Source of the DNA: Candidatus Nitrosymbiomonas proteolyticus
GTDB taxonomy: Bacteria; Armatimonadota; Fimbriimonadia; Fimbriimonadales; Fimbriimonadaceae
Reading direction: 5' to 3'
Assembly (NCBI GenBank): GCA_017347465.1
Contig: AP021858.1
Location: 1,568,472-1,632,471 of the forward strand
Length of the DNA: 64,000 nt
Shown: positions 1 through 64,000 of the stretch, in pieces
How the letters are laid out: each line of letters begins with the position of its first letter
How positions within the stretch are numbered: the stretch's first letter is position 1
Position numbers and translations under genes: made by a program
The notes under the pieces: model-generated
The model's input: only the letters and a program-made list of their open reading frames with translations
Told to the model about the DNA's origin: nothing
Database searches by the model: none

Positions 1-1459
1 CGTCGAACGCCTGGCGTTTGGAAAGGGGATACAGGGGATTGTGCTTCGACTTTGGCTTTTGCAGTAGCTTGAAAAGGTGGATCGGATCGCCGAAGTACGT
101 CTCGAGGTCCTGCATAAAATCCAGTTGAGCATGTTCGACATCTTTCGTCAGGTGGAGATCGGCACGCCACTTCTCCCCGAAGACCTTCTTCAGGGCGATT
201 TCGGTGGTGTTGCCTTGAATGCCATTGGGGCTGCCTTTTGACCCCTCAATCGTGAACCTGCCAGCCCTGCCCACTCTGAGCCTCTCGCGAATCTTCGGCC
301 ACGTAAGAAAGGGGGTCGATTGGAGTTCATCCGCCAGCGGGACAAACTCTTCGGGAGTCAGTTCCCGCACGTCATCTCCGACGACTAGTCTGAGGTTGCG
401 TAGTGTTTCCAATATTCGGTAGCGATGGGAGACCCAATGCCCGCGCCGAGCAACGGGTTTCGCCGAACCCAAAAGTGAACAGGCGCGAAATTGCCTGAGA
501 GCTTCGTTTGAACTTACTCCCGCAACGTATCCCCGCTTGGGTAGCAAGACTCGAAACGGCTTGAGGGGTCTCTGTTCGAACGCAGATCTGACGAGGGACT
601 TGTTGGCGGTCGTGAGAATGTCGGGATAGAACTGGGACTGGAAGTCCCAAATCCTGTCGAACTCGTCCTCCAGCCACTCCCGCGAAAGCCGATTGACCTT
701 GCGTTTTTTCTGACCTTCTGGCAACGAATGAAGGTAGCGTCCGATGGTTGAAAGGCCTGACCTCTCCCACCTTTCTTTAAGGGCATTGATCGCGTCAAGT
801 GTCTTTCTGGGATCATCGCCAACGTCAACTTGCAAAGCTACATCAGACTCGTTTCCATCCACGACTTGGCTGGCACTCCGCGCATCCGTTCCTGCGATCT
901 GAGCGCTCATGGTGTCTGTCTCTTCATCTACGTCGACGGATTCGTCGGTTTCCCGTACCCACTGGCGAAGCTCTTCGTCGCCCGCAAAGGGCGAACCGGG
1001 CGCGATCAGGTCTGCCAACTTGGCCTTACGGTTGCTACGGAAGCCCCGTCGCTGCAAGATGTGTTGGAGAGCCCGGCCGATTTCAAAGAGCTCGACCTGT
1101 TCACCGATAGCTCGGCTTCGAATTTCGTAGGGATTGAGGAATCTGCCTTCCTTCTTCGGGCTCCACCGCCCGAGTACCCGGTCACGCTCGACTGCATCTT
1201 CCGGTAGCAGTCCGATGATCGTCAACGCCCTTTCCACGTTCCGACGGCGTTTGGCGCTCCGGTCGATTGTGCGCCGCTGTCCCCGAAAACCACGACGCTT
1301 CGCGTTAAGCGTGATTTTGGACTTCTCATCGACGACCCCGCTGAACACCCGGCTGTTCGCCCAAAGGACTTCGAGGATTTCGTCGTCGTCATTTACTTCC
1401 AGAAGCGCGCCGCCCACCGAAGCTTCGCCCAGGTCCAATCCCAATACCAGTCTTGACAT
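1..1459 (-). CDS. cas9: Cas9 endonuclease, N-terminal 486 residues (runs off the left edge), probably subtype II-C
   Basis: The minus frame is open from the ATG at 1459 to base 1, so the C-terminal half (HNH, RuvC-II/III, PAM-interacting domain) lies outside the window. RuvC-I is visible as LGLDLGEASVGG with catalytic Asp9. An arginine-rich bridge helix follows at residues 54-80 (RRGFRGQRR, then AKRRRN). Residues 109-145 carry the Cas9 signatures NPYEIRSRA and LQHILQRRGFRSNRK, and further REC hallmarks are LSREWLEDEFDRIW (258-271) and FEQRPLKPF (near 290). The compact N-terminal lobe, with the RRGF box by residue 140, fits the smaller II-C/II-A-like Cas9 proteins better than SpCas9; the subtype is inference. 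Residues 161-220 are an acidic, low-complexity stretch that looks like an insertion or linker. A GGGGGA ribosome site lies 6-7 bases before the ATG. cas1/cas2 and the array are expected beyond base 1. Confidence 0.93.
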   Translation of the reverse strand, partial: MSRLVLGLDLGEASVGGALLEVNDDDEILEVLWANSRVFSGVVDEKSKITLNAKRRGFRGQRRTIDRSAKRRRNVERALTIIGLLPEDAVERDRVLGRWSPKKEGRFLNPYEIRSRAIGEQVELFEIGRALQHILQRRGFRSNRKAKLADLIAPGSPFAGDEELRQWVRETDESVDVDEETDTMSAQIAGTDARSASQVVDGNESDVALQVDVGDDPRKTLDAINALKERWERSGLSTIGRYLHSLPEGQKKRKVNRLSREWLEDEFDRIWDFQSQFYPDILTTANKSLVRSAFEQRPLKPFRVLLPKRGYVAGVSSNEALRQFRACSLLGSAKPVARRGHWVSHRYRILETLRNLRLVVGDDVRELTPEEFVPLADELQSTPFLTWPKIRERLRVGRAGRFTIEGSKGSPNGIQGNTTEIALKKVFGEKWRADLHLTKDVEHAQLDFMQDLETYFGDPIHLFKLLQKPKSKHNPLYPLSKRQAFD

Positions 1460-1481
1460 TGCTGTTCCCCCGTGATATAGT
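1453..1481 (+). promoter_or_regulatory. Sigma-70-type promoter for the putative tracrRNA, overlapping the cas9 start codon
   Basis: The plus strand has TTGACA at 1453-1458 and TATAGT at 1476-1481 with exactly 17 bases between them, a near-consensus housekeeping promoter. The -35 box covers two bases of the cas9 ATG (1457-1459, read on the other strand). Transcription should start near 1488 and run away from cas9. Nothing else on the plus strand begins until the membrane protein at 1739. Confidence 0.75.
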
Positions 1482-1487
1482 CTCTAT

Positions 1488-1628
1488 CGTATCAGAAAAG
1501 AGTCTGCGGGTTGCATTCGATAAGAGCTCTGATATGCGTATCGAAGCTCGCAGGCAATACGCGAAAGCGTAGCCAAGTCAATGGTCTATGGGCCGAACTA
1601 AAGCTCTTCCTTCGCGGAGGAGTTTTTA
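1488..1628 (+). ncRNA. Putative tracrRNA of the type II CRISPR-Cas system
   Basis: This roughly 140-nt segment begins just downstream of the consensus promoter, is transcribed divergently from cas9, and ends in an intrinsic terminator. It contains a foldable 5' part (inverted repeats TTCGATA 1516-1522 with TATCGAA 1539-1545, and TATCAGA 1490-1496 with TCTGATA 1528-1534). A perfect tetraloop hairpin TACGC-GAAA-GCGTA follows at 1558-1571, then the terminator stem. Position beside cas9, size and a small hairpin before a terminator match known tracrRNAs. The anti-repeat cannot be confirmed because the CRISPR repeat is outside the window; it should lie in about 1488-1550. The alternative is an unrelated small RNA or leader. 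Confidence 0.55.
1604..1628 (+). terminator. Intrinsic terminator of the putative tracrRNA
   Basis: CTCTTCC (1604-1610), loop TTCGC, then GGAGGAG (1616-1622; one G-U pair) followed directly by TTTTT. This is a classic rho-independent terminator on the plus strand. Read on the minus strand the stem lacks the U-tract. Confidence 0.75.
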
Positions 1629-1738
1629 GTTTGTGATGGCCAGCCGATTTCCCCTAAACCCCCGCAGAGGAGGGCTGCTTTTTGCCCGGTGGGGTAAACA
1701 GCAAAGGAACGGTCGACGCTTGAAATCAGGAGGCGACG

Positions 1739-2185
1739 ATGAGGCGAGAGAGAACGATTCTGTACCTGTTGGCGGGTGGGTTTCTTCTGACCGCGATCGA
1801 GGTGCGATATCTGCACCGCGAGGTCTTGGGGGAGCACTGGCAAGCTTGGGTTCCTGTGGCGTACGGCGCGCTGGGGACGGCCGTAGCCGTCGTTGCGGCC
1901 GCTTCGGCCAAGGCGCGAAGGCTGGCTGCGGGCGTGTTCGCGCTCGGCGTGGTGGCGGGCCTGCTCGGTTTCTACCTTCACACCGAGGGCAACCCCGCGG
2001 AGGTCACGAAGATGTTGGGGCCGGCTCTGGTGGCGCAGGCTGACGAAGAAGACGAGCACCGGTCTTCGGGCGAGAGCCATGAAAGTTCGGAGGAACCTCC
2101 CTCGTTCGCGCCGCTCGGCCTTTCGGGTCTTGCCGCCATCGGGTTCGTGTGTACTTCGAAGCTGTTCGCGGCCGAAAAACGCTGA
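1739..2185 (+). CDS. Hypothetical membrane protein, about four transmembrane segments
   Basis: This 148-residue protein has a good ribosome site (AGGAGG at 1728-1733, five bases before the ATG), which supports the start. Hydrophobic segments lie at about residues 7-25, 37-57, 61-81 and 124-144, so it is an inner-membrane protein. Between the third and fourth segments is a charged loop rich in Glu, Asp, Ser and His (residues 100-122). I do not recognise a family. It stands alone between the putative tracrRNA terminator and a convergent MoaD-like gene, so context gives no functional hint. Confidence 0.7.
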   Translation: MRRERTILYLLAGGFLLTAIEVRYLHREVLGEHWQAWVPVAYGALGTAVAVVAAASAKARRLAAGVFALGVVAGLLGFYLHTEGNPAEVTKMLGPALVAQADEEDEHRSSGESHESSEEPPSFAPLGLSGLAAIGFVCTSKLFAAEKR

Positions 2186-2198
2186 ATCTTACGGCCCC

Positions 2199-2507
2199 TC
2201 AGCCTCCCGCGATCGCCCCGACGACAAGGAACGGCTCTTCGCCGTTCGCCACCGACCCGGGGAGTTCGAGGGCAGGATCGTCCATCGAAAGGTCCTCTCC
2301 GCAGGCAAAAAACCGCAGGAACGGCCTTCGCTGCCGCGTGACGTGGTCCCGAATCGTGCCCTTGAGCATGGGGTAGCGCGACTCGACCGCGTCGAGGATC
2401 GTCGTCACCGAAACCGGCGACCCGACCTCGACTTGGACCTCTTGCCCGACCTGGGCGAGGTTCCTGAGGTGATAGGGCAGCACCACTCGTACCATCGGCG
2501 ACCCCAT
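2199..2507 (-). CDS. MoaD/ThiS-family small sulfur-carrier-like protein
   Basis: About 100 residues with the layout of a ubiquitin-like sulfur carrier. An early beta strand (VRVVLPYHLRNLA) is followed by a V-rich segment, then SVTTILDAVESRYP, which is the usual helix of MoaD homologues, and the protein ends in a Gly-Gly tail (VVGAIAGG). In MoaD and ThiS the terminal glycines are adenylated and thiocarboxylated to carry sulfur for molybdopterin or thiazole synthesis. No moaE, thiG or moeB neighbour is present, so the pathway is unknown. Two starts are possible: 2507, or 2495 where TACAAT lies ten bases upstream. It is convergent with the membrane protein at 1739. Confidence 0.75.
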   Translation of the reverse strand: MGSPMVRVVLPYHLRNLAQVGQEVQVEVGSPVSVTTILDAVESRYPMLKGTIRDHVTRQRRPFLRFFACGEDLSMDDPALELPGSVANGEEPFLVVGAIAGG

Positions 2508-2573
2508 TGTACTCGCTCAAGTTCGACTTCCAAGTCAAGTATGAGGCGTGTTTCGCCCGGATAGAATGGACTC

Positions 2574-3029
2574 ATGCGGAGACTCTCCCTAAGCCTGTCT
2601 GCGTCCCTCTTTCTTGGGTTGGGCGCAGTTCTGATGCTCGCCAGTCAGCCGAGATCGCAAACCAAGCCCCCGATTCAGACGCCGGACCTGCCTGGCATTA
2701 CGGCCCCAGACAAGTTCTCGAGCGGCTGCGTCAGTTGCCATGTCAAGTTGGCGGCCGATAAGGACTTCCGATTGGTCCAGGCGATCAAGCTGATCAAGGG
2801 GCACCCGAGCATCGCCGCCGTCAAGACGGTACCCAACGATTGCAGGGCCTGCCACAGCGGAAAACCCGGCGCGGCCAAGCCTCTATCCGAAGCCGTTCAC
2901 AAGGCGCACTTTGGCAAGAAAAGCAAGAGTGAGTTCGTAAGCCAGTTTCACGGGCAATGCCTCTCGTGCCATTCGATCGACCCCGCCACGGGCAAGCAGC
3001 GGGTCAAGTCGGGCCCCAAGAACTGGTAG
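2574..3029 (+). CDS. Periplasmic triheme cytochrome c-like protein
   Basis: This 151-residue protein has an N-terminal signal peptide (residues 1-24 hydrophobic, ending near LASQ) and three CXXCH heme-attachment motifs: CVSCH, CRACH and CLSCH. Additional histidines (KGHPS, VHKAHFG, QFHG) could be distal ligands. The arrangement is that of small multiheme cytochromes or NrfB/NapB-like electron carriers. It sits beside a membrane polyferredoxin and heme A synthase, so a role in a respiratory electron pathway is plausible but inferred. TAGAAT ends six bases before the ATG, suggesting a leaderless mRNA. Confidence 0.85.
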   Translation: MRRLSLSLSASLFLGLGAVLMLASQPRSQTKPPIQTPDLPGITAPDKFSSGCVSCHVKLAADKDFRLVQAIKLIKGHPSIAAVKTVPNDCRACHSGKPGAAKPLSEAVHKAHFGKKSKSEFVSQFHGQCLSCHSIDPATGKQRVKSGPKNW

Positions 3030-3066
3030 GGCTTGCGCTAGGCGGATGAAGGGGGGCGGAAAGGGC

Positions 3067-4182
3067 TTAGCCTGCCGCAGTCTCCACATCTTGAACTCCA
3101 TCCGGAGGGGCTGAGTCTCGTCGCGCGGCCCAAAGAACCCAAGCCATCGCCGCCGCCGGCAGTACCAGGAGGATCGGGATGACCCAGTTGGGCCAGCCCC
3201 AAGCCTCACAAATCTCTGGCGCGACCCCCAGGTAGTACGCTGAAAAGGCTGCGAGCGCGACGGCGCGGTAGGTCTTGGTTGCGCCCCAAAGCGGCCGCAC
3301 AGCTGCAAAAAGCGCCCAGGAGATCGCGAACCCGGCAAACATCACGCCGTAGACGATTCCCGTCTGGACGTACCAGTTGGCCACGCTCGACGCCGATCCG
3401 GCAAAGAACTCGTGCTCGACGTTGCACCAATTCAGGAGATCGAGCGCGAAGTAGGCGGCGACGAACCCAGGGAACCCCATCGCCAAGTGGGCGGTCAGCG
3501 GGCTTCGGTGCAGTTCGTCGTGACTCTTTTGTGGCTGAAGCCGAAGGCAGCTCTTGATGCATGCGGTGCAGTTCGTACACTTTTCGGGTCGATTCTTGTC
3601 GAGAGCGAACTGGCCATAAAGGACCTCGATCGGACGGATCGGACAAGCGCCGACGCACCAGCCGCTGAGCGATCGAGCTGAGAGCCCGACGACAACCACG
3701 ACGCCAAGGATCGCGAGCGCGGTGAAGAAGGTCGCCCAACCGATCGAATTGAAGACTAAGTGGCGCGTGGGAATGCCTGCCAGCATCAGCACCCACCCCG
3801 CGACTTGGAGCCGCTCCGTGGCCTGGGCCGAAAGCCTTCTGGCCGGGTTCCTGCCGAACCGGTGCAACGCGGTCTGGAACGTCGAGATCGGGCAGACGCT
3901 GACCCACGCGTTAGGCGCGACGAGGAGTACCATCGGCGCGACCGGGATCGCGGCGAACCAGAGGATGCGCAAGCCCCATTCGGGTTGAGTTAAGATCAGG
4001 GCCATCACCACCGCAAACACGGCGAGGGCGATCAACATCACCACCTGGAGAAGCCGCTGTACCCCCGGTGGGTACACGCGATCGATCAAGCGAATCGAAC
4101 CGACAGCCATAAACAACCTCCGTTCAGGGTTACCGGTAGCTGACGAATCAGGTTGCGCCGAGTTCATGGAAACAGAGGTCAA
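3067..4182 (-). CDS. Membrane-bound iron-sulfur (NapH/CcoG-like) polyferredoxin protein
   Basis: This 371-residue protein has about seven to eight hydrophobic segments and two cysteine clusters in the middle: CVGACPIRPIE and CTNCTACIKSCLR. The second is a near-standard 4Fe-4S ferredoxin motif, and the first is a CxxxCP motif as in NapH/NosR-type proteins. An additional conserved-looking CPIST motif occurs near residue 97. Such proteins pass electrons between quinol and periplasmic or maturation partners. It converges on the triheme cytochrome gene (37 bases apart) and is divergent from ctaA (41 bases apart). The ATG at 4182 is the first in frame; internal starts at residues 6 or 25 cannot be excluded. 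Confidence 0.8.
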   Translation of the reverse strand: MTSVSMNSAQPDSSATGNPERRLFMAVGSIRLIDRVYPPGVQRLLQVVMLIALAVFAVVMALILTQPEWGLRILWFAAIPVAPMVLLVAPNAWVSVCPISTFQTALHRFGRNPARRLSAQATERLQVAGWVLMLAGIPTRHLVFNSIGWATFFTALAILGVVVVVGLSARSLSGWCVGACPIRPIEVLYGQFALDKNRPEKCTNCTACIKSCLRLQPQKSHDELHRSPLTAHLAMGFPGFVAAYFALDLLNWCNVEHEFFAGSASSVANWYVQTGIVYGVMFAGFAISWALFAAVRPLWGATKTYRAVALAAFSAYYLGVAPEICEAWGWPNWVIPILLVLPAAAMAWVLWAARRDSAPPDGVQDVETAAG

Positions 4183-4223
4183 GAATGACGGGGAACCTGA
4201 ATTCGTCTAGGAAGTGAGGGACA

Positions 4224-5294
4224 ATGACCCAGGACCGCGCTGCCTTTGCTCGCCGATGGCTGATGACGCTATCCGCCATCGCGCTTGCGATCATCTTTAT
4301 CGGCGGATTGACACGGCTCACCGGGTCGGGACTCTCCATCACCGAGTGGCAGCCCGTTTCAGGCGCGCTTCCTCCTTTTTCGGACTTGGAGTGGGAGCAG
4401 GAGTTTGCGAAGTACCGCGAGATCCCCCAGTTCCGCTTCGCCAACGCCGACATGGACCTTGCGGGGTTCAAGGTCATTTATTGGTGGGAGTGGGCTCATC
4501 GCCAACTGGGCCGTTTGTTTGGCGTCGTGTGGCTTGTAGGCTTCCTCGTTTTGTGGAGGAGGTTTCGAGTTTCGAGGCGCCACCTGGCGAGGTACTTCGC
4601 GATCGGAGTTCTGACCGGCGTCCAAGCGGGAGTGGGGTGGTGGATGGTTGCATCGGGCCTGAGCGGCATCGACGTTCGCGTGTCGGCGACCCGTTTGGCG
4701 GTGCATTTGGGCTTAGGGGCGATCCTCTTGGGTTTCCTGCTCTGGCTCTATTGGGACCTGCGGCCCCACGGTCAAGAGCCATCCGCAGAGGGACCTGAAG
4801 AGGTTGGCGCGCTTAGGAAAGCGGCAGACGGGCTGCTCTTCATGTGTTTCCTTCAGATTTTTCTGGGCGCGCTGGTGGCGGGAACCGGAGCTGGCGCAGT
4901 TCACACCGACTGGCCCTTCATGTCGGGCAGCCTTCTTCCGCCTTCCGCGTTCGAGATTGAGCCTTGGTGGGAGAACTTCTTCTGGAACAACGCGCTGGTC
5001 CAATTCAACCACCGATGGGTTGGGACGGCGCTGCTTGTCTTCGCTTGGCTGGCATGGCGGCGGGCCAGGGAGGTAGCGGACGAGGCGACCACCCGGATGC
5101 TCGCGGCCTCGGCGCTCCTGATCCTCGCGCAAGCGGTCTTGGGCGTGGTGACCCTCTGGAATCGCAGTCCCTGGTTTCTCGGATCCGCCCACCAGATGCT
5201 CGCGATGGGGGTTTTTGGGGGGCTCGTGCTGAGCCGCGCAAGCCTCGCGAAGCGGACTCCGCAGACTGCCCCAGGCCCCCTTGCCGAGGAGTAA
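4224..5294 (+). CDS. ctaA: Heme A synthase (COX15/CtaA family)
   Basis: CtaA oxidises the C8 methyl of heme O to make heme A for aa3-type cytochrome oxidases. This 356-residue protein shows the diagnostic motifs: GGLTRLTGSGLSITEW near the N-terminus, WEWAHRQLGR, HLGLGA, AVHTDWPFMSG, FNHRW and GSAHQMLA. These include the histidines expected for heme binding. Eight transmembrane helices are visible, and the HTDWPFM form is of the COX15 type. The start is supported by a purine-rich GTGAGGGA just upstream. No cox or ctaB genes adjoin, so it is a solitary copy divergent from the polyferredoxin gene. Confidence 0.93.
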   Translation: MTQDRAAFARRWLMTLSAIALAIIFIGGLTRLTGSGLSITEWQPVSGALPPFSDLEWEQEFAKYREIPQFRFANADMDLAGFKVIYWWEWAHRQLGRLFGVVWLVGFLVLWRRFRVSRRHLARYFAIGVLTGVQAGVGWWMVASGLSGIDVRVSATRLAVHLGLGAILLGFLLWLYWDLRPHGQEPSAEGPEEVGALRKAADGLLFMCFLQIFLGALVAGTGAGAVHTDWPFMSGSLLPPSAFEIEPWWENFFWNNALVQFNHRWVGTALLVFAWLAWRRAREVADEATTRMLAASALLILAQAVLGVVTLWNRSPWFLGSAHQMLAMGVFGGLVLSRASLAKRTPQTAPGPLAEE

Positions 5295-5361
5295 TCGCCG
5301 CCCCTCAGGGGTTGGCTACCCTGCCTTCGAAGTGCGGTCGAATCAAGTTCAGCGTTGCTCG

Positions 5362-6804
5362 CTAACCATCCAAGTCGGCTTTGGCCTTCAGGTCTTCGTA
5401 GTGGAGCGGGATGAAGAACAGAGTGATCATGCCAGGGATCGTGCAGGCCATGACCACCCAGAAGAACCCCAGGTAGCCGTTTCCGGGCATAGCGCTCGAC
5501 ATGCCCTGGACGATGTAGCCGGAGACAGAACCCGCAATCAGCGCGCCCAGAGCCATCAGCCCGGTGGCGATCGCGTAGCTCGACGTTTTGTACCGGCTCG
5601 CTTGGGAGACGTACATCAGATACACAAGGTACGCCGAGAACCCAAACCCATACCCGAACTGGTCCACAGCGATGGCGATTCCCACGGGATCCGTGATGGC
5701 CGTAGTCAGAACGCTTCCGGCGTAGCTGAGGTAGTCGAGGCTGAAAATGGGCAGGTTCTCCGGCGCGCTCTGGAGAAGGGCGTCCATCTTCGATTCGGGG
5801 CGAGTCGTTCCGAGCCAGATGTAAAAGAGGTTGGGCAGGTTGAGCGAGAACACCATGGGCCAGATGGTTTTCCGGATTCCCTTTTTGGAGATCAGCCACC
5901 CGCCCAAGATGCCGCCGATGGTAAGGGAGAGAACCCCGACTGCGCCTCCCAACGCCCCGGTCGCCTTGGTCGAAATACCAAGCCCACCGGCTTCGGGTTC
6001 GGCGACCAAGAACGGGCCCGACATCGTTGAGATCATCGACTCACCGAACCGGAAGAACAGGATGAAGCCGAGGATCCAGAAAATGCGATCTTGGCGGAAG
6101 AACGCCGCGAACGCCTCGACGAATGGAACCGCTTCCCCCTCCACTTTGGGCAGGGTCTTACCCGGTACGTCGAGTCCGGGCCTTGGCAATGCGAAGGCGT
6201 TGACGAATGCGAACAGACCGTAGATCGTCGCCCCCACCATGAGGGCAACGAACCAACTGTGCGGGATGTTGCCCGTACGCTCTTCGATGTCCCCTGCGAT
6301 GTAAACGAGGGCGAAGGTGGCTGTGAGGGATGCCAATCGAAAACAGGCCGACCGGATGCCCACGAAAAACGCCTGCCGCTCCTTCGAAAGTGCGAGGAGG
6401 TAGAAGCCGTCGGCCGCGATGTCGTGGGTCGAGCTCAAGAACGCCACGACGAGAAAAACGCCGAGCGAAAGGGAGAAGAAGGCCGATTGCGTGATCGCGT
6501 ATGCCGACGCGAACAGGCCGACGGCGATCAGCGCCTGCATGGCGATGATCCACTTGCGCTTGGTCGAGTTCAGTTCGACCAGGGGGCCCCACAGCGGTTT
6601 CAGCATCCAGGGAAGCTTGAGGATGTTGGTCCAGAGAGCCATCGGGCCGGGATCGACGCCGAGCTTGGTGTACATAACCCCCGCCATGCCCTGAATGATC
6701 ATCACGGGCAGTCCTTGAAGGTAGTAGAGAACGGGGACGAAGGACCAGGGGCTGCGAAGCTGCGAGCCGTCCGCTGGCTTTTCGTGGGCGTCGTCCGTGG
6801 GCAT
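5362..6804 (-). CDS. MFS transporter, AmpG-like
   Basis: About 480 residues with twelve hydrophobic helices. It begins VPVLYYLQGLPVMIIQGMAG and contains STHDIAADGFYLLAL, which resembles AmpG muropeptide permeases and acetyl-CoA transporter-like MFS proteins (the D-I-A-x-D signature in the fourth/fifth helix region). The substrate cannot be fixed from sequence; anhydro-muropeptides are one candidate. I prefer the ATG at 6804 over the in-frame ATG at 6840 because a TATACT -10 box ends exactly six bases before it, a layout repeated elsewhere in this window. No cell-wall recycling genes are next to it. Confidence 0.8.
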   Translation of the reverse strand: MPTDDAHEKPADGSQLRSPWSFVPVLYYLQGLPVMIIQGMAGVMYTKLGVDPGPMALWTNILKLPWMLKPLWGPLVELNSTKRKWIIAMQALIAVGLFASAYAITQSAFFSLSLGVFLVVAFLSSTHDIAADGFYLLALSKERQAFFVGIRSACFRLASLTATFALVYIAGDIEERTGNIPHSWFVALMVGATIYGLFAFVNAFALPRPGLDVPGKTLPKVEGEAVPFVEAFAAFFRQDRIFWILGFILFFRFGESMISTMSGPFLVAEPEAGGLGISTKATGALGGAVGVLSLTIGGILGGWLISKKGIRKTIWPMVFSLNLPNLFYIWLGTTRPESKMDALLQSAPENLPIFSLDYLSYAGSVLTTAITDPVGIAIAVDQFGYGFGFSAYLVYLMYVSQASRYKTSSYAIATGLMALGALIAGSVSGYIVQGMSSAMPGNGYLGFFWVVMACTIPGMITLFFIPLHYEDLKAKADLDG

Positions 6805-6810
6805 GGCGGG

Positions 6811-6816
6811 AGTATA
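6811..6816 (-). promoter_or_regulatory. -10 box of a leaderless transcript (MFS gene)
   Basis: On the minus strand TATACT is separated by six bases from the ATG at 6804, so transcription would begin at or next to the start codon. No Shine-Dalgarno sequence is present. Confidence 0.5.
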
Positions 6817-6949
6817 CAGGAGAGATCGGGGCGTCCCCAATTCGATTTCGGCGCGACCGTTTGGACGCCAGAAGGATTTTGGGGGCGCAGCGACTCTGCC
6901 CCCATGGGAACTAACTCAGAACAATCTCTCCACCGGCGACGGGTGGCCC

Positions 6950-7003
6950 GGGTTCGTCCGTTGACGGACGAAGGCGCAGCGGGAACTGCTCGCGGACGAA
7001 CCC
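6950..7003. repeat. Inverted repeat (11-bp arms) in the intergenic region
   Basis: GGTTCGTCCG with its preceding G (6950-6960) pairs with CGGACGAACCC (6993-7003). A second short pair, AAGGGGC and GCCCCTT, follows at about 7007-7037. The 320 bases between the MFS gene and the PEP-CTERM gene otherwise contain no credible ORF. The hairpin may be a REP-like element or transcription-related structure. Confidence 0.6.
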
Positions 7004-7123
7004 TCAAAGGGGCGGCTTTTTGCAGATTTGCCCCTTGATTGCGTCACATAATCCCGCGGCCGGGACAATCACTCAATGGCGGCGCCAGCTTTTCCAATGC
7101 TGTTCCGCCGCCGAGGTGATGCG

Positions 7124-8410
7124 ATGAAAACGGAGAACTTTCGGTACGGGAGCATTGTGCTCCTCGCCTTGGGGGCAGCGTGTCTCGGCCAAGCTCAGTC
7201 GGTGAGCTTCTCGCAAGTGAACTGGGCGGATGGCTCGGGCGGATATTTGGCCGGTGGCCTCAACGGCGACTGGGCGCACGCACGAATCGACTTCGCGACG
7301 AGCTCGGGGTTTACGGCCAACTTTGGGGGGCAGTATCAGGCCTGGGTCAACATGGTCACTTCCGTACCCGGGGTCCACACGAACAAGTGGTCGGTCATGA
7401 ACATGCCCGTCGTCGTTCGAAGCTTGGGCGACTTCGGGACCGATTCGTTCTTTGACGTGTTCTTCGATCTGGACGCAAGCAGTTCGTCCAATCTAATCGC
7501 CGGAGCGGATGTCCCTGAGTTGTTCTACACGCTCTCCCTGAGCGCCAATCCCCTGTCGTCTGCGCCGGGAGCGGCGGCCACCCAGGCATTCGTCACCGAT
7601 CGGGACTTCGTGGTCGGCGGCCTGTACGAACCGAGCATCGGTCTTTTCGGTGGCACGGGTGACAAGGCCGAGGCCCCGGGAAGCGCGTTCGACCCGGTCG
7701 GCGGAAACGTCGGGGACCAGATTGGCGCGAGCGGCAACGCCTCCAACTCCGTCACGAAGCCCATCGAAGCCGTGAACGAAGCCAAGAACTTCTGCGCCCC
7801 TGGCGCGTTTGGACGATCGCTGAAGTACCTGGGCGACGTACACAGCATCGCGGGGTTGTCGTCGCGTACGGCTCAACAGCACGCCAACGGGTTAGCGTCC
7901 AACATGGGAACAACGACTACGAACGGCACGCTACTGAGCAATACGATCCCGGGCAAAACCGCTTACCTTCAATCGATAGGGATGGCGGGGCGCGTGAGAA
8001 CAACCACGACCACCAGCTTTGCCCATGCCTTGGAACAACTCAACGACCGGCAGGACGTGGAGATTCTGTTCAACTATGGGACGGACTCAGCGGGTCGTCG
8101 AGCGGGCCATGCGGCCATGGTCAAGCAGATCGTGCCGATCACCAATGCGCAGCAGCAGGTCACGGGCTACAAGGTCATTACTGTCCAGGACGGGAAACAA
8201 GGGGACGGCCAAGCGGAGAACTTTACGCAGGAGCTAACGTTCAATCCCAACGGCTCTCTTCGAGGCCGATATGGGAACTTGAACGGAGACGGCGGCCTTT
8301 ACAACTTCGTCATCGAGTGTCCGGTCCCCGAGCCGAGCAGCATGGTAGCTTTGGCAGTGGGTCTGATCGCCATCTCCCGTCGGCGAAACAAGCGAAGCCG
8401 GTCGAGGTAA
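7124..8410 (+). CDS. PEP-CTERM sorted extracellular protein of unknown function
   Basis: About 428 residues. It opens with a Sec signal peptide (MKTENFRYG, then a hydrophobic run ending AQAQ) and ends with a PEP-CTERM module: VPEPSS, a hydrophobic helix and a basic tail (RRRNKRSRSR). Such tails direct proteins to the exosortase (EpsH/XrtA) system and the cell surface or biofilm matrix. The body has repeated aromatic/Gly/Ser content and no domain that I recognise; a segment near residue 330 (GRRAGHAAMVKQI) is reminiscent of secreted peptidase-like folds, but this is weak. I choose 7124 over the upstream in-frame ATG (7076) because GAGGTGATG precedes it and it starts the signal peptide. No exosortase gene is in this window. 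Confidence 0.82.
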   Translation: MKTENFRYGSIVLLALGAACLGQAQSVSFSQVNWADGSGGYLAGGLNGDWAHARIDFATSSGFTANFGGQYQAWVNMVTSVPGVHTNKWSVMNMPVVVRSLGDFGTDSFFDVFFDLDASSSSNLIAGADVPELFYTLSLSANPLSSAPGAAATQAFVTDRDFVVGGLYEPSIGLFGGTGDKAEAPGSAFDPVGGNVGDQIGASGNASNSVTKPIEAVNEAKNFCAPGAFGRSLKYLGDVHSIAGLSSRTAQQHANGLASNMGTTTTNGTLLSNTIPGKTAYLQSIGMAGRVRTTTTTSFAHALEQLNDRQDVEILFNYGTDSAGRRAGHAAMVKQIVPITNAQQQVTGYKVITVQDGKQGDGQAENFTQELTFNPNGSLRGRYGNLNGDGGLYNFVIECPVPEPSSMVALAVGLIAISRRRNKRSRSR

Positions 8411-8421
8411 GCGGGAGCGAA

Positions 8422-8462
8422 GCCTGAGGGATAGGAGAGAGCCAACCCTTCATCCCTCAGGC
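8422..8462. terminator. Hairpin between convergent genes (no U-tract)
   Basis: GCCTGAGGGAT (8422-8432) pairs perfectly with ATCCCTCAGGC (8452-8462) across a 19-base loop, just after the PEP-CTERM stop and before the convergent methyltransferase. It has no T-run, so termination is possible but not proven. The remaining bases to 8575 show nothing else. Confidence 0.4.
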
Positions 8463-8575
8463 ATCGCGAGGCTTAGGGCATCTCGGAGCCTCCATTCGTA
8501 ACGAAAGCTGAGTGCTCCTTACGAGGCAAGTTCACGTTCTGCGAGAGACGAGCAGGGAATCGGGATGGGGCCGAC

Positions 8576-9484
8576 CTACGGTGAGGCAATTGGGCCCACG
8601 AGGGAAGCGTCAGGACGCTCACATGGGCCATCAACGGACTCCTGAAGGTCCCCGCAATTGAGGAATGACACGGGACCATAGCGTGCAAACCGACGCTTCA
8701 TTACGGCGATTGCCTCCGCGCTGCTGTCCACGAGCACCGCATCACGGTTGTTCCTCATCGCCGATTCGCCAAGCGTCCCACTGCCCGCAAAGAAGTCGAG
8801 CAACCTGTCGCCCGGATTCGAGTGTACGCGCACGATCCGATCCATGATCGCCAGTGGCTTCTGAGTCGGATATCCCGTTTTCTCCTTGCCGCTGGGGCTG
8901 ACAATGGTGTTCCACCAGGTGTCCGTCGGGGTCTTTCCCTTGGCTGCCTTTTCGGGCCCAACCAATCCGGGCGCCATATACGGGATGCGATCGATGTCGT
9001 CGTATCGAAACGTATAGGCCGACGGGTCCTTCGCGAACCACAAGATGTTGTCGTGCTTTGCGGACCACCTCCGGGTCGCCCGGGCGCCGTAATCGTACGC
9101 CCAAATGATCTCATTCATGAACGAGTCGCGGCCGAAGATCGAGTCCAAAAGGACCTTCGCATAGTGAACTTCCCGATAGTCGAGGTGGAGGAAAAACGAA
9201 CCCGTCGGCTCCAACAGCCGATAGGCCTGTTCCAACCTCGGTTCGAGGAACCCCAGATAGTCCGAGAAGGAGTCGTCGAACGACTTCGTGCCCAGCCTTG
9301 TCGTTCGGTACCTGCGGCCAGCAAACCCCGTTCGATCTCCATTCGCATCGGGCCGCGTTTGAATCTGAGTTCGGGCCTGCGTTTTTCCCGTGTTGAACGG
9401 CGGGTCGATGTAGATGAGATCAAACGACGCGGAAGCAAACGTCGAGATGACCTCCAAACACTCGCCCAAGTGGATCTCAACCAT
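8576..9484 (-). CDS. Site-specific DNA methyltransferase (beta-class N6-adenine/N4-cytosine type)
   Basis: The catalytic motif IV (DLIYIDPPFNTGK) lies near the N-terminus, and the SAM-binding motif I (DFFAGSGTLGESA) lies near residue 225 of about 302. This order is that of beta-class amino-methyltransferases. A typical LHLDYREVHYAKVLLDSIFG segment and a GYPTQKPLAIMDRIV box (motif X region) are also present. The start at 9484 (MVEIHLGE) is supported by GGGGAA six bases upstream. It stands alone, with no adjacent nuclease, so it may be an orphan regulatory methylase rather than half of a restriction system. The recognition sequence cannot be read. Confidence 0.9.
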   Translation of the reverse strand: MVEIHLGECLEVISTFASASFDLIYIDPPFNTGKTQARTQIQTRPDANGDRTGFAGRRYRTTRLGTKSFDDSFSDYLGFLEPRLEQAYRLLEPTGSFFLHLDYREVHYAKVLLDSIFGRDSFMNEIIWAYDYGARATRRWSAKHDNILWFAKDPSAYTFRYDDIDRIPYMAPGLVGPEKAAKGKTPTDTWWNTIVSPSGKEKTGYPTQKPLAIMDRIVRVHSNPGDRLLDFFAGSGTLGESAMRNNRDAVLVDSSAEAIAVMKRRFARYGPVSFLNCGDLQESVDGPCERPDASLVGPIASP

Positions 9485-9583
9485 AGGTTCCCCGCAATGC
9501 GCCCCGGACCCACGGAAGTCTACTCCAGGCGGCCCTCCCAAAGGGCCGCCTGTCGCCGCCGGCGTGAGAGCCTCGGTTGAGTC

Positions 9584-10249
9584 TCAGTTCGTGTTCGAGG
9601 CGGGTGGGCGCTCAATCAGCTCTTCGACTGTGATCGTTACGCTCGCCCCAAGTTGTGTCCCTTCCGAAAGGACTTCCCCAACCGTTTCCTTGATGCCTTC
9701 CGCTCCCGAGGAACCGGTCGCCGAGCCTGGCGCGCTCACACGCAATGTCTCACCCACCTTCAACTTCCGAGTGGCCCTATCGTGCCTTCCGCGATGATCC
9801 GTGCCGACGAACAGAGTCACCGTGCCGTCGTCGTTGAACCTTGGCAAAATACTTGCCTCGAAGCCCACTGCGGGCTCGCTGAAGAGGTGCTGCTGGTTGT
9901 TGCCTTGCGTGACCGTCGAAGTTGAGTCGAACCCAAAACGGGGAACCTCGATGCGGACCTTCAGCCGCAGCCTCATTGGAGCGACGTCGAACATAGCGAC
10001 GAGCCGCTTCAAGTCTTCGAGCGACTTCGCCGGCCCCAGAGCTACAATGACGTTCTTGGAGTCGTCGGCTGACAGGTCGAACGCGGGCGCAAGCCGTTTC
10101 CAGTGGTCCTCGATCCCCCCTTGGGCATCGCGAGAGTGGTTCTGACTCACCAGGTACGACGCGCAAACGTTCTTGACTGGGATCTCGAAGCGCTCGGCGA
10201 ATTGCGTGTGCGCCAAGGCGGTTGCCGCGAGCAGCGTTGGAAACACCAT
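9584..10249 (-). CDS. Secreted secretin N-domain (NolW-like) protein
   Basis: This 221-residue protein has an N-terminal signal-like segment (MVFPTLLAATALAHTQ). The middle resembles the NolW/N1-type domains of type II/III secretion and pilus secretins: IVALGPAKSLEDLKRLVAMFDVAP followed by LRLKVRIEVP is the usual repeat of such domains. No outer-membrane secretin barrel follows, so the protein is a stand-alone periplasmic domain. I chose 10249 because GGGGAGG lies just before that ATG; the longer frame to 10414 is not needed. It ends 100 bases before the methyltransferase start. Its partner is not evident, although pilB and pilT are about 27 kb away. Confidence 0.6.
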   Translation of the reverse strand: MVFPTLLAATALAHTQFAERFEIPVKNVCASYLVSQNHSRDAQGGIEDHWKRLAPAFDLSADDSKNVIVALGPAKSLEDLKRLVAMFDVAPMRLRLKVRIEVPRFGFDSTSTVTQGNNQQHLFSEPAVGFEASILPRFNDDGTVTLFVGTDHRGRHDRATRKLKVGETLRVSAPGSATGSSGAEGIKETVGEVLSEGTQLGASVTITVEELIERPPASNTN

Positions 10250-10481
10250 GGTTAACCTCCCCGAGGTCGTGGCCCTCTTGGAGCTAGGGACGTTACGGAG
10301 GTCTGGCTTGGTTCGGCCAGAGAGCGCCCCGTGGGCAGGGAGCGGAGGTTCTGACTGGGGGCCGCCAGCCTCGCTGAGGCGGGTGAAGAGATCGGAAGTA
10401 GGGACGACACCCAAGGTGCCCGATCCTGCGGTTTAGTGTGGCGTCGTTGCCCCGGTACAATCATCGCACCACGCCACTCCC

Positions 10482-12278
10482 ATGAGATCCCGCTTCATCC
10501 GAAATTTCTGCATCATCGCGCATATCGATCACGGAAAGTCCACGCTCGCGGACCGTTTGATCGAGCGTTGCGGCGCGATTCGGGGCGCGGCTAAAGAGCA
10601 GATGCTCGACACGATGGACATCGAACGTGAGCGAGGAATCACGATCAAGATGACCGCCGTCAGGCTCGAATACAAAGCGAAGGACGGGCAGACGTACCAA
10701 CTCAACCTGATCGACACCCCTGGCCATGTGGATTTCACTTACGAAGTATCGCGTTCGCTCGCTGCTTGCGAGGGGGCTGTGTTGGTGGTCGATGCGAGCC
10801 AGGGGGTCGAGGCACAAACGATCGCGAACGCCTCGATGGCGATGGCGCAAAACCTCGCCGTCATTCCCATCATCAACAAGATCGACCTGCCGCACGCCGA
10901 TGTGGAGCGAGCCAAAGAGGAGATCGAAAACGCATTGGCGATCGACGCGAGCGAGGCGATTCCGTGTTCGGCCAAGACCGGCGCGGGGGTCGAAGAGATC
11001 CTCGAGGCCATCGTCCGCCATGTTCCGCCGCCGACAGGATCGCCCGATGCGCCCTTGCGAGCGCTGATTTTCGACTCGCACTTCGACACCTATCAGGGCG
11101 TGGTCGCTTATATCCGAGTTGTGGACGGTAGCGTGCGCCGCGACGACCGGATCAAGATGCTGTCCACAGGGTCTGCGTTCGATGTCGACCAGGTGGGCGT
11201 GTTTCGTCCGTCGCTCGAAGTGACCCAGTCGCTGGAGACCGGCGAAGTGGGTTTTCTGACGGCTGCGATGAAGACGATCGGCGACGCGGCCGTGGGCGAT
11301 ACGATCACGCATTCCCGCCACCCTGCCACGCACCCCCTTCCGGGATACCGCACCGCCAAGCCGATGGTGTTTTGCGGCATGTACCCGTCCGATTCGGACC
11401 AGTATCAGGAATTAAGGGAAGCGATCGCCAAACTCCAGCTCAACGACGCATCGCTTCAGTTCGAACCGGAGACATCGGCCGCGCTCGGGTTTGGGTTCCG
11501 GTGCGGGTTCTTGGGGCTCTTGCACATGGACATCGCGCGAGAGCGGCTCGAACGCGAGTTCAAGCTCGACCTCATCCTCACCGCGCCGACCGTCGATTAC
11601 ATCGTCTCCAAAACCAACGGGGAGGTCGTCCACGTCAGCAACCCCGCAGAGATGCCGCCCACGACGAGCATCGCCAAGATCGAAGAACCCACCGTCAGCG
11701 CGACCGTCATGGTACCCACGGAGTACGTGGGAACGGTCATGAACCTCTGCCAAGATCGCCGCGGCGTCTTTGTGCGGACCGAATACCCTTCGAAGAATCG
11801 GGTGGCGGTGTACTACACTTTGCCGCTGTCGGAGATTCTCCTGGACTTCTACGACAAGCTGAAGTCCTCGACGAAGGGGTACGCGTCGTTTGACTACGAC
11901 CTTTCGGGCTACTTAGAAGCCGACCTCGTCAAAGTCGATATTCTGCTCAACGGCGACCCTGTCGATGCGCTTTCGTTCATCGTTCACCGGCAATCGGCGT
12001 TTTATCGCGGCAAAGCGATGGTCGAGCAGCTTCGAAAGGTGGTGCCGCGCCAGCAATTCGAGGTGCGGATTCAGGCCGCGATCGGCGCGAAGGTCATTGC
12101 GGCGGACAGCGTGAAGCCGTTCCGCAAGAACGTCATCGCCAAGTGCTACGGCGGAGACATCACGCGCAAACGCAAGCTCCTCGAAAAGCAAAAGGAAGGC
12201 AAGAAACGGATGAAGCAGGTCGGGTCGATCGAGCTTCCCCAGGAAGCGTTCCTGAGCGTCTTGAAAGTGGCGGAATAG
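10482..12278 (+). CDS. lepA: Elongation factor 4 (LepA GTPase)
   Basis: LepA binds ribosomes and can back-translocate or help them during assembly and initiation. This 598-residue protein has full family length. G1 is [10 protein letters not shown]2 RGITIK, G3 DTPGHVDF with the catalytic His, G4 NKIDLP and G5 SAKTG. EF-G-like domains follow, and the LepA-specific C-terminal domain is present ([26 protein letters not shown]). The start is [28 protein letters not shown] box is about 27 bases upstream. It is the leading plus-strand gene here; its stop is 98 bases before the AbiEi-like gene. Confidence 0.97.
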
Positions 12279-12283
12279 GGTGC

Positions 12284-12360
12284 ATTTGGTATTTGCAAAC
12301 GCTTGGTCGCCAATATCGGGTTGAATGTTTCCTGATATTTGATATTTGTAAATACCAAAT
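12284..12360. promoter_or_regulatory. Operator-like inverted repeat upstream of the AbiE-like pair
   Basis: The left arm ATTTGGTATTTGCAAA (12284-12299) and the right arm TTTGTAAATACCAAAT (12345-12360) are inverted copies with one mismatch in 16 bases, separated by 45 bases. This AT-rich block contrasts with the surrounding GC-rich DNA and lies just before the regulator gene, where autoregulators of AbiE-type toxin-antitoxin operons bind. CATAAT at 12365-12370 is the likely -10 box. Confidence 0.6.
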
Positions 12361-12376
12361 AGGCCATAATCTTGAT

Positions 12377-12970
12377 GTGGCAGTCTTACGCGGAATCGAT
12401 GTGGTTATTGCACTCAAAGTCGCCGCCCATCCGGACGTGCGGGGGCCATTCGACCGTCTTCGCGAGTTTGCAGACTCTCTGCGACGGCATCAGAGCAATC
12501 CAGAGGGCGATAGGCTGCCCCGAACTTACGACTCGCTCGCGCGGAGCCTAACCATCAGCTCCCAGACGGCCCACCAGGGGATTCGAACGTTGGCGAGCGC
12601 AAGGCTCTTTGACCTGCAGACGGGCACGGTGGTTCGACAGAACCTGGCTGAGTTCCTGATTCACGGCGTCAAGTACTGTTTTCCCCCAATTCGAGGAGGA
12701 ATTACGCGCGGCATACCGACCTCCTATGCCGGTTCGCCACTCGCTTCCCGTTTTCCGCAGGGGGACGCGCCGCCTCCCGTTTGGCCCCGTTCAAATGGGA
12801 TGGTGAAAGGCATGTCGTTTGAGCCGCTGCACAAAGTTGTCCCCATTGCAGCTTTGGCCGACCCCGCGCTCTCAGAACTCCTGGTTCTCGTCGATGCCGT
12901 TCGGGACGGTCAGGCTCGCGTGGCCGCAATCGCCATCGAAGAACTCAAGCAAAGGCTAGCTCAATCTTGA
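12377..12970 (+). CDS. AbiEi-like winged-helix regulator/antitoxin
   Basis: About 197 residues. The N-terminal part (LPRTYDSLARSLTISSQTAHQGIRTLASA) reads as a winged-helix DNA-binding domain. It is followed by HGVKYCFPPIRGGITRGIPTS, a motif seen in AbiEi-like transcriptional regulators, then a small C-terminal segment. In AbiE systems such a protein autorepresses the operon and neutralises a nucleotidyltransferase toxin. Its stop overlaps the next start by four bases (TTGA), showing translational coupling. The GTG at 12377, six bases after a CATAAT box, is favoured; GTG 12401 is an alternative. The annotation rests on motif resemblance and context, not on alignment. Confidence 0.65.
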   Translation: MAVLRGIDVVIALKVAAHPDVRGPFDRLREFADSLRRHQSNPEGDRLPRTYDSLARSLTISSQTAHQGIRTLASARLFDLQTGTVVRQNLAEFLIHGVKYCFPPIRGGITRGIPTSYAGSPLASRFPQGDAPPPVWPRSNGMVKGMSFEPLHKVVPIAALADPALSELLVLVDAVRDGQARVAAIAIEELKQRLAQS

Positions 12971-13662
12971 TCCCCTACGATTATCCCGCGTATCCCAACC
13001 TCGAACGCACGGTCGTGGCGTTGGGAAGCCTGGCGGACGAACTGCTCTTTGTGGGAGGGGCGACGATCGGGCTCTACGTGACCGAATTGCAGGTCCGGGA
13101 GCCCAGAGCGACAGAAGATGTGGACACGGTTTGCGAAGCAACAACCTACATCGAGCTTAGTCGCTTCGCGGATCGTATGCGGTCAATTGGTTTCAACGAG
13201 GACATGTCCAGCAACGTAATATGCCGCTGGACCAAAGGAGACCTGGTCGTTGATCTGATGCCCGTCGACGAGTCGGCGCTCGGCTTCCGGAACCGGTGGT
13301 ATCGAACAGCATTAGACGATCCTTGGCGCATAACCCTGGCGAATGGACAGCAGATTCGCATCCCAAAACCAGCGCTTGCCCTAGCGTGCAAGCTGGACGC
13401 GTTCGCCGACCGAGGTAAAGGCGACTTCTTCGGCAGCAAGGACTTTGAGGACATTGTTGTTCTCGTTGATGGCCGCGAATCGCTCGCGAACGAAGTGGCT
13501 GCGGCGCACGAGGCTGTTCGAGAGTACGTCGCTCAGGCTGTAGTCGATTGGATGAGGATTCCGGACTTTCCTTCGGCTGTTTCGGCGCATTTGCCGCCTG
13601 ACGCGGCAAGCCAAGCGCGCACTCTGCTGGTGCTGGAGCGGATGAGGCTTCTCAGTCAATAG
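12967..13662 (+). CDS. AbiEii/MenT-like nucleotidyltransferase (putative toxin)
   Basis: 231 residues with a nucleotidyltransferase fold signature. FVGGATIGLYV (residues 28-38) is followed by RATEDVDTV, with the two acidic metal ligands D51 and D53. A third acidic position is likely in GDLVVDLMPVD near residue 98. C-terminal residues 160-200 (KDFEDIVVLVDGR) match the helical half of AbiEii-type enzymes. In AbiE and MenT systems such enzymes modify tRNA or bind GTP to arrest growth during phage infection. Coupling to the AbiEi-like gene supports a toxin-antitoxin pair. The start is TTG at 12967. The exact family is not confirmed. Confidence 0.65.
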   Translation: MIPYDYPAYPNLERTVVALGSLADELLFVGGATIGLYVTELQVREPRATEDVDTVCEATTYIELSRFADRMRSIGFNEDMSSNVICRWTKGDLVVDLMPVDESALGFRNRWYRTALDDPWRITLANGQQIRIPKPALALACKLDAFADRGKGDFFGSKDFEDIVVLVDGRESLANEVAAAHEAVREYVAQAVVDWMRIPDFPSAVSAHLPPDAASQARTLLVLERMRLLSQ

Positions 13663-13677
13663 CGGCGGGACCGGGGG

Positions 13678-15597
13678 CTATTCAGAATCGGCCGGGGGGG
13701 CGGCGCCCACTCCGGCGAGCGCTTCGGGTCCCATAATCACCTGAACGATCTTGTTCTGGTTGATGCGGTACTTCCGGGCGCGCGGCGCGATGTAGGAGCA
13801 GTCGATTCGCTCCGAGAGGTCGAACTCGGGCCCCGACGGAGCGTAGCGGGCCTTCGTCGTCAGCAACCATCCCTCGTCGTCGCGCTGCGGGCAGTCCATT
13901 TTGAAGTGGGCGCCCCGAGATTCGTTGCGGACCAAGGCGCCGCCCACGATCGCCTTCGCCATCTCGATCATGTGCCCCAGCGCCCGAGTGAACGGGGCCG
14001 ATTGGTTGACCCAGTCCGAGTCGTCGAGCTGGGCACACTGCTTGGCGCGAGCGGCTAGGTCGTCGAGTTCGACCGTTGCCGTTTCGAGGTCGCGCTGCAT
14101 CCTCCAGATGCCGCACTTGTTCCAAAGCACGTCGGCGAGTTCGGCATGGAGGGCATAGGGGTTCTCCGAGCCGTTCGAACGAAGCGCGAAGTCAAACTCC
14201 TCCTGCCTTCGCATCCGTGCGTCGTCGAGCGCCTTCGAATCCAAGGACTCCCACCCGTTTTCCAGCGACGACAGGTAAGCCTGGACGCCTTGCGAAGCGA
14301 TCTCGCCCCCATAAAGGCACGAAAGAAGCGCGTTCGCGCCCAAACGGTTGGCGCCGTGATACTGATATTCACACTCTCCAGCCGCAAAAAGCCCAGGGAT
14401 GCTCGTCATCTGGTTGCGCGGAGATTGCAGGTCGATAGCTCCGTCGTGCCCGCGCTCATAGTCCACCCAGAGTCCTCCCATGGTGTAGTGTACGGCGGGG
14501 TAGATGCGCATCGGAGTATCGATCGGGTCCTCACGCATGAACTTCTCATAGATCTCCAAAACGCCTTCGAGCTTATCGTTGATGAGTTCGCGGGACATCC
14601 CGAGCTTCTTGTGGAGGTGCGTGATGTCGAGGTAGACCTGCTCCTTGGCCGCCACGCCCTTTCCCATCCTGCACACGCAGTAGATCGCAAAGCTCACGAT
14701 GTCGCGGCTCAATAGGTTGCCATAGACCGGGTCGAGTTCTTCGCAAAAGTACCACCTGTCCGACTCAGGTAGGGAAGCCGGGGGGCGCAAGTCGTTGGGG
14801 TCCTTCGGGGTCCAGAGGCGGCCCCCCTCGCCCCGAACCGACTCGCTGATCAGCCGGCATTTGTCCTCGCCAGGGATCGCGGTCGGGTGAATCTGCACCA
14901 TCTCCGGGTTCCCGTAGATCGCGCCTTCCTGGTAGCAAATGCTCACTGGCGAGCCCGTGTTGATGATCGAGTTGGTCGATCTCCCAAAGAGCAGCCCGTT
15001 GCCTCCGGTGCAAATCACGACTGCGTCTGCAGGGAAGCTCTCGATCCGCATCGTGCGCAGGTCCTGAGCCACGATGCCGCTGCAAGAACCGTCTGCGCGC
15101 TTCACCAGCCCTAGAAAGTCCCAACCTTCGAACTTATGAACCCGGCCATCGACCTCGTGCCGCCGAACCTGCTCATCGAGGGCGTAGAGGAGTTGCTGGC
15201 CGGTGGTCGCGCCCGCATAGGCGGTGCGGTGCTTGAGGGTCCCGCCAAACCTGCGAAAGCTCAAGAGCCCCTCGGACGTGCGGTTGAACGGCACTCCCAT
15301 CCTGTCGAGGAGGTAGATGATCGCGGGAGCCCGCTCGCACATTCTCATCACCGGAGGTTGGTGGTTGAGGAAGTCGCCCCCTGTAATGGTGTCTTCAAAG
15401 TGCAGTTGAGGGGAGTCGCCCTCGCCGCGAAGGTTCACGGCCCCGTTGATCCCCCCTTGGGCGCAGACGCTGTGGCTTCGCTTGACGGGAACAAGGCTGA
15501 AAAGTTGAACTTGAACCCCTGCTTCGGCAAGCTTCATGGTGGCCATGAGGCCCGCCAAGCCTCCTCCGACGACGATCACTTTGCGTTCTGATGGCAT
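13678..15597 (-). CDS. sdhA: Succinate dehydrogenase/fumarate reductase flavoprotein subunit
   Basis: This 639-residue protein carries the N-terminal dinucleotide-binding GGGLAGLMATMKLAEAG motif. It also has KRSHSVCAQGGING, where the His is the covalent FAD site in SdhA, and the HPTAIPG and SESVRGEGG active-site segments. Size and motifs fit the Bacillus-like or epsilonproteobacterial SdhA type rather than L-aspartate oxidase. It oxidises succinate to fumarate as the flavoprotein of complex II. It is convergent with the NTase gene, and no sdhB or sdhC lies on either side, which is unusual. The start is ATG 15597. Confidence 0.9.
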   Translation of the reverse strand: MPSERKVIVVGGGLAGLMATMKLAEAGVQVQLFSLVPVKRSHSVCAQGGINGAVNLRGEGDSPQLHFEDTITGGDFLNHQPPVMRMCERAPAIIYLLDRMGVPFNRTSEGLLSFRRFGGTLKHRTAYAGATTGQQLLYALDEQVRRHEVDGRVHKFEGWDFLGLVKRADGSCSGIVAQDLRTMRIESFPADAVVICTGGNGLLFGRSTNSIINTGSPVSICYQEGAIYGNPEMVQIHPTAIPGEDKCRLISESVRGEGGRLWTPKDPNDLRPPASLPESDRWYFCEELDPVYGNLLSRDIVSFAIYCVCRMGKGVAAKEQVYLDITHLHKKLGMSRELINDKLEGVLEIYEKFMREDPIDTPMRIYPAVHYTMGGLWVDYERGHDGAIDLQSPRNQMTSIPGLFAAGECEYQYHGANRLGANALLSCLYGGEIASQGVQAYLSSLENGWESLDSKALDDARMRRQEEFDFALRSNGSENPYALHAELADVLWNKCGIWRMQRDLETATVELDDLAARAKQCAQLDDSDWVNQSAPFTRALGHMIEMAKAIVGGALVRNESRGAHFKMDCPQRDDEGWLLTTKARYAPSGPEFDLSERIDCSYIAPRARKYRINQNKIVQVIMGPEALAGVGAAPPADSE

Positions 15598-15743
15598 ACG
15601 AAAACTCGTGGGGACGAATCAACCGAGCACGGCAGTTCGATTCGGTCCAAGAGCATCATACCGAAAGGCTGGCGAGCGGCGGTGTGGCCCACTGGCGACT
15701 GCCAGAGTGAAGCGTTTGGGCCTGACGGCCGTATAATAGGAAC

Positions 15744-15965
15744 GTGGACAGCGAACTTACGATCGTGTTTGAACCTGCGGAGGAAGGCGGATTCACCGCT
15801 TTTATTCCGGAGGTGCCCGGAGCTATCTCCGAGGGCGAGACCCTCGAAGAGGCTCGCGCGATGGTGCTCGACGCTCTCCATGAGATCACTCTCTATCGCC
15901 GCGAGTCGGCGCTCAAAGCCAAGTCGCCCCGCTCGGTCATCGAGAGGGTCGCCCCCGCCTTCTAG
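15744..15965 (+). CDS. hicB: HicB-family antitoxin
   Basis: 73 residues. ELTIVFEPAEEGGFTAFIPEVPG is the standard HicB partial RNase-H-like fold, followed by the helix (SEGETLEEARAMVLDALHE) typical of HicB. It lacks a clear C-terminal DNA-binding domain, as in short HicB proteins. Start GTG 15744; TATAAT (15732-15737) is six bases upstream, so the message would be leaderless. Unlike normal hicAB pairs, the matching toxin gene is on the opposite strand and is broken (15962-16159), overlapping the hicB stop by four bases. Its present role is unclear: either an orphan or an antitoxin to another HicA. Confidence 0.9.
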   Translation: MDSELTIVFEPAEEGGFTAFIPEVPGAISEGETLEEARAMVLDALHEITLYRRESALKAKSPRSVIERVAPAF

Positions 15966-16159
15966 CTTAGGCTTGGCGGCTTTTCAATCCCAAGGTCGGA
16001 GCAAATTCGCCTAACTGTGTTGCGCTTGATCTCGTTGCGTCGCGGGATCGCGGCTGTCGCACCGTTGGCTGGATTCAGCCAGATCGCATGGCGTCCGCCT
16101 TCTCATTAGAGGCGAAAGCCCGAGTTTCGATGGTGCCGCTCGAACTCACACCGTTTCAT
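15962..16159 (-). pseudogene. hicA: HicA toxin gene inactivated by tandem stop codons
   Basis: Read from ATG 16159, with GGAGG just before it, the frame gives MKRCEFERHHRNSGFRL, then TAA TGA (16108-16103), then EGGRHAIWLNPANG through IPRRNEIKRNTVRRIC to the stop at 15962. The start and end match the HicA mRNA-interferase layout: an N-terminal MKRxxLxRHL part, the catalytic His in GRHAIW, and the NEIKxxxxRxICxxLGI end. Two adjacent in-frame stops fall where homologues have a hydrophobic/Arg pair. The PRHNEI histidine is also Arg. It converges on hicB. Confidence 0.85.
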
Positions 16160-16169
16160 CGTCCTCCGC

Positions 16170-16870
16170 CGCAATGGCCCTCACCATGAGTTCCGGAGGC
16201 CGGGGCCGTCCTTCTTGATTCTCGCCATTAGAGCAATTCTAACCCCGACGATGAGGATTCCTGCCCTGACGGGAGCTTCCGCAAGGGTGCCGGGAACAAT
16301 TGTGACAGCGGCCGAAGCGCCTGTCGGGAAGGGTGGTATGGTTTTCTGGCTCGCTGCAGCCCCAACGGGGCGAGCATTCACCAGCGAAGGGCAACGCCCT
16401 GGAAAGCGCGGGCCCCAGAATGACCGGCGGCCTGAAAGGCCGCGATACAATCGGGAGGATGCCGCAGTCCCTCGCCACCGTCCTGGTCCACGCCGTTTTC
16501 AGCACGAAGGACCGAACCCCTTGGATCGCACCGGCGATCCGGCAGGAACTGCATCCCTATATCGTCGGCGTCCTCGCCAACATCGGCTGCCCCTCGATCC
16601 AGACGGGCGGCGTCGAGGATCACGTCCATGCCCTTTGTTGTCGTTCGATGAACGGTATCTGTGGGATTGAATCCCGGCCCTTCAGGCCGCATCCTCTCTT
16701 ACGGCATTTCCTTTGTCCAGGGCTTCGCCCTTCGCTCTTGGATGAACGGCCCTTCGGCCTACGTGGCGACAAGGGCGCCCGCCGGCCGGGCACGCGCTGC
16801 CCCCGCGATGCTGGCGATCGCCCTCATCCATGAGTCCCGGAGGCCGGGGCCGTCGCGCTTGAGTCTTGCC
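16170..16870. repeat. REP-like hairpin cluster around the RAYT remnant
   Basis: Short palindromes occur in quick succession: GCCCCAACGGGGC (16359-16371), AGGGCAACGCCCT (16388-16400), GCGGCC-TGAAA-GGCCGC (16427-16443), and further GGCCCTTCAGGCC/GGGCTTCGCCC types at 16677-16760. A longer direct repeat, recognisable by TGAG..CCGGAGGCCGGGGCCGT, brackets the block at about 16185-16220 and 16835-16865. This is the pattern of REP elements mobilised by RAYT transposases. Confidence 0.6.
16459..16650 (+). pseudogene. Truncated REP-associated tyrosine transposase (IS200-like Y1)
   Basis: ATG 16459 follows GGGAGG and gives MPQSLATVLVHAVFSTKDRTPW, then IGCPSIQTGGVEDHVHAL, which is the N-terminal half of RAYT/IS200-like transposases with the HxH metal motif (HVH). 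Recognisable homology stops near 16640, and the catalytic Tyr and C-terminal helices are absent. The frame continues to 16833 but encodes unrelated residues. It sits within REP-like palindromes, its natural substrate, so the copy is a non-functional remnant. Confidence 0.75.
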
Positions 16871-17078
16871 TCTTGCCTCGCGGACTGGCGAGGGGGAATG
16901 TCCTTGGTTCTTCCCAGTCTGCACTGCGAGTCAGACATGGGGCAGCCCAGGACTTATCGTCCCCAGAACGCCCTTCGCTCTGAAACCACGAATGAACGCA
17001 CGGCCCCCCCGAACCAACGGCACGACCAGTCGCCCGTCCGGGGCAGCCGCGCGGTTGGGATGAAATCTCCTGAGATGA
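16871..17078. other. Intergenic region with an inverted copy of the dispersed hairpin repeat
   Basis: No ORF is credible here. Bases 17018-17048 (AACGGCACGACCAGTCGCC and the following CCGTCCGGGGC) are an inverted, diverged version of the hairpin unit found at 51.5-51.85 kb. Its reverse complement starts GCCCCGGACGGGCGAC. Confidence 0.5.
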
Positions 17079-17885
17079 CTATCCCTTGCGATCTCGCTTC
17101 AGGTACGCGTAGGCGTTGTGCGCGTGGATGGATTCGTGGTTCTCGACCTCGATCTCGTAGCTGACGATCCGGGTGTCCGAGTCGAGCCTGAGCGCGATCT
17201 CCCGCACCATATCCTCCACGAATCGCGGATTGTCGTACGCCTTCTCAGTGACCCACTTCTCATCCGGGCGCTTCAGAATCGGGTACAGGTCGCAGGAAGC
17301 CGCGTCCTCGATCAATTCGATCAGTTCTTCGAGCCAGATATGGTCTTGCGAGCGGCACTTCAGCGTCACGTACCCGCGCTGGTTGTGAGCCCCACGCGCG
17401 CTGATTTCCTTGCTGCACGGGCAGAGGGTAGTAACCGGGGCGATCACCAGCATTTCGAGGTCATAATCGCCGTTCGATTCCGCCGAAAAGCCGCACGTGT
17501 AGACCATCGAGCCCACCTTCCCGGTGACCGGCGCCGCTTTTGCGATGAAGAACGGAAACGTCACGTCGAGGTGGGCTCGCTCCGCGTTGAGGCGGGAACG
17601 AAGCCCCTCCAGAATTTTGGGGATGCTCTGGACGCTCACCTCTTTGCGATTCGCGTTCAGGACTTCGAGAAACCGGCTCATGTGAGTCCCACGGAACTCG
17701 TGAGGCAAATCGACCGTGAGCGTGAAGTTGCCGATTGTGTGCTGCACTTCGTTGGCCCGGTCGAGCACTTGGATCGGGTACTGAATGCCCCTGACGCCGA
17801 CCTTGTCGATGTCGATTTTGCGCTCGTCTTTAGAGCTTTGGATGTCAGCAAGGGGCTCTCGCGCCTTCGAAATAGCGTCCTTCAT
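17079..17885 (-). CDS. folE2: GTP cyclohydrolase FolE2 (MptA/type IB)
   Basis: 268 residues matching GTP cyclohydrolase IB, which converts GTP to dihydroneopterin triphosphate for folate and queuosine-type pathways without strict zinc need. Key motifs are IDKVGVRGIQYPIQV at the start, a GTHMSRF box, and TLCPCSKEIS..GAHNQRGYV, which contains the metal-binding Cys. The full family length is present. It follows glcF by 59 bases on the same strand. A palindrome overlaps its probable promoter (17925-17940). Many folE2 genes are repressed by Zur, so zinc control is conceivable but inferred. Confidence 0.95.
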   Translation of the reverse strand: MKDAISKAREPLADIQSSKDERKIDIDKVGVRGIQYPIQVLDRANEVQHTIGNFTLTVDLPHEFRGTHMSRFLEVLNANRKEVSVQSIPKILEGLRSRLNAERAHLDVTFPFFIAKAAPVTGKVGSMVYTCGFSAESNGDYDLEMLVIAPVTTLCPCSKEISARGAHNQRGYVTLKCRSQDHIWLEELIELIEDAASCDLYPILKRPDEKWVTEKAYDNPRFVEDMVREIALRLDSDTRIVSYEIEVENHESIHAHNAYAYLKRDRKG

Positions 17886-17924
17886 GAGTTCACCGCTGTA
17901 TCCTACGCCTCAGAGCCGCAAAAG

Positions 17925-17940
17925 TTGACTTCTGAGTCAA
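17925..17940. promoter_or_regulatory. Palindromic operator candidate upstream of folE2
   Basis: TTGACT-TCTG-AGTCAA is a perfect palindrome centred about 47 bases upstream of the folE2 ATG. On the minus strand TAGGAT (17905-17900) is a possible -10, so the palindrome would cover the -35 region. The position suits a repressor site. Confidence 0.45.
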
Positions 17941-17944
17941 GTGT

Positions 17945-19141
17945 TCACCCGCCAAGCCCCGCCAGTCCCGAAAACGATGCTTCCAGAGCCTCGGCAATGT
18001 GCAGCACGCGGACGTGGCCGCCATGCTCGCGGGTCACCTGGTCGATCCAAGCGTGGCACCCTGGGTTGGCGAGCACCACCCAACGAGCCCCCGTCCGTTC
18101 GACGTTCTGCCACTTGCGTTCGAGCAGTTCACGGGCAGTCGAAGGCTCGGTCAAATTGTAAATCCCTGCGCTCCCGCAACACATATCCGCTTCGGCAAGT
18201 TCGACGTACTTCACGTTGGGGATCGCCGACAGAAGGTCGCGCGGCTGGCTTCGAATTCGCTGCCCGTGCGCGAGGTGGCACGCGTCGTGGTAGGTTACAA
18301 CCTCGTCGAACCCTGGCGATCCGGCCAACGCCGCAGCCAAACCCTCGCTCGCAAGGAACTCGGAGAGATCGACGACCCTCTTCGCATCGGAAAACGCGGC
18401 TTCATGGTCCTTCAGGAAGTTGCCGCAACCCGCGGAGTTGACGACGATCGGCAGGTCGTCGGGCATCGCAGAGAAGGTCTGGGCCAGACAGGACTGGGCC
18501 TCGTCGAGGAATCCCTGGTGGCCATAAAGCGATCCGCAGCAACCCGCTTCGGATTCCCGGACCCGGTACCCCAGCCTGCGAAGGAGGCGGCGAGTGGCCT
18601 CATGAACCCGCGAAAACATCACCCTCATCGCGCAGCCTTCCAGCAGGTAGACTTCCCCTCTAACAGGCGGGAGCATCTCCTCCGAAAGAGCCGGCCACGT
18701 CGCCGGAACTTGGGCCCGAGGCTTTTCGGCTTCGGGCTTTTCCTTAGAAATCCCCCGCATGGCGAACTCGGGAACCTTCTTCCCCGGCCAGAGCTTCGCA
18801 AGCGCTACCTGCCTTCGGAGCCGCGGAGGAGACGTGAGCCCGTCGAGGAACCTCCTAACGGGTTCTTGCGGACTCACCAGTGCGCGCGCTTGCTCGATGA
18901 TGCTGCGGTACTCGACGCCGCTTGGGCACGCCGTCTCGCAGGCCAAGCACCCCAAGCAATGGTCGATGGGTTCTCGAATCGCTTCGGGGTCTTGAAGCAC
19001 GCCCTCGTTGAGGCTGCGAACCAGATAGATCCTGCCTCGCGGCGATTCCGTTTCTTCGCCGGTCAGGATGAACGTGGGGCAGCTTTCGAGGCAAAAGCCG
19101 CATCGGATGCAACGGGCGGTCAGGTCGGAGAGGTCCTTCAC
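17945..19141 (-). CDS. glcF: Glycolate oxidase iron-sulfur subunit
   Basis: 398 residues with two 4Fe-4S clusters at the N-terminus (CIRCGFCLESCPTF and CLGCLACETACPSG). Two CCG domains follow (CCGSLYG near residue 200 and CCGSAGIYN near residue 330). GlcF passes electrons from the GlcD/GlcE flavin dehydrogenase to the quinone pool during glycolate oxidation to glyoxylate. Its start overlaps the glcE stop by four bases (ATGA), indicating one transcript. It is the last gene of the three-gene glc set. Confidence 0.93.
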   Translation of the reverse strand: MKDLSDLTARCIRCGFCLESCPTFILTGEETESPRGRIYLVRSLNEGVLQDPEAIREPIDHCLGCLACETACPSGVEYRSIIEQARALVSPQEPVRRFLDGLTSPPRLRRQVALAKLWPGKKVPEFAMRGISKEKPEAEKPRAQVPATWPALSEEMLPPVRGEVYLLEGCAMRVMFSRVHEATRRLLRRLGYRVRESEAGCCGSLYGHQGFLDEAQSCLAQTFSAMPDDLPIVVNSAGCGNFLKDHEAAFSDAKRVVDLSEFLASEGLAAALAGSPGFDEVVTYHDACHLAHGQRIRSQPRDLLSAIPNVKYVELAEADMCCGSAGIYNLTEPSTARELLERKWQNVERTGARWVVLANPGCHAWIDQVTREHGGHVRVLHIAEALEASFSGLAGLGG

Positions 19142-20001
19142 TTCGCCTCCACGGGTTCTGGATTGAACTTACCCAATGGGTCGAGCGCGAGACGCGTTCG
19201 GCGGGCGAGTTCGGAGGCGTTTCCGGAATGCGCGTCGTTGAACCCCTCGCCCGAGGGCCCGATCCGCCACCCCCGGCCGGGCTCGATTCGGACCTCTTTC
19301 TGAGGGTCTGTCCAGAGGGTGCAACTCGCCGGGTCATAACCGTAGAGCGCATCTCCGACTTCACTCTTGAGCCGTTCGAAGGCGTCGGGCAGGCACCTTA
19401 CGATCCGGACCGCCGAACCGGAAGGGTCGCGAAGCTGCTCGAACTCCGTGGGCGGGAGCGCCCGCAAGGGGTACAGCCTGAGGATCACCGACGCTACGAT
19501 CCCCAACGTGCCCCTTGCGCCGATGATGAGTTTCTGGACGTCGTACCCGGCCACGTTCTTGACCGCCTTGCTCCCGCACCGAGCGACTGCGCCGTCCGAC
19601 CGAACCAAACTGAGACCCAACACCCAATCCCTGGCCGATCCGCACTGCGCTTCGAGACCATGAGGCAGCGGCAGGCTGACGAGCCCGCCCACAGTTCCCG
19701 GAAACCCCGCTCCCAACGGGCCGACCGACTCGGCGCTCGGAAAGGGAAGGCAGGCGCCGACCTCGGCCAATTCGTCCTGCAATTCGCTGAGAAGCGTCCC
19801 TGCCCCAACCTCGACGACCTGATCTTCCGGTTCGAGGCTGAGGATGCCGCGCAGGCCGGTCAGGTCGACCGCCGTTCCGGATCGCTCCTCGCAGAACTGC
19901 CGCTTGCTGCTCGAACCCCGAATCACAACGCGCTCGTTCTCACGGACCGCCTCAGCGAGTTCGGAAAGGCTGATGGGCTTCACCACGCCGCGCCCCGCCA
20001 T
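19138..20001 (-). CDS. glcE: Glycolate oxidase FAD-binding subunit
   Basis: About 287 residues. The PCMH-type FAD-binding segment is short: QVVEVGAGTLLSELQDEL, GPLGAGFPGTVGGLVSLPLPHG and CGSKAVKNVAGYDVQKLIIGARGTLG. This is the standard GlcE layout, with a small C-terminal part ending LDPLGKFNP. GlcE works with GlcD and GlcF in membrane-bound glycolate dehydrogenase. Its 5' end overlaps the end of glcD, and ATG 20001, 20022 or GTG 20049 could initiate; I list 20001 as the first with a clear family-like N-terminus. Confidence 0.9.
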   Translation of the reverse strand: MAGRGVVKPISLSELAEAVRENERVVIRGSSSKRQFCEERSGTAVDLTGLRGILSLEPEDQVVEVGAGTLLSELQDELAEVGACLPFPSAESVGPLGAGFPGTVGGLVSLPLPHGLEAQCGSARDWVLGLSLVRSDGAVARCGSKAVKNVAGYDVQKLIIGARGTLGIVASVILRLYPLRALPPTEFEQLRDPSGSAVRIVRCLPDAFERLKSEVGDALYGYDPASCTLWTDPQKEVRIEPGRGWRIGPSGEGFNDAHSGNASELARRTRLALDPLGKFNPEPVEAK

Positions 20002-21422
20002 CGCTTGCGGTGCTCGGTGCATCCCCGCTGGTTGGGAAGAATCTTGCACGGGTTGCAGCTTGTCCCACCGTTGAAAACGGCCTTGGCGTCGGCCTGAAGA
20101 CGGATGCTCGGTTCATCGAACATTTCAGCGAAAAGATCAACTTTCTCGACGCCGACGCCGTGCTCTCCGCTTATGCTTCCGCCGAGTTCGATGCAGCGTC
20201 GAATGATCTTCTCCCCCGCTCGGATCGCCCGGTCGACTTGGCCCGGGTCGCGATCGTCGAAGTAGAAGCAGGGATGCAGATTTCCATCGCCCGCATGAAA
20301 GAGGTTGGCGACGCCGATTTCGTGCTCCTTCGCGACCTCGTACACGAAGTCGAGCATGTCTGGGAGCTTCGATCTCGGAATCACGCCGTCGTGGGTCACA
20401 ATGCTTGGGGCGAGTCGGCCCATCGCGCCGATTCCCTTTTTGCGAGCGGTCCAGAGGCTTTGACGCTCGGCTTCATCACGGGCGATGCGGAGTTCGAGCG
20501 CGGAGTTTTGTTCGCAAATCGTTCGCACCACCCTAAACTCCTGCTCCACGCGCTGCCGTGGCCCATCGCATTCGATCAGAAGCAGGGCGCGTGAGCCTTC
20601 GGGGTAGGCAAGTCCGAACGCCGCGTTGAGAGCGTGGAGGATGCCGTGGTCCATCATCTCCAATGCAGCCGGGATCACGCCCGCCGCAATGAGGTCGGCG
20701 ACGGTCTTCGTGGCGGCTCGAAGGTCGTCGTAGGCCGCGAGGGCGGTTTGCACGAAAGGAGGGAGCGGCGTCAGCTTCACCCAAGCCTCAGTGACGATCC
20801 CGAGTGTCCCCTCCGAACCTACGATCAACCCCACCCAGTCGTACCCCGGCGCGCCTGGCGCGAGGTTGCCGAGTTCGAGCCTCTCGCCCGCAGGGTCGAT
20901 GAGCGTCAGAGCGAGGACGTGCTGCGAGGTCACGCCGTACTTGAGCGTATGCGGGCCCCCCGAGTTCTCTGCGATGTTGCCGCCCAGCGTTGCGACGGTT
21001 TGACTCGACGGGTCGGGCGCAAAGTGCAGGCCGTGCTTGGCGACCGCATCGGAGATTCGCTTGTTCACCGCGCCAGCTTGCGCATGGAGCCTGCGATTGC
21101 CGACGTCGACCTCCAAAATCGCCGTCATTTTCTTCGTGGAAATTACGACGCCGCCCTGGGCCGGCAGCGCTCCGCCACTGAGGCCGGTGCCTGCTCCTCT
21201 GGGCGTAAACGGAACCTCCCTGCGAAGGCAATACTGAACCACCCTTTGCACATCGTCCGTCGTGCGGGGAAGCACCACGCAGGCGGGCGGCGAGCGGTCG
21301 ATCGTGTAGGCGTCGCAGTCATACGCCCTTCGAGCGGCCTGACCCGAAAGCACCTGGCTTGAGGGCAGAATCCTGCCTAAATCCAGCGCAAGCGCGTCCG
21401 AGCCGATGCGTTCAGAGCCCAC
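19980..21422 (-). CDS. glcD: Glycolate oxidase catalytic subunit
   Basis: 480 residues of the FAD/FMN oxidase family. TPRGAGTGLSGGALPAQGGVVIS and GGNIAENSGGPHTLKYGVTS mark the FAD domain, and FHAGDGNLHP plus SGEHGVGVEK mark the catalytic half. It oxidises glycolate or D-lactate-type 2-hydroxy acids. The C-terminus (FNGGTSCNPCKILPNQ) is like GlcD but extended past KILP. The start is GTG 21422. It is followed by glcE and glcF, giving the full three-subunit enzyme. Confidence 0.94.
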   Translation of the reverse strand: MGSERIGSDALALDLGRILPSSQVLSGQAARRAYDCDAYTIDRSPPACVVLPRTTDDVQRVVQYCLRREVPFTPRGAGTGLSGGALPAQGGVVISTKKMTAILEVDVGNRRLHAQAGAVNKRISDAVAKHGLHFAPDPSSQTVATLGGNIAENSGGPHTLKYGVTSQHVLALTLIDPAGERLELGNLAPGAPGYDWVGLIVGSEGTLGIVTEAWVKLTPLPPFVQTALAAYDDLRAATKTVADLIAAGVIPAALEMMDHGILHALNAAFGLAYPEGSRALLLIECDGPRQRVEQEFRVVRTICEQNSALELRIARDEAERQSLWTARKKGIGAMGRLAPSIVTHDGVIPRSKLPDMLDFVYEVAKEHEIGVANLFHAGDGNLHPCFYFDDRDPGQVDRAIRAGEKIIRRCIELGGSISGEHGVGVEKVDLFAEMFDEPSIRLQADAKAVFNGGTSCNPCKILPNQRGCTEHRKRWRGAAW

Positions 21423-21495
21423 TTCAGCTTCATTCTATTCCAGGTGAGTTGCCGGCGGCTCGCCCTCGGCCGCGAACTCGTGGACTTGAGAGGGT

Positions 21496-23757
21496 TCATT
21501 GGGACACGGGCCGGCGATCCGCCCGAAGCTTCCCCAGCAGCAAGATCGCGCCGGGTTTGTCGATCATATTGTTGCGAGAGATGCAATTCGAGATGAGAAG
21601 GCAAGCGGGGCAGCCGGTTTCGCAGTCGCACGACGTCACCAACTCGCTCGCCATTTCGCGCCAAGGCTCGAGGGAATCGATCAGTCGTTCGCTCAGGCCG
21701 ATGCCGCCGGGAACGTTGTCGTACACGAAGAGAGCCGCTTTCATGGAGTGAGGGAACAGCCCGTACCACGCGCTCCCGAGATCGCCCCGATCGCACTCGG
21801 CGATGTAGGGGGCGGTGACGACCAGCGCGTGCTCGAGACCATGAAGGGAGCCGAGGTATTCCGGCGCGTCTTCACCTTCGACCGGCGGTAGGTGGACCCA
21901 GATTCCCAGCGTGTCGAAGCTCACCGGCGGAAGGTCGAGGGCTTCGTACCCCAGCACCGTATCCCCGTCGAGCGCCAGGCGCTTATAGCCGGTCACCCGC
22001 TCCGTGACTCGCAAGCTACTGAGTTCGGCAGAGAGACTGCCCCAGACCCGCTCCTGCACTTTCACCAATGGCTGAATCTGAACCTCGACTTGAGGTTCTG
22101 TATAGAATTCGGCCCGCAAGTGGGTGAGAGTCGCTTCGCGCCGGTCGAGGTTCAACTCGTCTACGAGGTAAGGCACGCCTCTATGAATGTGGACCGCGCC
22201 CTTGTGGAGGGTTTTGAGCGCACGCCAATACTCGCTCTCGCCCACCTCGTCGTTATCGAGAAGAATCCGCACGGAATCTGAACCCACCGCGCGGATATCG
22301 ACCTTCGGCGCAGGGGGATCGAACGATTTGTAGTAGTACCTCCCGGCGCTCATCTCGATATCACCGCTTTCGGCAAGAGAACCTATCGCCCAGGAAGCCG
22401 AAGAGGAAAACGCCTCAACCTCGTCGAGGGTCATCGGGCGCTCGTACACCGCGCATCGAAGCTGCTGTTCGAGAATCACCGGGTTATCGACGCTGACCGA
22501 CACGGGCTCAGGAGGCGATTCCATCAGGATTCGCGGGTGCCGGGCGAAGTAGAGGTCCAGGGGGTCGTTCCGGGCCAGCAGCACCGACGCGCCTTCCTCG
22601 GTCCCGCGTCCCGCGCGGCCGGTTTGCTGCCAAAAGGCGGAGCGGGAGCCGGGGTACCCATTCATCAGCACGACGTCCAACCCGCCGATGTCCACGCCGA
22701 GTTCAAGGGCGTTCGTACTCGCGAGACCCAGAAGGCGGCCCTCGAAAATGGCGCGCTCGATCTCCCTTCGGTCCTCCGGCCGATACCCCGCGCGATAGCT
22801 GTCGATCAGGTCCGGGTCGACCCCTCGCCTTCGGGCGGCAACGCGGGCGTAGCGCAAAACAAGCTCCACCGAATTCCTCGACCGGCAAAACGCAAGCGCC
22901 CGAAGCCCTGCCTGTACCATCTGAACCAGAGCCGCCGAAGTCGAGCGGTTCGGGCTGGGAAAGGACTCCTCGTCGCCGAGTTGAGGGGCCCAGAAGAAGT
23001 AGCTTCGCTCGCCGCTCGGCGACCCGTCGCCCGCGACCACGTGTCCCTCCTTCCCCGTGAGTTGGGCGAAGAGCTGGGCCGGATTCCCGATCGTGGCCGA
23101 AGCGCCGATCACCTGAGGTTGAGACCCTGCCGCTTTGCAAAGGCGCAAGAGTCGTCGCAGGACGCTAGCGACATGAGACCCGAACACTCCGCGGTACACG
23201 TGCATCTCATCGAGAACGATCGTTCGCAAGTTGCGAAGGAATCTGGCCCAGTTCTCGTGATTGGGAAGGATTCCTATGTGCAGCATGTCCGGGTTGGTGA
23301 TCAGCACCGAAGCGGCTTTTCGGATGGCTGCCCGCTCGGACTTGGGTGTGTCGCCGTCGTAAACGCCCACACGAAGCCCCGATCCCTCCCCCAACGACTC
23401 CAGCCTTTGAAGCTGATCGCGCGCAAGGGCCTTCGTGGGATAGAGCAGCAGCGCGCGAGCCGTGGGTTCGGCGAGGCAACGCTCCAGGAGGGGCACTGCA
23501 AAGCAAATCGTCTTCCCGCTATTGGTTCCCGTGACGACGACGACGTCTTTCCCCGACCTCACGGCGTCGATCGCTTGAGCCTGGTGGGTGAAGAGCCTCT
23601 CGATGCCGCGTTTGCGGAGGTTTTCCGCCACGATTCCAGGGAGCGCTTCCTGCGTCTCCGCAAACTCAGCTTGCCTTGCGCGGATTCGAATCACCTGGGC
23701 CTTGCGCTCGAACATCGGAATGCCGGCAACACGTTCGGCCAGCGTTCGACGCTCCAT
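21496..23757 (-). CDS. DEAD/DEAH-box DNA helicase, MrfA/YprA family
   Basis: 753 residues. Helicase motif I is GTNSGKT (77-83), motif II is LDEMHVYRG, and motif VI is QQTGRAGRG. A DUF1998-type C-terminal domain ends in a four-cysteine zinc cluster (CDCETGCPACLLISNC). This is the layout of B. subtilis MrfA, a 3'-5' helicase in mitomycin-type crosslink repair. The helicase motifs are clear; the repair role is by family analogy. The ATG at 23757 is two bases after the tatC stop, so they are co-transcribed. Its partner exonuclease MrfB is not adjacent. Confidence 0.9.
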   Translation of the reverse strand: MERRTLAERVAGIPMFERKAQVIRIRARQAEFAETQEALPGIVAENLRKRGIERLFTHQAQAIDAVRSGKDVVVVTGTNSGKTICFAVPLLERCLAEPTARALLLYPTKALARDQLQRLESLGEGSGLRVGVYDGDTPKSERAAIRKAASVLITNPDMLHIGILPNHENWARFLRNLRTIVLDEMHVYRGVFGSHVASVLRRLLRLCKAAGSQPQVIGASATIGNPAQLFAQLTGKEGHVVAGDGSPSGERSYFFWAPQLGDEESFPSPNRSTSAALVQMVQAGLRALAFCRSRNSVELVLRYARVAARRRGVDPDLIDSYRAGYRPEDRREIERAIFEGRLLGLASTNALELGVDIGGLDVVLMNGYPGSRSAFWQQTGRAGRGTEEGASVLLARNDPLDLYFARHPRILMESPPEPVSVSVDNPVILEQQLRCAVYERPMTLDEVEAFSSSASWAIGSLAESGDIEMSAGRYYYKSFDPPAPKVDIRAVGSDSVRILLDNDEVGESEYWRALKTLHKGAVHIHRGVPYLVDELNLDRREATLTHLRAEFYTEPQVEVQIQPLVKVQERVWGSLSAELSSLRVTERVTGYKRLALDGDTVLGYEALDLPPVSFDTLGIWVHLPPVEGEDAPEYLGSLHGLEHALVVTAPYIAECDRGDLGSAWYGLFPHSMKAALFVYDNVPGGIGLSERLIDSLEPWREMASELVTSCDCETGCPACLLISNCISRNNMIDKPGAILLLGKLRADRRPVSQ

Positions 23758-23759
23758 GG

Positions 23760-24593
23760 CTAGTCCAACTCATCGAGTTCTGGCGCCCAGTCCGAACGCT
23801 TCACGGTCAGCTTGACCGCCGCCACGCTGATCGCCAGGAGGAGGGTCATCGGGATCGCCATCATGAGGAGCGTGAACGCATCGCCCGTCGGGGTGAGGAT
23901 TGCGCTCGTGATCACGACGAACGCGATCGCGTGCCTCCAGTAATGAATCAACGTGTCGGGCCCAATCAACCCGATTCGTCCGGCGATATAGACCACAAGC
24001 GGAAGTTGGAATCCCACGCCGAACGCCAGCATCAACTTGAACATGAAGAAGACCATCGTCCCCGGCTCTTGGTACAGCGCGGTGCCGGGGAAATCCTCGA
24101 AAAAGCTGAGAAACCACCTGAGCGTCGTGGGAAGCACCAGCCAGCAGAGCGTTACGCCCAAGGCAAACAGCAGAACGCTCAGGGGCGCGAGCCGGCGAAT
24201 CGGACGCCGTTCCTCGGCCTTGAGTCCGGGCGAAACGAACCCCCATATCTGCAGGACGATGTAGGGCAGGGCGATCCCCAGGCCGATCATGAACGAGAGT
24301 CGAAACTTCAGAAAGAACGCCTCTGTCGCGCTCTTGAACGGCTCGGAGTATTGGAAATCGGCGTGCGTCTTGCGGTAATCGGCGACCGCGACGTTGACTA
24401 GGTGGTTGAGGGAGTCGTAAAGGTAGGGCTGAATGAACCAGCCGACCGTCCACCCGACCGCGATGACGACGAATGTGCGGACGATTCGATCTCGCAGTTC
24501 GGAGATGTGTTCGCTCAGAGTCATGCGGTACTCCTCTGGATCAGCAGAGGAGCCCCGCTTGTTCTTTCGCTTGGAGGCGATCTTGAGGGGCAT
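23760..24593 (-). CDS. tatC: Sec-independent protein translocase subunit TatC
   Basis: 277 residues with six membrane segments. Diagnostic TatC segments are MTLSEHISELRDRIVRT and the TPTGD motif (AILTPTGDAFTL); also FLLKFRL-like and GFQLPLVVY helices. TatC binds the twin-arginine signal and forms the translocon with TatA/B, and the window encodes Tat-type substrates (40521, 41458). An N-terminal basic extension (KIASKRKNKRGS) precedes the usual start. Located between a secreted-protein gene and mrfA; tatA is not nearby. Confidence 0.95.
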   Translation of the reverse strand: MPLKIASKRKNKRGSSADPEEYRMTLSEHISELRDRIVRTFVVIAVGWTVGWFIQPYLYDSLNHLVNVAVADYRKTHADFQYSEPFKSATEAFFLKFRLSFMIGLGIALPYIVLQIWGFVSPGLKAEERRPIRRLAPLSVLLFALGVTLCWLVLPTTLRWFLSFFEDFPGTALYQEPGTMVFFMFKLMLAFGVGFQLPLVVYIAGRIGLIGPDTLIHYWRHAIAFVVITSAILTPTGDAFTLLMMAIPMTLLLAISVAAVKLTVKRSDWAPELDELD

Positions 24594-24612
24594 AAACTCC
24601 CCTCATTATGAA

Positions 24613-26052
24613 TTAGCTTTCGAGAGTGAGCACGATCCGATAGCGGAATCGCAAGAGTTCCGTTCCGCCCCTCGCGCCGCCACCCTGCGCGCCGCCGCTC
24701 CCGGTCGCTGCGGGAGGGCCCATGATGCCCTGGCCGCCGCGTCCGCCGCGCCCTGCTCCCGGAGGTCCCATTGTGCCAGCTTGGCCGATCCCCTGGGTTC
24801 CTGACATGCGTCCGCCTTCATCGTCGCTGCGCTGCCCGCCGCCGCCACTCATTGGGGCGTTGCGGGTCCCTCCTCCAGGTTGCGCCGAGGTGCCCTGAGA
24901 TTGCTGGCGAGTGTCGGCGGTCAGGTCCCAAACGAACTTGACTGGTACGCCGAGGTCGAGGGCGAACCACGTGGTCTGCTCGACGGAGACTCTCTCTCCT
25001 CCGAGCGCTGCCTGCCCGTCCTTACCCTGCCCAGGCGAGGGTACGGACGCCTGAGCAACGCTCGTTCGAATCTTTGCGCACGGATGGCCCATTTCCCATT
25101 CCATGCCCAAGAGTTCGCCTCGGGCTGGGAGTTTGGCGACCAGCGACTTGAGTTCGTACCATCGATCCAAGTCGAGAGTCGGAAGCTGGAAGCTCGACGC
25201 CCAGAAATCGCCCGGTTTGACTGACTTGGTCGGCAGTGTGGGCAAGGGAATCAGCACGTAGAGGTCAGTTCGCGCAGGATCACCCAGCGAGCCTTCGATC
25301 GGCACGTAGAGCGGAACAAACCCGAACTCTTCGGAGCCGGTGGGGTTGATCGCCATGTACAGCGGGTGCATCTGCCAGTCGTAGTAGCGAGCCCCTTCGA
25401 GGACCTCGCCGGCGGCGTTCTCAAGGAGCGTGAAGTGGGCGTAATTCTTACCGGGGTCGGGGAGCGCTTGCACCCGCACGAGCCCTTTACCGTCCGGAAG
25501 GACGTTATCGATTGCATAAAGCAGTCGGAACTTGTCGGATTCGACCGGCAGCTCGGCCGCACGTCCGCCCATCCTTGCCTGGGCCTCGCTGATCGAACTC
25601 AGCGTTCCCGCGACTTCGACGTTGTAGATCAGCTCTTTGCCTTGCTTGAACTTGTACCGAAGCGAGAATCCGTCATCAGGGACGTCGATCGACGTCGAAT
25701 TGGCGACGGTGACCTCGACGGACGATCTCTCCAAGACCACCGAACGCTCGCCCTGATCTTGGAACAGGACGAGAGCGATCTGGGTCTTGCCATCGGCGAT
25801 CTTGCGTTCCTTGGTGTCGAGGATGTACTCGAAGTAGCCGTCCTTCTTATCGAAAACGGTCGCTTCGACGAACTTCCCGTTCACATAAACGCCCACATAA
25901 CCCCGGTCGGGAATGCTGTTTTCGGGCACGAGAACCCGAATCTTCTCCCGAACCTTGGAGCCGTCGACCGGTCTCACGATCGTAAATGGCGCTTGCGCAA
26001 GCACCGCTCCTGCGAGCGCTACGGCAAGAATCGTTCCCCAAAAACGCTTCAT
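24613..26052 (-). CDS. Secreted protein with glycine-rich C-terminal region
   Basis: About 479 residues. A signal peptide (MKRFWGTILAVALAGAVLAQ) leads into an Ig-like segment near residues 25-110 (VRPVDGSKVREKIRVLVPENS). A beta-rich middle follows, then a low-complexity tail rich in Gly, Gln, Pro and Ser (residues about 390-465), and a final strand. I do not recognise a family. The start at 26052 is supported by GGAGG upstream. It is the first gene of the minus-strand run that continues into tatC, 20 bases downstream. Confidence 0.75.
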   Translation of the reverse strand: MKRFWGTILAVALAGAVLAQAPFTIVRPVDGSKVREKIRVLVPENSIPDRGYVGVYVNGKFVEATVFDKKDGYFEYILDTKERKIADGKTQIALVLFQDQGERSVVLERSSVEVTVANSTSIDVPDDGFSLRYKFKQGKELIYNVEVAGTLSSISEAQARMGGRAAELPVESDKFRLLYAIDNVLPDGKGLVRVQALPDPGKNYAHFTLLENAAGEVLEGARYYDWQMHPLYMAINPTGSEEFGFVPLYVPIEGSLGDPARTDLYVLIPLPTLPTKSVKPGDFWASSFQLPTLDLDRWYELKSLVAKLPARGELLGMEWEMGHPCAKIRTSVAQASVPSPGQGKDGQAALGGERVSVEQTTWFALDLGVPVKFVWDLTADTRQQSQGTSAQPGGGTRNAPMSGGGGQRSDDEGGRMSGTQGIGQAGTMGPPGAGRGGRGGQGIMGPPAATGSGGAQGGGARGGTELLRFRYRIVLTLES

Positions 26053-26270
26053 TCGTTGTCCTCCGACAATCACCGAGGCAAGGCCATGCCTTGACCTGCG
26101 GCTGTCCAACCATTATGACGCGATCCAATCGCGACACGTCACAGATACGACGGCCAGGAGCGACTTTCTGGTTCAACCGACGCGCGGGATTCGGCTGCGG
26201 AAAGTTTCCGCGACGCTTTCTCGCGAATCTAAGGGCATGGGCGACTCCATCCCGCATAATAGGAGGGTCG

Positions 26271-28490
26271 ATGCCCACGACCCAATCCATTCCTCTGAAC
26301 GAAGAACAGCGGCGAGCTGTCGAACATGAAGGCGGCCCGCTGCTCGTGTTTGCGGGCGCGGGCTCAGGCAAGACCCGTGTGATCGCGGCGCGGATCGCTC
26401 GATTGGTCGCGGGCGGAGTGTATGCGGATAGGATTCTTGCGGTAACTTTTACAAACAAAGCTGCCCGCGAGATGTCGGAGCGAGTGGAGAGCCTAACCGG
26501 CGCGTCGGTACGCCCGATGTGGATCGGCACCTTTCATTCGATCTGCAGCCGGATGCTTCGAAGAGACGCCGATAAACTTGGACTTTCTCGCGACTTCGTG
26601 ATTTACGACGACTCCGACCAACTGAGCCTCATTCGTGAGATATTTAAGTCCAAGAATCTCGACGAAAAATCAATCAATCCTCGCGTCATCCTCCGAGAGA
26701 TTAGCAACGCCAAGGAGCGGCTCGAAAGTCCGGACGCGATGGCCGGGCGGGTCGCAGGTTTCATCGAGCGCATTGCGGTAGATGTGTATAGGTCATATTC
26801 GGAAAGACTTCAGAAATCTAACGCCATGGATTTCGACGACCTGATCTACTGGGCTGTTCGGCTCCTCGAACAACGCGCCGACGTACGGGAGCAGTATCAG
26901 AGCAGGTTTCAGCACGTTCTCGTGGACGAGTACCAGGACGTCAATCTTTCTCAATACCGATTTGTACAACTCATGGCCGAAAAGAGTCGCAATTTAGTCG
27001 TCGTTGGGGATGACGACCAAAGCATTTATCGGTGGCGCGGCGCCGACGTCAAGCTCATCCTCAGCTTCAAAGCCGACTGGCCCGACGCGACGATCATCAA
27101 GCTCCAGCAGAACTACCGATCGACCAAGACCATTTTGCGGGCCGCAAACGAGGTCATCCGAAACAACCGGTCGAGGGCGCACAAGGAACTCTGGACCGAG
27201 AACACCGAGGGCGCGCACATCCACCTCATCGAAGCCGGAACCGAACTCGACGAGGCGATGGCCGTCGCCGAAACCATCCTGCAGGACACCTCGACGGGTC
27301 GAAGAAAATACGGCGAGTTCGCCGTGCTTTACCGAACGAACGCGCAGAGCCGGGTGCTGGAAGAAGCCCTTCTGACGCTGCGGATTCCGCATGTGCTGAT
27401 CGGCGGGCAGAGGTTTTATGAGCGGAAAGAGATCAAGGACGCGGTGGCGTACTTGCGCCTGGTGCTCAACTCTCAGGACGACGTTTCGTTTCGGCGGGTG
27501 ATCAACGTTCCCACGAGGGGGATCGGGGCTACCAGCATCCAAGCGATCGAGCAATTCGCCGCTGCCAATTCGATTTCGCTCCTCGAAGCCTGCGCCACCG
27601 AGGAGTTCCTCCAACAGCTTTCGTCCCGCGCCCGAAACCCCATCGGCGCGTTTTCAAAAGCGATTCTCGAAGCCCGGCACCTCTCGGAATCCGGCGGCGT
27701 CACGCAGGTGTTGAAATCCCTTCTTCAGGCAAGCGGGTACCTATCCTCGCTTCGCGAAGACCGCTCGCCCGACGCCCAATCGCGATTGGAGAACCTCCAG
27801 GAGTTGCTCAACGTCACCACGCAGTACGACGCCTCAGCGGACGAGCCGACGCTCTCCGGGTTCCTCGAAAGCGTTGCGTTGGTGTCGGACGCTGATTCTA
27901 TCGGCGAAGGCGGGGAGGCTGTCACGCTGATGACCCTCCACACGGCGAAAGGCCTGGAGTTTCCGGTCGTGTTCATCACGGGGTTGGAAGAGGGTGTGTT
28001 CCCGCATTCGAGGTCGATGCAAGATGACGCGGAGCTCGAAGAGGAGCGAAGGCTCTGCTATGTGGGCATGACCCGCGCGCAACAGGAACTCTATTTGTTG
28101 AGGGCACACCGGCGAAGCGTGTATGGACAGCCTCAGTTCAACCGTCCCTCGCGATTTCTTGAGGAAATTCCGCGAGAACTTATACGCGTCATGGGTGGAT
28201 CGCGTCCCGCGCCCGAGGGGCTCTCCACGGTTTATCAGGAGCGCTCGGGCCGATATGGCGTGATCGAGCCTCGGGTCGCAGCCTCGCCGCCCCCGCGCAC
28301 GGCCCTGCGCTCGCCGGACTGGAAACCGCCTTTCGACGTCGGGCAGACGGTGCGCCATGCGAAGTTTGGCGTCGGGGTCGTGGTGGCTTGCGTGCCGATC
28401 AAGGGAGACACCGAAGTGACCGTCGCGTTTCCGGGTGTCATTGGAGTCAAGAAACTGGTGCAAGGCCTTGCGAAGCTCGAACCTACTTAG
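26271..28490 (+). CDS. pcrA: ATP-dependent DNA helicase PcrA/UvrD
   Basis: 739 residues of superfamily 1A. Motif Q/I is NEEQRRAVEHEGGPLLVFAGAGSGKT, motif II VLVDEYQDVN, motif III GDDDQSIYRWRGAD, motif V TLHTAKGLEFPVVF and motif VI YVGMTRAQQELYL. The C-terminus ends in a Tudor-like tail (VRHAKFGVGVVVAC), typical of PcrA for RNA polymerase contact. It translocates 3'-5' in excision repair and removes recombinase. The start ATG 26271 has AGGAGGG seven bases upstream; the longer frame from 25986 is rejected. The next gene overlaps its 3' end. Confidence 0.96.
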   Translation: MPTTQSIPLNEEQRRAVEHEGGPLLVFAGAGSGKTRVIAARIARLVAGGVYADRILAVTFTNKAAREMSERVESLTGASVRPMWIGTFHSICSRMLRRDADKLGLSRDFVIYDDSDQLSLIREIFKSKNLDEKSINPRVILREISNAKERLESPDAMAGRVAGFIERIAVDVYRSYSERLQKSNAMDFDDLIYWAVRLLEQRADVREQYQSRFQHVLVDEYQDVNLSQYRFVQLMAEKSRNLVVVGDDDQSIYRWRGADVKLILSFKADWPDATIIKLQQNYRSTKTILRAANEVIRNNRSRAHKELWTENTEGAHIHLIEAGTELDEAMAVAETILQDTSTGRRKYGEFAVLYRTNAQSRVLEEALLTLRIPHVLIGGQRFYERKEIKDAVAYLRLVLNSQDDVSFRRVINVPTRGIGATSIQAIEQFAAANSISLLEACATEEFLQQLSSRARNPIGAFSKAILEARHLSESGGVTQVLKSLLQASGYLSSLREDRSPDAQSRLENLQELLNVTTQYDASADEPTLSGFLESVALVSDADSIGEGGEAVTLMTLHTAKGLEFPVVFITGLEEGVFPHSRSMQDDAELEEERRLCYVGMTRAQQELYLLRAHRRSVYGQPQFNRPSRFLEEIPRELIRVMGGSRPAPEGLSTVYQERSGRYGVIEPRVAASPPPRTALRSPDWKPPFDVGQTVRHAKFGVGVVVACVPIKGDTEVTVAFPGVIGVKKLVQGLAKLEPT

Positions 28491-29058
28491 CTGCGGTTTG
28501 GGGGCCGCGATGTCGCTCTTGGCGGCAGGCTGCGGCCCGAAGAACGAGTACTTCCCGCTCGATGTGGGAGACTCGTGGACGTTCGGAGTTCGAACGGGGT
28601 ATGGGTCATTTTCCGAGTCCATTCGTACGACGCGGGAAATCTCGGTCGGGGGCCACAAGGGCCTGGAACTGGTGAGTCGGGGAGGCACGTCGCGCTTGTA
28701 TCAGGACGGCGGCGATCTTTACTTGTCCGAGGGCGCGGTCGGGAGGTTCGAACCTCCGATCCCCCTGCTCTCCGCGGACGAGGCTGAGTCGAGGCGGGCC
28801 TGGGAGGGCGTGGTCATCCTGCGTGGGGCCCAGAGGCGAGCGAAGGGCGTGTGGAGTCAGAGGTTCGAGAAGTCCCCTCTGCCTTCGTTTCCGTCGTCTC
28901 ATGTCTTGCGATCCACCTTCGTTTTCGACTTGGGGACGCGCCATTACGAACTCAACAGTTGGTTCTTGGCAGGCGAGGGCTTGATCCTACAGGAGCAACG
29001 GGCGAACGGAGAACTGGTGACTCGGCTCGAGCGCGTGGGCACCTCGCCCGCCAACTGA
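28468..29058 (+). CDS. Putative lipoprotein of unknown function
   Basis: About 196 residues. The N-terminus (SNLLSCGLGAAMSLLAAGC) has a lipobox (LAAGC), so the mature protein is an acylated periplasmic or outer-membrane lipoprotein. The body is beta-rich (YFPLDVGDSWTFGV, WSQRFEKSPL) and resembles small envelope lipoproteins whose N-terminal motif FPL.VG..W is common in hypothetical proteins. I cannot name a function. The start is uncertain: TTG 28468 starts the signal peptide, while GTG 28435 is an alternative, both inside pcrA. Overlap with pcrA implies co-transcription. Confidence 0.7.
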   Translation: MRSSNLLSCGLGAAMSLLAAGCGPKNEYFPLDVGDSWTFGVRTGYGSFSESIRTTREISVGGHKGLELVSRGGTSRLYQDGGDLYLSEGAVGRFEPPIPLLSADEAESRRAWEGVVILRGAQRRAKGVWSQRFEKSPLPSFPSSHVLRSTFVFDLGTRHYELNSWFLAGEGLILQEQRANGELVTRLERVGTSPAN

Positions 29059-29077
29059 CTTTGGTTCAAAGAGAAAA

Positions 29078-29104
29078 AACCCGGCCAAGGGCCGGGTTCT
29101 TCTT
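29078..29104. terminator. Bidirectional intrinsic terminator
   Basis: AACCCGGCC (29078-29086), loop AAG, GGCCGGGTT (29090-29098). A run of six A lies upstream on the plus strand, giving a U-tract for the minus-strand PEP-CTERM transcript. CTTCTT downstream gives a weaker tract for the plus-strand lipoprotein transcript. Confidence 0.85.
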
Positions 29105-29123
29105 CCCTCATCGGTCGAGGAGC

Positions 29124-29768
29124 TTATTTCTTGCGTCGTCGAACCACAGCGGCAAGGCCAAGCCCGAGGGCGGCCAGGGTCGCGGGCTCAGGAACCGCGC
29201 AGTAGGATGCTCCTGTGAGCGAGATCCGATATGCGCCAGTGAGCGTCGAAGCGGCCGTGCCGTTCCAATCGAAGATTGGGCCGCCCGCGCCAGGGCCGTC
29301 GGGAGCGCGCTCGACGTTGTACGGGGTGTCCAACCACAGTTCGGCGCCGGTCGCGTCTACGGGGTCGCGGTCATATCGGCTGATCGCGAGGTAATAGTAG
29401 CCAGGTCCGGGCAAGAACGCTCCAGTAATCACAGACTGGAGTCCAGTGGCGGCTGGGTCGTCATCGTTGAACGTGACTCCAAATCCGCCCGAATCGAACA
29501 AGAACAATTGCGTGTCCAGCGTGGTGCCACCCACCGTCGAAGCCGAAAAGCTGGTGTGGTCGTAAACAAAGATACAATACATATCCTTGTCGTTTCCGTC
29601 CGCGGCAGCGTTATTGCCAATGAACCCACTGATGAAATCCAAAGTGCCGGAGCCGACCGTGATTTGGGCAGTACCCGGCAGATCGCCAGCATCGCCCACT
29701 TCCGTCCAAAGCTGAGCCTGCGCAACGCCGAGCGACGCCGCCAAGCCCATCAATACGAGTTTCTTCAT
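29124..29768 (-). CDS. PEP-CTERM sorted protein (DVUA0089-like)
   Basis: 214 residues. A signal peptide (MKKLVLMGLAASLGVAQAQ) and a C-terminal sorting module (VPEPATLAALGLGLAAVVRRRKK) identify it as an exosortase substrate. The body has Asp-rich turns and the segments TQLFLFDSGGFG and GPGYYYLAISRYD, resembling pre-peptidase-like domains of DVUA0089-type proteins. Such proteins are displayed on or released from the surface. A GGAGG ribosome site precedes the ATG at 29768. Its terminator is the hairpin at 29078. It is divergent from the HD gene at 29980. Confidence 0.85.
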   Translation of the reverse strand: MKKLVLMGLAASLGVAQAQLWTEVGDAGDLPGTAQITVGSGTLDFISGFIGNNAAADGNDKDMYCIFVYDHTSFSASTVGGTTLDTQLFLFDSGGFGVTFNDDDPAATGLQSVITGAFLPGPGYYYLAISRYDRDPVDATGAELWLDTPYNVERAPDGPGAGGPIFDWNGTAASTLTGAYRISLTGASYCAVPEPATLAALGLGLAAVVRRRKK

Positions 29769-29979
29769 CTTCGCTTCCTCCGAATGATTTGGGCCTTGAA
29801 CTACAATTCAGACGATGGCTAGGTTTTGGGGCCCAAGTGCAAAATCCAATATACAAAGGTTTGTGCGGATTGCCAAGGCATCCGAAAATAACCTGGTACG
29901 TTTACCTGGTCACGATTTGCCGAGTATAAGATTGCGAACGGACGTTTTGAAGAATGGTTAGTACAAAAGGACTGAGATC

Positions 29980-30672
29980 ATGAGCGAGATAGCGGCCGCT
30001 TCGACGAGGAGACCCGTTACGCTCGGCGACGTGAAGAAGAGCCCGAGGGTGCGGGCGCTGATCGACGGCGCGAACGAAGTGATGAAGGCGATGGGATACA
30101 CCGAGCACGGCCATCGCCACGCGGGGATTGTCAGCAGCATCACCCGTTACTTGCTCGAGCAGCTTGGCGCGCCGCCGCGTGAGGTCGAACTTGGACAGAT
30201 CGCGGCGTATCTCCACGACATCGGAAACGTCATCAACCGGGAGAGCCATCCGATCAGCGGCGCCAACCTCGCGTATCCCATTCTCAGCGACTTGGGGATG
30301 CCCGAAGAGGAACTTGCTCCGATCCTCGGGGCTATCGGCAACCATGAGGAGCTTCACGGAACCCCCATCAACACGATTTCAGCCGCGTTGATCGTCGCCG
30401 ACAAGAGCGACGTTCACTACAGCCGAGTCCAAAACCCCATTTTGGAGTCGTTCGACATTCACGACCGGGTGAACTATGCGGTGCAGAAGAGCCGAACGGT
30501 CATGGACCTCGCCGCGCAGAAGATCGAACTGACCTTGGAGATCGACACGAGTTACGCCAGCGTCATGGAGTACTTCGAAATCTTCCTTTCGAGGATGGTG
30601 ATGTGCCGCAAGGCCTGTGATACGTTCGGCTATCAGTTCGTCCTCAGCGTGAACGGTACGATTCTGGGGTAG
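29980..30672 (+). CDS. HD-domain phosphohydrolase
   Basis: 230 residues. The HD signature is present: HGHRHAGIVS (first His), then AAYLHDIGNVINR (His-Asp), and later NHEE and ADKSDVHY. Such proteins act as metal-dependent phosphohydrolases on nucleotides or cyclic nucleotides, or in the HD-GYP manner, but the substrate cannot be deduced. No partner domain is fused. The start ATG 29980 has AAGGACT upstream. It is convergent with pyrF, with only three bases between the genes. Confidence 0.85.
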   Translation: MSEIAAASTRRPVTLGDVKKSPRVRALIDGANEVMKAMGYTEHGHRHAGIVSSITRYLLEQLGAPPREVELGQIAAYLHDIGNVINRESHPISGANLAYPILSDLGMPEEELAPILGAIGNHEELHGTPINTISAALIVADKSDVHYSRVQNPILESFDIHDRVNYAVQKSRTVMDLAAQKIELTLEIDTSYASVMEYFEIFLSRMVMCRKACDTFGYQFVLSVNGTILG

Positions 30673-30675
30673 GCG

Positions 30676-31434
30676 TTACCGAACGGCGAGCGCGTCGGCG
30701 ATTTCGGATTGGATTCGGTGGGCCGCTCCTCGAGGGTCCGAACTGAGCGTGATGGGCCTGCCCACCACGAGGAAGTCCGCTCCCCAGCCAAGTGCGGTGC
30801 GAGGGTCGGTCGATCTTCTGTGCTCGTCGGAAGATTCTCCCGCCGGCCGAATCCCCGGGCTCACGATTAGCGTTTCGTCGCCCAATCTTTCTCGCAGCGT
30901 GCGAATCGCTTCGCCCGAGGCAATCCAGCCGTCAGCACCGGCATCGCGCGTGGCTTGGGCGCGGTGGGCGAGGTAGTTCTTGAGAAAGTCGTCTGGCGCG
31001 CGGATTCCGTCGAGGCCGAGATTGTCCCTTAGTTCGTCTGGCCCCACGCTCGAAAGGAGAGGGACCGAGAGTAGGAGCGGAAGGGAGCGGGCGCCTCGCC
31101 CCTTGACTGCGGCACGGATTGTTGCGGGGCCGCCGTGGAGCGTCAGGAACCTCGCCCGGCCACCCAGGACCTCGACCGCGGTCGCAATCGTTGCGTCGAT
31201 GTCGTCGAGTTTGAGGTCGAGGAACACTTCCTTCCCGAGCGATCGGAGCTTCTCGACCGCCGGCAGGCCTTCGGCAAAGAAGAGCCGGTAACCGACCTTA
31301 TAAAAGAGCACGTCGTCGCCGAGGGCTTCGACGAGTTGGAGCGCGTCTTCGAGGCGCGGAAGGTCCAGTGCGACGATGAGCCGAGATCGAGGGTCGGAGG
31401 GGCGATAAGGTGGGGGCGGCGCAGCTTCGGGCAT
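30676..31434 (-). CDS. pyrF: Orotidine 5'-phosphate decarboxylase
   Basis: 252 residues in TIM-barrel order: LIVALDLPRLEDALQLV, FLDLKLDDID (the catalytic Asp-x-Lys-x-x-Asp), LTLHGG, LLLSVPLLSS and VSPGIRPAG, ending with FLVVGRPI. The enzyme decarboxylates OMP to UMP, the last step of pyrimidine synthesis. The reading frame extends upstream to 31779, but that extension is non-homologous and overlaps the GGDEF gene, so I take ATG 31434 as the start. No other pyr genes adjoin. Confidence 0.93.
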   Translation of the reverse strand: MPEAAPPPPYRPSDPRSRLIVALDLPRLEDALQLVEALGDDVLFYKVGYRLFFAEGLPAVEKLRSLGKEVFLDLKLDDIDATIATAVEVLGGRARFLTLHGGPATIRAAVKGRGARSLPLLLSVPLLSSVGPDELRDNLGLDGIRAPDDFLKNYLAHRAQATRDAGADGWIASGEAIRTLRERLGDETLIVSPGIRPAGESSDEHRRSTDPRTALGWGADFLVVGRPITLSSDPRGAAHRIQSEIADALAVR

Positions 31435-31480
31435 TCCGCCGTGCAGTATGGCACCGAATGGACGCCCGGGCCGCACGTGG

Positions 31481-33427
31481 CTAGGCCGCTGATTCGAACC
31501 CAGCGATCGAGTCGAGAACCTCAGGGTCAAAACGACCCGGATCACGCGCGAGGGCCTGTTCGCCGTAAAGAACCCATTGCTCGAATACGTCGTAAAGCCG
31601 AGCCAGGAATGGGATGCGCGGGCCCACGGTTCCTGCAGCGCCTTTGCCGTCGAATCTCTCGCCCAAGGCGTTGAGACTCGGCAACAAGATTCGCAGGTCG
31701 GGGCTCGCTTCCATCCTCTTGAGCTTGCTGAGGGATTGTGCGCTCCTTGCCCTCCGATATTCGCCCGCGACGACTCCAAGGCACCGTAGTAGGTGGACTT
31801 GCGCCGAACTGAGCTTCAGGTTCTGGGCCGTCTTCTCAATCGCGAGGTCCAACTCCGCGCAAAGCGCCTTCGTCTTGCTCTTGCGTCCCGCGGGAACCCA
31901 CTCCCACAGGTCTTCGAGGGCGATCGCGAACCTCGTGCCGTCCCCAACCGGGCCGCCGGAATACAGCGCAACGCGGTTTCGTCCTGACCTCTTGGCTTCG
32001 AAGAGGGCGGTATCGGCGGCTCGCAAGAGAGAAGAAGCTCCCTGCGCATGGCTCGGATACACCGCCACTCCGATGCTCACCGTTAGCGGGCGTTCCCGGC
32101 CTGAAGGCGTCTGCAGCTTGAGAGATTCGATTTTCGAACGAATCCGCTCGGCTGTCCCCAGGCTTTCTTCCAGATCGCTTCCCGGAAGAACGGCGGTGAA
32201 CTCCTCGCCGCCATATCTCGCCGCAAGGTCGTATTGGCGAACGCACTGCTTGAGCGCGAGAGCGACCTCTTGGAGGACGCCGTCTCCCACGTCATGCCCT
32301 TCCTCTTCGTTGAAGCTGCGGAAGTGATCGACGTCGATCATGAGCGCCCCGATCGGTTGTTCGGTTCGCTCAGCCTCGGCGATTCTCAAGTGGAGGAACT
32401 CCTGAAGCGTGCGATGGTTGGCGATGCCGGTCAGGGGATCGTTGCTCGCCAGCGATTTGAACCGCTCGAACAAGTACGCCTTGTTGAGCGCGAGGGCGAG
32501 GTGCTCGCTCAGCACTGAATGGAACTCTTGAAAGTCGCGGAAGTTCGCTTGATGGTGCTTGGCGACGATTTCGAGGACCCCCATCAGCGAGTCGCCCGCC
32601 ATCAACGGCATCAGGCTCACCCCCCCTGGCTTCAAGTAACAAATCTCGGCTTCGAGCGACGCGCTCAGCGGATTGTCGCCTACGCCGTCGAGGAAGAGCG
32701 GCTTGCGGCAGTCAGCGACGAGTTCGGCAAGGCAGGTGGCCCCTTGGCTCGACTGAATCTGCTTCAGCAAGTGAGCGCCCTTGCGGTTGATTCCGGTGTG
32801 GGCGGCCAGTCGGAGCGGGTTGACGCCGTCTTCAGGAATCCAGAGCATGGCAGCGGCCGGATCGAGACGAGACGCCAAGGCGTGGATCGCCGCAGCGCAG
32901 AGCCCGTCGATTTCCGTATGCGCCGAGGTCACCGCCCCGAGCTCTTTCAGAAGGTCGGCTTCGAGCGAGCTTCGGGAGGCCCTTCCTCGGAAAACGCGTT
33001 CCTCTCGGGCGCAGGTCGCGAGCAACAGGGCCTCTTGGGTGTTGCCGTAGGCGATCGGGGAGGCTAGAAAACGGACGCCTTCGGTATAGAGCGATCCTGA
33101 TTGACCCCCCAGCGCGGATTCGACTAGTGGGCCAAACTCGCTGATCAGCAGGCTTCGCTCCCCAAACCGATCGAAGAACGTACCTGCAAGTCCCCAAGCC
33201 CTTCGCACGAATCCTAATCCGTCGACCAGCGCCACGCCGACATTCGCAGGTTCGAGGTCTGAGATCAGAGCCGGCTCGGGGAGGTCGAGCACGAGCCTTC
33301 CGCCTTCTTTGAGCCGAAGTGCGAGAGGGAACCCAACTGCTGTAGAATCGCCCTGGGGGTCGAGAGCGTCGACGCCCAGCCTTTCGAGCAACTTAACCAA
33401 CTGACAAAGGGAATCAGCCCAGCACAC
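31481..33427 (-). CDS. GAF-GGDEF diguanylate cyclase with degenerate HD-GYP tail
   Basis: About 648 residues. A GAF-like domain lies around the middle (LDPAAAMLWIPEDGVNPLRLAAHTG through VAKHHQANF), followed by GGDEF: LTGIANHRTLQEFL, DVDHFRSFNEEEGHDVGD and ARYGGEEFTAVLP. GGEEF is a permissible active motif, so cyclic-di-GMP synthesis is plausible. The last 110 residues read as a decayed HD-GYP domain (see findings). The N-terminal ~150 residues are unassigned. The start is uncertain: GTG 33427 or ATG 33502, the latter reaching close to the divergent clostripain gene. It sits upstream of pyrF. Confidence 0.88.
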   Translation of the reverse strand: MCWADSLCQLVKLLERLGVDALDPQGDSTAVGFPLALRLKEGGRLVLDLPEPALISDLEPANVGVALVDGLGFVRRAWGLAGTFFDRFGERSLLISEFGPLVESALGGQSGSLYTEGVRFLASPIAYGNTQEALLLATCAREERVFRGRASRSSLEADLLKELGAVTSAHTEIDGLCAAAIHALASRLDPAAAMLWIPEDGVNPLRLAAHTGINRKGAHLLKQIQSSQGATCLAELVADCRKPLFLDGVGDNPLSASLEAEICYLKPGGVSLMPLMAGDSLMGVLEIVAKHHQANFRDFQEFHSVLSEHLALALNKAYLFERFKSLASNDPLTGIANHRTLQEFLHLRIAEAERTEQPIGALMIDVDHFRSFNEEEGHDVGDGVLQEVALALKQCVRQYDLAARYGGEEFTAVLPGSDLEESLGTAERIRSKIESLKLQTPSGRERPLTVSIGVAVYPSHAQGASSLLRAADTALFEAKRSGRNRVALYSGGPVGDGTRFAIALEDLWEWVPAGRKSKTKALCAELDLAIEKTAQNLKLSSAQVHLLRCLGVVAGEYRRARSAQSLSKLKRMEASPDLRILLPSLNALGERFDGKGAAGTVGPRIPFLARLYDVFEQWVLYGEQALARDPGRFDPEVLDSIAGFESAA

Positions 33428-33518
33428 GCTACGTTCGATTCTCGGTTGATTTCCCCGTCGAAACCAGCCTCGTTTGGAAACTTTTGCCCGAAAAGCCGTC
33501 AAAGAGGTAAGGCAAACG

Positions 33519-35297
33519 ATGATGCAATCGCGTTCGAGGTTCTGGAGTTGGTTGAATTGGCCCGCGATCTTTGCTCTCCTTCTGGCGGGCTGGCTGTGCG
33601 TAGGCTGTGGCGGAGGGGGCGGCGCGACCGAACTCCTTTATCAAACCGATTGGACCAACCGGGGGAGGTCGGTGACGGGACTCTCGCAGAGGGTTCGCCT
33701 CTACACGGCCTCGAATCAACTCGTGCAAACGCTCGTGATGAACCAGGACGCCAACGGTTTGCAGGGCCTGACGATCCCCGTGTCCGGCAGCGGTGTGTAC
33801 AGGCTTTACGTCGAACTGTATTCGCAGCGCGACCTGTTGGGCGTCCGGACCGGAGTCCTCGAAACGCTCGTTACGCTTTCCGGCCGGACGACGTTTTTGA
33901 GCGCCGTGGGCGAAGACCCCACGATGGTCGAGGTCACTCCCGAATCGGCCAGCGTCAAGGTTCAGCACAGCCGCCAATATTACGCTGCAGGGTACAGCGG
34001 TGCGAATCGGGCGGTTTTCGTCGAAGACGAGGCCTTCGAGTGGTCGGCGCTCGGCGGAGTTGCGAGCGTCAATGAAACCGGAATCGCCCTTGGGCTGACA
34101 CCGGGAAGCGGGACCCTCCGAGCCACCCACAGCGACACCGGCCACCAAGGCAGTGGGCTGATCACGGTCGACCCGTTTCAGGCCACGCAGACGAAATGGA
34201 CGGTCATGGTGTTCCTGAACGCCGCAAACGATTTATACACGTTCAGCACTCTCAACGTGAATCAGATGGAGTCTGTGGCGCAGAATCCCGACGTTCGATT
34301 CGTCGTGCAGTGGAAGCAGTCCCAATCGGTTTGGCCCTCGTCCAGCTTCGACGGCACGCGCCGCTATCTGGTCAAGCCCGACACGACTTCGAGCATCGCG
34401 AGCGAGTTGATTCAAGACATGGGCCCTGGGGTCGATATGGGCCAGGCCTCCACGCTCCTCGACTTCGTGAACTGGACCAAGACGTATTACCCCGCCGATC
34501 GCTACGTGCTCGTGGTGTGGAACCACGGCAACGGCTGGCGCAGGAAGCCAGAGGACACGCTGCCGACGCGGGCGGTCAGCTACGATGACGAAACGGGCAA
34601 CGCAATCCAGACATGGCAGCTTTCGCAGGCCATCGGCAACAACGTTCTCGACATCATCGCGTGGGACGCGAGCCTGATGCAGATGCTGGAAGTGGCGTAC
34701 GAGTTGCAGGACCGCGCTCAGTTGATCGTCGGCAGTGAGGAGAGCCCTCCGGGCGAAGGCTATCCTTACGACCTCATCTTTGGAGAGTTTCGCGACAGCC
34801 CCGATGCCTCGACGGTGACTCTCTCTAAGGCGTTCGTCGATGGGATGCTTGCGGTGCCGGCGTACCAGACCCGGAAGATCACGCAGAGCGTTCTCGACAC
34901 CAGCAAACTGCCGGCCCTTGGGGCCTCCGTGAGCGAATTGGCTTCGCAACTCATCGCGAATGTCGGGTCGATTGGAACCGAGATTCAGACGGTCCGCACG
35001 CAGGCCAAGAGCTACAGCCCGACGGCGTTCCGAGTTTATCGCGACCTGTACCACGTGTGCGAACTGATCGAATCGCTCATCGGGATTCCCGGCATTCAGA
35101 CCGCCGCTGCCGATGTTCGCGCAAAGATCGCCGACGCGGTGGTTTGGGAAGGGCACAACGTGAACTCGCTCAACAGCCACGGCGTCTCGATCGACTTTTC
35201 GTCTTCAGGCACGTATGCCGGGGTGGCGACGGATTACGCTCAGCTTCGATTCGCGCAAGAGACGATGTGGAACGAGTGGCTTTCCGTTGCCCCCTAG
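33519..35297 (+). CDS. Clostripain-like (C11) lipoprotein with a Cys-to-Ser nucleophile change
   Basis: 592 residues. The N-terminus is a signal peptide with a Cys before a Gly-run (LCVGCGGGGG), suggesting lipidation although the lipobox is poor. An Ig/fibronectin-like N-terminal half (to about residue 225) is followed by a C11 caspase-like domain. The catalytic His is in VVWNHGNGW (His336). The usual D-A-C-L-M nucleophile segment here reads WDASLMQM, with Ser at position 385, followed by the family-typical SEESPPGEGYPY. It may be an inactive peptidase or a Ser variant. Start ATG 33519 follows GAGGTAAGG; it is divergent from the GGDEF gene. Confidence 0.88.
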   Translation: MMQSRSRFWSWLNWPAIFALLLAGWLCVGCGGGGGATELLYQTDWTNRGRSVTGLSQRVRLYTASNQLVQTLVMNQDANGLQGLTIPVSGSGVYRLYVELYSQRDLLGVRTGVLETLVTLSGRTTFLSAVGEDPTMVEVTPESASVKVQHSRQYYAAGYSGANRAVFVEDEAFEWSALGGVASVNETGIALGLTPGSGTLRATHSDTGHQGSGLITVDPFQATQTKWTVMVFLNAANDLYTFSTLNVNQMESVAQNPDVRFVVQWKQSQSVWPSSSFDGTRRYLVKPDTTSSIASELIQDMGPGVDMGQASTLLDFVNWTKTYYPADRYVLVVWNHGNGWRRKPEDTLPTRAVSYDDETGNAIQTWQLSQAIGNNVLDIIAWDASLMQMLEVAYELQDRAQLIVGSEESPPGEGYPYDLIFGEFRDSPDASTVTLSKAFVDGMLAVPAYQTRKITQSVLDTSKLPALGASVSELASQLIANVGSIGTEIQTVRTQAKSYSPTAFRVYRDLYHVCELIESLIGIPGIQTAAADVRAKIADAVVWEGHNVNSLNSHGVSIDFSSSGTYAGVATDYAQLRFAQETMWNEWLSVAP

Positions 35298-35301
35298 GGG
35301 C

Positions 35302-36321
35302 TTAGCGGAGAAGCCTTTCCTTGAGGAAGCGGGCTCGCTGCTGTCCAGCCGCGGCCTCGTTGGAGGGGCCACGGAAATCAAGCGTTGCGAGCCACGTATC
35401 GACGTCGCGGTGGGTCACCTCGGACGTTTGCTTCGCCGCCGCCCCCCATCGAACCCACGCCAGGACCCTCAGGGCCTCGGAGAGTTGGACAGAACCGGAG
35501 GTCGCGACGTATTCGAGCCCGGACTGCACCCGGTGTTCGAGTTCGGTCGTCGAAATGGACTCGCGGGCTCGGCGCTCTTCGTCGATAAGGTACTGAACCG
35601 CCCCCACGAACGCCTCGATGGCTCCGCTGACGATGCTGACTTGCAGGAACGCTCCTACGGCTCGGCTAGATTCTCCAAAGAGGCCCCGCGCCACCACTCC
35701 GCGGTCGGCCAAGGCGCGCAACACGTTGGGCAGGCGCTTGGCGTGAGCGAGGCCGATCAGATGCACCATCGAGGAAAGCCGGATACCTGAGCCGCAGTTG
35801 TAGGGGCTCGCGGAGAGATATCCGAACCGAGGAGATTCGGCAAACTCGAGGTCGCGGGCGAGAGCGTCCAGCGTCTCCGAAGCGGCTTTCCGCGACTTGC
35901 GCAGCGACCACCCCGGCGAGAGCGATTGAATGCGGAGGTGGTCCTCTTCGTTAACCATGACGCTGCAGAGCCGCTTGGCCTCCAAAACGACCGCGCGTCC
36001 GGGTTGGTTGACCGGGAATCGGGGCGAGATCAGTCGGCAACCGATGAGATAGTCCCTTTCGGAAGGGGAAAGCTGAGAGAGGATGGTCCAATTCGGGAGG
36101 TTTTGGGAGGCTGAAGAGGAAACGCTCGCGAGGATTTGTTCGAGTTCGTCGGGAGGTGCGTTGTGGGGGAACCGAAAGCCGCGCAGGTTCCGCATCACTC
36201 GCGCGCGGGTACTGAGCACGACGTCGTCGTGGGGCGCGCCAGGCTTGAGCCAAGCAGGCGCAGACATCGATCGCATGACAAGCTCACGCCAGGAGTCGGC
36301 TTCTGGGGCGCCTGGGGGCAT
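35302..36321 (-). CDS. McsB-like protein arginine kinase (phosphagen kinase fold)
   Basis: 339 residues. VVLSTRARVMRNLRG, SVMVNEEDHLRIQ and the GLFGESSRAVGAFLQVS segment identify a bacterial ATP:guanido phosphotransferase of the McsB type, which phosphorylates arginine on proteins such as CtsR for ClpC degradation. The catalytic region reads YLSASPYNCGSGIR where active enzymes have TSCPTNxGTG, so the usual Cys is Ser172 and a Cys appears at 176. No mcsA, ctsR or clpC is adjacent; it is convergent with the clostripain gene, four bases apart, and divergent from pilB. Confidence 0.88.
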   Translation of the reverse strand: MPPGAPEADSWRELVMRSMSAPAWLKPGAPHDDVVLSTRARVMRNLRGFRFPHNAPPDELEQILASVSSSASQNLPNWTILSQLSPSERDYLIGCRLISPRFPVNQPGRAVVLEAKRLCSVMVNEEDHLRIQSLSPGWSLRKSRKAASETLDALARDLEFAESPRFGYLSASPYNCGSGIRLSSMVHLIGLAHAKRLPNVLRALADRGVVARGLFGESSRAVGAFLQVSIVSGAIEAFVGAVQYLIDEERRARESISTTELEHRVQSGLEYVATSGSVQLSEALRVLAWVRWGAAAKQTSEVTHRDVDTWLATLDFRGPSNEAAAGQQRARFLKERLLR

Positions 36322-36397
36322 GAGTGGATTCTACTCAGGGGTCGCGGATCGCAGCATTCCGACAAAGCTACGGGCATGGCGGGCCGCCGGAAGTGGA

Positions 36398-38161
36398 ATG
36401 AGTGTATCGGACCGTCCTCCGGAGGACGCGTTAGGGCTGGCGATGCTTTCAGGCGAGGTTTTTGTTCAAGAGGGTTACATCAGCGAGGAGCAACTCCGCC
36501 TCGCGGAAGAAAAGCAGCGCGAGTTAGGGGGCGCGGACCCGATCGCGCGGGTCCTCGTCAACATGGGGCTGATTCAGGAGCGCGACCGCGTAAAGTGCCT
36601 CGGCAAGGTCTGGGGTCTCATGTTCGCCGAGGTCGCCGACATTCGTCCGCCTGCGGATGTCCTCGCGCAGATTCCTCCTCAGACTGCGAAGCGGTTCAGG
36701 TGTTTGCCGATCGGGCGCAACGAAAGCAAGCTCATTGTGGCGATGGCGAACCCGCTCGATGTGTTCGTGATCGACGAACTGAGGCTTGCGACAGGACTCG
36801 AAATCGAGCCCGTCATCGCCATCGAAGAGGACCTCAACACGGCCATCGGAGCGCTTTATAAGGTCGATGTCAACGTCAACGACGCGCTCGCGGGGGTCAT
36901 GCGGGACTTCGATGGCGATATTGAACTCACGCAGGGCGCGGACGACGAACTGAGCGAGGCCGAACTCAGGGAGATGGGGGAGGACGCCCCGATCATCCGC
37001 CTGGCCAACCTCATCATTAACCAAGCCATCCATGACCGTGCGAGCGACATCCACATTGAGCCGAATCGCGAAGGACTCCTGGTTCGGTACCGCATCGACG
37101 GCGTGATGATCGAGGGCATGAAGCTCCCCCGGAAAGTGGTGGCCCCGTTGTGCTCGCGGTTCAAGATCATGTCGAACATGGACATCGCCGAAAAGCGGGT
37201 CCCGCAGGACAACCGAATCGGCGTCACGGTTGGAGGGAAGGAGTACGACCTTCGCGTTTCCACCTTGCCGGTCGTCTATGGCGAGAAGATCGTGTTGAGG
37301 GTTCTCGACAAAGGGGGCGTGATGGTGGGCCTGAGCCGCCTCGGGTTCCTGCCCCAAAACATGAAGAACCTCGAAGACGTTTGTTCGAGAAGTTACGGGA
37401 TCATCCTCGTAACGGGTCCGACCGGGTCCGGGAAGTCGACGACGCTGTATTCGATCCTGAACAAGCTCAACGATGGCCAGGCGAACATTATCACCATCGA
37501 AGACCCCGTCGAATACGAGATTCAAGGGATCAACCAATGCAACGTGAACGTGCGCGCCGGTATGACCTTTGCGGCCGGACTCCGCGCGATGCTCCGGCAG
37601 GACCCCGATATCATCATGGTCGGCGAGATGCGGGATACCGAAACGGCGACCATCGCCATGGAAGCCGCGCTGACAGGCCACCTTGTGCTTTCGACGCTTC
37701 ACACCAACGATGCGCCGTCGGCGACCACACGGCTCATCGAAATGGGCGTCGAGCCGTTCCTCATCTCCTCCTCGATCGTATGCGTGCTGGCTCAGCGTCT
37801 TGTGAGGCAAATCTGCCCGCGCTGCAAAGAGGCGTATGCGGGGACGCGAGAGGGCCTGATTCGGTATGGCTTCCCGGTGCCCGAAGAGATCGGCGCTGAG
37901 ACGGGGGGTGAGGTGACTCTCTTCCGAGGAAAGGGGTGCGACGCCTGCAAAGGCACCGGCTACAAGGGGCGCACGGGAATCCATGAGTTGATGATGATGT
38001 CGGACGAAATCCGCGACCTGACGCTTCAGAAATCCCCATCCCACTCGATTCGAAGCGTGGCCATCGAGCAAGGCATGAGATCGCTCCAGATGGACGCCGT
38101 GCAGAAGATCCTCATGGGGATCACTTCGGTCGACGAGACGCTGAGGGTGATCTATGCCTAG
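36398..38161 (+). CDS. pilB: Type IV pilus assembly ATPase PilB
   Basis: 587 residues. A GspE N-terminal domain (FVQEGYISEEQL) is followed by the ATPase: Walker A GPTGSGKST near residue 339, Asp-box IEDPVEYE, Walker B DPDIIMVGEMRD and the His box TGHLVLSTLHTND. A CPRC..CDAC zinc motif is near residue 475. It powers pilus extension. The start ATG 36398 is the first that lies after the divergent mcsB-like start. The next gene is HDOD, then pilT, forming a pilus motor operon. Confidence 0.93.
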   Translation: MSVSDRPPEDALGLAMLSGEVFVQEGYISEEQLRLAEEKQRELGGADPIARVLVNMGLIQERDRVKCLGKVWGLMFAEVADIRPPADVLAQIPPQTAKRFRCLPIGRNESKLIVAMANPLDVFVIDELRLATGLEIEPVIAIEEDLNTAIGALYKVDVNVNDALAGVMRDFDGDIELTQGADDELSEAELREMGEDAPIIRLANLIINQAIHDRASDIHIEPNREGLLVRYRIDGVMIEGMKLPRKVVAPLCSRFKIMSNMDIAEKRVPQDNRIGVTVGGKEYDLRVSTLPVVYGEKIVLRVLDKGGVMVGLSRLGFLPQNMKNLEDVCSRSYGIILVTGPTGSGKSTTLYSILNKLNDGQANIITIEDPVEYEIQGINQCNVNVRAGMTFAAGLRAMLRQDPDIIMVGEMRDTETATIAMEAALTGHLVLSTLHTNDAPSATTRLIEMGVEPFLISSSIVCVLAQRLVRQICPRCKEAYAGTREGLIRYGFPVPEEIGAETGGEVTLFRGKGCDACKGTGYKGRTGIHELMMMSDEIRDLTLQKSPSHSIRSVAIEQGMRSLQMDAVQKILMGITSVDETLRVIYA

Positions 38162-38238
38162 CGGCGGGTCTGTTGGAGCGGCGGGAAACTGCCGACAACT
38201 ATGGAGGAACGCCCTTTGAGGGGAGGGGCCGAGAAACT

Positions 38239-39105
38239 ATGTCTGCCGTACCCGCTCCACAACCGTTTGACCCGGTGAAGCCTTTGCTCGCGAAGGTTCG
38301 GGAAGTCGCCGTTTTGCCCCATGTCGTCTACAAAGTCGTCGAGTTGTCAGGTTCCGCCGAGTCATCGACCGGCCAAATCGAGAACGCGATTTCGGTCGAT
38401 CCTGGGTTCAGCAGCCGTCTGCTGACCGTAGCGAACTCAGCCTATTACGCACTGCCGAAGAAGATCACGTCGATCAAGGACGCGATCATGTTCCTTGGGT
38501 TCAAGACGATTCGCCAGATCGCGATGACGGTCGGCCTCTACGATATGTTCGTCGGAAAGACCGATAAGGAGTCGCTTCGCCGAAGGCAGTGGTGGCGGCG
38601 CTCGGTCGATACGGCGATTTGCTGCAAGTGGATCGCCAGGGAGACGCGCAAGCTCTCTCCCGAAGACGCCTATACTTGCGGGCTGCTGCACCTCATCGGC
38701 TGCACTCTGCTCGACCGCTTCGGTGAGGGCGACTATGAGAGAGTGGAGGCGCTCGCGGAGCACGGAATGCCGGTCTTCGAGGCCGAGCAGAAGGTGTTTG
38801 GCGCACATCACGCCGACGTAGCCGTTGCCGCCGCGACGCAATGGGGATTTCCCGATGCGCTGGTGCAAGGACTGATGTATCACCAGCCTCCGGCCGATTC
38901 TGAAGACCCGTACCTGATGCACCGCGCTTGCGTTGCCGTGGGGAGTTTGATCGCCAAGTGGGCGCTCGAAGGACTTCCGGAATCCGGCGACTACGATATT
39001 CCCCAGTGGGCTATGGAAGCGTTGGGAGTGACTGAGGAGTCGGTTCCGACTCTGGTCGAGCGGGCGATGAGCGTGATCGCTGAGGCAGCGGCCATGCAGA
39101 TTTGA
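38239..39105 (+). CDS. HDOD-domain protein
   Basis: 288 residues. LPHVVYKVVELSGS and NAISVDPGFSSRLLTVANSAYY begin the HDOD domain. The usual His/Asp metal ligands of HD enzymes are absent, as expected of HDOD. HDOD proteins act as signalling scaffolds, often linked to cyclic-di-GMP, chemotaxis or pilus motility. Its location between pilB and pilT suggests control of the pilus motor, which is inference. The start at ATG 38239 has a GGGGAGGGG purine run upstream; the longer frame (38173) is less likely. Confidence 0.85.
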   Translation: MSAVPAPQPFDPVKPLLAKVREVAVLPHVVYKVVELSGSAESSTGQIENAISVDPGFSSRLLTVANSAYYALPKKITSIKDAIMFLGFKTIRQIAMTVGLYDMFVGKTDKESLRRRQWWRRSVDTAICCKWIARETRKLSPEDAYTCGLLHLIGCTLLDRFGEGDYERVEALAEHGMPVFEAEQKVFGAHHADVAVAAATQWGFPDALVQGLMYHQPPADSEDPYLMHRACVAVGSLIAKWALEGLPESGDYDIPQWAMEALGVTEESVPTLVERAMSVIAEAAAMQI

Positions 39106-39126
39106 TGGGTTCTGAGGAGTATCTGA

Positions 39127-40506
39127 ATGGCAGAGAGCTTTAGCTGGGATCGAGTCGTCAAGCAGTCCGAGGAAGGCGTCGCGCCGACCGAGCCCGTCAG
39201 CCCTCCGCCGGTCGAGGCGCCTAGTCAAGAAACCACTTCGTCCGCTTCCGGCTGGCATGAAGGAGAAATCAGGTTGGAAGTGCAGTCCAACGAGGGCGCA
39301 CAAGCGGCCGCCGAACCGCATTACCGCCCTGCCCCGATTCCCGCCGAAGTCCACACGATGAAGCTCAACACGAGCAAGTTCGACATCAGTGAAGAGACTT
39401 CGAAGAACTCGACCTACCAGGCGACCGTCGATGCGAAGCCGATTGGCAGCACCCACCTGGACGAGATCGTGCGGGAGGCTGTCGAGCGGCGGGCGAGCGA
39501 TATTCATTTCACGGTCGGCCTCCCCCCAATGGCGAGGGTGGATGGCGAGATCATGTCCTTGCCTTATGAGGTGCTCAGCCAAGAGGACACTCGTAGGCTT
39601 GTGTACGACATCCTCACAGATGAGCACATCCAGACGTTTGAAAACTCGCACGAGCTGGATTTCAGCTATGGGATCACGGGCCTTTCCCGATTCCGCGTCA
39701 ACGTCTTCATGCAGCGAGACAGCGTAGCTGCAGCGCTTCGGGCGATTCCGACGAAGATCCCGACCTTCGAGCAACTTGGGCTCCCTCCTGTGATTCGTGA
39801 CCTCACGAACCGCCACTCCGGGCTCATTCTTGTTACGGGTCCGACGGGCTCGGGAAAGTCGACGACCATCGCCACGATGATCGACGACATCAACTCCAAC
39901 CGGGGCGGGCATATCGTCACCATCGAAGACCCTATCGAATACCTGCACGGACACAAGAAGTGCATCGTCAACCAACGGGAGTTGCACTCGGATACGTTCT
40001 CGTTCCACAACGCCTTGCGCGCGGTCTTGCGCGAAGACCCCGACATCATCCTCGTGGGTGAGCTTCGGGACCTGGAGACCATCGAGGCGGCTTTGACCCT
40101 CGCCGAAACGGGCCACCTCGTCTTTGGAACCTTGCATACGAGGAACGCCCCTGCCACGATCGATAGAATCGTCGACGTCTTTCCTTCGGATCAGCAAGAG
40201 CAAATCCGCGTACTTTTGGGGAATACCCTTGAAGCTGTCGTCTCGCAGCAGCTTCTGCCCCGATTGGGGGGCGGCCGCGTGGCCTCGCTGGAGATCATGA
40301 TCGGGGTCTCCGCCGTAAAGAACCTCATCCGCGAAGGCAAGACTCACCAGATGTATTCGGTAATCGAGACGAATTCCAACATCGGGATGCAGACGATGGA
40401 TCGCTCGCTCGCCGACCTCTTCCGGCGCGGCGCTTGCAGCTATGAGGAGTGCCTGATGCGCTGCGTCGACAAGGAAACCTTCACTCGCCTGGCCAAGGGC
40501 GGCTAA
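39127..40506 (+). CDS. pilT: Twitching motility retraction ATPase PilT with N-terminal extension
   Basis: 459 residues. The PilT core begins near residue 109 (LDEIVREAVERRASDIHFTVG). Walker A is GPTGSGKST near residue 238, Walker B DPDIILVGELRD, and the hallmark AETGHLVFGTLHTRNA follows. The first 105 residues are an extra acidic/Pro-Ser-rich segment without a recognised domain. PilT depolymerises the pilus. It starts 21 bases after the HDOD stop in the pilB operon. Other pil genes are not in this operon. Confidence 0.93.
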   Translation: MAESFSWDRVVKQSEEGVAPTEPVSPPPVEAPSQETTSSASGWHEGEIRLEVQSNEGAQAAAEPHYRPAPIPAEVHTMKLNTSKFDISEETSKNSTYQATVDAKPIGSTHLDEIVREAVERRASDIHFTVGLPPMARVDGEIMSLPYEVLSQEDTRRLVYDILTDEHIQTFENSHELDFSYGITGLSRFRVNVFMQRDSVAAALRAIPTKIPTFEQLGLPPVIRDLTNRHSGLILVTGPTGSGKSTTIATMIDDINSNRGGHIVTIEDPIEYLHGHKKCIVNQRELHSDTFSFHNALRAVLREDPDIILVGELRDLETIEAALTLAETGHLVFGTLHTRNAPATIDRIVDVFPSDQQEQIRVLLGNTLEAVVSQQLLPRLGGGRVASLEIMIGVSAVKNLIREGKTHQMYSVIETNSNIGMQTMDRSLADLFRRGACSYEECLMRCVDKETFTRLAKGG

Positions 40507-40520
40507 GGTCTCCTCAAGCT

Positions 40521-41447
40521 TCAGAAGTCGTCGACGGACCTGTAAGCGTCGATCAGCGCCCGCTCGCCTTCTTTGCCCGGCCTTGCGTTGCCGTGCTCCA
40601 TCCCCATAACTCCCTCGAAACGCTTGCCGTGGATGTGGCGGAACACGTTTCGGAAGTTGATTTCACCCGTAGTCGGCTCGCGCCTGCCCGGGTTGTCGCC
40701 GATTTGGAAGTAGGCGATCTCGGACCACGCCTGGTCGAGGTTTGGGATGAGGTTGCCTTCGTGGACTTGCTGGTGATAGAGGTCGTCCAGTATCTTGCAA
40801 GCGGGGCTGTTGACGGCGCGGCAAATCGCAAAAGCCTGAGCGATCTTGTTCAGGAACAGGTTGGGATGATCGCGGAAGTTGAGAGGTTCGAGCACCATTA
40901 CAAGGCCGTGGGGCTCGAATATCTCAGCCCCTCGCCGAAGGGCATCAATCACGTTTGCGGTTTGGATCCCGTTCTCGAGGCGCGGCTCGACGGTCCCAGG
41001 AACCACCGTCATCCACTTTGCGTTGACCCTCTTCGCGACTTCGACCGAGTCCCGAATGTCCTTGACGAACCGCTCCAGGTGGTCTTGGCGTCCGGTGGTG
41101 AGAGTGGGGCTCGTCCAATCGATCGTATTCGCGACGAATACTCCCATTGTGATCCCCAGGTCGGCCATGGCCTTGGCGATCCTCTCTTGTTCTTGCGGCG
41201 AACGGCCCTTCATGCCGTTGTCCTCCCACGCCCTAAACCCCTCGTCCGCCGCGAACTTGAGTTGGTCGACGGGGTCAGAGCCCGCGTGGCTCTGGAACAT
41301 GCCGAAGTGGGGGGCGTAGTTCAGGTGGAAGGCTTTTCTCTGAGGTGAGGGCGTGGTTTCGTTGAGCGACATGGCTGAGCCTGATGCGAGGGTGAGGCCG
41401 GAGGCTAATCCAGCCTTGAGGACATCCCGACGACTTTGATTCTGCAC
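40521..41447 (-). CDS. Tat-exported sugar phosphate isomerase/epimerase family protein
   Basis: 308 residues. An N-terminal SRRDVLKAGLASG segment is a twin-arginine signal. The body is the xylose-isomerase-like TIM barrel of hydroxypyruvate isomerase-type proteins: LKFAADEGFRAWEDN, VVPGTVEPR, LEPLNFRDHP, and MEHGNARPGKEGE at the C-terminus. It is probably a periplasmic sugar-active isomerase or lyase whose substrate is unknown. It lies 11 bases downstream of the Gfo/Idh gene on the same strand, a frequent pairing in sugar metabolism. Confidence 0.85.
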   Translation of the reverse strand: MQNQSRRDVLKAGLASGLTLASGSAMSLNETTPSPQRKAFHLNYAPHFGMFQSHAGSDPVDQLKFAADEGFRAWEDNGMKGRSPQEQERIAKAMADLGITMGVFVANTIDWTSPTLTTGRQDHLERFVKDIRDSVEVAKRVNAKWMTVVPGTVEPRLENGIQTANVIDALRRGAEIFEPHGLVMVLEPLNFRDHPNLFLNKIAQAFAICRAVNSPACKILDDLYHQQVHEGNLIPNLDQAWSEIAYFQIGDNPGRREPTTGEINFRNVFRHIHGKRFEGVMGMEHGNARPGKEGERALIDAYRSVDDF

Positions 41448-41457
41448 GGTCAGGCTC

Positions 41458-42714
41458 CTAAACGAACTTCGTCTTGCCCGGCATCGCGACCGGCGGGACT
41501 TCCAGCGGTCCGAATCCCAAGGTCTCCGGAATCAGCTTCTCTTGCGACTCCAGCGCCTGGTCCCATGAGATCTCCGCTCCTGTGTAAGCCGCCATTCGGC
41601 CCATAATCGCGGTCAGCGTACTCTCGGCGACTTGGCGGCCCTCGTTGATGTAACCCTTTCCTCGAATCGCCTCGACGAGGTTTCGGTGTTCGAGCATATA
41701 GGGGTTGGGTCGCTCGCCTTCCCACCTCCAGGCCTTCTCGCCGCGAATGTAGGTGTTGCCGTTCGAGGTTCCCTTGGTTCCCACGAGGTGTTCGGAAACT
41801 CGTCCCGCGGTGTTGTCGATTTGGCGGCACATACTGACGAGCTTGACCCCGTTGTCGTACTCGTACTCGGTGGCGAAGTGGTCGAAAATGTGCCCAAAGA
41901 CGGGCTCTGTGCGGACCTGCCTGCCTGCCAGCGAAACCGCCTTGGCCGGATGTTTGCCCATCGCCCAGTTGCAAACATCGAGGTTGTGTACGTGCTGCTC
42001 GACGATGTGATCTCCTGAGAGCCAAGCGAAGTACAGCCAGTTGCGGAGCTGCCATTCCATGTCGGTCATCGACGCGCTCTTGGGAACGCTCCAGAGCGCG
42101 CCCTGATTCCAGTAGGCGTAGCACGCGACGACATCGCCCATCTGGCCCTCATGGATGCGTTTCATGGCTTCACGGTACGCGAAATCGTGCCTGCGCTGGG
42201 TCCCGGCGACGATGTTGAGGCCGCGCTCTTTCGCCCGGTCGGAGGCCGCAAAGACCTCTCGAATGCCCGGCGCATCGGTCGCCACGGGCTTTTCCATAAA
42301 CACGTGCTTGCGGGCGTCGATGGCCGCCTTGAGATGAAGGGGACGGAACCCAGGCGGGGTTGCGAGAATCACGTAATCGACCCCGGAACCAAGAACGCCC
42401 TCATAAGCTCGCCAACCGGTGAACGCTCGACCGTCGGGGACCTGGTAGCGGTCGTTGAGGTTCTTGCGAAGAGCCTCGCGGGAGCCTGCAAGGCGATCGG
42501 GGAAGAGGTCACCCATCGCCCAGATGACGACACCAGGGTCCGCGTTCGCGGCGTCCACGGCTGCGCCGGAGCCTCGTCCTCCGCAGCCGATCACGCCGAC
42601 CTTGATTGTGTTCGAACCTTGCGCGAAAACCCCTGCGGGACTCAGGAGCGCTGCCGCGGTTGCGGCGGAACCGGCGAGGAAATGCCTGCGAGAGAGATCA
42701 TTGGGGCCTGACAT
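41458..42714 (-). CDS. Tat-exported Gfo/Idh/MocA family oxidoreductase
   Basis: About 418 residues. A twin-arginine signal (SRRHFLAGSAATAAALL) is followed by a Rossmann motif (KVGVIGCGGRGSGAAVDAAN), EKPVATD and the C-terminal alpha/beta fold. These secreted dehydrogenases are common in the Planctomycetes/Armatimonadota type of genomes. A TATGCT box lies six bases before the ATG at 42714, supporting that start and a leaderless mRNA. It precedes the isomerase gene in the same operon. Substrate is unknown. Confidence 0.88.
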   Translation of the reverse strand: MSGPNDLSRRHFLAGSAATAAALLSPAGVFAQGSNTIKVGVIGCGGRGSGAAVDAANADPGVVIWAMGDLFPDRLAGSREALRKNLNDRYQVPDGRAFTGWRAYEGVLGSGVDYVILATPPGFRPLHLKAAIDARKHVFMEKPVATDAPGIREVFAASDRAKERGLNIVAGTQRRHDFAYREAMKRIHEGQMGDVVACYAYWNQGALWSVPKSASMTDMEWQLRNWLYFAWLSGDHIVEQHVHNLDVCNWAMGKHPAKAVSLAGRQVRTEPVFGHIFDHFATEYEYDNGVKLVSMCRQIDNTAGRVSEHLVGTKGTSNGNTYIRGEKAWRWEGERPNPYMLEHRNLVEAIRGKGYINEGRQVAESTLTAIMGRMAAYTGAEISWDQALESQEKLIPETLGFGPLEVPPVAMPGKTKFV

Positions 42715-42794
42715 GCCATAAGCATAGCGCGAATTTTCGGGCGATGGCGCGCAACTCCGCCAAGAAATTTCTGCCGATGAAACGAGAAGCTCAG

Positions 42795-43823
42795 CTACGC
42801 CGGCACGGCTGTTTCCAAGCCGGCCTCGACTAAGTACTGGGCCAGGTCGGCGATGCGGCAGGAGTAGCCCCACTCGTTGTCATACCAAGCGACGACTTTG
42901 GCGAGGTCACCGATCACGACGGTATCGACCGCCGAGAAGATCGAGGAATGCGAATCGCCGATCAGGTCGCTCGAAACCAATTCCTCATCGGAATAGCGAA
43001 GGATGCCCTTCATCGGGCCCTCGGCATACTCGCGCATGGCGGCGTTGATCTCGTCGACGGGGGCTTCCCGATTCAAGAGGGCGGTGAAGTCCACCACGCT
43101 CACCGTTCGAGTCGGTACGCGAAATGCCATGCCCGTAAACTTGCCCTTGAGCTCGGGAATCACGAGGCCCACAGCCTTCGCCGCGCCCGTGCTCGAAGGA
43201 ACGATGTTCTCGGCTGCCGCTCGCGCGTCGCGGAGGTTCTTGGCCGCTGTATCGACCGTTCGTTGGCTGTTCGTATAGGCATGGACGGTCGTCAGCAGAC
43301 CCCGCGTAATGCCGAATCTTTCATGAAGCACCTTGGCCACAGGCGCAAGGCCGTTGGTCGTGCAGCTCGCATTCGAGATGACATGGTGCTCCTTGGGGTT
43401 GTACATCTGCTCGTTGACCCCAAGAACGACGGTCAGGTCCTCGTTCTTCGCCGGCGCGGAGATGATCACCTTCTTGACGCCTCGCTCGCGGTGGGCGACG
43501 GCTTTCGTGGCGTCCGTAAAGAGGCCCGTGCATTCGAGCACGATCTCAGCTCCCACTTGATCCCAAGGAATCTGAGCGGGGTCCTTTTGGGCGAACACCT
43601 GGAGACGGTCGCCGTCCACGGTGATCGAGCCTTCGTCGAACTCCACGGAGCCCTCATAGGGGCCATAGGTCGTGTCGTACTTGAACAGGTGAGCGTTCGT
43701 TCGGGTGTCCGTGAGGTCATTGATGGCAACGATATCGAACTTCCCTCGGTACCGTTCGATGAGCGCGCGAAGCGTGAGTCTTCCGATCCGACCAAAACCG
43801 TTGATGCCTATGCGCGTTGCCAT
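42795..43823 (-). CDS. gap: Glyceraldehyde-3-phosphate dehydrogenase
   Basis: 342 residues. The NAD-binding start [13 protein letters not shown], the catalytic [12 protein letters not shown] with the active-site Cys, HAYTNSQ and WYDNEWGYS are all present. It performs the oxidative phosphorylation step of glycolysis or its reverse in gluconeogenesis. A GGGGA motif lies upstream of ATG 43823, and a TACAAT-like -10 is further upstream. No pgk or tpi is adjacent. It is divergent from the DUF1579 gene. Confidence 0.97.
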
Positions 43824-43980
43824 GATGTTGTGCGTCCCCTGGAGATAATTGGATTGTACCTTTCGAGCCGTTAGGTCGGGAGAAGCGTTCGAAGCCTAGG
43901 AAATACTGGAAGGAATCGTCCAGATTGAACTTGAATTCAGAGAGAGGCAAGCGCTCCAGCGTATTGCCCAAGGAGTTCGT

Positions 43981-44523
43981 ATGAGAAACTCGATTTTGAG
44001 TGTGTTGCTCGTGTTTTCCGCCACGCTTTCCGTGGCGCAGGAAGACCCCTCCATGATGATGCCCCCGCCCCCTGAATTGAACCAGCTATGGTTCCTTTTG
44101 GGCGATTTCGAGGGACCGATCAAGATGTCCATGAACCCTGGGGCCCCTCCGCTGGAGACTCAGGCCAGGGTGAAGGCCGTGAAGACTCTGGGCGGAATGT
44201 GGCTGGAGATGTTCCATAGCTTCGACATGGAGGGCACCGAGATGACGGGGAGGATGCTGCTCACCTACGAGCCGTCCAAGAAGAAGTACGTCAGCTATTG
44301 GTTCGACTCAGCCGCTCCCGGAGCGATGACCATGACTGGGTCGGTCAAGGGTCAAACCCTGATCATGATCAGCGACCCTGTCGAAATGCCGGGAATGCCC
44401 GGCAAGGTCACCCTCCGCGCGACCTGGTCGATGAAATCCGCGACCGATGTGAAGTTCGTCCTGGAGATGAAGACCGCCGGGAAGTGGGGGGTGTTCATCG
44501 AGAGCGTTTATTCACGCAAGTAG
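43981..44523 (+). CDS. Secreted DUF1579-like protein
   Basis: 180 residues. A signal peptide (MRNSILSVLLVFSATLSVAQ) precedes a beta-rich domain with LWFLLGDFEG, GGMWLEMFHSFDM and MTGRMLLTYEPSKKKYVSYWFD, which is the layout of DUF1579 proteins. The function is unknown. The start has an AAGGAG site upstream. It converges on the pseudopilin gene through a hairpin at 44551-44578. Confidence 0.82.
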   Translation: MRNSILSVLLVFSATLSVAQEDPSMMMPPPPELNQLWFLLGDFEGPIKMSMNPGAPPLETQARVKAVKTLGGMWLEMFHSFDMEGTEMTGRMLLTYEPSKKKYVSYWFDSAAPGAMTMTGSVKGQTLIMISDPVEMPGMPGKVTLRATWSMKSATDVKFVLEMKTAGKWGVFIESVYSRK

Positions 44524-44550
44524 CCCGGACTCCGTTCCGCGTGGGTTCAA

Positions 44551-44578
44551 GCCGAGGGAGAGTCGCCTCTTCCTCGGC
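44551..44578. terminator. Hairpin between convergent genes
   Basis: GCCGAGGGAGAG (44551-44562), short loop, CTCTTCCTCGGC (44567-44578), 12 bp with one G-U pair. There is no strong U-tract, so it is only a probable bidirectional terminator. Confidence 0.55.
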
Positions 44579-44585
44579 ATCTGAG

Positions 44586-45422
44586 TCAATAGCTGGGATA
44601 GATGTCCTTCCGGACCGAGAACCAGGGCCTCTTCAACTGGCCGTAGGTGATCCGCTTGGTGTGCCCGTCGGCCCATATCGCCACCGCGCCTTCTCGGTGA
44701 AGGAAGTTCAGATGATCCCGGTAGAGGTTCGTGTCTGTGGGCGGGCTCGAAAACCAGTTCGGCCTCTGGAGAAAGTTGCAGAGTGGGGCGCGGAAGTGGT
44801 GTTCCCAAGCCACCAGCGTGGTCGATGGTTCTTCGAGGTCGGAGTCGTAGGTGGCGAGCCCCACCATGATTCCGGTATCGTCGATGAAGGCGTTTCTCGA
44901 CCCCGGTCCGTACTCGAGTCCGCGGGCATTCGGGTTCACGTCGTAATACTCTGAGTCGAAGTTGCCGTTGAACCAGTTGTAGGCGATGGCCAGTTGCCAT
45001 TCAGGGGGTTTCGACGGGCAGGCCTTGACGCCCTCATTGCGAAGGTATGGGTCGATGCATCCGGGGTTGACGGGGTTTACCGCGGGTTGGCTCACGTCGC
45101 CCCAGAAGCCCCCCAAGTTCGGCGCGTTGTTGTTGTCGAAGCCGATCCAAGTTCGTTGGGGCGCAAAACCGTTGCCTTCGTCATTGTGCGAACTACTCGG
45201 CGCCCAGGTGTCGTCGGCATCCATGCGGTACATGAGCAGGGCCATCCCGACCTGCCTCATTTGAGCGATGCAGACCGTCTGCTTGGCCGAATGCCTGGCT
45301 TGAGCGAACACGGGGAACAGGATCGCCGCGAGGATTGCGATGATCGCCATCACCACGAGAAGCTCGATCAGCGTGAATCCTCGGGCACGGACGAAGGGTT
45401 GCGGCGTCATGGTACTTCTCAT
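44586..45422 (-). CDS. Pseudopilin/prepilin-like protein (DUF1559-type)
   Basis: About 278 residues. The class III signal is [26 protein letters not shown], with Glu5 of the mature pilin and peptidase cleavage after Gly. [16 protein letters not shown] segment and the H-X-G-containing C-terminus ([17 protein letters not shown]) fit DUF1559-type pseudopilins. These are exported through the pilus-like machinery and are abundant in this kind of genome. The start is ATG 45422 or 45410. It is one of two in the window. Confidence 0.85.
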
Positions 45423-45506
45423 GATATACGACGATTTGAGAGGTACGACGCTTTGGCCGTCTGAAACCAGCCCCACTTTCGGACGGTCTGTCCGCTTCAG
45501 GACGAC

Positions 45507-47243
45507 TCAAGCGTTCAGTTCTTGCGCCTTGTCGACGTCCAATCGGATCGGGAGAGCTACCCAGAACGTCGAGCCCTTGCCGACTTCCGATTCGACCCAG
45601 ATTCGGCCGAGGTGGACTCGTTCGACCAAGTGCTTCACCAAATACAACCCGAGACCGGTTCCGTAGATCTTCCGGTTGTCTTCGTTGTGAACCCGGTGGA
45701 ACTTATCGAAGACCTTGCTGAGGTGGTCCTTCGGAATGCCTATGCCTTCATCCTCGACTCCCACGAAGATCTCCTCGCCTTCGGTGCGGACGCGAACGGT
45801 AATGGTTCCCCCGCTGGGCGAGTACTTGATCGCGTTGTTGAGCAGGTTCGTCAGAATCTGATCCAGCTTGTCTTCGTCCCCGATGATGTTCGGAACTTCA
45901 GACTGAAAGTCCAGCGCAAGCGCGTGTCTTTGCGTGGACTGCTTTTGGATCATGACGACCTTCTCGATCAGGTCCTTGAATTCGACCTCTTGGTAGGAGG
46001 GCTTGAGGCTTTGATTCGATTCGATTCGCGCGGTGTTGAGCAAGTCGTTGATGAGCCTTGTCAGCCGATCGCACTCTTGATCGATGATCATGTAGAACTC
46101 ACGGCGGTCGTCCGCGCTGAAGCCCTCATCGACGAGCAGCGTGCTTACGAAGCCCTTGATCGCCGTCAGGGGAGTTCGGAGTTCGTGCGAGGCCATCGCA
46201 ACGAAAGAGCTCTTCATCCGGTCGATGTTCTTGATCTCAGTCACGTCGCCAAGGATGAACACGGTGCCTAGGCTCTTGCCTTCCTCATTTCTCACCTCGG
46301 CGGCTTGGACTTGATACTCGCGCTCCACTCCGGCGATGCTGACGATGATCTCAGCTCGCGGCAGGTCGGCGCCGTGGGAAAGCGTGTCATAAATCTCCTT
46401 GAAGGCGTCGTGCTGAATCACTTGGTCGTACTGCTTGCCGATACAGTCCGGCCCCACGCTGAAGATCGCGCGAGCCGCAGCGTTCATCTGGCTGATCTTG
46501 TGTTCGGCTGAAACCAGCACCAAACCCGCGGTGAGGGACTCGAAAGTTTGGAGAAGTTCTTCTCGCTCTTCGACGACCTCGCGATAGAGTTGGAGGTTCG
46601 CGATGATCGAGCCCACGTTCCTCGCCATTCGCTCGAGCAGCCGCACGTCCTCTTCGTTGAAGTCGCCTCCATGCCGCTTGTTGAGGGCGTGGAGCACGCC
46701 GATGGTGGTGCGGTCGATCACGCGGTTCTGATCGTCGCGCCGCTCGATCACGAGAGGCACGGTAATCCCGTTCGTCACATGAAGCAAGGCAAAGGGGTCC
46801 CGATCCGTTCTCGAATCCGTGGTCGCGTCCAGAATGATGGCGGGTTCGCTGGTCCGGAAGACCTGGCCCGAGACGCCGTGCGTCGCTCGAACCTTGAACA
46901 GGTTGAGGTGCTCGTCGTCCACTCCGTAGGCAGGGGGGATCGCTCGAAGCTCGCCGGTTTCCCGGTCGTAGAACATGATCACGATCTTGTCGGCCTGCAA
47001 GATCATCGCGATCCTTTGGACGAGTCGTCTTAGGGTCGAATCGGCCTCGTTGATCGGGGTGAACTCTGCCTGGCTCTCGACAGATTGGCCCGCGCCCAAA
47101 GCGGCCTCGTCGGAGACTTGCTTTCGCTGCTCGAGTTCCAACTCGTGGATGCGTCGTAGGGCGTTGGCAAGCTGCTTCTGCAACTCGTCAACGTCGGTTG
47201 GGAGCTGCATTTCGCTCCAAGATGGGGTCGCTTCAATAGACAT
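45507..47243 (-). CDS. GAF-PAS sensor histidine kinase
   Basis: 578 residues. After an N-terminal coiled segment (residues 15-45), a GAF domain (about 70-225), a PAS domain (230-345), and HisKA: MASHELRTPLTAIKGFV with the phospho-acceptor His. HATPase motifs are LTNLLNNAIKYSPSGG (N box), DEGIGIP (G1), and GTGLGLYLVKHLV (G2). No membrane segment is visible, so it is a cytosolic sensor. No response regulator is next to it; it is divergent from the Lon-N gene. Confidence 0.93.
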   Translation of the reverse strand: MSIEATPSWSEMQLPTDVDELQKQLANALRRIHELELEQRKQVSDEAALGAGQSVESQAEFTPINEADSTLRRLVQRIAMILQADKIVIMFYDRETGELRAIPPAYGVDDEHLNLFKVRATHGVSGQVFRTSEPAIILDATTDSRTDRDPFALLHVTNGITVPLVIERRDDQNRVIDRTTIGVLHALNKRHGGDFNEEDVRLLERMARNVGSIIANLQLYREVVEEREELLQTFESLTAGLVLVSAEHKISQMNAAARAIFSVGPDCIGKQYDQVIQHDAFKEIYDTLSHGADLPRAEIIVSIAGVEREYQVQAAEVRNEEGKSLGTVFILGDVTEIKNIDRMKSSFVAMASHELRTPLTAIKGFVSTLLVDEGFSADDRREFYMIIDQECDRLTRLINDLLNTARIESNQSLKPSYQEVEFKDLIEKVVMIQKQSTQRHALALDFQSEVPNIIGDEDKLDQILTNLLNNAIKYSPSGGTITVRVRTEGEEIFVGVEDEGIGIPKDHLSKVFDKFHRVHNEDNRKIYGTGLGLYLVKHLVERVHLGRIWVESEVGKGSTFWVALPIRLDVDKAQELNA

Positions 47244-47345
47244 CGCAGATAAGAACTCGCAACAGATTACCTTGTAGGTGCGACGTTCGGCCCGCCGCTC
47301 CGAGAATTGGGCTCATTCCCCAGAACCCAGCTATAATGGGTGTGG

Positions 47346-48041
47346 ATGGCCGACCAACTCGAGGAACTGCCTCTCCTACCCTTATCGACGGTGCTGTTCC
47401 CTTACGGACAGGTTCGCCTTCACATCTTTGAAGAGCGGCACCAATCGATGGTTCGCGACTGCTTCGATTACGATCGCCCCTTCGGAATCGTGATGATTCG
47501 AAACGGGGACGAGTCGGACGAAAACCCGGAGCCTTACCTGGTCGGCACGGCCGTCCGCATCGACAACGTACACACATTCGCAGACGGTCGATTGGACCTG
47601 AGGGTTCAGGGCGAGCGAAGATTTCGCATCCGGAAGCTCGAACGGACGACGCCCTACTGGGTCGGGAAGGTCGAGCCGGTTGTGGAGGAGGACCCGGAGA
47701 ACGTCCCGAGGGTCTTTGCTCTTGCCAGCCGGGCGCGCGAGGATTTCGTCGATTTCATGAAGGGGGTGATCGGGGGAGTCGACTTGAACATTCAGGTGAG
47801 CTTCCCGAGCGATGCGACCGCCCTTTCGTTCATGATCGCGAGCTACTTGCCGATGGAGGAGATGACCAAGCAGAGGATGCTCGAAACGACCGACACAGGC
47901 GAGCGACTCGCTGAGTTGTTGCCGATCTTGCAGGACCGGGTGCGGAGTCTCGACACCGCCTACCTGGAGATCATCGAGTCCAAGCCAATGGTGTGGCGGC
48001 ACCATCCTTCCGAACTCAAGGACTGGATTCTTCCGAATTAG
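47346..48041 (+). CDS. Lon N-terminal (LON substrate-binding) domain protein
   Basis: 231 residues. LPLLPLSTVLFPYGQVRLHIFEERH and GTAVRIDNVHTFADGRLDLRVQGERRF define the Lon N-terminal substrate domain without ATPase or protease parts. Such proteins occur as stand-alone LON domains whose partner is unclear. A near-perfect TATAAT box (47332-47337) lies eight bases before ATG 47346, so the message would be virtually leaderless; GTG 47340 is an alternative. Convergent with the J/WD40 gene. Confidence 0.85.
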   Translation: MADQLEELPLLPLSTVLFPYGQVRLHIFEERHQSMVRDCFDYDRPFGIVMIRNGDESDENPEPYLVGTAVRIDNVHTFADGRLDLRVQGERRFRIRKLERTTPYWVGKVEPVVEEDPENVPRVFALASRAREDFVDFMKGVIGGVDLNIQVSFPSDATALSFMIASYLPMEEMTKQRMLETTDTGERLAELLPILQDRVRSLDTAYLEIIESKPMVWRHHPSELKDWILPN

Positions 48042-48050
48042 GTCCTGAGG

Positions 48051-49205
48051 CTACGAGCGCTTCGCCGTGAGCGACCAGAGTTGAACGGTGCGGTCTTGCC
48101 CCGCAGTCACGAACTTCTTCCCGTCGCTGCTGAATGCGACTGCTGAGATCGGCTTGTGGCTCGCCCTAAGGTGAACCTCGCCCAGGCCGTCGGCCGCCGT
48201 CCAAAGCCCGGCCATCCCGTCCCTTCCGCCCGAGGCGAACAGCCATCCGTTGCCATGAAAAGCGAGCGTCTCGATCGGTTTCTGGTGTCCGAACAGCGTC
48301 CTTTTGAGCGAGCCGTCGGCGAGACTGAAGACGCGAACCGCGAGGTCGGCTGACGCTACGGCGATGTACTGCCCGTCGCCGGAAAAGGCGAGCGCGGTCA
48401 CGGTACCGCGAATCGAGCTCAAGGTGTGGAGCGGCCGTCCGGTCTTTGCTTCGCGGAGCCGAACCGTCGCGTCGCTCGATCCCGAGGCCAGGTACTTCCC
48501 GTCGGGGGACCAAGCCAGCGCAGTGACCGAGCCATGATGATCGTGGACCGTATAGCGCGATTGGCCGGTCTTCGCGTCAAGGACCGTAAGCTCGTGGTCC
48601 ACCTTGCCCAAGGCGACGCTTCGGCCTTCGGGGCTGAAGTCGAGGCATACGGTCCATTGGGCGGGCGTGGTCTTGATGTGGCTGGCTGAGTATTCGCGGA
48701 CTTCGAACAGGCTCACGTGATTGTCCGAAGATCCCCCGCAGAGGATGCGCCCGTCGCCGAGGACCCTCATGCTCGAAACAACGCCCGATTCAATTCGCAG
48801 AGACTCCAGGCTCTCGCCGGAATCGGCGTCCCACCAATGCACCTCGTTATCGAACGAAACGGAGACCACTTGGCGCGAGTCGGGCGTAAAGCCAATCGCG
48901 TACACAGGGGTTCGATGGCCAGTCAGACGATGGCCGATCCTGACTTGGATTGGGGCTCGGTTGCGGTAGCGTTTCGCTTCCGCGATCCGCCCGAAGCCCG
49001 CGCGCAGCATCGCGTCGTATTCGGTGCGGCGGTCGGGGTCGATCAGGGTTCGGAAAGCTTCATTGATCTGAGCCATCGACTCGTGGCTCGACCCTTCGGG
49101 GTTCACGTCGGGGTGGTGCCTTCTCGCGAGTTCGCGGTAAGCCTTCCTAAGCGCGTATGCGTCGGCATGGGGGTCCACGCCGAGGGTCTCGTAGTAGGTA
49201 GCCAA
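48051..49205 (-). CDS. J-domain/WD40-repeat fusion protein
   Basis: 384 residues. Residues 1-65 are a J domain (YYETLGVDPHADAYALRKAYRELARRHHPDVN, with HPD at 31-33). Residues about 95-384 form about seven WD40 repeats, for example PVYAIGFTPDSRQVVSVSFDNEVHWWDAD and SVTALAWSPDGKYLASGSSDATVRL. A J domain recruits Hsp70, and the propeller would bind clients or partners. No DnaJ Gly/Phe or zinc region is present. Start appears to be TTG 49205. Function is inferred only. Confidence 0.9.
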   Translation of the reverse strand: MATYYETLGVDPHADAYALRKAYRELARRHHPDVNPEGSSHESMAQINEAFRTLIDPDRRTEYDAMLRAGFGRIAEAKRYRNRAPIQVRIGHRLTGHRTPVYAIGFTPDSRQVVSVSFDNEVHWWDADSGESLESLRIESGVVSSMRVLGDGRILCGGSSDNHVSLFEVREYSASHIKTTPAQWTVCLDFSPEGRSVALGKVDHELTVLDAKTGQSRYTVHDHHGSVTALAWSPDGKYLASGSSDATVRLREAKTGRPLHTLSSIRGTVTALAFSGDGQYIAVASADLAVRVFSLADGSLKRTLFGHQKPIETLAFHGNGWLFASGGRDGMAGLWTAADGLGEVHLRASHKPISAVAFSSDGKKFVTAGQDRTVQLWSLTAKRS

Positions 49206-49288
49206 ATCGGGGTGCCTTCGTAGGATTCAACGCATATTTTGGCACCTTTGTCCCCAACGAAAGGACGATTCGCCTAGGGATCGATCTC

Positions 49289-50038
49289 CTAGTGTTGATC
49301 CCGGTAAAACGCCTTGTCTTTCAGGGTCTTGGGTGTGACGATGCGCGATCCGCCGTCGACGAACGCCACGATCGCCATGCCCCTCGGCGTGACCGTCCGG
49401 GCCTCTTCGTCGATCAGGGGAGGGTCGCCGTGCCGAAAATGGACGTTCGGGTTGCCTTTCCAGAACTTAGGCGGGTCGATGAACCCGAAGTCATAGTATT
49501 GCCCATCGCCCTTGAGCCACCGCGCGAAGTAGTACACGCTCGTGGCGAAGGCGATCGTCTCGCTGGGATGGGTGATTTGCGCTCCTGTGGCCGGCCGCAG
49601 GCAGTTCGGAAACGCCGAGTAGTCGAGCGAGAGGTTGATGTCGCTTCCGAGGTAGCCCCAGTTGTAGCCGAAGCCCGACAGATTGCCCAAGTAAGGATGC
49701 GCCAGGTGAGTGGGGTCCTTCGGAGGGCTCTTGCCCCAATATGGTGTGAGGATTCCGGAGCGGAGGTCCAGCACGTTGTCGTCCCGAAGAACGCCGAACC
49801 AGGCCCGCAATCCCCCTGTTTCCCGATACATCGCGGGCGGGAAGGAATCGTCGGAATCGCTCTGGTACATCGCGAGGGCTTGGGGCATCTGCCGAATGGC
49901 CGACTTGGCGCTGTACCGCTTCGCCGCACCCATGGCAGCCTGAACGACCGGCATGAACAGCGCGTAGAGGATCGCGATGATGGCGATTACGTTCAGAAGC
50001 TCGACGAGCGTGAAGCCTCGTACTCTTGGTTGATGCAT
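49289..50038 (-). CDS. Pseudopilin/prepilin-like protein (DUF1559-type)
   Basis: 249 residues. The class III signal is RG-FTLVELLNVIAIIAILYALFMPV, with Glu5 preserved. The Asn-Val in the hydrophobic stretch is unusual compared with the other pseudopilin. ATG 50038 gives a very short leader (MHQPRVRG). The C-terminal part (FRHGDPPLIDEEA, VAFVDGGSRIV) resembles the DUF1559-type fold. It is separated by a short gap from the phosphohexomutase. Confidence 0.85.
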   Translation of the reverse strand: MHQPRVRGFTLVELLNVIAIIAILYALFMPVVQAAMGAAKRYSAKSAIRQMPQALAMYQSDSDDSFPPAMYRETGGLRAWFGVLRDDNVLDLRSGILTPYWGKSPPKDPTHLAHPYLGNLSGFGYNWGYLGSDINLSLDYSAFPNCLRPATGAQITHPSETIAFATSVYYFARWLKGDGQYYDFGFIDPPKFWKGNPNVHFRHGDPPLIDEEARTVTPRGMAIVAFVDGGSRIVTPKTLKDKAFYRDQH

Positions 50039-50084
50039 CGGACCCCCAATCTCCTATACGGAATTGTCGGGGCAATCGGAGGGA

Positions 50085-51431
50085 TCATGAAGTGCGAGTC
50101 AGGGCGAGAAGTTCGTCGGTCTTGGCTGCGAGCAGATCGCGATCGCCTCGGGTCTCTACGTTGAGCCGGATGACGGGTTCGGTGTTGGAGCCTCTCAGGT
50201 TGAACCTCCACTCGGGAAAGTCGATCGAAAGTCCGTCGATTTTGCTGACCTCGCCCCCGGAGTACTCCTTTTCAACCCGGGCGAGCACCTCCCCGACGTT
50301 TTCAACGGTGGAGTTGACCTCGCCGCTGCACGGGTAGCGCTCGATCATCTCGCCTACCAAACCAGCCAAGCTCGACCCGCTCGCCGACACGAGTTGCGCC
50401 ACCCAAAGCAGCGGGATCATGCCGCTATCGCAGTACCAGTGCTGCTTGAAGTAATGATGCGCGCTCATTTCACCGCCGTAGGTTGCGTCGACCTCGCGCA
50501 TCTTCTCCTTGATGAACGCGTGGCCGCTCTTGCAGACAACCGCGCGGCCGCCGTATCGCTTCACGATGTCGAGCGTGTTCCAATAGAGCCTCGGGTCGTA
50601 GACGATCGTGTGGTTGGGGCTCGCCGAAAGCAGCGCCTGCGCCAGGAGCCCCACGATGTAATAGCCCTCGATGAACCGGCCCCCGCCATCCAAAAAGAAG
50701 CAGCGGTCGTAGTCGCCGTCCCAAGCGACCCCAAAATCGAAATCACCGGCTCGTAGCCGCTCTTCCGTGGAAGCCCGAGATTCTTCGAGGATCGGGTTGG
50801 GAACGCCGTTGGGAAAGTGGCCGTCGGGTTCGAATTGCATCCGTTCGACCTGAAAGGGAAGGTGAGGCAGCAAAGCTTCGAGAGCGACCCCCGCTGCGCC
50901 GTTCCCTGGGTTGAGGAGCAATTTAAGCGGACTCAGTTCGAACCCTTCGAGGAGCCCCAAGAGATGAGCGACGAAGTCGGAATAGACGTCTTTGGGGGAA
51001 GTCGCGCCCGCCCCGGACCGGGTGAACGCGCCTTCGGCGGCGATCCTCTCGATCTCGTCGAGCCCGGAGTCCGTGCTGATCGGCCGGCTCTCCTTGCGGA
51101 CCATCTTCATGCCGTTGTATTCGGGCGGGTTGTGGCTGGCCGTGACCATCACGCCCCCATCAAAGCCATAATTCGCGGTCGCAAAGTACACCATCTCGGT
51201 CCCGACCATCCCGAGATCGGCAACATCGACCCCGGCATCGTTGAAACCTCTGGCGAGCGCGGTCGCCAGGCTCGGCCCAGACAGGCGGATGTCATACCCC
51301 ACGCAAACGCTGCGGGCGTGTGTGGTGTCGGCGTAGGCCCGCCCGATTCGATAGGCGAGGTCTTCGTCGAGTTCCGAGGGGACCTTCCCCCGCACGTCGT
51401 ACGCCTTGAAGCAGGAGAGCAGCTTGCCCAT
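50085..51431 (-). CDS. Phosphomannomutase/phosphoglucomutase
   Basis: 448 residues of the alpha-D-phosphohexomutase family. TASHNPPEYNG holds the phosphorylated Ser, DGDYDRCFF the metal-binding loop, GEMSAHHYF the sugar loop, and RGSNTEPVIRLNVE the phosphate loop. It interconverts hexose-1- and 6-phosphates for sugar-nucleotide synthesis. ManB/AlgC type fits best; glucose versus mannose preference cannot be read. Upstream on the plus strand begins the repeat block at 51498. Confidence 0.93.
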   Translation of the reverse strand: MGKLLSCFKAYDVRGKVPSELDEDLAYRIGRAYADTTHARSVCVGYDIRLSGPSLATALARGFNDAGVDVADLGMVGTEMVYFATANYGFDGGVMVTASHNPPEYNGMKMVRKESRPISTDSGLDEIERIAAEGAFTRSGAGATSPKDVYSDFVAHLLGLLEGFELSPLKLLLNPGNGAAGVALEALLPHLPFQVERMQFEPDGHFPNGVPNPILEESRASTEERLRAGDFDFGVAWDGDYDRCFFLDGGGRFIEGYYIVGLLAQALLSASPNHTIVYDPRLYWNTLDIVKRYGGRAVVCKSGHAFIKEKMREVDATYGGEMSAHHYFKQHWYCDSGMIPLLWVAQLVSASGSSLAGLVGEMIERYPCSGEVNSTVENVGEVLARVEKEYSGGEVSKIDGLSIDFPEWRFNLRGSNTEPVIRLNVETRGDRDLLAAKTDELLALTRTS

Positions 51432-51497
51432 GGGACGCAGGTTTACCCGAAACAGGCGTCCTCGAACTCGCCCGAAAGCGATGAGGAAGCCTGCGGC

Positions 51498-51800
51498 GGG
51501 TGGCCCTGACAGGCGGAGGGATTGTGCCGTTTGTCAGGGAAGGGCTGATGGCGAGAATTCGATTGAGTCGACCAAGTGGCTAGGGTGAGGGCACCCAGGC
51601 TTATTCTCGCCGGTACGTCCTTTCGTGTACTCCGAGCAAGTGGTTTCCAATTCTCCCGACGGGTGGCCCTGACAGGCGGCTGACCGTGCCGTTCGTCAGG
51701 GAAGGGCTGATGGCGAGAATTCGATTGAGTCGACCAAGTGGCTAGGGTGAGGGCACCCAGGCTTATTCTCGCCGGTACGTCCTTTCGTGTACTCCGAGCA
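51498..51800. repeat. Tandem duplication of a ~163-bp unit containing a hairpin
   Basis: Copy 1 (51498-51638) and copy 2 (51661-51800) share over 100 identical bases from GTCAGGGAAGGGCTGATGG to the end TACTCCGAGCA. They differ only in the hairpin loop (AGGGATTG versus CTGACCG type). Each begins GGGTGGCCCTGACAGGCGG, which forms a hairpin with the GTCAGG further on. No ORF uses the DNA. The region from 51432 to 52147 (about 700 bases) holds these repeats and no gene I can support. Confidence 0.85.
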
Positions 51801-51824
51801 GGGGGTCTCTCATTCCTCCCAGAC

Positions 51825-51856
51825 AAACGGCACGGTCAGCCGCCTGTCCGGGGCAC
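51825..51856. repeat. Inverted copy of the dispersed hairpin unit
   Basis: CAAACGGCACGGTCAGCCG with CCTGTCCGGGGC is the reverse complement of the hairpin in the tandem repeats (GCCCCGGACAGGCGGCTGACC reversed in part). It ends the repeat block 24 bases after copy 2. Confidence 0.7.
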
Positions 51857-52147
51857 CCGGCGTTCTGCAGGCAGCCAAAAACAAAGCGCGAGGCTACAGC
51901 AACCCCCAAAAACTCATCGCCATGAGCTACCTGCTGCACGGAAAACTACGACCCGCTACCCACACTAAATGACGAGGAACCAAGGAAAAGTCGGGAGAAT
52001 GACTACTGCAAGAAGGAGCGCGACAATCAAGTGGCGGACGTTAGACATATCAAGCAAATGGATTATTGCGTCCGATCGCACTCCCACACTAAAGCACCCT
52101 GCGGAGGTTGCGGAACTCAGACGGCTCGCCCACGTTGTGACCTTCCC

Positions 52148-52510
52148 CTAGTCCCAGAACAGCAAACTCACCGTCCCTAACAGGTAAGGCGAGAACAAAA
52201 CTGCAAATTCGAACCTGCTTGCGGTGGTTCTCGATCGCCGCAGGAGCGCGTAAATGCTGACGACAGGGCATAGAATGAGGAGACTCAGGCTCAAGAAAAG
52301 TCCTGGCCCACCGGGAAACACCGCGTTTGGCAATGCGTACGGGAGCGCCGCAATTCCGCACAGATACCCACTACCCTCTGCTACAAAAGATTTGTCCAGC
52401 GAACGGGCTAGAAGAAGTAGAGGTGCAAATGTTGGAGTCAGGAACCAGATCGCCACAGGAAGCGACAAGGCCCCAAACCCGGTTGCCCAAAAGAGCGCAG
52501 CACTTACCAT
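52148..52510 (-). CDS. Small hypothetical membrane protein
   Basis: 120 residues with three hydrophobic segments (about 10-33, 45-85 and 100-118), so it is a small membrane protein. No family is recognised. Codon phase is plausible and its start ATG 52510 is downstream of the HEAT-like protein on the same strand, 107 bases away. Low information; could be a spurious ORF, but the hydrophobicity pattern argues for a real gene. Confidence 0.5.
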   Translation of the reverse strand: MVSAALFWATGFGALSLPVAIWFLTPTFAPLLLLARSLDKSFVAEGSGYLCGIAALPYALPNAVFPGGPGLFLSLSLLILCPVVSIYALLRRSRTTASRFEFAVLFSPYLLGTVSLLFWD

Positions 52511-52617
52511 CTTACGTGATAATCGGGCATCGTTCGACCAAGACGCGACCTCTTAGGCATCCAAAGCATAGAACGATTGAAGAAGAAGCGACCATGTACT
52601 TAGGTGACGGGGTTGAC

Positions 52618-53385
52618 TCAAATGCCGTCTTCTGTGTCTGAACGCTTCTCAAGGACTCTTAAGCGGCTCGCCGCCAACTCCCTTACTTCGCTCGACTCAT
52701 GGACGGACAGTCTTCGGAGCTCGGTCTTGCAGTGTTCATCGCCTATCGCCGCTAAACCAAATACGACCCCTTTCAATTGAAGAACGGGCGTCCGATCAAG
52801 ACGAGCGAAATACATTTCTACGTTGAATTTGTGGACGGCAATCCTCCATTGAGACGAATAAGCTTGCTCTCTAACGGAAGGAGAGGCCTCCTCGGTGAGC
52901 TTCTGCAGTGTACGTTCAGATACGTCCGAAACAACGTCTTTCAGAATCCTTGCAAGTTCGCCCCTTTTCTCCTCTGGAACTTGTTTTGGATCTTGCAAGT
53001 AGACTTCAGCAAGCCCTTCGTCGCGCATGTAGCTCAAGTACTCGACAGCTTCGGACACCACATCCCTATTTGGTTCGTTCAAAACCATGCGGCGGGCCGT
53101 AGGAATCGCATCCACGATAGTCATTGCTCGGCAGTACCGCCAAGCTGCGAGTCTTGCATAACCGTCAGTGGAATCCAACGCAGCAAGTGCCAACATTTCT
53201 TTGCTGATGTCCTGTTCCTCAGTCGCACGACGAAGTATTTCGGCGACGCTTTCGGTAGTCGGAGGTGAGGGTGTGTTCTTCTCTGCGAGATAAGCTGCAA
53301 TTGTCTGCACCACAACAACGAGCATTGCGCCCATCGCTACCGCCAGGGCGAAACGAATCGCTTGGTTCCGTCTCGAAGAGTCCAT
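52618..53385 (-). CDS. Membrane-anchored HEAT-like repeat protein, function unknown
   Basis: About 255 residues. One N-terminal transmembrane helix (FALAVAMGAMLVVVVQTIAAYL) is followed by helical repeats (AEILRRATEEQDISKEMLALAALDS, YLSYMRDEGLAEVYLQ, and a terminal block with RELAASRLRVLEKR). The pattern resembles HEAT/Armadillo-type scaffolds, but without confirmation. TACATT lies six bases upstream of ATG 53385, again leaderless-type. The longer open frame to 53802 overlaps the divergent gene and is rejected. Confidence 0.6.
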   Translation of the reverse strand: MDSSRRNQAIRFALAVAMGAMLVVVVQTIAAYLAEKNTPSPPTTESVAEILRRATEEQDISKEMLALAALDSTDGYARLAAWRYCRAMTIVDAIPTARRMVLNEPNRDVVSEAVEYLSYMRDEGLAEVYLQDPKQVPEEKRGELARILKDVVSDVSERTLQKLTEEASPSVREQAYSSQWRIAVHKFNVEMYFARLDRTPVLQLKGVVFGLAAIGDEHCKTELRRLSVHESSEVRELAASRLRVLEKRSDTEDGI

Positions 53386-53604
53386 TGTCACAATGTACCC
53401 GGCACTGTTGCCTACGCTCGAGACAGGTTGGCCTGAGCGGGTGGGAACTCTCCTTACATTCCTATGTCTCACTCCACGGGGCAGCTTGCGGAGGGGTGCA
53501 AGGGGTGCCGTTGCCTGCTGAGTCCCCCGACGCCGCTCCGATTCGGCTGTATAATCACCTGCAACGGGTGGGCGCGCCATTCGCCCCCCAAAACGAGGGA
53601 CCCC

Positions 53605-54702
53605 ATGTTCAAAACCGCCGCATTGATCGCAGTCGCATCCTGGGGACTGGCCGCAAACACCAGCCAAGACCAAGCCTATTTCGCCATTCTCGCCGAGACC
53701 AAGGTGGGGCGCATGGCCGGGATGCCTGCCATGGACTTGGGCGATCTGCCGCCAGGGATGAACCTCCCTCCCCAGGCGATGGCGTTTGCCGGTCAGCCGC
53801 AACGAATCCTCAACATCCGACTTTGGTCGCCCACAGTCGCGCCACCGGACGCCAAGGCGTGGGTGTCGCCGCCTCCGGGCTTGAAACAGGGCAATCGACT
53901 GGACCTGGAACTTTATCGGCCTGATGGCAAAGCGACGGTCGGGGCGATGAGAGACTTCGACCCGGACGCGAATCCCGAGGGATTCACGATCAAAATCTAC
54001 TGGGGTTCGTCTGAAACCGTCAAGGAGGGTCAGCCCAAAGTCATCACTTGGTCTGGGTTTACGCCGGAGCAGCGCGAGGCCATGAAGAACCAGGTGCGCG
54101 AAGCGAATCTCTCAGAGGGCTCCTACTTCTACAAAGAGGGCTGGACCACCGGCTACTGGCCGACGAAAAAGCAGCCGGGCCGAATCGACAAATCCGCCTC
54201 GCTGGCCGGCAAATACGCGCTGCAGACCACTTACACCGGCAACGTGGACATCGAAGCGCCCTCTAACGTGGAGTTCATGGCGCCGATCGAAATGTCCTCC
54301 CCGAATCTCGACAACAAAATCGACCTGAAGAAGGCCCTCAACTTCAAATGGAAGCAGATTCCGAACGCCCTCGGCCTGCACGCCTCCATCATCGGTATGG
54401 AAGGCAAGAACAGCCTGGTCATCTGGCTGTCGTCCGAAACGTACAGCGAGACGCTCCTGGGCGATATGGGCTTTTTGCAGATGGCCGAAGTGCGCGACTT
54501 CGTAGAAAGGACCTTGTTCATGGCGGGCGACCGGGCGAACGTGAGTGTTCCGGCGGGAATTTTCGCCAATGCCGACTTCGCGATGATGCAAATGGCTGGA
54601 TATGGCCCGGGCGCGGCCCTGGCCGAGGCTCAGCCTCTTCCTAGAATCCAGACCAAAACGTCGCTGATGCTGATGCTGGGCGGCAAGAAAATGAACTTCT
54701 AG
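53605..54702 (+). CDS. Secreted hypothetical protein
   Basis: About 365 residues. A signal peptide (MFKTAALIAVASWGLAANTS) precedes an Ala/Gly/Pro-rich region and a beta-rich body (DLELYRPDGKATVGAM, VKEGQPKVITWSGF, YTGNVDIEAPSNVEF). No family is recognised. A TATAAT box is about 50 bases upstream of ATG 53605. Stop at 54702 is followed by a gene-poor stretch. Confidence 0.6.
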   Translation: MFKTAALIAVASWGLAANTSQDQAYFAILAETKVGRMAGMPAMDLGDLPPGMNLPPQAMAFAGQPQRILNIRLWSPTVAPPDAKAWVSPPPGLKQGNRLDLELYRPDGKATVGAMRDFDPDANPEGFTIKIYWGSSETVKEGQPKVITWSGFTPEQREAMKNQVREANLSEGSYFYKEGWTTGYWPTKKQPGRIDKSASLAGKYALQTTYTGNVDIEAPSNVEFMAPIEMSSPNLDNKIDLKKALNFKWKQIPNALGLHASIIGMEGKNSLVIWLSSETYSETLLGDMGFLQMAEVRDFVERTLFMAGDRANVSVPAGIFANADFAMMQMAGYGPGAALAEAQPLPRIQTKTSLMLMLGGKKMNF

Positions 54703-55112
54703 CCCGCTCCCGAATGCCCCCTCCCGCTCTCGCTTCGCTCAAAGGGGACGCCGGCCGTAGACTCCGACTGTCGGAGAAGATTTCGCGGCGGTGGGTGGAA
54801 GTTGGACGGGAAGGTTTCGTGCAAACATGGTTGGCAAGAGAACGACGGGGCGAAAACGAAGCGCCGGCAGCCGCTTCAAAGAACCGACTTGCACGACACC
54901 CGGATCGAGGGGCACCGAAGTCAGATCGAGGGGCTCCGAAAGTTGCCGCCCGAGGAGAAATTCCGTCGCTACAAGGGGATGAGGGACTCCAGCCGCCTAC
55001 TCAAGCGCGCTGCACATGCGCATGAACGACCTTCAGACCATCGCGGCGGTGGACGGGCAGTCGGACTGGGAGGTATTTGAAGCCCGTCTTGAAGTGATCC
55101 CGGAGTTAGGAG
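54703..55112. other. Gene-poor stretch with a decayed ORF
   Basis: About 400 bases without a convincing gene. Near its start (54717-54755) a CCCTCCCGCTCTCGCTTCGCT run resembles the palindrome-rich insertion at 58.3 kb. A possible frame-shifted coding scrap is described next. Confidence 0.5.
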
Positions 55113-55133
55113 ATGCCAAGCAGAGTTTTCATT
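54802..55133 (+). pseudogene. Possible frameshifted ORF remnant
   Basis: One frame reads IEGLRKLPPEEKFRRYKGMR then DSSRLLKRA, and the adjacent frame continues SALHMRMNDLQTIAAVDGQS and DWEVFEARLEVIPELG. Joining them near 55010 gives a continuous, protein-like sequence, suggesting a frameshifted gene. No family is recognised. Its end overlaps the PIN gene. Confidence 0.3.
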
Positions 55134-55688
55134 GATACGAACATCGTGCTTGAATACAAGCCCTTGGAGGAGTGGGATTGGAGCAAGCTAATTCTGACTG
55201 CTCCCGAAATCCATGTGACGGCGCCCGTCATTCGTGAACTTGACAAGCACAAGTACCACCGCGTCAAGGGAAAGCAAGATCGCGCAAAGAAGTTTCTCGC
55301 CCTCTTGGACGACATTCCCAAGGACGGCACTGGTCTTCCGAGGAAGGGCTTCAGGCTGTTCATCTATCTATCTGAAATGCCCCAACACTTGGCGGCCGGA
55401 TACGGAGGGTTGTCCCTGGAGACCCAGGATGAGGAGTTCATTGGGGCTTGCCTCTATGCCGTGAAGTATTCGAATCGTCCCGATCCCGACTACGTTCTCT
55501 CGGAAGATCGTCTTGTCCGCTTGCGCGCAGAGCACACGCCAGGCTCAACGCTCATTGGCCTGGAACCCCCCAAGGAATACCGCTTCAATCCGAAAGCGCC
55601 AGAGGCATCAGACCACAAGGCAATCGCGCTGGAGATTTGGCGGCTTATAAAGGAAGCGGCTCGCGACGATTCGACCACGGGAGGTTGA
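55113..55688 (+). CDS. PIN-domain protein
   Basis: 191 residues. VFIDTNIVLEY at the start gives the first catalytic Asp. IRELDKHKYHR and the acidic ETQDEEFIGAC provide further metal ligands, followed by YVLSEDRLVRLRAEH. PIN domains are metal-dependent RNases, often toxins, but this long form with a C-terminal extension is not a typical VapC. No antitoxin was identified; the preceding small ORF fragment could be a candidate only by position. GTTAGGAG before ATG 55113 supports the start. Confidence 0.8.
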   Translation: MPSRVFIDTNIVLEYKPLEEWDWSKLILTAPEIHVTAPVIRELDKHKYHRVKGKQDRAKKFLALLDDIPKDGTGLPRKGFRLFIYLSEMPQHLAAGYGGLSLETQDEEFIGACLYAVKYSNRPDPDYVLSEDRLVRLRAEHTPGSTLIGLEPPKEYRFNPKAPEASDHKAIALEIWRLIKEAARDDSTTGG

Positions 55689-55801
55689 ACGGAGCCCGCG
55701 TCCCACCTTCGTCGCGCCCAAGTGCCATTCGGTGCAGTGGAACAGAGCACGCATCCGTCTACCATTTCTCATTCGTCTCCTCGTATACTGGACCATAAGC
55801 C

Positions 55802-56167
55802 ATGGCTGTCGCGATTCGAACTGACCGATCCTCCTGGGCGATCCATAGCCCGCTTCACAACAAGCTCGCGCCTGAAGACCGACCCGTCCACGCCTGGTAC
55901 CGCTTTGTTCTTTCCTTCCCTCCGCACCTAGTCGATGACTACCTGAGCGACTTCAGCGTGAAGCCGGGGATGACGGTTCTTGATCCCTTTTGCGGAACAG
56001 GGACGACTCTGGTAGAGGCAAAGAAGCAAGGCATCGCAAACGTCGGTCTTGAGGCAAACCCTATGGCCGCCTTTGCGAGCGAGGTGAAGACGGACTGGGG
56101 CGTAGATCCCGGTTCGCTTAGAGAGTGGGCTGACCGCATCGGCAGGAAGGGCGAAGCGAAGAGGTAA
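55802..56167 (+). pseudogene. Truncated DNA methyltransferase (N-terminal SAM-binding part only)
   Basis: 121 codons. The motif-I region is clear: VKPGMTVLDPFCGTGTTLVEAKKQG, then VGLEANPMAAFASEVKTDW. Family members continue for another 200-300 residues with the catalytic DPPY/SPPY motif, which is missing here; the frame stops and a GTG ORF encoding a nuclease-like protein begins ten bases later. Therefore the methylase is presumably non-functional, unless another gene supplies the function. The start is ATG 55802. Confidence 0.75.
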
Positions 56168-56176
56168 GTTAGCCGA

Positions 56177-57172
56177 GTGGCTTCCAACGCAGCCGTTGAT
56201 GAGTTGATCTCCCTACTGCGACGTCGGTACGGGGCGTACCAGCAGATCGGGCGATCAAGCCTTTTCTGCTTTGGATCGAAGTTCACCTGCTCGATCAACT
56301 ACTCCAAGCTGCTGGGCAGCCATAAGTACTTCTTTGGAGTCTCGAGGTCTTTGCTGACTCACCAGGATGCCTGTACTGACTCGCTTGGAACCTATGTCTT
56401 GCTGATCTGCGGGTCCGCTGACAATGTGCTCGTCCTTCCAAGAGACCTGGTGGAGCGGATGCTTGAAGACGTCTCCTCGCGTCGTGTCGATGTGTTCATC
56501 GAAGGCGGGATGTTCATTCTCCAGACCACTCGGCACCCCAAGCTTGACGTTACGGGCTATCTGAACGCCTATCCAGCGGCAAGCACGGCCCCGGACGAAT
56601 CTGAGTTGGAGCCTTCGCCGATTCCGCCTCGAACACATGTTCGGATGCAGCACGCACTGATTAGTCTTGGTAGGGCGGAAGGCTGCACCGTTTGGGTGCC
56701 GCCTAACGACCGCTCCCTTTCGTTCGAGGGCCAACGGTTTGCCAACGCAACGATGGATCGTCTTCCCCGATTCGGCTTCGATGAGAACACTCGCAGGATC
56801 GTCCAGAACATCGATGTGCTTTGGCTTCAAGAGAGCGTCATCGTAAAGGCCGTGGAGATTGAATCCACGACGTCTATCTACAGCGGTTTGCTCAGACTGA
56901 ATGATCTGGTCCTCGCCCAACCGAACAATCAAGTGGACTTGGTAATCGCGGCGCCGCAGAGCCGACGACAGAGGGTATTCGAGCAACTTATTCGTCCTTC
57001 CTTTCGCCCGCTCATCTCACGCTGCGGGTTCTTGAGCTTTGAGGTCGTTGATGAGGCAATCAGACGGCTTGTCGCGTTGGGCTCGTCCTCAAACGCTAGG
57101 GTGAGTGGCCTTCTCACCGTCGAAGGGTTCGAACTCCCTGAGCATGTGGTCTACCCGGCAGACACCCGATAA
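56177..57172 (+). CDS. Restriction endonuclease-like protein
   Basis: 331 residues. The key segment VVKAVEIESTTSIYSGLLRLNDL, near residue 240, is the catalytic strand (E..ST.S) of a PD-(D/E)XK-like nuclease family that normally follows a DNA methyltransferase. The N-terminal half (SLFCFGSKFTCSINYSKLLG) is probably a specificity or target-recognition domain. GTG 56177 is ten bases after the truncated methylase stop. With the methylase broken, activity on host DNA would be dangerous unless this enzyme is inactive too or modified elsewhere. Confidence 0.65.
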   Translation: MASNAAVDELISLLRRRYGAYQQIGRSSLFCFGSKFTCSINYSKLLGSHKYFFGVSRSLLTHQDACTDSLGTYVLLICGSADNVLVLPRDLVERMLEDVSSRRVDVFIEGGMFILQTTRHPKLDVTGYLNAYPAASTAPDESELEPSPIPPRTHVRMQHALISLGRAEGCTVWVPPNDRSLSFEGQRFANATMDRLPRFGFDENTRRIVQNIDVLWLQESVIVKAVEIESTTSIYSGLLRLNDLVLAQPNNQVDLVIAAPQSRRQRVFEQLIRPSFRPLISRCGFLSFEVVDEAIRRLVALGSSSNARVSGLLTVEGFELPEHVVYPADTR

Positions 57173-57190
57173 GTGCCTCCACAGGTCATC

Positions 57191-57427
57191 TCAGCGCTGT
57201 TCGAGAAAGTCCACATCTGCGATTGCAATTGCATCGGGGTTCAGGTAGACCCTCACGTACTCGATCCCCTCGGAATGCACGGTGCGTGAGTTCACGACCG
57301 GGACCTCTTGAGGCATCTGGGATCGTAGCATCGCCACGGCCCTCCGGCGGTTTCTGGCGCGAACGGCCGCGCAAAAGCCGACAGGTCCCTTGGTCGAGTC
57401 GCCCAAACTGAAATGAAAGACTGGCAT
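57191..57427 (-). CDS. Small hypothetical protein
   Basis: 78 residues. AAGGTGA lies just before ATG 57427, a good ribosome site. No family is recognised; the end is LEQR. It lies between two nuclease-like plus-strand genes and is on the opposite strand, so its role, if any, in the island is unknown. Confidence 0.45.
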   Translation of the reverse strand: MPVFHFSLGDSTKGPVGFCAAVRARNRRRAVAMLRSQMPQEVPVVNSRTVHSEGIEYVRVYLNPDAIAIADVDFLEQR

Positions 57428-57450
57428 TGTTTCACCTTTGATTAGGGACG

Positions 57451-58248
57451 GTGCCCTCGGTTGGATTTTCGCCGATCATTTCGCGAATCTTCGCGAGGCA
57501 CTTCAAGCCGGGCTCCACAGGTTTCACTTTCAAGCGCCAGGAGATCATCGACACTGCGGCCGAACTGAAGCTCAAGCTCGCCAAGAACGTGGGAGACGTG
57601 GTCTACACCTTCCGGTTTCGAAAGGAGCTCCCCAAGTCGATCAACGACTCCGCTCCAAAGGGGTCCGAGTGGATCATCAACGTCGCCGGGAGCGGGCAGT
57701 ACCGCTTCGAACTCGTGTCCGACGCCTGGATCAAGCCAGGCGAGGGCCGAGTCGTCATCAAGGTTCCCGATGCGACGCCAGCGATCATCGCGGAACATGC
57801 CTTGAGCGACGAGCAGGCGCTTCTCGCCATCCTTCGCTACAACCGTCTGATCGACACCTTCCTTCGAGCGACTTGCTACTCGCTGCAAAGTCATCTCCGC
57901 ACTCAGGTCAAAGACATGGGCCAGATCGAGGTCGACGAGCTTTACCTCGGAGTGGACCGAAGAGGAGTTCAGTACGTCATCCCGGTCCAAGCGAAAGGCG
58001 GCAAGGACAAGCTGGGGATCGTTCAGGTGCGACAAGACGTCGCATTCTGTCGCGAGCGCTTCCCTAATTTGGTCTGCCGACCCGTTGCGGCCCAATTCAT
58101 GAAGGGCAACGTCGTGGCATTGATGGAGCTTGTTGACGATGGAGGCAAGATACTGGTCGCCAACGAAACGCACTTTCGGCTGGTGCCTGCAGGCGAGATC
58201 AGTTCCCAGGACCTGGATCGCTATCGTGCTGCAGGGGAAGACGCCTAG
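57451..58248 (+). CDS. PD-(D/E)XK-type endonuclease-like protein
   Basis: 265 residues. IEVDELYLGVDRRGVQYVIPVQAKGGKDKLG resembles a restriction-type catalytic core (acidic residue, then Q-x-K). The rest, including GRVVIKVPDATPAIIAEHAL, is family-like. The start is GTG 57451, near a TTGATTAG stretch. Immediately after the stop comes a uvrA fragment. It may be the second endonuclease of the island or an unrelated defence gene. Recognition specificity is unknown. Confidence 0.6.
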   Translation: MPSVGFSPIISRIFARHFKPGSTGFTFKRQEIIDTAAELKLKLAKNVGDVVYTFRFRKELPKSINDSAPKGSEWIINVAGSGQYRFELVSDAWIKPGEGRVVIKVPDATPAIIAEHALSDEQALLAILRYNRLIDTFLRATCYSLQSHLRTQVKDMGQIEVDELYLGVDRRGVQYVIPVQAKGGKDKLGIVQVRQDVAFCRERFPNLVCRPVAAQFMKGNVVALMELVDDGGKILVANETHFRLVPAGEISSQDLDRYRAAGEDA

Positions 58249-58249
58249 A

Positions 58250-58466
58250 ACGGCCGCTTCAGCTTCAACGTCAAGGGCGGGCGGTGCGAGGCGTGCAAGA
58301 GGTAGCTTGTAGTGCCCCCTCACCCCCCGACCCCCTCTCCCTCTCGCTACGCTACAAGGCAAGGGGGAGATTTACGAGATGCACTTCCTGCCGGACGTCG
58401 GAGCCTACCCTGAGCGAAGCCGAAGGGTGCCGTGCGAGGTCTGCAAGGGCCGGCGCTACAACCGGC
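58250..58466 (+). pseudogene. uvrA: Fragment of uvrA (zinc-finger region) broken by two palindromic insertions
   Basis: The segments GRFSFNVKGGRCEACK (58253-58300), EIYEMHFLPDV (58366-58398) and VPCEVCKGRRYNR (58428-58466) match UvrA around its zinc motif. Between them are two inserted elements: 58303-58362, with CTTGTAG/CTACAAG ends and a CCCCTC run, and 58404-58427, with CCTGAGCGAAGCCGAAGGG. No uvrA flanks are present, so it is a translocated fragment. Confidence 0.8.
58303..58362. repeat. Palindrome-ended insertion inside the uvrA fragment
   Basis: GCTTGTAG (58305-58312) is inverted by CTACAAGG near 58350; the middle is pyrimidine-rich (CCCCCTCACCCCCCGACC). This resembles a MITE/REP-like element and is comparable with the CCCTCCCGCTCTCGCTTCGCT run at 54.72 kb. 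Confidence 0.5.
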
Positions 58467-58719
58467 CGGGTGGGCTCCAATCCCTGCAACCCCTCTTCCC
58501 TCTGACTCCCACGTGACGCAATGCGGGTGCCATGCAAAACTTGCTTTTGCGTGCCTCCCCGGCATCGTGTGAATCCGCAGGTTCCCATTATCCGACGATC
58601 CGGTTTTCTGCACAATCCTCGAATGAGCGGCAGCGAGCGTGTTCGCAGGGCCGACCCCTGGCTGGCAGGAGTACGCCAGACTCTCGGAGAACTCTGCTGT
58701 CGAGTCCGTAGCGAACCTC

Positions 58720-59979
58720 ATGGAAACCCCGAGCCCCCCGCCAAAGAAGAAGGGCGCCCCCTTTTGGGGACCCCTCGCGCTCGCAGCGGGCTTTTTCTTG
58801 GGGGCGATGGCGCACGGCTCGGGTTATGCCGCTCTGACACCCTTCACGGACGCCCTTGGCACGATCTGGGTGCAGGCCCTTCAACTCGTCGTGATCCCGC
58901 TTTCGGTCAGCCTGATCGTCACCGGGTTGCAGGTCATCCCTTCGGGCAAGGAGATGGGCAAGTGGGGATTCGCTTCTCTCGCTGTCTTTGCGGGTTTGCT
59001 ACTCGGCGCGGCCGCCCTCGCCTTGGGGATCGGATTGCCGTACATCCACGCCTTTGGACCGGAGCCGACTCTCGCCGCCCGAATCGAACCGTCTGCGGCT
59101 GTGCCTCCCGTGGACTTCTCAATATGGTTCGAATCCCTCGTTCCGCGCAATTTCTTCGCCTCGCTCGCGAGCGGAGACCTCCTCCCGATCATCGTCGTTT
59201 CGATGCTGTTCGGCGGGACGATTCGCGGCCTTTCGGACGAATCGCGGGCTTTACTCGTGAAGTTCTTTTCCGCGATCCGCGAAGCCTGCATGGCGTACGT
59301 GAGGTACGTGGTCGTGCTGCTGCCGCTTGGGGCGTTTTGTCTGGCGTACTCCTTCGCTTCGGAATCCGGCATCGCGGTCGCCTATTCCGCGCTTTACTTC
59401 GTGCTGTTCGTGTTCGGAATCCTCATCCTCTACCTGCTGCTCATGCTGATCGTTGCCTCGTGGGCTGGACGCCTTCGCTTGCGAGCGGTGCTGCGTGAGC
59501 TTTGGCCCGCCTTGGAGATCGCCATAGGTTCGCGATCGTCGTTGGCGACCCTTCCTACCCTCGTCGAAGGGGCCAGAAACCTCGATCTTCCTGAACCCGC
59601 ACGGGCCGCCGTGCTGCCTCTGGCCGGCGCGCTGCTGAAGGCCAACCGGCCGTTATCGGCGGTCGCCAAGCTGCTCTTCGTCGCAACGCTGTACGGGATC
59701 ACCCTCGATACGGCGAGGATCGTGACGTTTCTGGCGACCATTTTCGTCTTGAGCGTCGCGACGCCAGGGATCCCCAGCAATTCGAGTTCAATCTCGCTCG
59801 GCGCTTACCTCGCCGCGGGCTTGCCGCTCGAAGGCGTCGTGCTTTTTGACGCCACCGACCCGCTGACGGACATCCCCAAGACGGCGGTCAATACCACCGG
59901 TTACTTCGCCTCCTCGGTCCTCGCCTCGCGCGTGGCCGGATCGAGCGATGAGCCCTCGTGCGCCCTTCAGGAGGTCTAA
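58720..59979 (+). CDS. Dicarboxylate/amino acid:cation symporter (DAACS family)
   Basis: 419 residues with about eight to ten hydrophobic helices and the family segments IWVQALQLVVIPLSVSLIVTG, FASLASGDLLPIIVVSMLFG and the AVNTTGYFASSVLAS end. GSRSSLATLPT and ATPGIPSNSSSI fit the substrate-binding hairpins, and DATDPLTDIPKTAVN the conserved NMDGT-type region in altered form. It takes up C4-dicarboxylates or glutamate/aspartate with Na+ or H+. ATG 58720 is favoured over ATG 58639; the latter adds a non-family extension. Confidence 0.9.
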   Translation: METPSPPPKKKGAPFWGPLALAAGFFLGAMAHGSGYAALTPFTDALGTIWVQALQLVVIPLSVSLIVTGLQVIPSGKEMGKWGFASLAVFAGLLLGAAALALGIGLPYIHAFGPEPTLAARIEPSAAVPPVDFSIWFESLVPRNFFASLASGDLLPIIVVSMLFGGTIRGLSDESRALLVKFFSAIREACMAYVRYVVVLLPLGAFCLAYSFASESGIAVAYSALYFVLFVFGILILYLLLMLIVASWAGRLRLRAVLRELWPALEIAIGSRSSLATLPTLVEGARNLDLPEPARAAVLPLAGALLKANRPLSAVAKLLFVATLYGITLDTARIVTFLATIFVLSVATPGIPSNSSSISLGAYLAAGLPLEGVVLFDATDPLTDIPKTAVNTTGYFASSVLASRVAGSSDEPSCALQEV

Positions 59980-60021
59980 CCCGGACGCCCCGCATGCCCC
60001 AGGGCGTATGCTTGTAAGCGG

Positions 60022-60990
60022 ATGGTCGTTTTCGTTACGCTGCCCGTCGGCGCAGGCCACGTGGGTTACTTCCTGAACCGGTATGGTAGGAGCCACTCGC
60101 GCCACCTTACCGAGACTACCTACTTCGACCTTGCAAGGAAGGGTAGGGCCCTCGCGGCGGCGTACGTGTTTTGCGACGTTCAGCGAATGAACCGGGCGCA
60201 GCGAGCGCTCGCGGTCGGGCTCTGGAGGCGTCTCTCTGCGATCGGAGATTCGGTGCGGCTGTATAACGACCCCCGGCACGAACTGGGACGTTACGAGTTC
60301 CTCCGCGCGGCCTTCGCTGAAGGGTGGAACCGCTTCAACGTTTACCGGGTCGATGAAATCCCCGAGTCGGTTCGCTGGCCCGTGTTCCTCCGGATCGAAA
60401 GCGACCACTCCGGGCCGAAGTCCGACCTGATCGAGACCCCCGAACGCCTCTGGAAATCGGTCGCCGAACTAGTTCTCGCGGGCGCGCGGCTCAAGGACCT
60501 CCTCGTCGTCGAGTTTCTCGATACCAGGTCCCCCGACGGGTGCTATCGCAAGTACGGAGCGTTTCGAATCGGGCGCAGGGTGTTCGGCCAGCACCTCTTT
60601 CTTTGCACCGAGTGGACCGCCAAGGCATCGAACCGCCTGAGGTCGGAGTCGGCCCTTGCAGAGGGCAAGAACTACTTCCTCACGAATCCCCACGCCGAGT
60701 TGCTCTTGCCGTTTTTCGAACTCGCTCAGATCGAATATGGCCGAATCGACTACGCGCTGGTGGACGGCACGGTGCAAGCGTGGGAAATCAACGACAACCC
60801 CCAGTTCGTCCGCGCCAAGCCGCTCCGAATGGGCACTGAGGGCAAGGAGACAATCTACTTGGAGTGCCTGGACGAGCTTTCGCAAGGTCTCGATCCCCGA
60901 ACGCAGTTCGAGTTCGACGCGCTGGACGGTTGGGAGGAAGCCCCCTGGCCGGAGGGCGTCGCCCCGGCAGGCTCCGAGGTGGCGCGGTGA
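60022..60990 (+). CDS. ATP-grasp-like protein (first of a coupled pair)
   Basis: 322 residues. Near residue 240 YGRIDYALVDGTVQAWEINDNPQF is the ATP-grasp C-terminal motif (D..G....E.N.NP). The N-terminal domain (TLPVGAGHVGYFLNRYG) is unusual and no substrate is evident. ATP-grasp enzymes couple carboxylates to amines, as in peptide or natural-product synthesis. The stop codon overlaps the next gene's GTG by four bases (GTGA), so the two are coupled. Confidence 0.6.
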   Translation: MVVFVTLPVGAGHVGYFLNRYGRSHSRHLTETTYFDLARKGRALAAAYVFCDVQRMNRAQRALAVGLWRRLSAIGDSVRLYNDPRHELGRYEFLRAAFAEGWNRFNVYRVDEIPESVRWPVFLRIESDHSGPKSDLIETPERLWKSVAELVLAGARLKDLLVVEFLDTRSPDGCYRKYGAFRIGRRVFGQHLFLCTEWTAKASNRLRSESALAEGKNYFLTNPHAELLLPFFELAQIEYGRIDYALVDGTVQAWEINDNPQFVRAKPLRMGTEGKETIYLECLDELSQGLDPRTQFEFDALDGWEEAPWPEGVAPAGSEVAR

Positions 60991-61877
60991 TTTTTGTCGT
61001 CGTCCCCCTCAGCGCGCTCGCGACTTCCGCCAAGTCGCTTGCGGATGGATTTCCCGAGATTGTCCCGACGGTCCGGCTAGTCTCCTACCCGGAACTCTTG
61101 CGCCTTGAGAAGGTCCCTTGCGGCGCGTGGGTTCTCACCTCGCTCTCTACGCTCTCGAACGAACAGCTCTCCCTGCTCCGAGAGTTCGAATCCGCCGTGA
61201 TTGCACACGGCTCCGGCATTCGGCTCCTCGGAAGCCCCTCGCGAACGCTCTCGCGGGATGCTTTTTTTGAGGAAGCGGAGAAGATCGGAGTGCAGAGCGC
61301 CCGGACATGCTCCCTCGCGTCCCTCGAAAGCTCGCTTCCTGACTGGGCGGTCCTACGGTGGGAGCACCAAGGGGACTGGGCCGAGTCTGAGGCGATCTCC
61401 GAAAGGCACGACCTACGCGAGGTCCTCTCCCGGATGGTCTTTGAGGGGCTCGACCCCGAGCACATTCGGGGGGTAACGGTCCCGGGAGCGAGCCCCTACC
61501 TCGAACCCATGGGACACTACTTTCAAATCGGGGGCGAATCCCTCGTGAGCGACTCGCTCGCGGAGTTTTGGAAGGGCACGGATCGCGAATCTGTCTCGCG
61601 GGGACTCTCCGAACTCCTCGACCGATTTGGCTGGGGGTGGGCGCGGTTCGACTTCGCCCGAACGCCCCGAGGACCTGCGTTGTGGAGGATCGAAGACGGC
61701 CCTGGGTTCATTCCCCATTTCGACAGCAAGAGTCTTGGAATCCCCGGCGCGGCCGAGCTTCGGTCTTGGTTTTTGCGGACCCTTCGCGCCCTCAACTCTT
61801 CTGAGGCGGGCGATATCTCCCTCGAAATCGCCCCCACGCGCCTCCAAAGCCTGCTGCTCGAACGCCCGCCGCCCTGA
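60987..61877 (+). CDS. Diverged ATP-grasp-like partner protein
   Basis: 296 residues. FGWGWARFDFARTPRGPALWRIEDGPGF resembles the ATP-grasp segment of the upstream neighbour, with Asn-to-Asp changes. IFVVVPLSALATSAKS forms an N-terminal strand. GTG 60987 overlaps the previous stop, so it is co-translated. Function unknown; it may be a paralogue that has lost activity or forms a heteromer with the upstream gene. Confidence 0.5.
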   Translation: MIFVVVPLSALATSAKSLADGFPEIVPTVRLVSYPELLRLEKVPCGAWVLTSLSTLSNEQLSLLREFESAVIAHGSGIRLLGSPSRTLSRDAFFEEAEKIGVQSARTCSLASLESSLPDWAVLRWEHQGDWAESEAISERHDLREVLSRMVFEGLDPEHIRGVTVPGASPYLEPMGHYFQIGGESLVSDSLAEFWKGTDRESVSRGLSELLDRFGWGWARFDFARTPRGPALWRIEDGPGFIPHFDSKSLGIPGAAELRSWFLRTLRALNSSEAGDISLEIAPTRLQSLLLERPPP

Positions 61878-62101
61878 ATCCATTAAGGCGCGCACGACGT
61901 TCCCGTGCGGCGTTGGCGTGCAAGAGCGACACGGGGTGCCGCCGACTTCTCTGTGGGGAGAACCAGCCACGAAATACGTCAACGCGAGACTGCCCTGTAA
62001 GGCGCGGAGTCAACGGGGCAGGCGAGGAGGCACTTGACGAGGGATTCTATGGCGGCGCGGTCGGTGGCTAGCTCGCCAACACTGACGGAGGGGATTAGGC
62101 C
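61878..62101. other. Intergenic region without detected features
   Basis: About 220 bases after the ATP-grasp pair. A CCCCTCCGTCAGTG-type palindrome with neighbouring bases is seen near 62080, which could be a weak hairpin. No promoter or gene could be supported. Confidence 0.3.
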
Positions 62102-63349
62102 TTGGCTTCCGGAGCAGCAATCCTCCATACTGAGTATGTGGACGAGCCAACCAAGAGTAAGAGTCCGTTCTTCCCTGGTCAGCCAGTTCCAGTTGAGTTC
62201 TTCGTGGGGCGTGCGGACCAAGTCAATCGTATCCTGCAGCGTGGGGCGGGCCAGGTTGCGAGCGGAAAGCCCGTTTCGATCTTCGTGGAAGGCGAGTACG
62301 GGATCGGGAAGAGTTCTCTAGTCACCTTCACCCAACGGCTCGCCGAAAAAAAGTACAAGCTGCTCCCGATTTACGTCACCTTGGGAGGCTGCAAGTCGAT
62401 GGACGATGTCGCAGCCCGCACGGTCGAATGTACTTTGATAGCTGGGGGTCACGAATCCACCAGGGGCGAAAAACTGCGCAATTGGCTCGCCAAATATGTT
62501 GGCGAACAGGGCTTGTTTGGATTCAAGATTAACTTGCAGGCCCTGAAGACGGACGCTCCCGACTTTTCCTCACCTCAAGGGATGCTGGCATTCTTCGAAG
62601 AGGCCGTAAAGAGGTTGTCTGACGAAGGCGTCGCCGGGATATTCCTTGTCTTTGACGAGATCAATGGTATCGTTGGCGATCCCGGTTTCTCTATGTTCCT
62701 GAAGAGCTTCGTCGACGAGAACGGTGTGAGACGAGAGCCCGTGCCCCTACTCCTCGCGCTCTGCGGCACTGATGACAAGCGTCGCGAGATGATCCAGCGG
62801 CACAAGCCAGTTGATAGGATTTTCGATGTTATTCACGTCGATGCAATGAGCGATTCCGAAATGGACGAGTTCTTCACAAGCGCATTCAAGAGCGTCGGGA
62901 TCAGCGTCGAGCCTGGGGCCCTAGTGCTGTTCAGAGTGTTCTCCGCCGGGTTGCCGAAGATCATGCAGATGCTCGGCGATTCCGCGTACTGGATCGACCG
63001 TGACGCGAACATTGATCGCGAAGACGTGGGGCAAGCGGCATTTGCAACTGCTGAGGACGTGGGACGCAAGTTCGTGGACCAGCAAGTTTTCAACGCGCTA
63101 CGTAGCGAGAAGTACCAGGCGATTCTCGATATTATTGGCCAACAGGCTCCGCTTGAAATGTCGTTCGTTCGCGGGGACATTATGGCTTCCCTTTCGGATG
63201 TCCAGCAAAAGGTGTTCGACAACTTTCTGCAGCGTATGCGGCAACTAAACGTAATTCGCCAAGGCGAGCGAAAGGGCGAGTATGTGTTCAACGTGCTGAT
63301 GGTGCGGTACTACATTTACATCACGGCTCAGCGGCGCAAGGCACAGTAG
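62102..63349 (+). CDS. AAA/STAND-type ATPase of unknown function
   Basis: 415 residues. Walker A is VEGEYGIGKSSLV near residue 66; Walker B is IFLVFDEINGI near residue 185. A sensor-like segment LLLALCGTDDKRREM follows, then helical and winged-helix-like C-terminal segments. The layout fits AAA+/STAND P-loop proteins such as the ATPase part of phage-defence or conflict systems, but no nuclease or effector is fused. The start is TTG 62102. Neighbours do not define a role. Confidence 0.65.
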   Translation: MASGAAILHTEYVDEPTKSKSPFFPGQPVPVEFFVGRADQVNRILQRGAGQVASGKPVSIFVEGEYGIGKSSLVTFTQRLAEKKYKLLPIYVTLGGCKSMDDVAARTVECTLIAGGHESTRGEKLRNWLAKYVGEQGLFGFKINLQALKTDAPDFSSPQGMLAFFEEAVKRLSDEGVAGIFLVFDEINGIVGDPGFSMFLKSFVDENGVRREPVPLLLALCGTDDKRREMIQRHKPVDRIFDVIHVDAMSDSEMDEFFTSAFKSVGISVEPGALVLFRVFSAGLPKIMQMLGDSAYWIDRDANIDREDVGQAAFATAEDVGRKFVDQQVFNALRSEKYQAILDIIGQQAPLEMSFVRGDIMASLSDVQQKVFDNFLQRMRQLNVIRQGERKGEYVFNVLMVRYYIYITAQRRKAQ

Positions 63350-63466
63350 GTCCGCCCTGCCTCAGCGTTTGCTGCCCAGGTTCCTGCTTGGCAAGTCATT
63401 CGTCGATGTTCGGGACTTCGTTTTAGCGACGAGGGACCGGAATCGATGAAGTACAGGGTTGGTTCT

Positions 63467-63502
63467 GACAGGCGGATGGGTCGTGCGGACTGTCAGGGTT
63501 CC
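63467..63502. repeat. Copy of the dispersed hairpin unit
   Basis: CTGACAGGCGGATGGGTCG followed by TGCGGACTGTCAG forms the same hairpin as at 51.5 kb (CTGACAGGCGG...GTCAG), between the AAA ATPase and the edge GHL10 gene. Confidence 0.6.
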
Positions 63503-63594
63503 AAGGGAAGCCCTTTCAAGTCCTCGCGGACCCCGCACTAACTCCGCGCGAGCCCTCGGAGCCTGCAGGGCCATTCGTCACTCGATCGAGTCCT

Positions 63595-64000
63595 TCACCG
63601 CCCAAGCCCAACGGTTCCGCCCATGTGCGGGTTCCTTGCAGGGCCGCGGGATCTATAGTAGGCCCTCAGCGACTCTGCATGGCTTTGGAGCAGGGATCGG
63701 CTGAACCAAAACACGTGCCCGGATTCAGTTTGGGCCAAGAGATCGAGGTTGGCGCGCACATCCTCCCAAGGTACGGTTCCTTGGGACCCGTCCACCATGA
63801 CCCCCGCGGCCAGTCTCGAACCCGGATTCTCAAATAACTCGAATTGCGACTTCCAGTCCCGCGCGAAATCGGCCGCCGCTTTGCGGTACACCTGAGGCAC
63901 GAATTCGGTCATCCATCCGTTCCGGAGCCACTTCGGCCAATCGCAAGCGTAATTCTCAAGGGACCACGGGTAGACAGCAGGGCTGATGCTCACGATGAGG
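63595..64000 (-). CDS. GHL10-type glycoside hydrolase, C-terminal fragment (runs off the right edge)
   Basis: At least 135 residues are visible and the frame is open to base 64000. YPWSLENYACDWPKWLRNGWMTEFVPQVYR is the C-terminal part of a glycosyl hydrolase-like 10 (DUF187) TIM barrel, and HVFWFSRSLLQSHAESLRAYY its end. The family acts on surface glycans or lysozyme-like substrates in some members, but specificity is unknown. The N-terminal part is outside the window. Upstream intergenic DNA holds the hairpin at 63467. Confidence 0.8.
   Translation of the reverse strand, partial: LIVSISPAVYPWSLENYACDWPKWLRNGWMTEFVPQVYRKAAADFARDWKSQFELFENPGSRLAAGVMVDGSQGTVPWEDVRANLDLLAQTESGHVFWFSRSLLQSHAESLRAYYRSRGPARNPHMGGTVGLGR

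Follow-up and report, generated by a model that had tools for sequence, protein, structure and literature searches.

A divergent Cas9 in a probable type II-C CRISPR-Cas locus of an armatimonad chromosome, and apparent CRISPR-Cas turnover within the species

The window, meaning the whole 64,000-nucleotide stretch of DNA analyzed here, covers G000:C1:1568472-1632471 of the complete 2,809,316-bp chromosome of this genome (G000), and its left edge cuts through a cas9 gene on the minus strand. From its ATG, a single 486-aa open frame (window 2-1459, minus strand) leaves the window at the edge and runs on uninterrupted for 644 more codons in the flank. Downstream of cas9 and on the same strand lie cas1 and cas2, the three genes forming one operon with all frames open, followed by an 11-repeat CRISPR array, and a predicted tracrRNA gene lies directly upstream of cas9. 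An earlier note, made from the window alone, had placed the N-terminal half of a Cas9 at this edge and proposed that the flank be searched for HNH and RuvC-II/III motifs and for adjacent cas1, cas2, and array; the placement held, and everything that was to be looked for in the flank was recovered. The features are given below, where L002 is the locus sequence that includes the flank (L002 position minus 16472 equals window position).

Window 1..1459, minus strand: cas9 codons 1-486 (RuvC-I with D9, bridge helix, and most of the REC lobe), from open reading frame, profile, and alignment
G000:C1:1566538-1569930 (L002:14539-17931), minus strand: full cas9 gene, 1130 aa
Window 1453..1481, plus strand: sigma-70-type promoter (TTGACA and TATAGT 17 nt apart, TG preceding the -10); the first cas9 codons overlap it on the opposite strand
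Window 1484..1627, plus strand: predicted tracrRNA gene of about 144 nt, divergent from and directly upstream of cas9
Window 1489..1521, plus strand: anti-repeat, 33 nt, forming 32 pairs with repeat nt 1-33, several of them G-U, and one mismatch
Window 1600..1627, plus strand: intrinsic terminator of the tracrRNA
Window 1651, no strand: right border of the strain-specific segment, where homology to the conspecific genome G150 returns; the left border, L002:12523, is about 5.6 kb away, outside the window
L002:13638-14549, minus strand: cas1 (type II model TIGR03639, 257 bits), downstream of cas9
L002:13318-13683, minus strand: cas2 (above profile cut-off), downstream of cas9
L002:12570-13264, strand opposite to the operon: CRISPR array, 11 repeats of 36 nt, spacers of ~30 nt

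The 486-aa fragment alone matched the NCBIfam Cas9 model TIGR01865 at 184 bits (E 4e-54; cut-off 100), which excludes a chance match, and the full-length 1130-aa protein matched it at 483 bits (E 2e-144). The N-terminal hallmarks described in the earlier note were present as claimed: Asp9 in GLDLG, the Arg-rich bridge helix (RRGFRGQRR...KRRR), and the REC motifs QRRGFRSNRKA and EQRPLK. The rest of the protein, encoded in the flank, comprises RuvC-II, HNH, RuvC-III, and the C-terminal domain, and RuvC_III, HNH_4, and HNH all passed their Pfam cut-offs in the full-length sequence. The nuclease residues were all in place (RuvC D9, E575, H823, and D826; HNH H658 and N681) and were invariant when the protein was aligned with 12 relatives, as were R55/R56/R59/R62/R67/R71, R138-G139, S142, and Q296-R297-P298-L299. 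In the same alignment, residue 17 (window about 1409-1411, minus strand) is Gly, at the position where the RuvC-I ‘SxGW’ motif has a near-invariant Trp. The HNH domain also carries a CPYC motif at C637-C640 and a later cysteine, C680 (in HRAC), where the aligned relatives mostly have CPYT in place of CPYC. These cysteines perhaps form a zinc site similar to that of Actinomyces naeslundii Cas9.

The promoter of the predicted tracrRNA matches the consensus at 11 of 12 positions, and one such promoter was found where 0.3 were expected by shuffling; the predicted fold consists of the anti-repeat and then three hairpins plus the terminator. For the predicted tracrRNA, a search of Rfam returned no match above a curated threshold. 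Across 464 tiles covering the 19.5-kb locus, the repeat:anti-repeat duplex ranked first at -51.7 kcal/mol, ahead of -36.8 kcal/mol for the next unrelated tile; the reverse orientation gave -42.7 kcal/mol. This stronger pairing points to plus-strand reading of the array, in the direction opposite to the cas operon; the two would then face each other. Ten of the 11 repeats are identical and the first deviates at two bases. Each ends in TGATACACT at its 3′ end, an extended -10-like element resembling the extended -10 elements published at repeat ends of the C. cellulolyticum and N. meningitidis II-C systems (PMC7038990), which makes in-array transcription plausible. Searching the genome with the array recovered no second array with the same repeat, the whole genome contains one cas1, and a profile search of the locus found no further cas gene adjoining the operon. 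The complete genome lacked cas4 in a search with a working control, and a search of the genome for csn2, for which the control genomes supplied no positive control, detected none.

These features correspond to the published definition of type II-C, namely a three-gene cas operon with an array transcribed against it (PMC3936727). The gene content is an operon of three without cas4 and, subject to the control just described, without a detectable csn2; the opposing layout is predicted from the strand-specific pairing of repeat and anti-repeat; and a complete set of nuclease residues in one protein is accompanied by a tracrRNA anti-repeat complementary to the repeat. The closest solved structures by sequence (phmmer against PDB) were the II-C enzymes ThermoCas9, Nme1Cas9, and GeoCas9, followed by II-A Cas9s, with SaCas9, St1Cas9, and SpCas9 scoring lower than the II-C enzymes; the grouping with II-C is read from these best PDB matches and from the fold matches that follow. 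Foldseek with an AlphaFold model placed ThermoCas9, Nme1Cas9, GeoCas9, and HpaCas9 first, with E down to 4e-40; the model is of moderate confidence (pLDDT 71, pTM 0.49) and suffices for fold assignment, not for domain arrangement. Domain order and catalytic residues are thus shared with the Neisseria meningitidis and Geobacillus II-C enzymes (Nme1Cas9, GeoCas9, ThermoCas9), which are also the top structural matches; the three-gene operon with opposing array (PMC3936727) and the extended -10-like repeat end (PMC7038990) are shared with published II-C systems. In contrast to Nme1Cas9, GeoCas9, and ThermoCas9, however, the protein is only ~20% identical over the fold alignment, its HNH has the C637-P-Y-C640 pair and C680, and its repeat and tracrRNA are different. 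Gene content, RNA layout, sequence, and predicted fold therefore all bear out the II-C-like subtype put forward in the earlier note, and we place at about 95% the probability that the locus is a type II-C CRISPR-Cas system for adaptive immunity, complete and with cas9 as its effector gene.

Judged from the family, the function would be adaptive immunity by RNA-guided double-strand cleavage. The array would be transcribed from its left side and/or from the extended -10-like elements that close each repeat at its 3′ end; the tracrRNA would pair with the repeats, and the crRNA:tracrRNA pair would load Cas9, which would check for a PAM and cut both strands of matching DNA with its HNH (H658, N681) and RuvC (D9, E575, H823, D826) domains. 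Cas1-Cas2, together with Cas9, would insert new spacers.

The host is an armatimonad, as the earlier note had supposed: its family (f1) includes G131, whose Cas9 is identical to that of Fimbriimonadaceae bacterium SJ155, which assigns it to Fimbriimonadaceae, Armatimonadota. Among the matches listed, the best relatives of the Cas9 were ~30% identical and came from Fimbriimonadales, Acidobacteriota, Pseudomonadota, Elusimicrobiota, and Planctomycetota, and no close relatives were present in viral contigs. Phylogenetic analysis distributed the armatimonad Cas9s over several branches, with at least 2-3 label changes forced by the trees, and they are not one lineage. FastTree placed the query outside the other armatimonad Cas9s, without strong support, whereas IQ-TREE with a mixture model placed it inside an all-armatimonad group of 12 (SH-aLRT 93), paired with the Cas9 of L024 (SH-aLRT 90). 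The phylogenetic placement proposed in the earlier note thus joins the query to the Fimbriimonadales Cas9s with moderate support under the better of the two models, and other Fimbriimonadales II-C Cas9s are likely, though not conclusively, its nearest clade. It is nevertheless only ~30% identical to these (L021, L022, L024, and others) and forms the longest branch of the group. The suggestion of a little-studied Cas9 lineage stands in part: a literature search found no open papers on armatimonad Cas9, but a profile search recovered Cas9 above cut-off in 32 of 291 Armatimonadota genomes, in several distinct branches, and II-C Cas9s overall are well studied.

The long branch bears on the alternative that the locus is a decaying II-C system, with genes that are still readable and a Cas9 that no longer works as a nuclease or is no longer expressed, which we regard as unlikely. 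The Cas9 branch, at 2.14 changes per column, is the second longest of 49 rows, the W17G substitution falls at a near-invariant position, and the array gave no protospacer match better than chance against phages, plasmids, or 85 genomes of the family, which leaves no direct sign of recent activity. Five spacer ends likewise had no exact match in viral contigs, and spacer 9 has a 24/27 match in its own genome that recurs in relatives, falling within dnaK in one of them (L131). Against decay, all nuclease residues are intact and the cas9, cas1, and cas2 frames are open; the repeats are near-identical, the promoter is close to consensus, and the anti-repeat is complementary to the whole repeat. 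Moreover, of the 106 columns where at least 85% of rows agree, the Cas9 departs from the consensus at 12 (rank 14 among about 106), which is unremarkable and argues for divergence rather than decay. A type II-A or II-B system with its accessory gene, csn2 or cas4, placed elsewhere is very improbable: the csn2 search lacked a positive control in the control genomes, but cas4 is missing from the complete genome, no extra cas gene adjoins the operon, the array runs against the operon whereas a II-A array runs with it (PMC3936727), and SaCas9, St1Cas9, and SpCas9 score under the II-C enzymes. Least credible of all is an IscB/TnpB-type or type II-D (Cas9d) nuclease in place of a canonical Cas9, since the weak matches to NCBIfam Cas9d (163.9 bits, cut-off 375) and IscB (19.8 bits, cut-off 175) assign the protein to neither, against 483 bits for canonical Cas9 (cut-off 100), and since an 1130-aa protein with HNH, RuvC-II, RuvC-III, a full REC lobe, and II-C enzymes as nearest folds stands beside cas1, cas2, array, and tracrRNA, in keeping with the Cas9 identification in the earlier note. 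The preferred reading is accordingly a II-C system that is real, complete, and probably working.

Comparison with the conspecific genome G150 indicated that this system is strain-specific. Homology between the two genomes (95%) ends at L002:12523 and returns at L002:18123, and at this site G150 has 1.0 kb in place of the 5.6-kb CRISPR-Cas segment. The G150 sequence at the site equivalent to window 1-1650 (L126:1696-2486, minus strand) encodes a TacA-type antitoxin and a GNAT acetyltransferase. A II-C system of its own is present in G150 at a different chromosomal site (L125:5475-11400); it resembles that of G000 in gene order, repeat length, the last eight repeat bases (GATACACT), and, upstream of cas9, a tracrRNA whose anti-repeat matches, but differs in its repeat and in its Cas9, which is 25% identical and on another branch of the tree. 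In the G150 array (L125:5475-6697), two spacers are alike but for a single base, CGATTCGAACCTGCAGTTCCCGCATTGGTG and one ending in ...TTCGTG; the pair suggests one target repeatedly sampled, or escaping.

Where G150 has its system, the homologous site of G000 holds 2.1 kb of other DNA, and one G150-type repeat borders it. This fossil repeat (L127:11284-11319, minus strand; G000:C1:705283-705318) matches the G150 type at 34 of 36 bases, with the rest of the system gone, and it occupies the position of the first G150 repeat and shares its variant second base. The simplest reading of these paired sites is that an ancestor had a G150-type system, which G000 would have lost by deletion, and that G000 acquired (or retained) the window system, the CRISPR-Cas locus having been gained or replaced within the species. 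The low G+C of cas9 (56.2%, compared with 60.6% for 3.4-kb window tiles, the lowest tile being 56.9%) fits acquisition of the window system.

The machinery is of a well-known kind and would be an ordinary-looking II-C system, apparently unusual in the divergence of its Cas9 (~30% identity, long branch); the unexpected part is the turnover of CRISPR-Cas within one species. Neither the divergence nor the replacement alters existing knowledge of how Cas9 works. The locus adds a complete and directly testable Cas9 system (protein, tracrRNA, and repeat) from Armatimonadota, on whose Cas9s no open paper was found, and with ~30% identity to anything among the matches listed, this Cas9 may recognize a different PAM. 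With its paired sites and fossil repeat, the comparison of two conspecific genomes offers a clear example of a CRISPR-Cas system being lost and replaced. More tentatively, and short of what we would call probable, Fimbriimonadaceae may swap whole Cas9 systems and toxin-antitoxin modules at fixed sites, such that one II-C system would have disappeared from G000 except for the lone fossil repeat, and the II-C system now present would be unrelated to it, with a divergent Cas9 that may be specific for a PAM and guide RNA of its own.

Follow-up and report, generated by a model that had tools for sequence, protein, structure and literature searches.

The window analysed here, a 64,000-nucleotide stretch of the genome of Candidatus Nitrosymbiomonas proteolyticus, holds an open hicB antitoxin gene that faces a hicA toxin gene interrupted by two stop codons on the opposite strand. 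The locus raises the question of whether this tail-to-tail layout belongs to the damage and of what keeps the antitoxin gene open once its toxin is gone. We observe the state of the sequence, a layout conserved across the class, recurrent toxin loss and a deletion in a sister genome, and we regard it as highly probable that the locus is a class-typical convergent type II hicBA module that lost its activity recently, with hicB passively open and heading to loss.

State of the hicB and hicA genes

On the forward strand, hicB occupies positions 15744 to 15965 and is an open frame of 73 codons with a GTG start and a TAG stop that encodes a small HicB-like antitoxin. On the reverse strand, a 65-codon HicA frame runs from the ATG at 16159 to the TAG at 15962 and is interrupted at positions 16103 to 16108 by tandem stops, TAA at codon 18 (16108-16106) and TGA at codon 19 (16105-16103). 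The two genes meet tail to tail and share exactly four bases, 15962 to 15965, a CTAG palindrome that contains both of their stop codons. Direct reading of the sequence places an SD-like GGAGG ahead of the hicA start (16167-16163, reverse strand), and codon 24 of the broken frame is still that of a histidine, which we take to be the catalytic one. The earlier note had described an intact hicB, a start-to-stop hicA frame with TAA TGA after codon 17 that keeps its ribosome site and histidine segment, and a convergent four-base overlap, and all of these readings were borne out.

The broken hicA frame matches PF07927 (HicA_toxin) at 30.8 bits against a cut-off of 27 with the two stops inside the match, and it is the sole match to this family in the 2.81-Mb one-contig genome. 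As the score exceeds the cut-off and the frame is not open over the whole domain, we classify it as a pseudogene of the family. The score argues against a chance identification, as does tblastn, by which many relatives were found to carry the pair in this orientation. No in-frame ATG, GTG or TTG occurs in the whole of the remaining frame downstream of the stops, so nothing that holds the catalytic-type histidine can be made, and a truncated product would contain the first helix only, going by the secondary structure of the intact homologue at locus L062.

The window HicB falls just under the Pfam cut-offs (25.2 of 27) and gave no match in an NCBIfam search; its family profile matches HicB chains of the PDB (6hpb_B, E 1.4e-7). 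The structure model of the protein (pLDDT 90.6) comprises three strands, one helix and a tail, and its best matches are HicB structures (best E 4.2e-3, none at or below 0.001). Profile and model matches thus both identify a small-type HicB with a partial RNase H fold and a HicB-like sequence, and within the 73 aa Pfam returned no DNA-binding family and no DNA-binding domain is apparent in the model. The intact HicA of L062 scores 39.9 bits against HicA_toxin, and its model (pLDDT 92.7; helix, three strands, helix) has its closest matches in HicA structures and in 1whz, which is HicA-like (best E 4.9e-3). H24 is invariant in the homologue alignment, and the dsRBD-like fold with a catalytic-type histidine was found for the intact L062 homologue only. 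The HicB of E. coli has a DNA-binding domain. The E. coli HicAB structure (PDB 6hpb) is the best or near-best structural and profile match for both proteins, and histidine 24 is kept here as well; unlike the window pair, the E. coli system has a longer HicB (138 aa in the entry) and a co-directional operon.

Convergent pairs across the class

A comparison with related genomes, which the earlier note had suggested, covered 113 genomes of the class searched with profiles of 17 HicB (A1) and 17 HicA (A2) sequences. We counted hicB places at A1 scores of at least 60 bits, which gave 31, and ran the HicA profile in six frames around each. A recognisable hicA lies beside 19 of these 31 close hicB homologues, tail to tail in every case (19/19), and is intact at 13 and damaged or vestigial at 6, while no hicA is recognisable beside the other 12. 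A further convergent pair (G080, 53.1 bits) was added by hand as the fourteenth intact one, which brought the set to 32 places. Overlaps of 4 bases are found in 8 of the 14 intact convergent pairs and an overlap of 6 in one, and the genes of the remaining 5 abut or lie 1-4 bases apart. Every A2 match of at least 70 bits in the class adjoins a hicB. At lower A1 scores, a co-directional pair with a distant HicA (G008, 54.2 bits) lies outside the 31, a second hicB-like gene of G094 (41.1 bits) is accompanied by a HicA-like stretch that is distant in sequence and co-directional, and other places, including C85, C102 and C168 of G014 (co-directional by coordinates), were left unclassified. No conserved third gene was found upstream of hicA, where the genes vary between loci; the upstream frames of G085 and G038 resemble each other, by eye only.

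The searches of the phylum took in 291 genomes. Of the 15 HicA loci examined there outside the class (L177-L191), 14 are preceded by a co-directional hicB and one has no visible hicB, and all 6 pairs examined in Verrucomicrobia and Acidobacteria are co-directional, so that 20 of 20 pairs examined outside the class are in the order hicB-hicA on one strand. The view of the earlier note that the convergent arrangement is not the usual hicAB order agrees with the pairs examined outside the class, but for this lineage the arrangement is not odd. In the hicB tree, built without G096 and G014b, a single branch (support 99/95) separates the convergent hicB genes from six co-directional ones. The hicA tree has too few columns, and the convergent genes do not group as a single clade in it (5 changes, 1 forced); hicA and hicB distances are correlated (Mantel r 0.61, n = 14, with 1 of 9999 permutations as high). 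Taken together, the branch in the hicB tree, the shared layout and the correlated distances argue for a single origin of the convergent layout. The layout is the norm of this clade and not part of the damage; no other was seen beside the 31 close hicB homologues, so it predates the inactivation and does not explain it.

Recurrent toxin loss and the fate of hicB

The six damaged convergent hicA genes comprise that of the window, a frameshifted gene (G014a), one that is missing its first ~21 residues (G025), one with a stop and a shift (G078), a remnant (G071, E 1.1e-4) and a C-terminal stub that is weak at 1.8 bits (G095a). Several of these genomes are MAGs in a fragmented state, and assembly errors may account for some of the frame breaks. 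In G078, G014, G025, G071 and G095 (L130, L120, L122, L125 and L112, respectively), the decayed-looking convergent hicA stands beside an open hicB. When mapped onto the hicB tree, the label 'intact' for hicA requires 13 changes, at least 7 of which are forced by starred branches, and the intact, damaged and absent states are scattered with no clustering beyond that of shuffles (478 of 500 as low).

By its hicB, the nearest locus to that of the window is L062 (G099a, UBA6659), in which both genes are intact and hicB is 81% and hicA 77% identical. Against L062, pairwise dN/dS comes to 0.08 in hicB and, with stop codons omitted, to 0.10 in hicA; both are rough values, as dS is near 1. The value for hicA argues that the gene stayed under constraint through most of the period after the split, and its inactivation looks recent from the sequence. 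On the window branch, hicB has 11 synonymous and 5 nonsynonymous changes; hicA has 6 synonymous changes and 7 that are not, with 14 sites unresolved, a pattern that cannot be clearly told apart from the 10 and 8 of the intact relative. In a second genome of the species, CP054189.1 (H1_ARM1; apparently G094), 320 bp have been deleted between two copies of GGTGCC, which lie at 15812-15817 and 16132-16137 of the window (forward strand) and of which one is left. The remnant consists of about 25 hicB codons and the first hicA codons between flanks that are 90-98% identical, and the -10 box of hicB differs as well. Toxin loss has thus taken two different routes within one species. The claim of the earlier note that the toxin was inactivated while the antitoxin stayed open is supported, and the deletion of most of both genes in CP054189.1 strengthens it.

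Judged by its family, an intact HicA would be a small mRNA interferase with a dsRBD fold, and HicB, with its partial RNase H fold and no DNA-binding domain, would bind and block it. hicB is probably driven by its own promoter as a leaderless mRNA, and hicA would be transcribed separately from the opposite side. The nonsense mutations remove all of HicA beyond codon 17, including the catalytic-type histidine, and leave no toxin. The states seen across the class follow the order expected of one-way loss, toxin first and antitoxin later. An antitoxin that has lost its toxin does no harm, which is probably why hicB, with its -10 box, is still open; the gene would be kept only passively and is most likely heading for loss, as in CP054189.1.

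Alternatively, selection might maintain hicB as an antitoxin with an anti-addiction role, or as a regulator, directed against HicA from mobile DNA, with the loss of hicA as an adaptive end state, which we hold to be unlikely. A hicB frame of 71-77 aa persists at 11 of the 18 places without an intact hicA, 73-aa frames occur in G015 and G050 with no trace of hicA, and the intact window hicB with its -10 box and mostly synonymous changes would suit such a role. On the other hand, hicB is shortened or stopped at 64 aa or less at the other 7 of the 18 places, while none of the 14 frames beside an intact hicA is under 68 aa (Fisher p 0.010, with the length cut picked after inspection of the data), CP054189.1 has lost most of its hicB too, and the window genome has no second HicA on which the antitoxin could act. 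Among the 12 places with no recognisable hicA, 7 have a shortened or stopped hicB, so the antitoxin frame often erodes after hicA loss. From what the earlier note had termed orphan antitoxin retention, the open hicB frame stands, but retention by selection is not supported: the inactivation is recent, and those 7 of 12 places are what would be expected if the open frame were a transient stage of decay. The locus is like orphan antitoxins left after toxin loss in its open antitoxin frame and broken toxin; it differs from them in that the broken toxin gene can still be recognised on the other strand and in that a genome of the same species shows a second route of loss.

That the hicA stops are sequencing or assembly errors and the gene is intact in the organism would fit the clustering of the hicA changes within few codons. 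We consider this very unlikely: in addition to the two stops, the window hicA departs from alignment A4 at 4 of its 18 invariant columns (by-eye comparison) with its length unchanged, so the damage is not one indel error and is untypical of that kind of error; moreover, the neighbouring genes are open and CP054189.1 lost the module independently. The hicA frame is otherwise open and retains its SD-like site, as would be expected if the stops were read through or bypassed by re-initiation to yield a regulated HicA, yet this is scarcely credible. Two different adjacent stops would both need to be read, no ATG, GTG or TTG is available in frame beyond them, intact relatives have sense codons at these positions and the standard code fits the neighbouring genes. 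Readthrough or recoding of both stops and internal re-initiation were rejected on the adjacency of two different stops and the lack of a downstream start.

Candidate expression signals and possible control by the layout

A -10-like TATAAT box (15732-15737, forward strand) lies 6 nt before the hicB start. In a survey of 31 of the 32 places (G014b was left out), with start codons assigned by us, a TATAAT-like hexamer (5 or 6 of 6) was found 6-9 nt ahead of the hicB start at 19 of 31 loci, the window included. The position of this candidate -10 box suggests that the hicB mRNA is leaderless, here and in most loci of the class. A scan of the locus gave no sigma-70 site with both hexamers. The scan found no terminator in the overlap between hicB and hicA, and 2 terminator-like sites occur in 1 kb versus 1.0 expected. 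On the other side, homology to L062 stops 13 bases upstream of the window hicA start, and the sequence beyond is a short repeat (16165-16240), so that hicA may have lost its original upstream region, which the repeat may have replaced. The repeat abuts the hicA start, has two partial copies (84% identical) ~650 bp away and at 205 kb in the genome, and is also present in CP054189.1.

In the main text of Gerdes 2024 (PMC10865869), HicA contexts are sorted into 14 classes, Classes 1-10 of which it presents as bicistronic operons; Classes 1 and 2, with a small HicB without DNA-binding domain, are described there as not experimentally analysed and their regulation as an open question. The word 'convergent' is absent from that main text, none of its 14 HicA classes is described so, and we found no description of convergent or opposite-strand hicA and hicB in the literature covered, which includes PMC4848639, PMC7154746 and PMC4963859 and few subscription papers. 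With a HicB of 73 aa (published range 63-103 codons) that has no recognisable DNA-binding domain and a HicA of ~65 aa, the window pair is like Class 2 as presented in that text; unlike the co-directional bicistronic operon of Class 2, it is convergent, overlaps at the 3' ends and has a broken hicA. What decays here is thus one copy of a convergent hicBA module that is specific to the clade and has a small HicB lacking a DNA-binding domain.

A broken toxin by itself is ordinary toxin-antitoxin turnover. The class adds to this a graded series, from intact pairs through stopped or frameshifted toxin, remnant, lone antitoxin and shortened antitoxin to deletion, and a layout that rules out a common mRNA for antitoxin and toxin. 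As control must work with two opposed transcripts, the question of small-HicB regulation is testable in this clade. It is plausible that the intact module would be under antisense control. The passages of PMC4963859 on type II modules of Synechocystis report antisense-located transcription units at seven of them, and for excludon-type genes, as treated in the relevant part of PMC7154746, convergence without a terminator is expected to give mutually antisense 3' ends, a likeness that here concerns the layout only. It is quite unlikely, in our estimate, that the convergent, end-overlapping layout constitutes a distinct control in which the leaderless hicB mRNA runs on into hicA and silences it as antisense at the level of RNA and HicB protein neutralises leaked HicA, a single gene thus serving as a type I-like RNA antitoxin and a type II protein antitoxin at once. 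In such a scheme, HicA, with its dsRNA-binding fold, might even act on the hicB/hicA RNA duplex. If true, dual control would explain the way in which a HicB that lacks a DNA-binding domain keeps its toxin in check.

Two further genes lie near the pair. Downstream of the start side of hicA, positions 16468-16656 (forward strand) encode a truncated IS200-like Y1 transposase (PF01797, 28.1 bits), the frame of which leaves the family after ~56 residues. At 12967-13662 (forward strand) lies a gene for an AbiEii-like nucleotidyltransferase (PF08843, 30.8 bits), of a type IV toxin-antitoxin family, and most of this gene falls within a 1.3-kb stretch (12298-13605) that is absent from CP054189.1.
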